This document shows, piece by piece, positions 1 to 36,270 of a stretch of 36,270 nucleotides of DNA. The position numbers and the translations under genes are program-made. The stretch lies in assembly GCA_947458625.1 (NCBI GenBank), contig CANGZN010000005.1, forward strand, positions 1 to 36,270, written 5' to 3'. The notes under the pieces are model-generated. The model made no database searches, was not told the origin of the DNA, and was given only the letters and a program-made list of their open reading frames with translations. Within the stretch, counting starts at the first letter, position 1. Every line of letters starts with the position of its first letter. Source of the DNA: Chitinophagaceae bacterium. Lineage in GTDB: Bacteria; Bacteroidota; Bacteroidia; Chitinophagales; Chitinophagaceae.

Positions 1-2
1 AT

Positions 3-803
3 CACCTCGACCTACAAGTGACTCGGTGGCTGCAGTTGGGATTTTTTGAAGGCGTGATATTCGGAAGGCCCAATCGTTTTGATTTTTCTTATCTAAATCC
101 AGTGATCTTCTATCGCTCTGTCGAGCATCAGAACGGGAGCATGGATAATTCACTGGCCGGATTGGACTGGAAGATTCAACCTCATAAATCTGTTCAATTG
201 TATGGTCAATTACTATTGGATGAATTCAACCTTTCAGAGATCCGCAGTGGCAACCAGTGGTGGGCGAATAAATGGGGCTATCAGGTAGGAGCACATTACA
301 TGAATGTGGGTGCGGTGAAGAATTTGGATCTGCAGTTGGAATATAACCGGGTTCGTCCGTTCACGTACTCTCATCGCGATTCAGTGGCCAATTACACCCA
401 TTATAACCAGCCACTCGCGCATCCTTTGGGTGCGAATTTTTCTGAGTTCATCGGCATTCTTCGTTATCAGCCCTTACCTCGTCTGCGTATGGAGGCCAAG
501 GCGATCGCTTATCGACAGGGCCGCGACAGCACTGCAAGAAGTTTTGGTTCCAATATTTTTTTACCGAATGTTCCGCCCTACCGAATGGGAGATTACGGCT
601 ATTCGATCGGGTCGGGAAGAGATACACGTGTTCTGTATTCGTCCTTGCTGATTACCTACGAGTGGGTTAGAAATCTCTATTTGGAGATGCAGGCTGGTTT
701 TCGAAGTGAACGGTCCTTGACGAGCCCAATTATCGATCGGCGGACAAATTGGTTCAGTGTAGGGCTTCGTTGGAATCGGATGCGAAGAGAGGTTGATTAT
801 TGA
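3..803 (+). CDS. Outer-membrane beta-barrel protein, capsule-assembly Wzi-like (C-terminal part, truncated at window edge)
   Basis: Frame open to the left edge (listed start at 18 is an internal GTG). Protein contains GRPNRFDFSYLNPVIFYRS, NYTHYNQPLAHPLGANF and alternating aromatic strands typical of Bacteroidota Wzi-like barrels. Stop TGA at 801-803. Confidence 0.65.
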   Translation, partial: HLDLQVTRWLQLGFFEGVIFGRPNRFDFSYLNPVIFYRSVEHQNGSMDNSLAGLDWKIQPHKSVQLYGQLLLDEFNLSEIRSGNQWWANKWGYQVGAHYMNVGAVKNLDLQLEYNRVRPFTYSHRDSVANYTHYNQPLAHPLGANFSEFIGILRYQPLPRLRMEAKAIAYRQGRDSTARSFGSNIFLPNVPPYRMGDYGYSIGSGRDTRVLYSSLLITYEWVRNLYLEMQAGFRSERSLTSPIIDRRTNWFSVGLRWNRMRREVDY

Positions 804-1523
804 TCAGCCTTCCAGATGGATGCTGAATACGATCATGCGGGACTGGATCCGATCGAATACATTGGAGAATTTGAGGTTTTCGTCTCGTGCATGTATGTTG
901 CGGAGTCCATTACTGATCTTGATCTCCGGCGAAAAGATGAAACTTTCAAAGAAGAAGTTGAATCCGATGCCGAATTCCGGTCCGAAGTCATGTTTTTCTA
1001 TTTTCACTAGTTCCTCAGCTCGCTTGGCACGTGCGTTACTCGCCATGTCTATATCCCCTTTGAATCCGGCGAGTGTATAAACACGAAAATTACCGATTCG
1101 GTCGCTTTGGAATTTGACTTGAATCGGGAAAGACATGATTACCGACTCAACCGTTTTTTTGATATCTGTTGACCCGTTGATATCCGGTTGTTTCAGTTTG
1201 TAGAAGATGTTGCGTTCGATGAACATCAGTTGCGGATTGAAGCGCAATTGAAATCGATCGGAAAGACGTGCGGTGGCAGAAAGTCCAAGTGTCAGTCCGC
1301 CACTGTTCAGCGGTTCCGCAACCATTACACTGTCGTACTGAAGAAAGCGTGGGTGAAGTGATGTATGGAAGCGAGCCAGGTTTGCGCCCAGTGTGATTCC
1401 GAAATAATAGGGTTTACTATCGTGGTCAAAAAGATTCATCTCTACCCGGTCTACCTGTGCGTGTAGGGTAGTTGATTGAAACAAGCCGGAAGTCAGCAGC
1501 AATATGAAAACGGTTCGTATCAT
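804..1523 (-). CDS. porT: PorT-family outer-membrane beta-barrel protein (type IX secretion/gliding)
   Basis: Signal peptide MIRTVFILLLTSGLFQSTTLHAQ, YYFGITLGANLARFH and FGPEFGIGFNFFFESFIFSPEIKISNGL. Sits directly downstream of menG/ubiE, an arrangement known in Bacteroidota. Start set to ATG at 1523; the 20-aa ORF extension overlaps menG and is probably not translated. Confidence 0.8.
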   Translation of the reverse strand: MIRTVFILLLTSGLFQSTTLHAQVDRVEMNLFDHDSKPYYFGITLGANLARFHTSLHPRFLQYDSVMVAEPLNSGGLTLGLSATARLSDRFQLRFNPQLMFIERNIFYKLKQPDINGSTDIKKTVESVIMSFPIQVKFQSDRIGNFRVYTLAGFKGDIDMASNARAKRAEELVKIEKHDFGPEFGIGFNFFFESFIFSPEIKISNGLRNIHARDENLKFSNVFDRIQSRMIVFSIHLEG

Positions 1524-2272
1524 AGGGGGCGGGTAGCTAGGTATCTGGAGCAGATACCGCCGGTATAGGTTTTGTAGGTACAATCAAGATAGCCGGCCGT
1601 TTCGAGGATATTTACCAGATCGGTGCGTTCCGGGAATAAGCGTGCCGATTCATCCAAGTACGAGTATGCTTTTTTGTCCTGCCCCATCCAGCTGGCTACG
1701 GTTGGGACATACTGCTTCATGTAAAATTGATAGAGGCTTCGCCAGATCGGGTTTTTCGGACGGGAAAACTCAAGGATCAGCAGTTTCCCGCCGGGACGAA
1801 GTACACGGAACATTTCTTTTAGACCGGTGGAGAGGTCTTGAAAATTTCGGATGCCGTAAGCTACCATCACCAGATCAAACGATCCGTCAGGATGATTTAT
1901 TGCTTCTGCATCGCCGGATTCAAGCAGGATGCTGCTCGACTTTTTTACCTTTTCGATCTTGTCACGCCCGACACTCAGCATTTGGGAAGAGATATCGATA
2001 CCTATGATGGAGTCGGGATGCAGAATTTTTTCGGCCAGCAGGGCCAAGTCGGCTGTTCCGGTGGCCACATCCAGTATACGCTTGGGGGCATGGGGAATCA
2101 TCTCCCGGAGCGCGTCTTTTCTCCAGTGCAGGTCGATCCGAGCAGATAAAAATCGGTTAAGCAGATCGTATCGGGGCGCAATCCGGTCGAACATGCGGGC
2201 CACTTGCTCCTTTTTGGTTTCAGCTGAATTCCGGTCGGGAACAACGGTATCGTGCGGCAAGGGATGATTCAT
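1520..2272 (-). CDS. ubiE: Demethylmenaquinone/ubiquinone methyltransferase (MenG/UbiE)
   Basis: Class I SAM methyltransferase motifs ILDVATGTADLALLA, DLVMVAYGIRNF, MFRVLRPGGKLLILEFSRP. Start ATG at 2272 (MNHPLPHD). The longer ORF overlaps divergent engB. Stop overlaps the porT start as ATGA. Confidence 0.93.
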   Translation of the reverse strand: MNHPLPHDTVVPDRNSAETKKEQVARMFDRIAPRYDLLNRFLSARIDLHWRKDALREMIPHAPKRILDVATGTADLALLAEKILHPDSIIGIDISSQMLSVGRDKIEKVKKSSSILLESGDAEAINHPDGSFDLVMVAYGIRNFQDLSTGLKEMFRVLRPGGKLLILEFSRPKNPIWRSLYQFYMKQYVPTVASWMGQDKKAYSYLDESARLFPERTDLVNILETAGYLDCTYKTYTGGICSRYLATRPL

Positions 2273-2308
2273 GCGTCGCAAAGGTAACATTTGCCGACCT
2301 TTGAGCGA

Positions 2309-2926
2309 ATGGAGATCATACGAGCCGAATATATAATTAGTAGTGCCACGCACAAACAGTGTCCAGCCGCCGACCGGCCCGAATTCGCATTCATCGGCCG
2401 AAGCAATGTGGGGAAGTCCTCCCTGATCAATATGCTCACCCGGCAACACGGACTGGCAAAGACTTCTGCCCGCCCCGGCAAAACGCAACTCATCAATCAT
2501 TTCAAAGTCACTTCCTCCGATAAGAAAAATTGGTACTTGGTCGATCTACCGGGTTATGGTTATGCCTCTGTTTCACAAAAGGCTCGTCGTAATTGGGGCA
2601 ATATGATCGAGTCCTACATCCGGAAGCGGGAAAATCTTCAGTGTTTGTTTGTTCTGATCGACAGCCGGCACACACCACAAACCATTGATGTGGATTTTAT
2701 CAATGCGCTGGGTAATTGGGGTGTTCCCTTTGTGCTGGTATTCACGAAGGCAGATAAGAATAAGCCGGGTGCCACGCTTCGGCATCGGGATGAGTTTTTA
2801 GCAGCGCTCGCAACAACCTGGGAGGAGCCGCCCCCTCACGTGATCACTTCCGCCGTCGATCGTAGCGGTAGAGAAGAATTACTGGCCCATGTAATGGCAT
2901 TCAAACAAGATAATCCGGCCCGCTGA
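2309..2926 (+). CDS. engB: Ribosome biogenesis GTP-binding protein EngB (YihA/YsxC)
   Basis: G1 GRSNVGKSSLIN, G3 DLPGYGYA, G4 TKADK, IDSRHTPQTIDVDF. Start may be ATG 2291 or 2309. Confidence 0.94.
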   Translation: MEIIRAEYIISSATHKQCPAADRPEFAFIGRSNVGKSSLINMLTRQHGLAKTSARPGKTQLINHFKVTSSDKKNWYLVDLPGYGYASVSQKARRNWGNMIESYIRKRENLQCLFVLIDSRHTPQTIDVDFINALGNWGVPFVLVFTKADKNKPGATLRHRDEFLAALATTWEEPPPHVITSAVDRSGREELLAHVMAFKQDNPAR

Positions 2927-3004
2927 TGAGGATCATTAGTGTGAACGTGAACTTTCGGATCGGTGCATTACCTTCGTTACATGCGGATCAAAAACAGTGA
3001 AAGA

Positions 3005-3139
3005 ATGAACTTGCTTCTAACTTATCTGCTCCTGATCCTCTTATTTTGGAGAGCGCAATCTGTGACCGGTCCTTATGAGCAGTCGCTCAGAGCCCGAATG
3101 GTACAGTCCGGTTCCCAACAGGTCTATCTCAACCGATGA
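3005..3139 (+). CDS. Small hydrophobic/secreted protein, 44 aa (not in the supplied ORF track)
   Basis: Manual translation: MNLLLTYLLLILLFWRAQSVTGPYEQSLRARMVQSGSQQVYLNR*. N-terminal hydrophobic stretch. Stop is 3 nt before the next ATG at 3143. Confidence 0.4.
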   Translation: MNLLLTYLLLILLFWRAQSVTGPYEQSLRARMVQSGSQQVYLNR

Positions 3140-3142
3140 ACT

Positions 3143-3442
3143 ATGTTTCGTTTTTCTGTCATTTTAACGCTTATCCTCTCTGTACTTCTCTGTACAGTTT
3201 CAGCTCAACCCCGTTTCAAGGGCAAACGTCTTGATACGACTCAAGCTGTTCTAGGCGCTGATTCGGATATCACCAAGCTCATCAAATTCAAGGACAGTGT
3301 GGCTGCAGTGGGGCCTGCCAAACAGCACCTTCGCGAACCTGAACCTACCGAAAAGACGGGGTTGATCCTGTTGATCCTAGGTATGGTCACCTTGATCGTT
3401 TGGGCCGGAAGAAGAGCCTGGCTTCGTCAGCACAAAAAATAA
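3143..3442 (+). CDS. Small secreted protein with C-terminal transmembrane helix
   Basis: 99 aa. Signal peptide MFRFSVILTLILSVLLCTVSAQ and C-terminal EPEPTEKTGLILLILGMVTLIVWAGRRAWLRQHKK. Confidence 0.7.
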   Translation: MFRFSVILTLILSVLLCTVSAQPRFKGKRLDTTQAVLGADSDITKLIKFKDSVAAVGPAKQHLREPEPTEKTGLILLILGMVTLIVWAGRRAWLRQHKK

Positions 3443-3450
3443 TTCGCGGA

Positions 3451-3924
3451 TCAGTTCACCGCTTTATTGGCACAACTGCTGCTGGCAAATGCTTCTGGTT
3501 TTGCTTTGAACGCAAATCCCATTCCCATGATATATCCCATGGCCTCCCGCAAGGCATCATTGCTTTTGAATTGGGGGTTGGTATTGATATCGGCGTGCAC
3601 CTCCATATCGACCTGGTAGGTATTGAACAAAGGGCATAATTGATAAGCGATGTCGATGCTCTTCGCTACTTCTGTCAACATCCGTTCCTTGATGCCAAGA
3701 GCGTGGTTAGATCTTTCGTTGTGGATATACATGAAACCCCCTCTGCCGGATCGGAGGAAGACGATCACCGTGGCGTATTCCGTTTCGGATCCCTTTACCT
3801 GTGAATCGGTTCCGATGCAAACTTTTAGTTTATGTCCGGCATCTGTTTCCCGCCGAAGGGTGTTTTCAACCGCTTCGTAAATGGGTTTATCGAGGGGCTC
3901 GCCATTGAATGTTCGCCACAACAT
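3451..3924 (-). CDS. Ribonuclease H-like YkuK family protein (DUF458)
   Basis: 157 aa: MLWRTFNGEPLDKPI..., VCIGTDSQVKGSETEYATVIVFL, VDMEVHADINTNPQFKSNDALREAMGYIMGMGFAFKAKPEAFASSSCANKAV. Confidence 0.85.
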   Translation of the reverse strand: MLWRTFNGEPLDKPIYEAVENTLRRETDAGHKLKVCIGTDSQVKGSETEYATVIVFLRSGRGGFMYIHNERSNHALGIKERMLTEVAKSIDIAYQLCPLFNTYQVDMEVHADINTNPQFKSNDALREAMGYIMGMGFAFKAKPEAFASSSCANKAVN

Positions 3925-3958
3925 AAAAAGAGGTTTCCCTAAGTTAAGGAAACCTCTT
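3925..3958 (-). terminator. Rho-independent terminator of the metalloprotease gene
   Basis: Minus strand reads AAGAGGTTTCC-TTAACTTAG-GGAAACCTCTT then TTT: an 11-bp perfect stem (3948-3958 with 3928-3938) and T-tract to 3925. It lies 46 nt after the stop of the minus-strand gene ending at 4005. Confidence 0.88.
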
Positions 3959-4004
3959 GAGTAAAGGGCACGGATTAACGCTCCATTTGGAGCAGAGAAA
4001 ACAG

Positions 4005-5594
4005 TTATTGGCGAATCAATTTTTCAGTCCACTGAGCGGCTCCTTTGCTGAAGCGGATCATGTACATGCCGCTGTTCAGGTTACCGGCAGGGAGACTGTT
4101 CATGCCGGTGCTGAGTTGGCCACGCAGCAAGACCTTTCCGTTGAGGTCATAGAGGGCGTAGTCGAACGTACCGGGACTGCTCACAGAAATATTATTGCCT
4201 GTCAGAATGGTACTGATGAGTTTGGGCTGGTCGTTGCCGGCTTCATTCTTCAGTGCGATCAGGTTAGAATAGTGGGTTTCGCCATTGTCAAAACTTACTT
4301 TCATGCGGTATTGTAACATGCCCTGGGCGAAGGGTTTGTATTGATAGGCCCGACTGTCTACCGGAGTACCGGAAACAGGGGTGAAGTTGCGGCCGTCTAC
4401 AGAGACTTCAAGAATTTGCTCGGTTACCGCCTCATCCGCATCGATCAGCCAAGTGAATTGATGACGGTCGCCGCTGACCTGTCCTTTCAATGCCAGTTGA
4501 CGGAGCGGTAATACGCCACCTACAGAATATCTGGCACTGAGGGAATAGGAACCCAAGCTGGCATAATCCGGAGCGAATGTATTTCCTTTTCCTTCTACCA
4601 TGAGGAACCATGTACCATTGGTCAGGGTTGTATCGATTACGGAGTTGAGTAGCGTACCGGGGTTGTAAGTCCGCACCAGGTTTCTACGGCTATCGTAGAG
4701 AGATACTTGCAGGTCCACATTGGATCCGCTATTGCCGGTACCAACGTTATAAGGGATGGCATCGAGCAGAAAACGAGCAGTTACGGGCATGCTGAATCGG
4801 ATAAAATCGACGTCAGTAGTAGTTTCTACCACACCACTCATAACAAACTGGTTGTTGGTGAAGGATAGGCTACTTGCTTGCGTGATGCTGCTGGCGTAGT
4901 CATCGGTACGGAAGGTGAACCCGTTATTGGTGGTAATAACAGTCAGGTCGTTTTGAATGCTGTTACAGCCGTATGGGTTGGCGCCATTGTGCCAGAGGGA
5001 CATATTCTTGTAATAGCCCACACCCATGATGGGGGCCCAGGCGATCTCGCCGGTACCCAATCCGCCATTGTAGTCGGAAGTCTTTACGCAGTTTCCATCA
5101 TAAGAAGACTGGTGGTAGAGTCCTAATGTATGTCCGGCTTCATGAGAAGCTGCTTCCCCCACATATTTTTCATTGTAATTCAGCAGGGCAGAGAAGACAA
5201 AACAAGGGGTGTCATCTCCCCAGGTGTAGGAACCAACAAAAGCAACCCCTCCTGCATTACCGTACCAACTGGAGGTAACTGTAATGACTACACGCATACG
5301 GCGGTTGATGGGTGCTGCCAGGAATTTGGTGGAGTCCGTTGTGATGTTCACGTTAAAGGGACGATAATCTTCCGCCACCCGGTTGAAAGCGCTTGTGATC
5401 TTGGTATTGTCCATACCGGACGGAGCACAAAAGATGGGTCCGTTGTAGTTCCAGCCGGTACCGTCTACGGTATGACCATCAAAGTCGAGGAAAATCACCG
5501 CACTGGCAGAAGGATAGCTATTCAACACCGGTACCTGGGCTTTCAGGGCATATCCCAAGAGGAACAGTGTCAGGGTGAAGAAAGTCTTTTTCAT
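4005..5594 (-). CDS. Secreted zinc metalloprotease (metzincin-like, HEAGHTLGLYH) with T9SS type A C-terminal sorting domain
   Basis: Zinc site HEAGHTLGLYH followed by a Met-turn-like APIMGVGYY. Signal peptide MKKTFFTLTLFLLGYALKAQ. C-terminus YALYDLNGKVLLRGQLSTGMNSLPAGNLNSGMYMIRFSKGAAQWTEKLIRQ. Start set to ATG 5594. Confidence 0.9.
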   Translation of the reverse strand: MKKTFFTLTLFLLGYALKAQVPVLNSYPSASAVIFLDFDGHTVDGTGWNYNGPIFCAPSGMDNTKITSAFNRVAEDYRPFNVNITTDSTKFLAAPINRRMRVVITVTSSWYGNAGGVAFVGSYTWGDDTPCFVFSALLNYNEKYVGEAASHEAGHTLGLYHQSSYDGNCVKTSDYNGGLGTGEIAWAPIMGVGYYKNMSLWHNGANPYGCNSIQNDLTVITTNNGFTFRTDDYASSITQASSLSFTNNQFVMSGVVETTTDVDFIRFSMPVTARFLLDAIPYNVGTGNSGSNVDLQVSLYDSRRNLVRTYNPGTLLNSVIDTTLTNGTWFLMVEGKGNTFAPDYASLGSYSLSARYSVGGVLPLRQLALKGQVSGDRHQFTWLIDADEAVTEQILEVSVDGRNFTPVSGTPVDSRAYQYKPFAQGMLQYRMKVSFDNGETHYSNLIALKNEAGNDQPKLISTILTGNNISVSSPGTFDYALYDLNGKVLLRGQLSTGMNSLPAGNLNSGMYMIRFSKGAAQWTEKLIRQ

Positions 5595-5619
5595 GATTGG
5601 TTTTTTCTGGATGGTAAAA

Positions 5620-5669
5620 GTAGGGTACGGATCAAAAACAAAGGGTAGGGTACGGATCAAAAACAAAGG
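5620..5669. repeat. Perfect 25-bp tandem duplication upstream of the metalloprotease
   Basis: GTAGGGTACGGATCAAAAACAAAGG occurs at 5620-5644 and 5645-5669, followed by partial GTAGGA. Confidence 0.95.
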
Positions 5670-5711
5670 GTAGGACTAGAAACGGGCTCTAGTTAGTTCT
5701 CACGTAGGGGG

Positions 5712-6182
5712 TTATTCGTTGATGAGGTCGTAGAAATTTTTCTTAACAAGCACCCAGCCGGCGTCTTCCTGGATGAGTTGATACAGGTCACCATGGCGGA
5801 TGCTGATGATACGACCGGTGTACTTGGTTGTGCCATCGGGCATGTTAACCTTGCTGAGTGTCAGACGAGCTCCATCGAAATCAGCACAGCGGATCACTAC
5901 ACTCTGGATGGTATTATTGTATTTGCTCACGGCGCTGATCACATCTCCATCGATCTCACCGGCCTGGGCATTGAAAGGAATGTTGGCTGCCTGGCCATTC
6001 GGGGTGGCGATCAACTGGTTCAACTTCTCCGGCGTGATCTCAATGCGGTCAGGCATCGTGTTGAAGATCCGGGGCTTGTTGTAGTTGGGTTCGTTGAGTG
6101 GAATGGTGGGGTCCTGTGCATTTGCATTGAACGCAGTGGCCAGTAATAAGAGGCCGAGGACGAGGATCTGATTGGTTTTCAT
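5712..6182 (-). CDS. Small secreted hypothetical protein
   Basis: 156 aa with signal peptide MKTNQILVLGLLLLATAFNANAQ; no family recognised. Confidence 0.75.
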   Translation of the reverse strand: MKTNQILVLGLLLLATAFNANAQDPTIPLNEPNYNKPRIFNTMPDRIEITPEKLNQLIATPNGQAANIPFNAQAGEIDGDVISAVSKYNNTIQSVVIRCADFDGARLTLSKVNMPDGTTKYTGRIISIRHGDLYQLIQEDAGWVLVKKNFYDLINE

Positions 6183-6267
6183 AATTAACTTTTAAGAGTT
6201 AATCGATATTGGATGGATGGTCGCAGTTCGTTTCCGTACTGCTTTTGGTTTCTCGAAAAGGACAAGT

Positions 6268-6300
6268 CAAAGATGACTCGGTCGGAGGCCCTATGCCAAA
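6268..6300 (-). promoter_or_regulatory. Candidate Bacteroidota promoter for the 5712..6182 gene
   Basis: Minus strand TTTG (6300-6297), N21, CATCTTTG (6275-6268), against consensus TTTG-N17-23-TAnnTTTG (one mismatch in the -7 box). Confidence 0.45.
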
Positions 6301-6311
6301 GAATACAAAGA

Positions 6312-6338
6312 GAAAATGCCCTCAGTGAGGGCATTTTC
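6312..6338. terminator. Bidirectional-looking terminator hairpin
   Basis: GAAAATGCCCTC-AGT-GAGGGCATTTTC, a perfect 12-bp stem with flanking A/T tracts, downstream of the minus-strand gene ending at 6386. Confidence 0.85.
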
Positions 6339-6385
6339 ATGTTTTGGAATCGTAGGATTTCTACTGCGAATCGTAGAATTCCGTA

Positions 6386-6763
6386 TCAATAAAGGTTTGT
6401 CCTTAGCATTACTAGCGTACAGGCCTGTAAGGTCTCAATGCCGGCTGCTTGTGCAAGTTGTTCGAGTTCGACGTTTTCAGTACCCGGATTAAATATGATG
6501 CGCCGGGGTTTTGCTGATAATATATTGTTGTACTGATCTTTTTGTCGATCCGCTCCTATGTATAAAGTGATCGTATCGATCGGTTCATCAGAAAGTTGAT
6601 CCCAGCCTGTGTGTATCTGAATATCCTCCACTATCGCAGGGCGGGCTCCAATCGCGGATATAGGTATGCCGGCATGCTTAAGCATTTGCAACGCGATATA
6701 ACTATATCGCTCCGGATTTGGAGAGGCGCCGAGGATCAGGGTATGTCGTTGTTTCGAATCCAC
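6386..6763 (-). CDS. CoA-binding domain (Rossmann-type) protein
   Basis: HTLILGASPNPERYSYIALQMLKHAGIPISAIG...IDTITLYIGADRQKDQYNNILSAKPRRIIFNPGTENVELEQLAQAAGIETLQACTLVML. The ATG-initiated ORF overlaps divergent 6795; GTG at 6763 (VDSKQRHTLILGAS) is a plausible start. Confidence 0.75.
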   Translation of the reverse strand: MDSKQRHTLILGASPNPERYSYIALQMLKHAGIPISAIGARPAIVEDIQIHTGWDQLSDEPIDTITLYIGADRQKDQYNNILSAKPRRIIFNPGTENVELEQLAQAAGIETLQACTLVMLRTNLY

Positions 6764-6794
6764 CCCCGCAAGGTACTCAGCAATGCTGTAAATT

Positions 6795-8651
6795 GTGCGT
6801 ATGCAACGTCCACTTATCATAATCAGCCTACTGATCATTTCTTTTTCAGTAGTAGCACAGCCAGCCTCATTCCGATTTGCTTTTGTTACCGATACACATA
6901 TAGGCTCTCCCAACGGTTCGCCGGAGGAGGATCTTCGACGTACGGTCAATGACATCAATCAACAAACCGATTTAGACTTTGTGCTGGTCACTGGTGACAT
7001 CACTGAAATGGGCACAGATGAGGAAATCCGTTTAGCTAAGTCGATACTAGATCAATTAAAGATCCCCTGGTACCCGATACCGGGCAACCACGATACCGGT
7101 TGGAGTGAATCAGGCGGACAATCATTCATCCGAATATTCGGGGCAGATAAATTTCACTTCGAACACAAGGGGATACATTTTATCGGATGCGCATCGGGGC
7201 CCTATGTTCGGATGAGTGATGGTCATATTCCCCGTGATGCGGTGAACTGGTTGGATAAAGAACTTTCTGCTATCGACCCACAAGCACCTATCGTATTTGT
7301 GAATCATTATCCCATCGACAGTAGTCTCGATAATTGGTATGAGGCTACGGATCGCCTCCGGGCTCGCAATACCATGATCGCGATCTGCGGGCATGGTCAT
7401 GCCAACAAGCAATTTGATTTTGAAGGAATACCAGGCGTGATGGGTCGATCCAATCTTCGTGCAAAAGCACCCGGCGGAGGATACAATTGGGTGGAGGTAC
7501 GCCGCGACAGCATCTTCTTTCAGGAACGAAAACCACTGGAAGCAACCACCAGGCGCTGGGCAGCTGTCAAAGTGGGCGTTCGAGTACCTGGACAGGCGGT
7601 TCGCAGACCTGATTATTCCATTAACACTAGGTATCCGGAGGTTTCAGCAGCGTGGACAGTTTCTTCTTCAGCCAATATTCTTTCCAGCCCGCTTTATACA
7701 AAGCGATCCGTGATGATCGGTAATCATGTGGGTGAATTTGTTGCGTATGATTTGAAAACAGGTGCTCGCCGGTGGACCTATTCATCCGAAGGTGCGATCT
7801 TTTCTTCCGCTGCCGCCAGTGGCAACCGTATTGTGTTTGGGTCTGCCGATGGTGAGATACATTGTTTGGATGGGCGATCCGGAAAATTATTTTGGAAGAA
7901 AAAAACACCGGCAGCTGTCTTGGGCTGTCCGCTCATAAAAGGGGATACTGTTTTCATTGGAGGTAGTGCCGGAGAGATCTATGCGCTGAACGTGAGAAAC
8001 GGCGATCGGATATGGACCTACAAAGGATTGGAAGGTCCGGTGGTCAGCACCCCTGTGATCGCTGGTGGGAAGTTGATCTTGGGAGCCTGGGATCGCCACC
8101 TCTACGCAATCGACACTCGAACCGGTCAACTGAACTGGAAGTGGAACAATGGGTCATCTGTTCGAAACTTTTCTCCGGCCTCCTGCACGCCGCTGATAAA
8201 AGACTCCGTGGTGTTTGTGGTGGCCCCAGACAGATACTTGTCTGCGATCAGCCTTCGAGATGGCAGTACGCTTTGGCGGACCAAAAATGGCGGCCTACGT
8301 GAATCGATCGGGCTGTCGAACGATGCAAACGTGATCTATGGAAAAAGTATGCAAGACACCCTGGTTGCCTACGCAGCCCGTGCCGATCGGCCGGAGGTAT
8401 TATGGAAAATGAACGTAGGCTATGGTTACGACCATGTGCCTTCTATGTTGGTCGAGCGAGACGGTATCTTGTTTTTTGGAACCCGTAATGGTGTTGTGTA
8501 TGCCGTAGATCCGAAAAAACAACTCGTGAAATGGTCCTATAAGATCGACCACTCGATGGTGAATACGGTTCGGGTGATAAATGACAAAGAATTATTGGCA
8601 TCAACTATGGATGGCCGAATGGTACGCTTGCGTTACAAAGGCAGCTACTGA
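6795..8651 (+). CDS. Calcineurin-like metallophosphoesterase fused to a PQQ/BamB-like beta-propeller
   Basis: Phosphoesterase motifs FVTDTHIG, VLVTGDITEMG, PGNHD, VNHYP, CGHGHANK. Propeller repeats GEFVAYDLKTGARRWTY, GEIHCLDGRSGKLFWKK, GEIYALNVRNGDRIWTY, RHLYAIDTRTGQLNWKW. Start 6795 or 6801. Confidence 0.9.
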   Translation: MRMQRPLIIISLLIISFSVVAQPASFRFAFVTDTHIGSPNGSPEEDLRRTVNDINQQTDLDFVLVTGDITEMGTDEEIRLAKSILDQLKIPWYPIPGNHDTGWSESGGQSFIRIFGADKFHFEHKGIHFIGCASGPYVRMSDGHIPRDAVNWLDKELSAIDPQAPIVFVNHYPIDSSLDNWYEATDRLRARNTMIAICGHGHANKQFDFEGIPGVMGRSNLRAKAPGGGYNWVEVRRDSIFFQERKPLEATTRRWAAVKVGVRVPGQAVRRPDYSINTRYPEVSAAWTVSSSANILSSPLYTKRSVMIGNHVGEFVAYDLKTGARRWTYSSEGAIFSSAAASGNRIVFGSADGEIHCLDGRSGKLFWKKKTPAAVLGCPLIKGDTVFIGGSAGEIYALNVRNGDRIWTYKGLEGPVVSTPVIAGGKLILGAWDRHLYAIDTRTGQLNWKWNNGSSVRNFSPASCTPLIKDSVVFVVAPDRYLSAISLRDGSTLWRTKNGGLRESIGLSNDANVIYGKSMQDTLVAYAARADRPEVLWKMNVGYGYDHVPSMLVERDGILFFGTRNGVVYAVDPKKQLVKWSYKIDHSMVNTVRVINDKELLASTMDGRMVRLRYKGSY

Positions 8652-8652
8652 C

Positions 8653-10287
8653 TTAGAGGAACATCTGCAGCGGATTCTCCAGGTATTTCTTGACCGACTG
8701 CAAGAAAGCTGCACCGGTGGCACCATCCACACTGCGGTGATCACAACTCAAGGTCACTTTCATCACGTTGGTCACGCCAAACCCGTTACCCTGACGGATC
8801 ACCACTTCTTTGATACGACCGACTGCCAGGATGCAGCTATCGGGCGGGTTGATGATGGCTGTGAACTCTTCAATGTCCATCATTCCCAAGTTGGAGATGG
8901 TGAAGGTGTTTCCGCTGAATTCGTTGGGTTGAAGTTTCTTGCCTTTCGCTTTGCCTGCCAGCTCTTTCGACTCAGCAGCGATCTGAGGCAATGTTTTTTG
9001 ATCAGCGAATCGGATCACGGGAACAATGAGTCCGTCTTCGATCGCAACAGCCACACCGATATGTACATGACTGTATCGACGGATCTTGTCTCCCATCCAG
9101 GAAGCATTGATGGCCGGATGTTTTTTCAGGGATAAGGCCACCGCTTTAACAACCATATCGTTAAAGCTGACTTTCACCGGACTCACCTCGTTCAGCTGTG
9201 TACGAGCCGACATGGCATTGTCCATGCCGATCTCCATCGTCAAGTAAAAGTGGGGTGCACTGAATAAACTTTCGCCCAATCGCTTAGCTATCACATTGCG
9301 CATTTGCGAGTTGGGAATATCCGTATGACCTTCCGTGAAGTTCATCGTAGGCGCGGTGGACAGCGAAGCTGTTTGCGGCTGGTAATTATCGATATCCGCT
9401 TTGATGATGCGCCCTCCGTCACCACTGCCTTGCAGACTTCGAAGATCAAGTCCTTTGTCTTGTGCGATTTTTTTAGCCAATGGGGATGCCTTGATCCGTC
9501 CATCCGATTGGTTCGAACCACTCGTGACGGGTGCGGGTACAGAAACAACCGGAGCCGGAGCGGGCGTATTGATGGGCGCAGGAGCGGCTGCAACAGTATC
9601 CGGTGAGGCAGCAGTCGATGGTGCAGTTGTTGATGCCGCCGCTTGCACGAGCGCAGGTACATCCACTTTCCCGGCATCACCGATGATGCAAAGCAAGGCA
9701 TTCACATCGATCTTCTCGCCGGCCTGCGCACCGATATGCAGTAGGGTTCCTGTTTTGTAACTCTCCAATTCCATGGTGGCTTTGTCGGTTTCGATCTCCG
9801 CCAGGATCTCTCCTTTTTGAACAGGATCGCCAACTTTTTTGTGCCAGGCAGCGATCACCCCAGATTCCATTGTATCACTGAGGCGTGGCATCAATACCAC
9901 TTCCTCCACTTTTGAAAGATCAATACCGTTGGGTTCTGTTGCTGGAGTAGGAGTAGGAGTAGATATCGCTGTTGTTGAAGCAGGTCTTGTGGCTGAAGTT
10001 TGAGTTGGAGCTTCGCTTGGGGCGGAGATCAAGGCACTGATATCTTCTCCGGCCTGACCGATGATCGCTAGTAGGTCATTCACTTGAAGTTTACCACCTT
10101 TTTGGGTACCGATATGCAGTAATACACCATCCTTGTAGCTTTCCAGCTCCATGGTGGCCTTATCTGTTTCCACTTCAGCCAATAATTCGCCTTTGCGAAC
10201 GGGATCGCCCACATTTTTATGCCAGGCGGCAATCACACCTTCGGTCATCGTATCGCTCAAACGGGGCATCAAAATCACCTCAGCCAT
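8653..10287 (-). CDS. pdhC: Pyruvate dehydrogenase complex E2, dihydrolipoamide acetyltransferase, two lipoyl domains
   Basis: Two ETDKATMELESYK lipoyl sites, peripheral subunit-binding domain (KASPLAKKIAQDKGLDLRSLQGSGDGGRI), catalytic SCDHRSVDGATGAAFL. Confidence 0.95.
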   Translation of the reverse strand: MAEVILMPRLSDTMTEGVIAAWHKNVGDPVRKGELLAEVETDKATMELESYKDGVLLHIGTQKGGKLQVNDLLAIIGQAGEDISALISAPSEAPTQTSATRPASTTAISTPTPTPATEPNGIDLSKVEEVVLMPRLSDTMESGVIAAWHKKVGDPVQKGEILAEIETDKATMELESYKTGTLLHIGAQAGEKIDVNALLCIIGDAGKVDVPALVQAAASTTAPSTAASPDTVAAAPAPINTPAPAPVVSVPAPVTSGSNQSDGRIKASPLAKKIAQDKGLDLRSLQGSGDGGRIIKADIDNYQPQTASLSTAPTMNFTEGHTDIPNSQMRNVIAKRLGESLFSAPHFYLTMEIGMDNAMSARTQLNEVSPVKVSFNDMVVKAVALSLKKHPAINASWMGDKIRRYSHVHIGVAVAIEDGLIVPVIRFADQKTLPQIAAESKELAGKAKGKKLQPNEFSGNTFTISNLGMMDIEEFTAIINPPDSCILAVGRIKEVVIRQGNGFGVTNVMKVTLSCDHRSVDGATGAAFLQSVKKYLENPLQMFL

Positions 10288-10344
10288 CGGTCAAAAAAAT
10301 TTGCCCGAAATTAAGGTAAAACGGCAGAATAAGGGAGGGATGAA

Positions 10345-12132
10345 TCAGTAATCCAGGTCTAGTCCCAGCTTTTCTTTCAAGGTCTCCACCAGCGGGTATT
10401 GTGCCAACATGGCTTGGAATTGATCACGGCTCGAGAGGTTAACCGGGATATTCTGTTGTTCGGCCGGATCGGGTTCCCCCACGAAAACCTGGAATTGAAT
10501 GGAGGGGATCCGAAGTCGGCTTACCAGGAATTCATAGAGCGGGTTCCTTTCCTGTTCGATAAAGCGTTGCTCGATGTTATTGAAGCTGATCACCTTGAAT
10601 TCGGTATTGCCGACACATTCCAGCCGGGCCCGTTCAAAAGAAGGGACGGCCGGATTCTTTTTCGCCCGCAAATCTTCCGTGTAAACCGACCAGGCTTCGG
10701 TTAACGAGCCGATCTCTAGGTCGATCACTTTCTCATCGGTGGATTCGGGTTTGGCCTGTGCGAACTGTCCCCGTATTTTACTAAGTGCACTTAACTTGGG
10801 TGAAGGGGTGCTTGCCGGAGTAGGCGTTGGGGTAGCCGGCGTAGTCGAAGGTGGGTTTTGCCGTATTGGAGGCGGCTCGCTGCCGGTTTCGATGATCAGT
10901 TTCGCTTCCGGTAAGTTACTGGGTGGAGATGCCGGGGGCGAATGTTTGCCTATGCTGCGGATGGGACGGATCCTGAATGCCAGCGGACTATCCGTTACTT
11001 TTTTTTTTGATCCGGACTCCCCTGCAGAAAGGTCCAGTGCCTGTTGCAAATAGGCCAGTTTGATCAGCGCCAACTCCACTTGAAGTCGCTTGTTACGAGC
11101 GGTTCTGTATTGGACCTCGGCCTGGTTGATCAGGTTCAGGGCACTGACCAGGTATCCGGCAGAGAATGTGGGTGCTACCAAACGATATCGGTCTTTGAAC
11201 CCTTCTGCCACATCGAGTAAGCCGGCTGCTTTTTCATCCTGGCTGACGAGTAGGTTGCGAAGAAATTCCGCAAATCCGGATAGGAATTGATCGCCTTCAA
11301 ATCCTTTTTGGTGAATGCCGTCGTACAGGAGTAAAGATTCGCTGAGTTGTTGCTGCTTGAGAAATTCAAGTAGCTGAAAATACAGGTCAGCGTCCAGGAT
11401 GTTCAGGTGTTCAAGTGTCTGCGCATAGCTCAGGGTGCCGCCACTGAAGCTGACGATCTTATCCAATAAGCTAAGGGCATCGCGCATGCATCCCTCACTT
11501 TTCTGAGCGATGAGTTGTAGCGTGTTTTCTTCAGTCGGGATCGCTTCTTTTTTACAGATAGAAGTCAGGTGATCGACCGTGTCGCGCAACGTGATACGCT
11601 TGAAGTCGAAGATCTGACAACGGCTCAGGATCGTCGGTAATATTTTGTGTTTTTCGGTAGTAGCCAGAATGAAGATCGCGTAGGGAGGGGGTTCTTCTAA
11701 CGTTTTCAGGAAAGCATTGAACGCGGCTGTACTTAACATGTGAACCTCATCGATCACATAAACTTTGTGTGTTCCAGCCTGAGGCATGAAGCGAACTTGC
11801 TCGGTGAGGTCACGGATCTGGTCGACTGAATTATTGGAAGCCGCATCCAATTCAAAATAATTCAGGGAACTGCCTTCATTGAAGGAGCGACAGTTGGTGC
11901 ATTGATCACAAGCCTCACCCTCGGCGGTTATTTTTTCGCAGTTGATGGTTTTTGCGAGGATCCGGGCGCAGGTTGTTTTACCCACCCCTCTTGGTCCGCA
12001 GAAAAGAAATGCATGTGCGAGGTGTTTCTGCCGGATGGCATTGCGCAAAGTAGTGGTGATATGGGCTTGTCCCACGACCGAGTCAAAGGTCTGTGGGCGA
12101 TACTTTCGGGCGGAAACAATGAATTTATCCAT
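10345..12132 (-). CDS. dnaX: DNA polymerase III subunits gamma/tau
   Basis: VSARKYRPQTFDSVVGQAHI, Walker A GPRGVGKTTCARI, zinc Cys cluster CEKITAEGEACDQCTNC, VIDEVHMLS, LATTEKHKILPTILSRCQIFDF. Confidence 0.97.
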   Translation of the reverse strand: MDKFIVSARKYRPQTFDSVVGQAHITTTLRNAIRQKHLAHAFLFCGPRGVGKTTCARILAKTINCEKITAEGEACDQCTNCRSFNEGSSLNYFELDAASNNSVDQIRDLTEQVRFMPQAGTHKVYVIDEVHMLSTAAFNAFLKTLEEPPPYAIFILATTEKHKILPTILSRCQIFDFKRITLRDTVDHLTSICKKEAIPTEENTLQLIAQKSEGCMRDALSLLDKIVSFSGGTLSYAQTLEHLNILDADLYFQLLEFLKQQQLSESLLLYDGIHQKGFEGDQFLSGFAEFLRNLLVSQDEKAAGLLDVAEGFKDRYRLVAPTFSAGYLVSALNLINQAEVQYRTARNKRLQVELALIKLAYLQQALDLSAGESGSKKKVTDSPLAFRIRPIRSIGKHSPPASPPSNLPEAKLIIETGSEPPPIRQNPPSTTPATPTPTPASTPSPKLSALSKIRGQFAQAKPESTDEKVIDLEIGSLTEAWSVYTEDLRAKKNPAVPSFERARLECVGNTEFKVISFNNIEQRFIEQERNPLYEFLVSRLRIPSIQFQVFVGEPDPAEQQNIPVNLSSRDQFQAMLAQYPLVETLKEKLGLDLDY

Positions 12133-12189
12133 TAGTCGTTCGAGTGTGCAAGATAACGAACCGTGGCGGTTCTGTTATCTCGATTGCGG

Positions 12190-13353
12190 TTAGAGGGTCG
12201 GATGCGTATTGAATGGACGCGTGCGGTCAAAAAGATACCGATAGGTGATCAGTTTACGGGAGGGGGAGGTGTCGCCAATGCTCTGGGCCACGTTCAGCAT
12301 TTTGGGGTTGAATTCACCGATCCATTGCAATTCATAAGACTCGTATCGGTTCAATGGCTGAATTACTTTTTTGGCCTCGTTGATCAGATAGGAGTCGATC
12401 CCCTTGCCTTGGAATTCAGGGACCACGCCGAATGCGATTCCGGTGAAACGGGGGTTTGGGCGGGTTCGTTTGATCCAGAGGAATTTGAGTTTTTCCCAGA
12501 GCCCGAATTTGCCGTGTAAGTGTTTGAACCACTGATTCAAGTCGGGGAGATTCATGAAAAGGGCGATGGGTTTTTGTTTGTGGTAGGCGAACCAAACGAT
12601 CTTTTCCTCTACCACGGGCATCATTTTTTTGAACAGGCTCATCACCTGTTCTTTGCGAAGTTCCTTCATCCCGGCATGGCCGGCCCAGGCACGGTTGTAT
12701 ACCTCCATAAAATCCATCGCATATTTCTCCCAATTCCGTTTGCGTAGATATTCGGCATGAAAATCAGGATCCATGGCAATTAATGCATGACGATCCAGGA
12801 TCTTTTGGCTGAGTTCCTTGCGGGGGTCCAGACCAAAACAGATCTGATTATAAAAACATTTGAAACCATAGCGTTCAAATAGCTCCCGGTAATAAGGCGG
12901 ATTATAATTCATTCCATAGAGGGGCGATTGAAACCCTTCGACGATCAGCCCCCACCACCGGTCTCGTTCTCCGAAATTGATGGGTCCGTCCATGGCTTCC
13001 ATGCCTTTTTGCAACAGCCAATGTTTGGCGACATCAAAAAGGGTATCGGCAGCCGTCTGGTCATGAATGCAGTCAAAAAACCCAATGCCGCCCACAGGCA
13101 GTTCATCTCCTTTGTTCTTGTACTTTTTGTTCACGAATGCCGCAATTCGCCCGATGGGCTTGTGTTGTGCATCGAAGAGGACCCAGCGGGAGGCCTCTCC
13201 AAAGCGGAAGGCCTTATTTTTTTTAGGGTCGAAAACATCGGCCACATCCTTGTCTAGGGGGCGGATGTAGTGGGGGTCAGACTGCTGAATCAGGGGGTTG
13301 ATTTCTAAAAAAGTCCGGGCCAGGGCGGGCGTATTCACCTCGATCAAGTGCAT
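12190..13353 (-). CDS. GNAT-like acyltransferase family protein
   Basis: 387 aa: MDGPINFGERDRWWGLIVEGF, GIAFGVVPEFQGKGIDSYLI (acetyl-CoA binding-like loop), LQWIGEFNPKMLNVAQSIG. Confidence 0.7.
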   Translation of the reverse strand: MHLIEVNTPALARTFLEINPLIQQSDPHYIRPLDKDVADVFDPKKNKAFRFGEASRWVLFDAQHKPIGRIAAFVNKKYKNKGDELPVGGIGFFDCIHDQTAADTLFDVAKHWLLQKGMEAMDGPINFGERDRWWGLIVEGFQSPLYGMNYNPPYYRELFERYGFKCFYNQICFGLDPRKELSQKILDRHALIAMDPDFHAEYLRKRNWEKYAMDFMEVYNRAWAGHAGMKELRKEQVMSLFKKMMPVVEEKIVWFAYHKQKPIALFMNLPDLNQWFKHLHGKFGLWEKLKFLWIKRTRPNPRFTGIAFGVVPEFQGKGIDSYLINEAKKVIQPLNRYESYELQWIGEFNPKMLNVAQSIGDTSPSRKLITYRYLFDRTRPFNTHPTL

Positions 13354-13434
13354 GCTGCAAGTAACGAAGATTCAGCAGTTTTCCACCGCTCCAATTTTGA
13401 CCCCTCCGGATTTTAATTTCCTCGGCCAGCCCCT

Positions 13435-13442
13435 TACCTTTG
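13435..13442 (+). promoter_or_regulatory. Candidate -7 element of the atpDC promoter
   Basis: TACCTTTG matches TAnnTTTG exactly, about 45 bp upstream of the atpD ATG; no clear -33 box. Confidence 0.5.
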
Positions 13443-13450
13443 CGGCCTGA

Positions 13451-14986
<1,536 letters not shown>

Positions 14987-15002
14987 TTCGCAAATAACTG
15001 AT

Positions 15003-15257
15003 ATGACACTTGAGATCCTGACCCCGGAAAAAAAGCTGTTCAGCGGTGACGTCTACGGCGTACAAATGCCGGGTATCAGTGGAAGCTTTGAAGTGCTTGA
15101 CCGACATGCTCCACTGATCAGTGCTCTAAAAGCCGGAAAGGTAAAGGTGTTGCGTGCTGCCGGACAGGAACTGGCCACTTACCAAGTACAGGGAGGATTT
15201 GTAGAGGTACTGAACAACCGCGTCACCGTTTTGCTGGAAGGGGCACAAGAAGCCTGA
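15003..15257 (+). CDS. atpC: F0F1 ATP synthase subunit epsilon (N-terminal beta-sandwich domain only)
   Basis: MTLEILTPEKKLFSGDVYGVQMPGISGSFEVLDRHAPLISALKAGKVKV..., 84 aa. The listed ORF start at 14886 lies inside atpD. Confidence 0.93.
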   Translation: MTLEILTPEKKLFSGDVYGVQMPGISGSFEVLDRHAPLISALKAGKVKVLRAAGQELATYQVQGGFVEVLNNRVTVLLEGAQEA

Positions 15258-15276
15258 TCTGTCTAATTAATTATTG

Positions 15277-15305
15277 AACCGCCCCGGACTGGGGCGGTTT
15301 TTTTA
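15277..15305 (+). terminator. Rho-independent terminator after atpDC
   Basis: AACCGCCCC-GGACT-GGGGCGGTT followed by T-run. Confidence 0.93.
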
Positions 15306-15325
15306 TTTTCACCAAAATCTCACCC

Positions 15326-17065
15326 ATGCGTACGATTTTATTTGCAGTGGCTTGCCTCTTGATGACGCTTCAGCCGATGGCCCAACAATATCAGGTGAAC
15401 TGGGGCGATATGCTGAAGATGAAGAAGGGTACAATGGATATGGATATCGTTACTGCAGATAATACCGGTGTCTATTTCGCCGAAGGGAGTATGCGCATGA
15501 AAAGTTATTTCGTGATCGGGGCCACCTATGGAACAGCATATAAACTGATCAAGTTCGATCGGAATTTTGAAGAGGTTTACGAAAAGGATTATAAGCGTGA
15601 GCTCAAAGGGTTGGAGTTTCATAGTTTTCAACCGCTTGGCAGTGAGATCTTTTTGTTTGCCACGGATTACATAAAAAAGGAGCGGGTCTTTAAGGTATAT
15701 GCATCGAAGGTGGATAAGAACACAGGGGATCTATCTGGCAATATGCTGGAGATCGGTAGTTATACGTTGGAAAGCAAGCGTGATGATTATGACCTGAGTG
15801 TAGCGCCGGCTCAGAATGGTCAGTATTTTCTGTTGGTGACCGACATCTCTGCCAGCGACCGCAACAATCTTGATGTCGTGCTGCTGGATAAGAACCTAAA
15901 AGTCAAACAGCATGCCTCGATCGACTTGCAATACCCTAAGAATACGTACAGCCTGGAGGATGTGAAATACACGGCCAATAATAAGATCGTGGTGCTGGGT
16001 AAGGAGTTTGATGAGGTTCCCGTGGGAAAACGCAAACGGACTCGTCTGGTTTTCAAAAAATATGCGATGGCCATCTATAGTGCCAAGGGGAAAAAGGAAA
16101 AAGATGTAGTGGTTGAGTCGGACGATAAATATACGCTTGGAGGCAAGCTGATGGAGCTGAAGAACGGGGAGCTATTGTTGGCAGGCTTTTATAGCAACAC
16201 CTCTAAAAAAGAAGACCTGAACGGATTCTTCCTAAGCAAACTGAATACAGAAGTTGGAGCGTTAACACTTGCTTCATTCAAGCCATTCGATGCCTCCATG
16301 TTGGGTGCGAATTATACAGAAGATGAAGCGGATGAAGACGATGAAACGCGCGACAGTAAGCGATCGTCCAAGAAAGCGAAAGACGATGAAGAGGATAATG
16401 AGTTTCCCAACTCGTATATCATCAAATCGGTCGATTATAATCCAGCCGATAACAGTTACCTGATCACAGCCGAAATCTCAAAGTATACCTATTATTCCTA
16501 CACGACCTCGGAATACAATGCATCTACCCGCTCCTGGCGAACGACCACCTACCACGTGCATCGTTTCGAGAATAAGGATATTTTGGTGGTGAATACTGAT
16601 GAACGCGGACAGATCAAATGGATCAATGATATTCCTAAGAATCAATTGGAAGAGATCCGGACCTCGAACTCCGGTATGGGTGGCGGCATTCGTTTCTATT
16701 CGGACTACAGCGGCTATTTTGCAAAAGGTGGAGGTATGCCCTACTATTCCTCTTTTGCCCAACTCCTTCACAACAATCGGCTGATACTTGTATTCAACGA
16801 TCACAGCAAGAACAATACGCTTGCAGGCTATGGCGATAAAGTGAAACGGATCTATAATTTCCGTAAGAATAGCAATACGTGGGGCGTGTCGATCGATATT
16901 CCTACTGGGAAGATGACTCGCCGGACTATCTCGACCAATGACGAAGAAACCATTTTGATGCCCCGGCATGCGATGGTTGTGAAAAACGAGGTCTTCCTGC
17001 CCTCGTGGCGCATCCGAGCGTTGGCCCGTACCAAGTTCAAGATGGCCAAAATCACCGTTAAGTAG
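15326..17065 (+). CDS. Secreted hypothetical protein with acidic/basic low-complexity insertion
   Basis: 579 aa with signal peptide MRTILFAVACLLMTLQPMAQ and charged segment TEDEADEDDETRDSKRSSKKAKDDEEDNE. No family recognised. Confidence 0.8.
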   Translation: MRTILFAVACLLMTLQPMAQQYQVNWGDMLKMKKGTMDMDIVTADNTGVYFAEGSMRMKSYFVIGATYGTAYKLIKFDRNFEEVYEKDYKRELKGLEFHSFQPLGSEIFLFATDYIKKERVFKVYASKVDKNTGDLSGNMLEIGSYTLESKRDDYDLSVAPAQNGQYFLLVTDISASDRNNLDVVLLDKNLKVKQHASIDLQYPKNTYSLEDVKYTANNKIVVLGKEFDEVPVGKRKRTRLVFKKYAMAIYSAKGKKEKDVVVESDDKYTLGGKLMELKNGELLLAGFYSNTSKKEDLNGFFLSKLNTEVGALTLASFKPFDASMLGANYTEDEADEDDETRDSKRSSKKAKDDEEDNEFPNSYIIKSVDYNPADNSYLITAEISKYTYYSYTTSEYNASTRSWRTTTYHVHRFENKDILVVNTDERGQIKWINDIPKNQLEEIRTSNSGMGGGIRFYSDYSGYFAKGGGMPYYSSFAQLLHNNRLILVFNDHSKNNTLAGYGDKVKRIYNFRKNSNTWGVSIDIPTGKMTRRTISTNDEETILMPRHAMVVKNEVFLPSWRIRALARTKFKMAKITVK

Positions 17066-17145
17066 TGCCGATTTAACATGGATTAAACGGAGCTGGCATC
17101 CCTGAGGGACAGGAAGCTTACTCCGGTACCTTATTTTTGAACCTT

Positions 17146-18480
17146 GTGAAACGGATCCTCCCCTTGATCATTTTATTGATCAGCTTATCACTGATCGGCA
17201 TCATCGGCATACAAGTGTCGTGGGTGAAGAATATGGTGTTGCTGCGCCAGGAGCAAATCAAACACAGTGTGGAGGAGGCAACGATTTGGGTAGGCAACGA
17301 TCTGATCACACGCAAAGGCAGCCCTCTTACCACCCGGCCTTTCTGGGATGACGGTTTCTTATCCAAGATCTTTCGACCACCTTCCATCGGGCAGCAGGTA
17401 TCTGTAGAGGAGGTCGATAAAAAATTCAGACAGGCTTTTCAATTGTATCATCTTCCGGAGCGCATGCGATTTGAATTCGGTATCGCATCCTTTGAGGCAG
17501 CAGATAATAACGCGTTCGAACGCGTATCCCCCAATTTCATACAAGCGTATTCTGACACGGCCAACAATTTTACATTCAATTGGGTGCTCGAAGCAATGAG
17601 CGGCACGGTGGGTGAGAATTTAGGAAGAGGGGAGGTGTTGTTTGTAGTGATTCCTGATATCCGTTCCCTGGTCTTACAATCTCTTTGGTGGCCGATCGCG
17701 GTTTCCATCCTGTTCACGTTGATCATTGTTACTGCTTTCTATTTAACGCTTCGTACGATGGTCCGACAGAAGAAACTGGTGGAGATCAAGAATGATTTCA
17801 TCAATAACATGACGCATGAATTCAAAACACCCATTGCCACCATCTCTTTGGCCGTGGATGCCTTGCGGAATGAAAAGGTGAAAGCAGATCCGGCGCGCAT
17901 GAGTTATTTCAATTCGATCATCAAAGAAGAAAATCTGCGGATGAATCGTCAGGTTGAATCCATTCTTCGTGCTTCTCAATTAGAGCGACAGGATTTCGAG
18001 ATCGAATTCAAACCCGTGCATGTTCACCCCTTGATTGAGCAGGTGGTGGGTACCTACGCGCTTCAGTTGGAGTCACGAGGCGGAAAGATCGAACTGTCTT
18101 TGCAGGCTTCGAACGATCTGATTCAGGCCGATGAGGGTCATATGTCAAATCTGATCAGCAATTTGGTCGACAATGCGTTGAAATATTCCAAACAGGATGT
18201 GGCGCCAGCGGTGAAGATCGAAACCTGGGCAGCCCCCGGTCATTTACATATCGCCATCACCGATAATGGCATCGGGATGACACGCGATACACTCAAGCGG
18301 ATCTATGAGAAATTCTATCGGGCACACACCGGTAATATTCATAATGTGAAAGGGTTCGGACTCGGGCTGAGTTACGTAAAAACGTTGGTGGATGCGCATC
18401 GGGGTACGATCACGGCAGAAAGTACCCTCGGAAAGGGGAGTCGTTTTCAGTTGCGTTTTCCACAGCGCGGAACTGCTTAA
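17146..18480 (+). CDS. Sensor histidine kinase (two TM helices, no adjacent response regulator)
   Basis: H-box NNMTHEFKTPIATISLAVDALRN, N-box LISNLVDNALKYSKQ, G boxes DNGIGMTRDTLKRIYEKFYR, GFGLGLSYVKTLVDAHRGTI. No ATG start; TTG 17137 or GTG 17146. Confidence 0.92.
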   Translation: MKRILPLIILLISLSLIGIIGIQVSWVKNMVLLRQEQIKHSVEEATIWVGNDLITRKGSPLTTRPFWDDGFLSKIFRPPSIGQQVSVEEVDKKFRQAFQLYHLPERMRFEFGIASFEAADNNAFERVSPNFIQAYSDTANNFTFNWVLEAMSGTVGENLGRGEVLFVVIPDIRSLVLQSLWWPIAVSILFTLIIVTAFYLTLRTMVRQKKLVEIKNDFINNMTHEFKTPIATISLAVDALRNEKVKADPARMSYFNSIIKEENLRMNRQVESILRASQLERQDFEIEFKPVHVHPLIEQVVGTYALQLESRGGKIELSLQASNDLIQADEGHMSNLISNLVDNALKYSKQDVAPAVKIETWAAPGHLHIAITDNGIGMTRDTLKRIYEKFYRAHTGNIHNVKGFGLGLSYVKTLVDAHRGTITAESTLGKGSRFQLRFPQRGTA

Positions 18481-18492
18481 TTGGTTCACGCA

Positions 18493-19710
18493 TTAACTTC
18501 TCCAAAGCAAACTACTATCACCATAGCTCAAAAAGCGAAAATCGTTCTCCATCGCATAGGAATAGACTCTCCTCCAGTCCTCCCCGATAAAAGCAGAAAT
18601 AAGCAAGAGTAAAGTAGATCGGGGTTGATGAAAATTCGTGATGATGCCGTCTGCCATTCGAATCTGATAGCCGGGCGCGATCAGTAGCTCGGTACGCGAC
18701 CACAAAGAGTCGATCCCGTTATTATCCATTTTTTTCATGAGGGCTTCGATCGCCGCAGGCACGGAAACCGGATCGGGTGTTTCATAGGGTTCCCATTGTG
18801 TCAGCAGGTCTAGTGAAGCATGCTGGTTTTGGCAGAGTCGGTTGCCCAGCCAATAAATGGATTCTAGCGTTCGAAGGGTGGTGGTTCCTACGACAACGCG
18901 TTTCCCTTGGTGTTGCAGGAGTTTACTCAGCAAGGATCTTTGTATGTGGATCCATTCTCCGTGCATGGCATGATTCTCCAGCCGATCAGCGGTAACGGGT
19001 TTGAACGTGCCGGCTCCAACATGCAACGTCACTGGCAACGGCTCGATGTTGATTTGCTTCAGTGCCTTCAACACGCTATCGGTGAAATGCAGTCCGGCTG
19101 TAGGCGCCGCTACGGATCCGTTCTGCTGTGCGTAGGTGGTTTGATAATCGGTTTGGTCTGCCTCCTGAGGAGCTCGTTTGATGTAAGGCGGTAAGGGGAT
19201 GCGGCCTGCTCGTTCCAGTACTTCTCCAAAACTGCCAATGGCTTCAGGCCATTCAAATAGAATCTGAAAATCCGTCTCGCCTTTTTCCAGGAGATGCGCC
19301 GTTAGGTATTCCTCCTTTTCGGAGTCCGGAAGCAATAATTGAAGGGGGGTTCCCTTTTTCCATTTAGAGGCACCACCGATCAGACATCTCCAATAAACAC
19401 GTCCCCGAGAGTTCAATGCCATCGAAGGTTCGGAATACATAGGATCGGGCTCCAAACAAAATACTTCTATCCGACCGCCGGTCGCTTTCTCAAAAAGCAA
19501 ACGGGCCGGAATGACTCGGGAATCATTGACACATAGCTGAACGCCGGACCCCAGCTCCTCGGTTAATTCATAGAACGGGCGATGATGTATTTGCCCCTCC
19601 CGATAAATCAATAAGCGGGAATGGTCCTTCGGGTGCACCGGATATGCAGCGATCCGGTCCAAGGGAAGATCGTAGTCAAAAGCGGAAATATCAATCAAGC
19701 GTGGATCCAT
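18493..19710 (-). CDS. queA: S-adenosylmethionine:tRNA ribosyltransferase-isomerase, QueA family
   Basis: FDYDLPLDRIAAYPVHPKDHSRLL, VNDSRVIPARLLFEKATGGRIEVF, GRIPLPPYIKR, GSVAAPTAGLHFT, LHVGAGTFKPV, ITNFHQPRSTLLLLISAFIG, FLSYGDSSLL. Start ATG 19710 (MDPRLIDIS); the upstream ORF extension is probably non-coding. Confidence 0.88.
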   Translation of the reverse strand: MDPRLIDISAFDYDLPLDRIAAYPVHPKDHSRLLIYREGQIHHRPFYELTEELGSGVQLCVNDSRVIPARLLFEKATGGRIEVFCLEPDPMYSEPSMALNSRGRVYWRCLIGGASKWKKGTPLQLLLPDSEKEEYLTAHLLEKGETDFQILFEWPEAIGSFGEVLERAGRIPLPPYIKRAPQEADQTDYQTTYAQQNGSVAAPTAGLHFTDSVLKALKQINIEPLPVTLHVGAGTFKPVTADRLENHAMHGEWIHIQRSLLSKLLQHQGKRVVVGTTTLRTLESIYWLGNRLCQNQHASLDLLTQWEPYETPDPVSVPAAIEALMKKMDNNGIDSLWSRTELLIAPGYQIRMADGIITNFHQPRSTLLLLISAFIGEDWRRVYSYAMENDFRFLSYGDSSLLWRS

Positions 19711-19775
19711 ACGCAACCAACCGTTGTGTGCTGCAAAAGTCACTAAAAAGGCTTGATTAAATCTCAATTCACAGG

Positions 19776-19805
19776 TTTTCCACACTAATCCACATCTAAC
19801 GCACA
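19776..19805 (-). promoter_or_regulatory. Three TGTG-type boxes facing queA (MraZ-like or DnaA-box-like)
   Basis: Minus strand TGTGCGTTA (19805-19797), TGTGGATTA (19794-19786), TGTGGAAAA (19784-19776). Confidence 0.35.
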
Positions 19806-19832
19806 TGAATTTGTCAAAATCATCATCAAAAA

Positions 19833-19867
19833 TCAATGAAACACCATGCAGTAAGGGGTTTCATTGA
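19833..19867. repeat. Inverted repeat in the divergent queA/mraZ intergenic region
   Basis: TCAATGAAAC (19833-19842) and GTTTCATTGA (19858-19867), perfect 10-bp arms with a 15-nt spacer. Confidence 0.75.
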
Positions 19868-19902
19868 ATAGATATGTGGGGATAAATTAACACCCCCCAA
19901 AA

Positions 19903-19936
19903 TTTGGTCTTACGGTGGTAAAAAGTGTTATTTTGT
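19903..19936 (+). promoter_or_regulatory. Candidate dcw/mraZ promoter
   Basis: TTTG (19903-19906), N22, TTATTTTG (19929-19936): one mismatch to the Bacteroidota -33/-7 consensus, 36 bp upstream of the mraZ ATG. Confidence 0.55.
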
Positions 19937-19948
19937 GTCAATGCGGGT
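19915..19948 (+). promoter_or_regulatory. Candidate MraZ operator: G-rich boxes at 10-bp phase
   Basis: GTGGT (19915), GTGTT (19925), GTGTC (19935), GGGTC (19945), each exactly 10 bp apart, overlapping the promoter. Confidence 0.5.
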
Positions 19949-19972
19949 CAATGCCTGCTCAACCTACTGATA

Positions 19973-20440
19973 ATGACCGGTTTCATTGGAGAATACGAAG
20001 CAACACTGGACGCCAAGGGGCGGTTTCTGCTTCCGGCTGGCTTTAAGAAGCAGTTGCCGGAGGGGGAGGGGTTGCAGTTCGTTATGAACCGGGGGTTTGA
20101 GAAAAGTCTGGCGTTGTATCCCATTCGGAATTGGGAGCCGCTTTTTGCCGACATCAGCAAGTTGAATGACTTCGATCCGAAGGTGCGGGAGTTTCGTCGC
20201 TACTTCCTGAATGGGGCGACGATGGTGGAGCCTGATACGGCGGGTCGATTATTGGTGCCACCAAACCTGAAGGGGCATGCCAATCTCCAGCGCGACATCG
20301 TGCTGGTGGCGGCCGTAAACAAGATTGAGATCTGGGATAGTAATACGTACAAGCAGTTCTTTGATTCGTTCTCTCCGGAGGCGTTCAGCAAGCTGGCGCA
20401 AGAAGTGATGGTTCCTAACCAGCACGCAACCGGTCAATAA
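19973..20440 (+). CDS. mraZ: Division/cell wall cluster transcriptional regulator MraZ
   Basis: MTGFIGEYEATLDAKGRFLLPAGFKKQL, RRYFLNGATMVEPDTAGRLLVPPNLKGHANLQRDIVLVAAVNKIEIWDSNTY: duplicated AbrB-like folds, first gene of dcw. Confidence 0.95.
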   Translation: MTGFIGEYEATLDAKGRFLLPAGFKKQLPEGEGLQFVMNRGFEKSLALYPIRNWEPLFADISKLNDFDPKVREFRRYFLNGATMVEPDTAGRLLVPPNLKGHANLQRDIVLVAAVNKIEIWDSNTYKQFFDSFSPEAFSKLAQEVMVPNQHATGQ

Positions 20441-20446
20441 GTTCAG

Positions 20447-21379
20447 ATGGAAAGGAAGGTAACACCACAGGCTTCCGATCCATCCTACCACGTGCCCGTG
20501 CTGTTGCGCGAGGCGGTGGAGGGGCTGAACATTCGGCCGGACGGCATTTATGTCGATTGCACGTTGGGTGGGGGAGGTCATGGTCGTGCGCTATTGCAGC
20601 AGTTGGGTCCGAATGGCAAATTGATCGCGTTCGATCAGGATGCTGATGCGGTTCAGAATCTTCCAGCCGATTCGAGGGTGCAATTCTGGCCTCAGAACTT
20701 TCGTCATCTCCGACGTTTTCTGCGTTTGTCGGGAATCGATCAGGTTGATGGTGTGCTGGCCGATCTGGGTGTTAGCAGTCATCAGTTCGATGAAGCGGAT
20801 CGTGGTTTTTCCATCCGCTTCGAAGGGCCGTTGGACATGCGGATGGACCAGCGTCAATCGATGACGGCGGCTGATGTGATCGCTCAATATGAAGAATCGG
20901 CGTTGCATCGGATGTTCGAGCAATATGGCGAGGTAACCAATTCGCGCACCTTGGCACGTTTGCTTGTCTCACAACGGCAACATGTGAAAATTGATTCGAC
21001 TGAAGCGCTGAAGCAGGTCATCCGAGAGATCGTAAAGGGGAATCCCAGCAAGTATTTCGCCCAGGTATTTCAGGCCTTGCGCATGGAGGTCAATGAGGAA
21101 GTCGCGTCGTTGCAAGAGTTACTCGAGCAATTACCGGCGGTGCTCAAACCCGGTGGTCGTGCGGCCATCATCACATTTCATTCGATCGAAGACCGGCTGG
21201 TCAAGCATTTTTTCCGAAAAGGTTCTTTCGAGGACCCGGATCCAAACCCCTTTGCCCGAACTGTAACGGTCAACCCTTTTGAGGTGATCACCCGAAAGCC
21301 CGTTGAGCCGACCGAGGAAGAGAAACGAATCAACCCCCGTTCCCGAAGTGCCAAGTTGCGCATCGCTGAGAAGCGATGA
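20447..21379 (+). CDS. rsmH: 16S rRNA (cytosine1402-N4)-methyltransferase RsmH (MraW)
   Basis: YHVPVLLREAVEGLNIRPDGIYVDCTLGGGGHGRALL, GVLADLGVSSHQFDEADRGFSIRFEGPLDMRMD, FHSIEDRLVKHFFR. Confidence 0.97.
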   Translation: MERKVTPQASDPSYHVPVLLREAVEGLNIRPDGIYVDCTLGGGGHGRALLQQLGPNGKLIAFDQDADAVQNLPADSRVQFWPQNFRHLRRFLRLSGIDQVDGVLADLGVSSHQFDEADRGFSIRFEGPLDMRMDQRQSMTAADVIAQYEESALHRMFEQYGEVTNSRTLARLLVSQRQHVKIDSTEALKQVIREIVKGNPSKYFAQVFQALRMEVNEEVASLQELLEQLPAVLKPGGRAAIITFHSIEDRLVKHFFRKGSFEDPDPNPFARTVTVNPFEVITRKPVEPTEEEKRINPRSRSAKLRIAEKR

Positions 21380-21426
21380 GTGACGGCTAAGACAGAAGTA
21401 GATGAATAAAAATTAAGTAACCGATC

Positions 21427-21762
21427 ATGTCAATAAATGAAACAAAGCTGAACTGGAAGCGGTGGTTGAACTACCCCTCACTGGTGCGTCAGCTGCCATT
21501 CATTTTATACCTGACATTATTAGGCGTCGTTTATATCTACAATGGTCATTGGGCGAATAAAACCATTCGTCTCACCCAGCTCGCAGAGAAAGAGATTCGT
21601 GAATTGCAATACGAATATGTAACGGCTAAAGGTGAATTACTGGCACGCAGTATGCCAAGTGAGGTGGCCCGGGCCGTGGAGCCTTTGGGATTGAAAGCGT
21701 TATCCGGATCGCCCTGGGTGTTAAGCGATTCTTCTGTCACTGATAAAAAGCAAACCGATTGA
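21427..21762 (+). CDS. ftsL: FtsL-like cell division protein
   Basis: 111 aa, single TM (LPFILYLTLLGVVYIYNGHWA) followed by a short coiled-coil, between rsmH and ftsI. Confidence 0.85.
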   Translation: MSINETKLNWKRWLNYPSLVRQLPFILYLTLLGVVYIYNGHWANKTIRLTQLAEKEIRELQYEYVTAKGELLARSMPSEVARAVEPLGLKALSGSPWVLSDSSVTDKKQTD

Positions 21763-23900
21763 TGGATACCAAGCGCGACATATTAGCGAGGGTATACCTC
21801 AGTTTTATCGGTATAGCGGTACTGGGTTTTCTGGTATTGGGTCGGGCCGTCTACATCCAACGCGTGGAAGGAAGTTATTGGCGCGCGCTGAGTGATAGCA
21901 TGCGTCACCGGTTTGTATCACTCGATGCACAAAGAGGCACCATCTACACAGAGAATGGTGAGATGCTCAGTACCTCCATCCCCACCTTCGATGTTTATTT
22001 TGATTTTCAGGCAGATGGATTGAAAGAAAAGAAGGGAAAGCGTTTCAATGAGAAGATCGATTCGTTCGCCCGAGCGATGTCGGCTTATTTCGGCGACCGT
22101 TCCGCAGCAACCTATTCAAGTGATTTAAAAGTTGCGTTTAAACGCGGCGATCGATACTATTCCTTGAAGAAGAAACTTAGTTTCGACCAATACAAGACAT
22201 TCCGAACCTTTCCACTCGCCAACCTGGGTAGAAATAAAAGCGGACTTATCGTAGAAGTGAACTCCAAGCGATTGGTTCCTTATGGAATGTTGGCCAGTCG
22301 AACCGTAGGACTCTCACGTGAACATATTTTATCCGACGGCAAAGTCAAGAAGATGAATGTCGGATTGGAAAAAAGTTATGACTCTTTGCTGAGTGGACGG
22401 GATGGTCAGCGAATGGTTCAATATGTTGCACCCGGCACGGCGGTTCCCATCGAAGGGACTGAAACAGAGCCGCTGGATGGAAAAGATATCTACACGACGC
22501 TGGATCTCGCCATCCAAGATATCACCGAACAGGCCTTGTTGGCAAAAGTTCAACAGATCGAAGCGCTTTACGGTACCGCCATTGTGATGGAGACAGCTAC
22601 CGGTAAGATCAAAGCTATTGCGAATCTCGGTCGCCGACCCGATGGCAGTTACTGGGAAGATGATAATTATGCCTTGCGCAATACTGAGCCGGGATCGACG
22701 ATCAAACTGGCGACTTTGCTTGCTGTATTGGATAAGGGGACATCTTCTATTGACGATACAGTGACCATCGGTTCCACCAGCAAAGGGCTGGTTGCCTCCA
22801 AATGGGTAACCGATGCCGAGCGCTCACCTAAGCCCATACTTACTGTACAAGAATGTTTTTCACACAGCTCCAATATCGGTATGAGCCGATTGGCGCTGAA
22901 AGCCTTTGGCAATAAACCAACCGAGATCAGAGAATATCTGAAACGATATGGCTTGGTCGATCGCTTGCCGATCGATCTGACTGATCTGCCTTTGCCCCGC
23001 ATCAACCCGCTCGATCAAAAAGGAAGCTCCGTCGGAAATATGCTGTGGATCAGTTTCGGGTATGGCGTGCAAGTCAGCCCGCTTCATACGCTCACGTTTT
23101 ACAACGCTGTTGCCAATGGTGGAAAAATGATGAAACCCTATCTGGTCGGTTCGATACGACAGGGTGGCGTTGCCTATCGTCAATTCGAGCCAACGGTGCT
23201 CGCGAATGCCATCGCACGCGCGGATGTAATTGAATCGGCCCGTCGTTCCTTGGAAGCAGTCGTTACCGAAGGCACCGGCCGCCGTGCATTCAAGGATCTT
23301 CCCTTCAGCGTGGCAGGAAAAACCGGAACGGCACAGGTATGGGATGGAACGTATCAATACAAGGATGGCGTTTATCAAGCATCATTCGCTGGCTATTTTC
23401 CAGCTGATCGCCCTCAGTTCAGTTGCATCGTCCTGATCCGGACCAAACCGGGCGCTTCAGATATCTACGGCGGTACGCTTGCAGCACCTGTGTTTAGAGA
23501 GATCGCGACCAAGTTGCATGCCATGTATGTTGTGTCGCCCCAACCTGTGCAGCTGGCTGTTAAAAAGGATAGCAGTTCCTCTCAATATGCAGGTAGCCGT
23601 ACGTCCCTGATGCGTGTTTATTCCGCCATGGGCATGAAACAGATCGATTCGTCGGCTAATGCCTCTTTCGTGGCCGTTCGTACCGAGCATGCTGCCAATC
23701 AATGGCAGGCTAAGAAATCGGTCACGGAAGGTATGCCCGATCTGCGCGACATGAGTTTGCGTGATGCCGTGCTGCAAGTGGAGCAGCTGCGTGCCAGTAT
23801 TCAAATTGAAGTCAAAGGGAAAGGAAAAATAAAAAATCAATCCGTGTTGCCGGGAGCGCCGATCGCACGCGGATCCAAACTGATCCTTGAACTGAACTAA
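21762..23900 (+). CDS. ftsI: Penicillin-binding protein, FtsI/PBP3 transpeptidase with C-terminal PASTA domain
   Basis: Transpeptidase motifs EPGSTIKLATLL, SHSSNIG, VAGKTGTAQVW. C-terminal PASTA-like MPDLRDMSLRDAVLQVEQLRASIQIEVKGKGKIKNQSVLPGAPI. ATG 21762 overlaps the ftsL stop as TGATG. Confidence 0.95.
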   Translation: MDTKRDILARVYLSFIGIAVLGFLVLGRAVYIQRVEGSYWRALSDSMRHRFVSLDAQRGTIYTENGEMLSTSIPTFDVYFDFQADGLKEKKGKRFNEKIDSFARAMSAYFGDRSAATYSSDLKVAFKRGDRYYSLKKKLSFDQYKTFRTFPLANLGRNKSGLIVEVNSKRLVPYGMLASRTVGLSREHILSDGKVKKMNVGLEKSYDSLLSGRDGQRMVQYVAPGTAVPIEGTETEPLDGKDIYTTLDLAIQDITEQALLAKVQQIEALYGTAIVMETATGKIKAIANLGRRPDGSYWEDDNYALRNTEPGSTIKLATLLAVLDKGTSSIDDTVTIGSTSKGLVASKWVTDAERSPKPILTVQECFSHSSNIGMSRLALKAFGNKPTEIREYLKRYGLVDRLPIDLTDLPLPRINPLDQKGSSVGNMLWISFGYGVQVSPLHTLTFYNAVANGGKMMKPYLVGSIRQGGVAYRQFEPTVLANAIARADVIESARRSLEAVVTEGTGRRAFKDLPFSVAGKTGTAQVWDGTYQYKDGVYQASFAGYFPADRPQFSCIVLIRTKPGASDIYGGTLAAPVFREIATKLHAMYVVSPQPVQLAVKKDSSSSQYAGSRTSLMRVYSAMGMKQIDSSANASFVAVRTEHAANQWQAKKSVTEGMPDLRDMSLRDAVLQVEQLRASIQIEVKGKGKIKNQSVLPGAPIARGSKLILELN

Positions 23901-23902
23901 GC

Positions 23903-25363
23903 ATGACCGTACAGGAATTATTATATCGCGTTACCATCCAAGCCGTCAGTGGAGAACTGACGAGCGATATAAATGCGCTGCATACGGATTCCCGTAGGGT
24001 GACTCCGGGTTCAGCCTTCATTGCCTTGCGCGGTACACAGGTCGATGGTCATGATTACATCCAACAGGCACGTTCGAACGGTGCTACCTTGATCGTTGCC
24101 GAGACAGCACCCGATACTGAAACATCCGCTGTCTGGATCCAAACAGCCGATTCGTCGATCGCGCTGGCGGTGATGGCGGCTAACTTTTATGGTGATCCTG
24201 CCAAACAACTGAAAATAGTTGGCGTAACAGGTACCAACGGAAAAACAACGGTAGCAACGCTTCTTTATAAACTATTCCGTTCCATGGGATATCGGTGCGG
24301 ACTGCTGAGCACTGTAGAAAATCGGATCGAAGGAGAAGTAGTTGAATCGACGCATACCACACCTGATGCCATCCAGCTCCACGGCTTGTTGCGTAAAATG
24401 GTAGAGGCAGATTGTAGCTATGTATTCATGGAGGCCAGTTCGCATGCGATCCATCAGCATCGCATACATGGTATTTCATTTGCGGGCGGAATTTTTACGA
24501 ACATCACACATGACCATCTCGATTATCATAAAACCTTCGATGAATACATCCGGGTTAAAAAATCCTTTTTTGATGGGCTGTCCGCCGATGCCTTCGCGTT
24601 GAGCAATGCGGATGATAAGCGCGGTGCGGTCATGCTTCAGAACACGCCGGCACGAAGTGCCTACTACGCGTTCCGCACGTTAGCCGATTTCAAAGGAAAA
24701 GTGCTGGAGAACGGATTGGATGGGTTATTACTATCGATTGATCAGGTAGATGTACACTTCCGACTCATCGGTGAATTCAATGCCTATAATTTATTGGCGG
24801 TGTATGGTGCTGCTTGTTTACTGGGCGCCGATAAACAAGAGGTACTTACTCACCTCAGTCAACTGGCAGGTGCCACAGGCCGATTTGATTGTTATCGCTC
24901 AACGAACGCGGGCATTCTTGGGATCATCGATTATGCACATACACCCGACGCGCTGCAAAATGTGCTGAGTACCATCACTCGTTTGCGCCAGGGATCACAG
25001 CGCGTGATCACCGTTGTGGGTTGCGGCGGAAATCGCGACGCTACGAAGCGCCCTGTTATGGCTAAGGTTGCCTGCACACTCAGCGATCAAGCCATTTTTA
25101 CCAGTGACAATCCACGTTTCGAGGATCCCCAACAGATTCTAGCTGATATGGAGCGGGAATTGACCGTGACCGAGCGACGTAAATCACTTTCCATTTTGGA
25201 TCGCCGCGAAGCGATCAAGACCGCCGTTCAGCTGGCTGCCCCGAATGACATTCTCTTGGTGGCCGGTAAAGGACATGAACATTATCAGGAAGTGGCCGGC
25301 CGTCGGGAACCGTTCAACGACAAGGAAACCTTACTTGAATTTTTTGAACTACTCGAAAAATAA
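23903..25363 (+). CDS. murE: UDP-N-acetylmuramoyl-L-alanyl-D-glutamate--2,6-diaminopimelate ligase
   Basis: GVTGTNGKTTVATLLYKL, STVENRIEGEVVESTHTTPDAIQLH, EASSHAIHQHR, DNPRFEDPQQI (DNPR is the DAP-type motif), VAGKGHEHYQEV. Confidence 0.97.
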   Translation: MTVQELLYRVTIQAVSGELTSDINALHTDSRRVTPGSAFIALRGTQVDGHDYIQQARSNGATLIVAETAPDTETSAVWIQTADSSIALAVMAANFYGDPAKQLKIVGVTGTNGKTTVATLLYKLFRSMGYRCGLLSTVENRIEGEVVESTHTTPDAIQLHGLLRKMVEADCSYVFMEASSHAIHQHRIHGISFAGGIFTNITHDHLDYHKTFDEYIRVKKSFFDGLSADAFALSNADDKRGAVMLQNTPARSAYYAFRTLADFKGKVLENGLDGLLLSIDQVDVHFRLIGEFNAYNLLAVYGAACLLGADKQEVLTHLSQLAGATGRFDCYRSTNAGILGIIDYAHTPDALQNVLSTITRLRQGSQRVITVVGCGGNRDATKRPVMAKVACTLSDQAIFTSDNPRFEDPQQILADMERELTVTERRKSLSILDRREAIKTAVQLAAPNDILLVAGKGHEHYQEVAGRREPFNDKETLLEFFELLEK

Positions 25364-25371
25364 ACCAAAGC

Positions 25372-26655
25372 ATGCTGTATCATCTGTTTGATTGGTTGAA
25401 GGAGGAAGGGATCCGGTTCCCGGGGATCGAGTTATTCCGATTCATCACGTTCCGTACACTGCTGGCTGTTTTACTTTCTCTGTTTATCACCTTGATCTAC
25501 GGAAAAAAACTGATTCTTTTTCTGCAAGCCCGTCAGTTCAGTGAGGGGGTACGCGATCTGGGATTGGCGGGAGAAAATCTAAAACGCGATACGCCAACCA
25601 TGGGTGGAATCATCATCCTGCTGGCGATTCTGATCCCGACCCTGTTGCTCGCGGATCTTTCCAAAGTGTATGTTCAGCTCATGCTGGTCAGCACCGTGTG
25701 GCTTGGCATCATCGGATTCATTGATGATTATTTGAAATTGCGTGGTAAGCGTAGAGCAAAGGCGTTAGGTGTTGATTACAAGAAAACATCGGATGATGGC
25801 CTCGCCGGCAGGTTCAAGATCTTGGGACAAGTAGGTCTTGGCATCTTCGTCGGCGCTACACTCTACTTCAACAGCGAGGTAACCATCTGGCGCGAATACA
25901 TTGGCAACGCACAAGCAGCCGCTACAGAGGAATCCGTGATCGTTAAAAATGTAAATGGCCAGCCTAAATATTTTGTTGAAACCAAGACGCCCATCACGAC
26001 GATCCCCTTCGTGAAAAATCATGAGTTCAATTATTCCAAGCTGTTGCCTGCCGGGCTCCGTTCGTATGACTGGGTATTATATATCCTGGTGGTCATCTTT
26101 ATCATCACAGCTGTTTCCAATGGAGCGAATTTGACGGATGGACTGGATGGCTTAGCTACCGGCACTTCAGCGCTCATCGGTGTGTTGCTGGGAATTTTCG
26201 CGTATGCCAGTGGTAATCTGGTGATCGCCGATTACCTCAACATCATGTATATACCCAACCTGGGTGAGATCTCTGTTTTCATCGCCGCCATGATCGGTGC
26301 CTGCATCGGTTTTCTCTGGTACAATTCCTATCCCGCACAGATGTTCATGGGCGATACAGGCAGCCTCACATTGGGTGGCATCATTGCAGCACTGGCCATC
26401 ATCGTGCACAAGGAATTACTCATTCCCATTTTCTGTGGAGTCTTTCTGGTGGAAGCATTGAGCGTGATGATACAGGTGGGGTATTTCAAATACACCAAGC
26501 GCAAATATGGTGCCGGCCGTCGGGTGTTTCTGACCGCACCGATCCATCACCATTTTCAGAAACTCGGTTTTCATGAAGTGAAGATCGTGAACCGCTTCTG
26601 GATTGTGACCGTGCTGCTGGTTGTACTCAGTATTGTAACTCTTAAGATCCGATAA
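25372..26655 (+). CDS. mraY: Phospho-N-acetylmuramoyl-pentapeptide-transferase
   Basis: RDTPTMGGIIILLA, GFIDDYLKL, NGANLTDGLDGLATG, QMFMGDTGSLTLGG, APIHHHFQKLG. Confidence 0.98.
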   Translation: MLYHLFDWLKEEGIRFPGIELFRFITFRTLLAVLLSLFITLIYGKKLILFLQARQFSEGVRDLGLAGENLKRDTPTMGGIIILLAILIPTLLLADLSKVYVQLMLVSTVWLGIIGFIDDYLKLRGKRRAKALGVDYKKTSDDGLAGRFKILGQVGLGIFVGATLYFNSEVTIWREYIGNAQAAATEESVIVKNVNGQPKYFVETKTPITTIPFVKNHEFNYSKLLPAGLRSYDWVLYILVVIFIITAVSNGANLTDGLDGLATGTSALIGVLLGIFAYASGNLVIADYLNIMYIPNLGEISVFIAAMIGACIGFLWYNSYPAQMFMGDTGSLTLGGIIAALAIIVHKELLIPIFCGVFLVEALSVMIQVGYFKYTKRKYGAGRRVFLTAPIHHHFQKLGFHEVKIVNRFWIVTVLLVVLSIVTLKIR

Positions 26656-26710
26656 ATTTTTTCATCCATCCTATGCTTATGAAGAGCCCCAACCGTACGG
26701 TAAACAAAAA

Positions 26711-28051
26711 ATGAAAAAGAAACTGATCATATTAGGAGGAGGTGAAAGCGGTGTTGGCGCAGCACTGCTGGGCAAACACGTCGGCTACGATGTCTTCCTG
26801 TCTGATCAGGGACTGCTTCGTGCGGATTACCGTTCCACGCTCACGGCAGCCGGTATTTCATTTGAAGAAGAGCATTCTTCGTTGAATGAACTCCTGGCTG
26901 CCGATGAAGTGGTGAAAAGTCCGGGTATCCCGGAAACCAATCCGATTGTCATGGCCCTCCGGGCTCAAGGCATTCCAGTCATCAGCGAGATCGAACTCGC
27001 CTATCGACACATCGGTAATAGCCGCGTATTAGCTATCACCGGTACCAATGGAAAGAGTACGACCACTACACTGCTTTGGCACATCTGTCAGAAAGCCGGG
27101 CTGGATGCGGCCCTCGTCGGAAATATCGGACGCTCTTTCGCTTGGCAGGTGGCCGAGAATCCCAAGCCCTTCTATGTGGTAGAGGTCAGCAGTTTTCAAC
27201 TCGATGATATTGTCTCTTTCCGTCCGGACGTAGCCATTCTGACCAACATCACCGAAGATCATTTAGATCGCTACGCCTATAAGATGGAGAATTACGTGCG
27301 CAGCAAATTCCGCATCACCCTCAATCAAACCGAAGGTGATGTGTTTATCTACAACCTCGACGATGAGGTGATCCAACAAGCTATTTCATCCATTACCATA
27401 AAAGCCAACGCTAGACCCATTACCATGAAAAAAGAACTACCTCTCGGCGCTTTCATCAAAGACGGCGACATGTATGTACGTACCGGTCAGGAGTATATGA
27501 CCATGAGTGTGTTTGATTTCGCACTCAAGGGTAAACATAACCAGTACAATACCATGGCCGCTTGTGTTGCCGCTGCCACCATCGATATACGGAAGGAAAA
27601 GATCCGTGATGCCGTGATGGACTTCCAGGGGGTCGAACATCGACTGGAACCCGTAGCGACCGTACGCGGAGTCTTGTTCATCAACGACAGCAAAGCCACC
27701 AACGTCAACTCCGTGTGGTATGCACTCGAGAGCATGACTCGTCCGACTGTACTGATCCTGGGCGGAGTAGATAAGGGAAACGACTATGAACTGATCCGGG
27801 AACTCGTACAGGAGAAAGTAAAAGCCATCGTCTGTATGGGTACAAACAATCAAAAGATCTATGAGGCATTTAAAGATGTCGTACCGGTGATCGAAGAGGC
27901 TGATAGCGCGGAGGGGGCGGTGCAACTGTCTTTTCAACTTGCAGAGAAAGGCGATGCAGTATTGCTGAGTCCGGCCTGTGCCAGTTTCGATCTGTTCAAA
28001 AATTTCGAGGACCGAGGTAATCAATTCAAACAAGCCGTTCGAAACCTCTGA
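26711..28051 (+). CDS. murD: UDP-N-acetylmuramoyl-L-alanine--D-glutamate ligase
   Basis: ITGTNGKSTTTTLLWHI, VEVSSFQLDDIVSFRPDVAILTNITEDHLDRY, INDSKATNVNSVWYALES, LLSPACASFDLFKNFEDRGNQFK. Confidence 0.97.
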   Translation: MKKKLIILGGGESGVGAALLGKHVGYDVFLSDQGLLRADYRSTLTAAGISFEEEHSSLNELLAADEVVKSPGIPETNPIVMALRAQGIPVISEIELAYRHIGNSRVLAITGTNGKSTTTTLLWHICQKAGLDAALVGNIGRSFAWQVAENPKPFYVVEVSSFQLDDIVSFRPDVAILTNITEDHLDRYAYKMENYVRSKFRITLNQTEGDVFIYNLDDEVIQQAISSITIKANARPITMKKELPLGAFIKDGDMYVRTGQEYMTMSVFDFALKGKHNQYNTMAACVAAATIDIRKEKIRDAVMDFQGVEHRLEPVATVRGVLFINDSKATNVNSVWYALESMTRPTVLILGGVDKGNDYELIRELVQEKVKAIVCMGTNNQKIYEAFKDVVPVIEEADSAEGAVQLSFQLAEKGDAVLLSPACASFDLFKNFEDRGNQFKQAVRNL

Positions 28052-28052
28052 T

Positions 28053-29339
28053 ATGGAAAATCAGGAGCTGACAGCCACACCATCGGAGCGTCGATCTCTT
28101 TTCGACGCAAGCCAGATCGTGAAAAACACGAAGGGAGATCAGGTCATCTGGGGACTGGTCATCTTGCTGACCCTCGTGTCCTTATTGGCCGTATACAGCT
28201 CAACCGGACTGCTGGCCTACAAAAAATATAAAGGCAACACAGAGATCTATCTCGTTAAGCAGGTAGGGTTCATCATTTTCGGGATCGCCATGGTCTATTT
28301 CGCACATCGAGTCAATTATAAATATTATTCACGGATCGCTCAGATCGCTTTTTTGATCTCCATTCCCTTATTGATCTACACCTTGTTTTTTGGCGTGAAA
28401 ATGAATGAAGGCAGCCGCTGGATCAAGTTGCCGATCATTAACATGACCTTGCAAACGTCCGACTTTGCCAAGCTTGCCCTATTCATGTACCTGTCAAGAG
28501 GGATCAGTAAGCGTCAAGATCAGATAAAAGATTTTCGTAAAGGATATCTTCCATTGATCCTTCCCGTGATCCTGATCTGTGGTTTGATCGCCCCGGCAAA
28601 TCTTTCTACCGCCTTGTTATTGGGAGCCAGTTGTTTGCTTTTATTGTTCATCGGAAGAGCGAGCATCAAACATCTGCTCGCAACGGTTGGCATAGCGATG
28701 ATCCCGCTTATGATGCTGATCTTGGCGGCCATAGCCCGGCATGACACGAAGAAAGTAGAGCCCGGTACGGCAACCGTGGCAGTCAGTTCCGGATCTGCCC
28801 TCACCGTTCGTGTAAACACCTGGATCAAACGGGTCGAGAATTTCATGTATGGGAGTGAGGATGTGAACGATGATGCGTATCAGGTCAATCAGGCCAAGAT
28901 CGCCATTGCCAAAGGCGGGTTGATGGGAGTTGGGCCGGGAAGAAGTACTACGCGCGATTATCTACCTCAGGCCTATAATGATTTTATATACGCGATCATC
29001 ATTGAGGAGTATGGTCTGGCCGGTGGTGCCTTTATGCTATTTGTCTATCTGGTCTTCCTATATCGGTGTATCCGGATCTTCAAACGATGCCCGTATGCCT
29101 TCGGAGCGTTTCTGGCACTCGGACTCAGTTTTACGTTGGCTATTCAGGCAATGGCCAATATGGCGGTGACTGTGAATTTATTTCCAGTCACAGGTGTCAC
29201 CCTTCCGTTGGTGAGTATGGGTGGTACCAGTTTCATTTTCACCTGCATCTCGATCGGAATCATATTGAGTGTTGCCCGCCACGTTGAACAACAGGAGGGT
29301 GAAGCAGCATCATCAAACCCAGTAGCCGAATCAGCATGA
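28053..29339 (+). CDS. ftsW: Cell division protein FtsW (SEDS glycosyltransferase)
   Basis: Multi-TM with NEGSRWIKLPIINMTLQTSDFAKLALFMYLSR, GGLMGVGPGRSTTRDYLPQAYNDFIYAIIIEEYGL, TLPLVSMGGTSFIFTCISIGIILSVAR. Start ATG 28053; the longer ORF lies in murD. Confidence 0.95.
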   Translation: MENQELTATPSERRSLFDASQIVKNTKGDQVIWGLVILLTLVSLLAVYSSTGLLAYKKYKGNTEIYLVKQVGFIIFGIAMVYFAHRVNYKYYSRIAQIAFLISIPLLIYTLFFGVKMNEGSRWIKLPIINMTLQTSDFAKLALFMYLSRGISKRQDQIKDFRKGYLPLILPVILICGLIAPANLSTALLLGASCLLLLFIGRASIKHLLATVGIAMIPLMMLILAAIARHDTKKVEPGTATVAVSSGSALTVRVNTWIKRVENFMYGSEDVNDDAYQVNQAKIAIAKGGLMGVGPGRSTTRDYLPQAYNDFIYAIIIEEYGLAGGAFMLFVYLVFLYRCIRIFKRCPYAFGAFLALGLSFTLAIQAMANMAVTVNLFPVTGVTLPLVSMGGTSFIFTCISIGIILSVARHVEQQEGEAASSNPVAESA

Positions 29340-30451
29340 ACCATCGCTTCATTATAGCAGGAGGAGGTACCGGGGGACATATATTCCCGGCACTCGCTAT
29401 CGCGGAGGCGATCCGTTCAGTGGCACCCGAGACAAGTTTTCAATTCGTGGGTGCAAATGGAAAAATGGAAATGGAAAAAGTGCCTCAGGCGGGATTTGCT
29501 ATTGAGGGACTGGATATCGTCGGTTTCAATCGTAAGCATTTTTGGAAAAACATCACCTTACCGTTCAAACTGTTTCGAAGCTTTATTCAAGTGAAGCAGA
29601 TCTTTCAAGCTTTTCGTCCCACAGCCGTGATCGGTGTTGGCGGTTATTCCAGCTTCCCGGTTTTGCGTTATGCGCAATCAAAAGGAATTCCGACTTTCCT
29701 GCACGAATCCAATTCATTTGCCGGTAAAAGCAATCAGTGGCTGGGGAAACGTGCCACACGCATCTTTACCGGAATGCCCTCGATGGAAAGTTTCTTTCCG
29801 TCTGATAAGATCACATTCACCGGCAATCCAGTACGCGCAAGTATCACACAGAATATCCAGGATCGAACACAGGCCTTGCAAGCATTTGGCTTGGATCCCC
29901 ATAAAAAAACGGTGTTGGTAATCGGCGGCAGCTTGGGTGCCAGGTCTATTAACCAGGCAATACAACAGGGATATGATCGGATTCTGCAGGCCGGATTACA
30001 ACTCATTTGGCAAACCGGTAAATCAGGATCCGACTTACCGGCGTTGAGTATGGATGCTGCTGGATCTGTTCATCGTACTGTATTTATCAAGGAGATGGAG
30101 CTGGCCTATGCGGCAGCTGACATCGTAGTGGCTCGTGCCGGCGCCATGAGTATTGCCGAGCTGCAAGTGGTTGCCAAGCCGGTGATCTTGGTTCCTTTTC
30201 CTTTGGCAGCGGAAGATCATCAGACCGTGAATGCGCAGCAATTGGTGCATGCAGGTGCCGCTTTGATGGTAGTGGATGCCGATGCAAAAACCCAGTTGAT
30301 CGACAAGATCCTGGAACTGAGTTCGGATGAAGATCGCTGCCAGCAGATGCGTACTCATATTGGCGGTATGGGTATCAAAGATGCAGCTGTTCGTATGGCG
30401 ACAGAAATTTTGAGGATACTAAACGATAAAGATCCGTTAACGAAGGCATAG
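29336..30451 (+). CDS. murG: UDP-N-acetylglucosamine--N-acetylmuramyl-(pentapeptide) pyrophosphoryl-undecaprenol GlcNAc transferase
   Basis: IIAGGGTGGHIFPALAIAEAI, GVGGYSSFPVLRYAQSKGIPTFLHESNSFAGKSNQWL, GGSLGARSINQAI, ARAGAMSIAELQVVAKPVILVPFPLAAEDHQTVNA. Confidence 0.97.
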   Translation: MNHRFIIAGGGTGGHIFPALAIAEAIRSVAPETSFQFVGANGKMEMEKVPQAGFAIEGLDIVGFNRKHFWKNITLPFKLFRSFIQVKQIFQAFRPTAVIGVGGYSSFPVLRYAQSKGIPTFLHESNSFAGKSNQWLGKRATRIFTGMPSMESFFPSDKITFTGNPVRASITQNIQDRTQALQAFGLDPHKKTVLVIGGSLGARSINQAIQQGYDRILQAGLQLIWQTGKSGSDLPALSMDAAGSVHRTVFIKEMELAYAAADIVVARAGAMSIAELQVVAKPVILVPFPLAAEDHQTVNAQQLVHAGAALMVVDADAKTQLIDKILELSSDEDRCQQMRTHIGGMGIKDAAVRMATEILRILNDKDPLTKA

Positions 30452-30461
30452 TCCTTCGGGA

Positions 30462-31889
30462 ATGATTTATATGAGACAGACACCGAATAGAGATCGATCC
30501 TTTGTTTTTCCCCTGGCAGGGAAAGAAATGGGCTATGTCTATTTTCTGGGCATCGGTGGCATCGGTATGAGTGCTTTAGCTCGTTATCTCTATACCGCGG
30601 GCTATACGGTTGGTGGGTACGATAAATCCGAATCAGACATAACGCGTGGATTGCAAGCAGATGGTATTTCGGTTCATTATACGGATGAAGTATCGAGCAT
30701 TCCTGCCGGGTTACAACTGGTCGTTTATACACCTGCTGTTCCGACTGAACTGTCGATCTATCAGCATTGTATTCAGTTGGGGGTGCCGATGAAGAAGAGA
30801 AGTGAGGTGTTGCAATCACTTACTGAAAAGACATTCAATGTTTGTGTGGCAGGCACCCATGGGAAGACGACTACCTCTACGCTGATCGCTCATATACTGC
30901 GGCACAGTGAATATGGATGTCAGGCCTATCTCGGCGGTATCTCGGTGAACTATCAGACCAACACCTGGTCATCGGATCGGAATGTTTCGGTCATTGAGGC
31001 CGACGAATATGATCGGAGTTTTCTTCGTCTGCATCCTGATCTGGCGGTGATCACGGCGATGGATCCCGACCATCTGGATATTTATGGAACGGCCGAGGCC
31101 ATGGAGGAAGCCTATATCGAATTTACCGGTCTGCTCTCTGATGGTGGCAAACTGATCTATCATCACTCACTCAAACGCGCTCAGGAGCTTCACGGGAATG
31201 ATCGGAGTAGCTACTCACTTCTTGATACGGCGGCTGACTATCATGCTCGAGCACTCGCTGTGGAAGCAGGTGGTTATCGGTTCGATCTGCAGACGCCTCA
31301 AGGGGTTATTGCGGATTGCCGGTTACCGATCGGCGGACTTCACAACGTAGAGAATGCTATCGCAGCGGCTGCGGCATCTCAATCGATCGGAATCGATCCG
31401 GATTCGATCCGAATGGCCTTGTCTTGTTTCAAAGGAGTGAAAAGGCGATTTGAAACGGTTTATCGCAACTCCGATAAAATCTGGATTGATGATTATGCGC
31501 ATCACCCGGAAGAGTTGCGGGCCTTATTGCAAAGTGTTCGGGATCTGTATCCGGATCATTACGTACGTCTGGTCTTTCAGCCGCATCTCTTTACCCGCAC
31601 CCGCGATTTGGCAGCTGCATTCGGTGAATCCATGTCGCTGGCAGATGAATCCTTGCTGTTACCAATCTATCCGGCCAGGGAGCTACCGATTGAGGGCGTT
31701 CGCTCAGAAATGATCTGCTCGAAACAGCATCCAACTGGATTTTCAGTTTATAGTAAAGAGTCATTTATGGAGTGGATGGTTCAGCAATGCGCACCAGATG
31801 GCAAGGGGCCGACCGTGGTCGTGACAGCAGGCGCCGGAGATATCGACCAATTGTATCCGATGATCTTAAATCGATTGAAACACCCATGA
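30462..31889 (+). CDS. murC: UDP-N-acetylmuramate--L-alanine ligase
   Basis: YFLGIGGIGMSALARYL, VAGTHGKTTTSTLIAHIL, EADEYDRSFLRLHPDLAVITAMDPDHLDIY, IDDYAHHPEELRALL, FQPHLFTRTRDLAAAF. Confidence 0.97.
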   Translation: MIYMRQTPNRDRSFVFPLAGKEMGYVYFLGIGGIGMSALARYLYTAGYTVGGYDKSESDITRGLQADGISVHYTDEVSSIPAGLQLVVYTPAVPTELSIYQHCIQLGVPMKKRSEVLQSLTEKTFNVCVAGTHGKTTTSTLIAHILRHSEYGCQAYLGGISVNYQTNTWSSDRNVSVIEADEYDRSFLRLHPDLAVITAMDPDHLDIYGTAEAMEEAYIEFTGLLSDGGKLIYHHSLKRAQELHGNDRSSYSLLDTAADYHARALAVEAGGYRFDLQTPQGVIADCRLPIGGLHNVENAIAAAAASQSIGIDPDSIRMALSCFKGVKRRFETVYRNSDKIWIDDYAHHPEELRALLQSVRDLYPDHYVRLVFQPHLFTRTRDLAAAFGESMSLADESLLLPIYPARELPIEGVRSEMICSKQHPTGFSVYSKESFMEWMVQQCAPDGKGPTVVVTAGAGDIDQLYPMILNRLKHP

Positions 31890-32770
31890 TCCGCTCCTTC
31901 AACATAAAGAGGATCTTCTTCGTGCTTTTTTGGGCAGGAATCGCTGTGGGTATGGGTTTCCTGATCAATGCCGCTTGGAAAAAACAAGGGAAGGCTATTT
32001 GTAAGGGATATGTGATCACGCGAAACGATGATGACTCCTTCGTTTTCATTAAGAAACAGGATGTAGAGGCAGTCATTCGACTCCGTGCTGGGGGATCCCT
32101 GCTTGGGCAATCAGTAGATCGGTTCCCCTTGCAACGAATTGAAGATTCATTGAAAAAGTTCATCGGTGTTTCGGATGCACAGGCCTACTTCGATAATCGT
32201 TCCATATTGTATGTGCGGATACAAGAACGTATTCCTGTTGCGAGAGTATTCACAACACTGGGCACTAGTTTTTATCTCGACAGTACAGGCCGTTCCCTTC
32301 CGTTATCGGATCAGGTGGTGATCGAGTGTCCGGTTTTCAATGGATTGAAATGGGTGAATGGCCGAGCAGACAGTCTGCAGTCGATGCGTATTGTCGAACT
32401 GGCCCGTTGCATCCAGGCCGATTCATTTTGGTTGGCTCAGGTCGGTCATTTTGAGATCGATGAAAAAGGGCGATTTGAGCTGATCCCGGTTGCCGGGAAT
32501 CACCGGGTACAATTCGGAACGGCTGAAGATCCGGCGGCAGCTTTTCATCGGCTTTGGATCTTTTATCAGCAAGTATTGCGTCCGAGGGGATTGGATACAT
32601 ACCCTCGCATCGATGTGCAGTATCAGGGACAAGTGGTGGCAAGTCGCAATCGGTATACAGCCGAGTCTGATTCGACCCGTCAGCGTAAACAAGTGGATGT
32701 CTTGATACAGGCTGGAATGAAATCTGATTCGACTATACAAATAACAAAACCTATTAAACGCGCTACATAA
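31886..32770 (+). CDS. ftsQ: FtsQ/DivIB-like cell division protein
   Basis: N-terminal TM MIRSFNIKRIFFVLFWAGIAVGMGFLINAAW, then POTRA-like region and VRIQERIPVARVF...YLDSTGRSLPL. Start overlaps the murC stop (ATGA); between murC and ftsA. Confidence 0.88.
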   Translation: MIRSFNIKRIFFVLFWAGIAVGMGFLINAAWKKQGKAICKGYVITRNDDDSFVFIKKQDVEAVIRLRAGGSLLGQSVDRFPLQRIEDSLKKFIGVSDAQAYFDNRSILYVRIQERIPVARVFTTLGTSFYLDSTGRSLPLSDQVVIECPVFNGLKWVNGRADSLQSMRIVELARCIQADSFWLAQVGHFEIDEKGRFELIPVAGNHRVQFGTAEDPAAAFHRLWIFYQQVLRPRGLDTYPRIDVQYQGQVVASRNRYTAESDSTRQRKQVDVLIQAGMKSDSTIQITKPIKRAT

Positions 32771-32792
32771 ACCCCAACTAAAAACAACGAAG

Positions 32793-34175
32793 ATGAAACA
32801 GAAAAGACCCATCATTGTCGGCCTCGACATCGGTACCACGAAGATCGCGGTGATCGCAGGCCGGAGAAATGAGTACGGCAAACTCGAGATCCTCGGGTTC
32901 GGCCGCGCCAATTCCAATGGCGTTAAACACGGACAGGTATTGAACATCGATGAGACCATCAAAGCCATTCGAACCGCCATGGATAATTGCCTGGCCTCGA
33001 ATCCGACACTTCAAGTGGAAGAAGTGTATGTCGGTGTTGCCGGTCACCACATCAAAAGCCTGCAAACACGCGGCGACATCGTTCGTCAGCGTACAGAAGA
33101 TGAGATTATACAGGCCGAGATCGATCAGCTGATCGCGGACCAGTACAAGACCTACATCCCTGCAGGTGATCAGATCATCGATGTCATTCCGCAAGAATTT
33201 ACCGTCGACAACCATCCCAATATCGCCAATCCGATCGGATACGGCGGCGTCAAGATCGGTGCGAATTTCCATATCATCACCGGTGATAAGAATGCGATCC
33301 GCAACATCAACCGAAGCGTAGAAAAAGCGAATCTTCAAACCAAGGATCTGGTATTGCAACCATTGGCTTCTGCCGCTGCTGTCATGGCACAAGAAGACAT
33401 GGAAGCAGGTGTTGCCATCGTCGACATCGGGGGCGGTACGACCGACCTGGCTGTTTTCTATGAGGGCATCCTGAAGCATACAGCCGTGATCCCTTTTGCC
33501 GGTGAGAATATCACCAATGATATCAAGACTGGTTTGGGTGTGTTGAAATCACAAGCGGAACTCATGAAAGTTCAGTTCGGTTGTGCATTAGCCAATGAAG
33601 CCAAGGCGAATGCGTTTATCACCATACCCGGACTGCGTGGCATGCCGGCCAAGGAGATCAGCGTAAAGAACCTGGCCAATATCATTCAGGCTCGTATGAG
33701 TGAGATCCTTGATTTTGTAACCTATCACCTTAAGCAAGTTGGACTGGACAATAAAGCGCTGAACGGTGGCGTGGTACTGACCGGTGGTGGCTCACAACTG
33801 AAGCATCTGATTCAGCTGACTGAGTACGTAACCGGATTGAATGCCCGGATCGGTTTGCCCAATGAGCATCTGGCAGCTGGTCATCTGGACGATCTTTCCA
33901 AGCCCACGTATTCAACTTGTATCGGCTTGATCTTGAAAGGGCTCGATGATTTTGAGAATAACCGGCAGGATTTTTCTTCCAATTATCTCAAAATGGAATC
34001 CGAAGCGTTGGCTCCTCTTGAAGATGAGGCAACACCCGTGGCAGCGCCGGAAGAAATTACAGAAGTAGATGTAACCTATCGCAAGGGTATGGCTGGCTTC
34101 TGGGATAAATTCCGCGATCGGATCATTGAGCTATTCCGGGAAGAGGAAGATTCCAAATTCACCGGACGGCAATAG
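32793..34175 (+). CDS. ftsA: Cell division protein FtsA
   Basis: PIIVGLDIGTTKIAVIAGRRN, VAIVDIGGGTTDLAVFYEG, GVVLTGGGSQLKHLIQL, C-terminal amphipathic GFWDKFRDRIIELFREEE. Confidence 0.96.
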   Translation: MKQKRPIIVGLDIGTTKIAVIAGRRNEYGKLEILGFGRANSNGVKHGQVLNIDETIKAIRTAMDNCLASNPTLQVEEVYVGVAGHHIKSLQTRGDIVRQRTEDEIIQAEIDQLIADQYKTYIPAGDQIIDVIPQEFTVDNHPNIANPIGYGGVKIGANFHIITGDKNAIRNINRSVEKANLQTKDLVLQPLASAAAVMAQEDMEAGVAIVDIGGGTTDLAVFYEGILKHTAVIPFAGENITNDIKTGLGVLKSQAELMKVQFGCALANEAKANAFITIPGLRGMPAKEISVKNLANIIQARMSEILDFVTYHLKQVGLDNKALNGGVVLTGGGSQLKHLIQLTEYVTGLNARIGLPNEHLAAGHLDDLSKPTYSTCIGLILKGLDDFENNRQDFSSNYLKMESEALAPLEDEATPVAAPEEITEVDVTYRKGMAGFWDKFRDRIIELFREEEDSKFTGRQ

Positions 34176-34221
34176 AACAAACCCTTACTAACCCTGGGGC
34201 AAGCCCCATAAAACCTATCAT

Positions 34222-36165
34222 ATGATTCATTTCGATCTGCCAAAAGAGAAATCCTCGATCCTGAAGGTTATCGGCGTCGGTGGTGGCGGTGGTAATGCAG
34301 CCAACCACATGTTCAACCAACAGATCGACGGCGTAAACTTTATTATTTGTAATACGGATGCACAGGCACTCAGCGAGAGTCCCATCCCAAATCGTATTCA
34401 GCTCGGTCCACACCTGACACAGGGACTAGGTGCAGGTGCGAATCCTGATATCGGTCGACAGGCCACAGAAGAATCGCTGGAGGAGATCAAGCGCATTCTG
34501 GAGGTAAATACGAAAATGGCCTTTATCACGGCAGGGATGGGCGGTGGAACCGGTACCGGTGGTGCGCCGATCATTGCCAAGATCTGTCGGGATCTGGGTA
34601 TTCTCACCGTAGGTATTGTTACCACACCCTTTTCTTATGAAGGAAAAAAGCGTTTGCAACAAGCTGAAGAAGGCATCCGCAATCTGCAATCTCATGTTGA
34701 TACGCTGATCGTTATCAACAACGACAAGCTCCGTCATCAATATGGTAACCTCAAAATGCGCGAAGCATTCGAGCGGGCAGATAACGTGCTGGCAACGGCT
34801 GCTCGTTGTATCACCGATGTGATCAGCCATACAGGACAGATCAATGTCGATTTTGCCGATGTATGTACCGTGATGCGTAACGGTCGTCGGGCAATCCTGG
34901 GGCATGCTGCTGCTGCAGGAGAGAACCGTGCCTTACTTGCTGTTGAGCAAGCATTGAATTCTCCGTTATTGAACGATAACAATATCCAGGGCGCAAAATG
35001 GTTATTGATCAATATTACCTCTGCACCCGGTGAATTTGAACACACGGTTGATGAAGTGGAGATCATTCAGCAGTATCTCGCACAACAGGCAGGTGAGGAT
35101 ACGGACGTTATCATGGGACTTGGATTCGATGAGGGGATGGGCGACAAATTGGGTATCACACTCATCGCGTCCGGCATCGACCACCCGGAGTCATTCACAC
35201 AGCCTGTAATACGCGCAGAGAAACCCAAAGATGAAAAGATCGTAATGGTACTGGAACAGCCACAAGTACCTACTGCGCCACAGCCTTTTGTTTCTCCAAC
35301 TCCGGAGGCATCGATTCAACCTGTGGTTGAACAAATTGAAGCTGTTGTAGTAGAAACTCCGGTTGTAGCAGCAGAGGAATCCGTCGTCACGCCAGAGCAC
35401 CTGATGCCGGTGATGACAGTTGAAGAAGAAGCACCTGTTGCGATTTCAAGCACGCAAACAGAAGAACCTGCGGTTATTCATTGGCAGTTGGGTGAAGAGA
35501 CGTCGGTAAATGAGATTGAAACGCCGGTGTCATTGCAGTCAGTAAAGCCAACGGATGCAGTCTTCATGCAGGCTTATGCTGAAACTTCATCTGCAGGCCG
35601 AGTCAGTTCCGGAGGTTATTTGTCTCGTCCGACAAATATCTATGCTTCTGCGGCCATCGATTCCAAACCCGTGACACGTATGGAGGCGCCTGCACCTGCG
35701 CCAATTGCGGAAGCACCTGTTGCTCAGCAGCCGATGAATGAATCACCTGTTATGCAAACTCCTTCAGTACCGGAAATAAAAGAAGAGGAGGAGCTGCTTG
35801 AGTTACAGATGCATCTGGTAGAGCATGTAGCTGAGGAGATGCCTGAGGCACTTCCTGTATTGGACAGCCAGTTCTCTGCGGAGACAACTTTGGATGCGCC
35901 TGTATGGGATGAAGAAGCCGAGCAGCATCGCCGTGCGGCCGAGCGGCTTCAAAAACTCCGCAGCCTGTCTTTTAATTTCAATTCAACGGATTCCAATAAT
36001 GAATTTGAGACGGTACCTGCCTATATCCGCCGCAACATGGAATTATACAATACATCCAATACGGTGGAAAGCTTTTACAGCAATTACGAGGTTCGTTCAG
36101 ACGATAAGAACCAAGTACAGCTAAGCACCATCAATACATTCTTGGATGGTAAACGTCCCGACTGA
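34222..36165 (+). CDS. ftsZ: Cell division protein FtsZ with long acidic C-terminal linker and post-CTP tail
   Basis: KVIGVGGGGGNAANHM, FITAGMGGGTGTGGAPIIAKI, TPFSYEGKKRLQQAEEGI. 647 aa, with a P/E/V-rich linker and internal VPAYIRR motif. Confidence 0.97.
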   Translation: MIHFDLPKEKSSILKVIGVGGGGGNAANHMFNQQIDGVNFIICNTDAQALSESPIPNRIQLGPHLTQGLGAGANPDIGRQATEESLEEIKRILEVNTKMAFITAGMGGGTGTGGAPIIAKICRDLGILTVGIVTTPFSYEGKKRLQQAEEGIRNLQSHVDTLIVINNDKLRHQYGNLKMREAFERADNVLATAARCITDVISHTGQINVDFADVCTVMRNGRRAILGHAAAAGENRALLAVEQALNSPLLNDNNIQGAKWLLINITSAPGEFEHTVDEVEIIQQYLAQQAGEDTDVIMGLGFDEGMGDKLGITLIASGIDHPESFTQPVIRAEKPKDEKIVMVLEQPQVPTAPQPFVSPTPEASIQPVVEQIEAVVVETPVVAAEESVVTPEHLMPVMTVEEEAPVAISSTQTEEPAVIHWQLGEETSVNEIETPVSLQSVKPTDAVFMQAYAETSSAGRVSSGGYLSRPTNIYASAAIDSKPVTRMEAPAPAPIAEAPVAQQPMNESPVMQTPSVPEIKEEEELLELQMHLVEHVAEEMPEALPVLDSQFSAETTLDAPVWDEEAEQHRRAAERLQKLRSLSFNFNSTDSNNEFETVPAYIRRNMELYNTSNTVESFYSNYEVRSDDKNQVQLSTINTFLDGKRPD

Positions 36166-36211
36166 TCAGGGTTTGTGTAGCAAGCCCGATGGGCACCCTG
36201 TTTTTAGTTGT

Positions 36212-36241
36212 TCCTCCCGCTTTTGCGGGAGGATTTTTTTT
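36212..36241 (+). terminator. Rho-independent terminator closing the dcw cluster
   Basis: TCCTCCCGC-TTTT-GCGGGAGGA followed by TTTTTTTT. Confidence 0.95.
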
Positions 36242-36270
36242 AGGTAAGGTCTTTTCTGCGTAGCCACCAG

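Follow-up and report, generated by a model that had tools for sequence, protein, structure and literature searches.

A predicted MraZ operator over the dcw promoter of Chitinophagaceae, with a DnaA-box-like array beside it

The locus discussed here lies in a 36,270-nucleotide stretch of DNA from a Chitinophagaceae bacterium, referred to below as the window. It raises a simple question. Does the product of mraZ, the first gene of the dcw cluster, act on the promoter from which that cluster is transcribed? The gene itself (19973-20440, + strand, 155 codons for amino acids from an ATG start) is well defined. Its product scores 122 bits against the TIGR00242 profile, for which the curated cut-off is 98, and aligns with E. 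coli MraZ over 126 residues at 37% identity. A cognate regulator is therefore encoded in the same genome. Profiles identify rsmH, a gene for an ftsI-type penicillin-binding protein, murE and mraY after mraZ, with ftsZ further on; between rsmH and the ftsI-type gene, a small ORF takes the place of ftsL. Upstream, queA (18493-19710) is transcribed from the - strand, leaving an intergenic region of 262 bp. The assembly that contains the window is 1.76 Mb long, 72% complete and has one mraZ; its closest named relatives are Chitinophagaceae metagenome assemblies.

An earlier note on this DNA proposed that four boxes in exact 10-bp phase form an MraZ operator over the mraZ promoter. The reading favored here, with a probability of roughly 0.9, is that three of them, the direct repeats GTGGTAAAAA-GTGTTATTTT-GTGTCAATGC (19915-19944), make up a predicted MraZ operator over the dcw promoter.

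Three phased boxes and their conservation

The four 10-mers that prompted the proposal are indeed in place: TACGGTGGTA (19911-19920), AAAAGTGTTA (19921-19930), TTTTGTGTCA (19931-19940) and ATGCGGGTCA (19941-19950). In terms of box cores, all on the + strand, they correspond to box 1, GTGGTAAAAA (19915-19924, core GTGG), box 2, GTGTTATTTT (19925-19934, core GTGT), box 3, GTGTCAATGC (19935-19944, core GTGT) and a claimed fourth box reading GGGT (19945-19948). Box 1 has the canonical GTGG[T/G]A form that is common to the phylum and E. coli. Even without the fourth, there are at least three direct repeats of the GTGG/TGGG or AAAGTG[T/G] type, boxes 2 and 3 being of the T form. The mraZ gene and the dcw cluster lie directly downstream, with 58 bp from box 1 to the mraZ ATG. 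Within the window, the pattern GTG-N7-GTG-N7-GTG has one occurrence, at 19915. By itself this is weak evidence, since 0.30 such triplets are expected and at least one is found in 27% of shuffles. The array pattern also has a single occurrence in the whole 1.76-Mb assembly, at the mraZ promoter. Its uniqueness in the genome is not certain, since the assembly is 72% complete.

The evidence that carries the argument comes from relatives. Upstream regions of mraZ were collected from 80 named relatives and about 130 further genomes, from genus to phylum level, and compared as two sets, 104 regions from Chitinophagaceae and 104 others from the same phylum. At least three exactly phased boxes are present in 100/104 family regions and 58/104 of the other phylum regions, compared with 0.03% and 0% of shuffles, although the sequences are related and these counts overstate independence. 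At a distance of 10 bp, the family has 211 GTG[GT] pairs against 1.7 after shuffling, and the 104 other phylum regions have 159 against 1.1. The spacings of GTG[GT] peak only at 10, 20 (and 30) bp, apart from a peak at 36-38 that comes from a separate upstream element (see below). For the boxes, then, only 10 bp and its multiples are enriched, and the E. coli control gave the identical period.

An alignment of the family anchored on box 1 is nearly invariant across boxes 1-3 (AAGTGGGAAAAAGTGTTATTTTGTGT). The near-invariant columns of 79 aligned sequences coincide exactly with the three boxes, the flanks being far less conserved. GTG is found in 102, 101 and 104 of the 104 family sequences at boxes 1, 2 and 3, respectively. 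The position of the array is equally restricted. Among 81 loci, 85 triple arrays are at the mraZ-promoter place and one is elsewhere in 739 kb, with both strands counted, and a strict form of the array occurs once each in 39/61 family genomes and not at all in the reversed control. This conservation in relatives is what makes the three-box array decisively real, and with it the proposed operator came through the footprinting of related upstream regions that the earlier note had suggested as a check.

The fourth box did not. At 19945, GTG is found in 2/104 family sequences, the columns hold 0.2-0.6 bits and the alignment is near background, so it is rejected as a conserved box. On the other side of the array, 8/104 family sequences have GTG (as GTGT) one 10-bp step before box 1. 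A true fourth box of this GTGT form is seen there in Ferruginibacter-like loci (L049, L052, L054, L057, L058, L069, L071 and L079), where it takes the position of the -33 TTTG.

Another part of the original proposal has to be narrowed. The GTGT form was put forward as a Bacteroidota variant of the motif. However, in the other phylum members GTG is followed by G in 253 boxes and by T in 21, as opposed to 199 boxes with T and 123 with G in the Chitinophagaceae set. Canonical GTGG[T/G]A boxes are thus the form in most of the phylum. By these fourth-base counts GTGT is a feature at the level of Chitinophagaceae, where boxes 2 and 3 also encode the -7 element.

Among the points that count against the operator reading are the GTGT rather than GTGG cores of boxes 2 and 3 in Chitinophagaceae and the 46/104 sequences from outside the family that have fewer than three exact boxes. 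Taken across both sets, the comparison points to a real and phylum-wide MraZ operator in Bacteroidota, ordinary in principle and well resolved here, at which MraZ would bind and repress.

Overlap with the promoter and what it could mean

The promoter had been described as TTTG-N22 followed by a -7 element, and this is roughly right. The -33 element TTTG (19903-19906, + strand) lies within conserved AAAATTTG and is moderately conserved in the family alignment. The -7 element occupies near-invariant columns (19928-19936, + strand) and can be read in two ways. As TTATTTTG (19928-19935) it begins 21 nt after TTTG and has one mismatch to TAnnTTTG, whereas as TATTTTGT (19929-19936) it begins after 22 nt and fits TAnnTTGY exactly. 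Both consensus forms are from PMC9723704, in which the TAnnTTGY class of Flavobacterium psychrophilum promoters is assigned to a probable alternative sigma factor. With TATTTTGT at 19929-19936, the dcw cluster of Chitinophagaceae may be transcribed from something other than a standard sigma-A promoter. The same study places the -7 box at -12 to -5. Set in this way, transcription is predicted to start at about 19940-19941, inside box 3.

The consequence is that the boxes overlie the spacer between the -33 and -7 elements, the -7 element itself and the predicted start. A putative operator in this position is the part of the original proposal that holds up. How might it work? Each subunit of one MraZ oligomer would contact one box. 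The strict 10-bp spacing would then be explained because the subunits would sit on the same face of the DNA. Since the three boxes cover the spacer, the -7 element and the start, MraZ bound to them could be expected to exclude RNA polymerase. In this way MraZ would limit both its own synthesis and the output of the division and cell-wall genes that follow. The coincidence of boxes 2 and 3 with the -7 element would also offer a simple reason for their altered base, which suggests that box sequence is perhaps compromised where a promoter element overlaps.

The same overlap provides the best of the competing explanations. The conservation of boxes 2 and 3 may partly serve RNA polymerase. What if all of it does? 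In this scenario the block is kept only as a promoter, GTGTTATTTTGTG being the -7 element with the bases around it, and the boxes fall into 10-bp phase by coincidence. The -7 element does lie among the most invariant columns (GTGTTATTTTGTG), and TATTTTGT fits the F. psychrophilum class (PMC9723704). However, box 1 (GTGGGAA) is just as invariant despite its position in the spacer. Moreover, the 10-bp period is kept elsewhere in the phylum even though the placement of the array relative to the -7 element differs. Most other Bacteroidia have an array that stops short of the -7 element on its upstream side, the last box typically having its G 15-16 bp before that element, and in more distant phylum members the boxes lie downstream of a TTGACA-type promoter. 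An explanation by promoter function alone is therefore improbable.

Could a different conserved regulator of the dcw cluster bind the phased boxes instead of MraZ? Binding of MraZ to the boxes is a prediction from sequence, which leaves some room for this idea. It is nonetheless even less probable, given that the array and mraZ occur together across the phylum and that box and period are the same in the E. coli array, where the repressor is known to be MraZ. A chance match in AT-rich intergenic sequence, which the shuffles of the window by itself would allow, can be dismissed almost entirely, as it is already refuted by conservation in 104 family sequences and most phylum sequences.

DnaA-box-like sites upstream of the predicted operator

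The predicted MraZ operator is not the only conserved feature of the intergenic region. The spacing peak at 36-38 bp reflects a single, reversed DnaA-box-like site, TTATCCCCA (19877-19885, - strand), which starts at that distance upstream of box 1. Its forms in the family are TGTGGAAAA, TGTGGATAA or TGGGGATAA. Of 103 family sequences, 88 have before box 1 a site that, on the other strand, differs from TTATCCACA at no more than one position, where 2.4 are expected; 62 of the 88 have it at one offset and 16 have TTATCCACA exactly. The TGTGG at -95 that belongs to this region is unlikely to be a further MraZ box. Its distance to box 1 (36-38) does not fit the 10-bp phase, and GTGG is mostly followed by A there, as opposed to mostly T or G in MraZ boxes.

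Further upstream is a tandem array of DnaA-box-like sites (19765-19805, + strand) consisting of CAATTCACA at 19765, TTTTCCACA at 19776, TAATCCACA at 19786 and TAACGCACA at 19797, with spacings of 11, 10 and 11 bp. Each unit is about one to three mismatches away from TTATCCACA, the E. coli consensus (PMC8203912). In relatives (L002-L081) the array lies at -155 to -221 from mraZ, in the opposite orientation to the single site at -92 to -96. Tandem pairs 10-11 bp apart are found 89 times in this place and twice elsewhere in the same 81 loci. Pattern searches of two whole genomes (G121 and G014) found their only close pairs of the TTATCCACA type at the array place. Several sites near TTATCCACA are therefore clustered above background, many of them with at least one mismatch. 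Beside the MraZ arrays of other Bacteroidia stands TTATC[C/A]ACA or TTTTC[C/A]ACA, 35/97 being within one mismatch against 2.8 expected. In many genomes of other Bacteroidia (L126-L170), GTT[A/T]T[C/T]AACA is seen directly 5' of the first MraZ box. This may represent either a lineage-specific DnaA box or the site of another factor.

Does DnaA bind these sites? A local consensus was sought in dnaA neighborhoods, and because no box clusters were found there, the consensus was taken from E. coli together with the DnaA signature. The signature GGRDH[ST]TVI[HY] is present in the DnaA of 8 related genomes; dnaA is absent from the window's own assembly, which is 72% complete. On this sequence evidence, binding of DnaA to the array is given even odds.

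Other explanations for the upstream array fare less well. The array is probably not a replication origin because GC skew has no switch there (in the window, +0.065 on one side and +0.054 on the other), and 360 kb of relative G022 likewise show none, either at mraZ or at dnaA; in relative G136 the skew is weak. Regulation of queA is also unlikely, as most relatives keep the array whether the gene upstream is queA, a different divergent gene or a histidine kinase gene in the same direction as mraZ. Between the two DnaA-like elements there is an inverted repeat (19833-19867, 13-nt arms and a 9-nt loop); an Rfam search of 19500-20050 gave no match. At this place the hairpin is strong in only some close relatives (L002, L003 and L006), with changed stems.

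Taken together, an MraZ operator and a DnaA-box array may stand side by side at the dcw promoter in Chitinophagaceae and, differently arranged, in many other Bacteroidia. The chances are about equal for and against DnaA, as an activator, as a repressor or by being titrated, coupling the initiation of replication to the whole operon while MraZ provides feedback. If DnaA does bind the array, replication and division could be directly coupled, and this array beside the predicted MraZ operator is the part of the locus most worth following.

Comparison with known systems

The closest parallel to the predicted operator is in E. coli. The portion of PMC8475190 that cites Eraso et al. (2014) describes E. 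coli MraZ as a repressor acting on MraZ boxes. The upstream region of E. coli K-12 mraZ, run through the same script as a positive control, has GTGGG at -44, -34 and -24. As in the window, there are three direct repeats with an exact 10-bp period immediately upstream of mraZ in the dcw operon, and the proteins share the 37% identity noted above. However, all three E. coli boxes are GTGGG and, judging from the sequence, lie downstream of a TTGACA-type promoter. In the window, boxes 2 and 3 are instead GTGT, and a -7 element of the Bacteroidota type overlaps them.

The Mollicutes provide a second parallel. Where PMC8475190 cites Fisunov et al. (2016), the boxes are given as AAAGTG[T/G] direct repeats, which resemble those of the window in having a GTG core followed by T or G. 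Mollicutes differ in being a separate phylum of wall-less hosts with a four-gene cluster, and M. genitalium is alike in that its sole genomic site is at the mraZ promoter, as in the window's assembly. A search of freely accessible literature turned up no previous description of MraZ sites in Bacteroidota. The predicted operator would extend the MraZ feedback site of E. coli and Mollicutes to this phylum, and its footprint is defined precisely enough to guide mutagenesis.

For the upstream sites the comparison is with division genes elsewhere. DnaA boxes have been described at the promoters of ftsZ in Caulobacter and ftsL in Bacillus subtilis (reviewed in PMC8203912). Those cases are alike in that sites near TTATCCACA lie close to the promoter of a division gene. 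What sets the Chitinophagaceae locus apart is that a candidate tandem array with 10-11-bp spacing, plus one reversed site, adjoins the predicted MraZ operator of a whole dcw operon.
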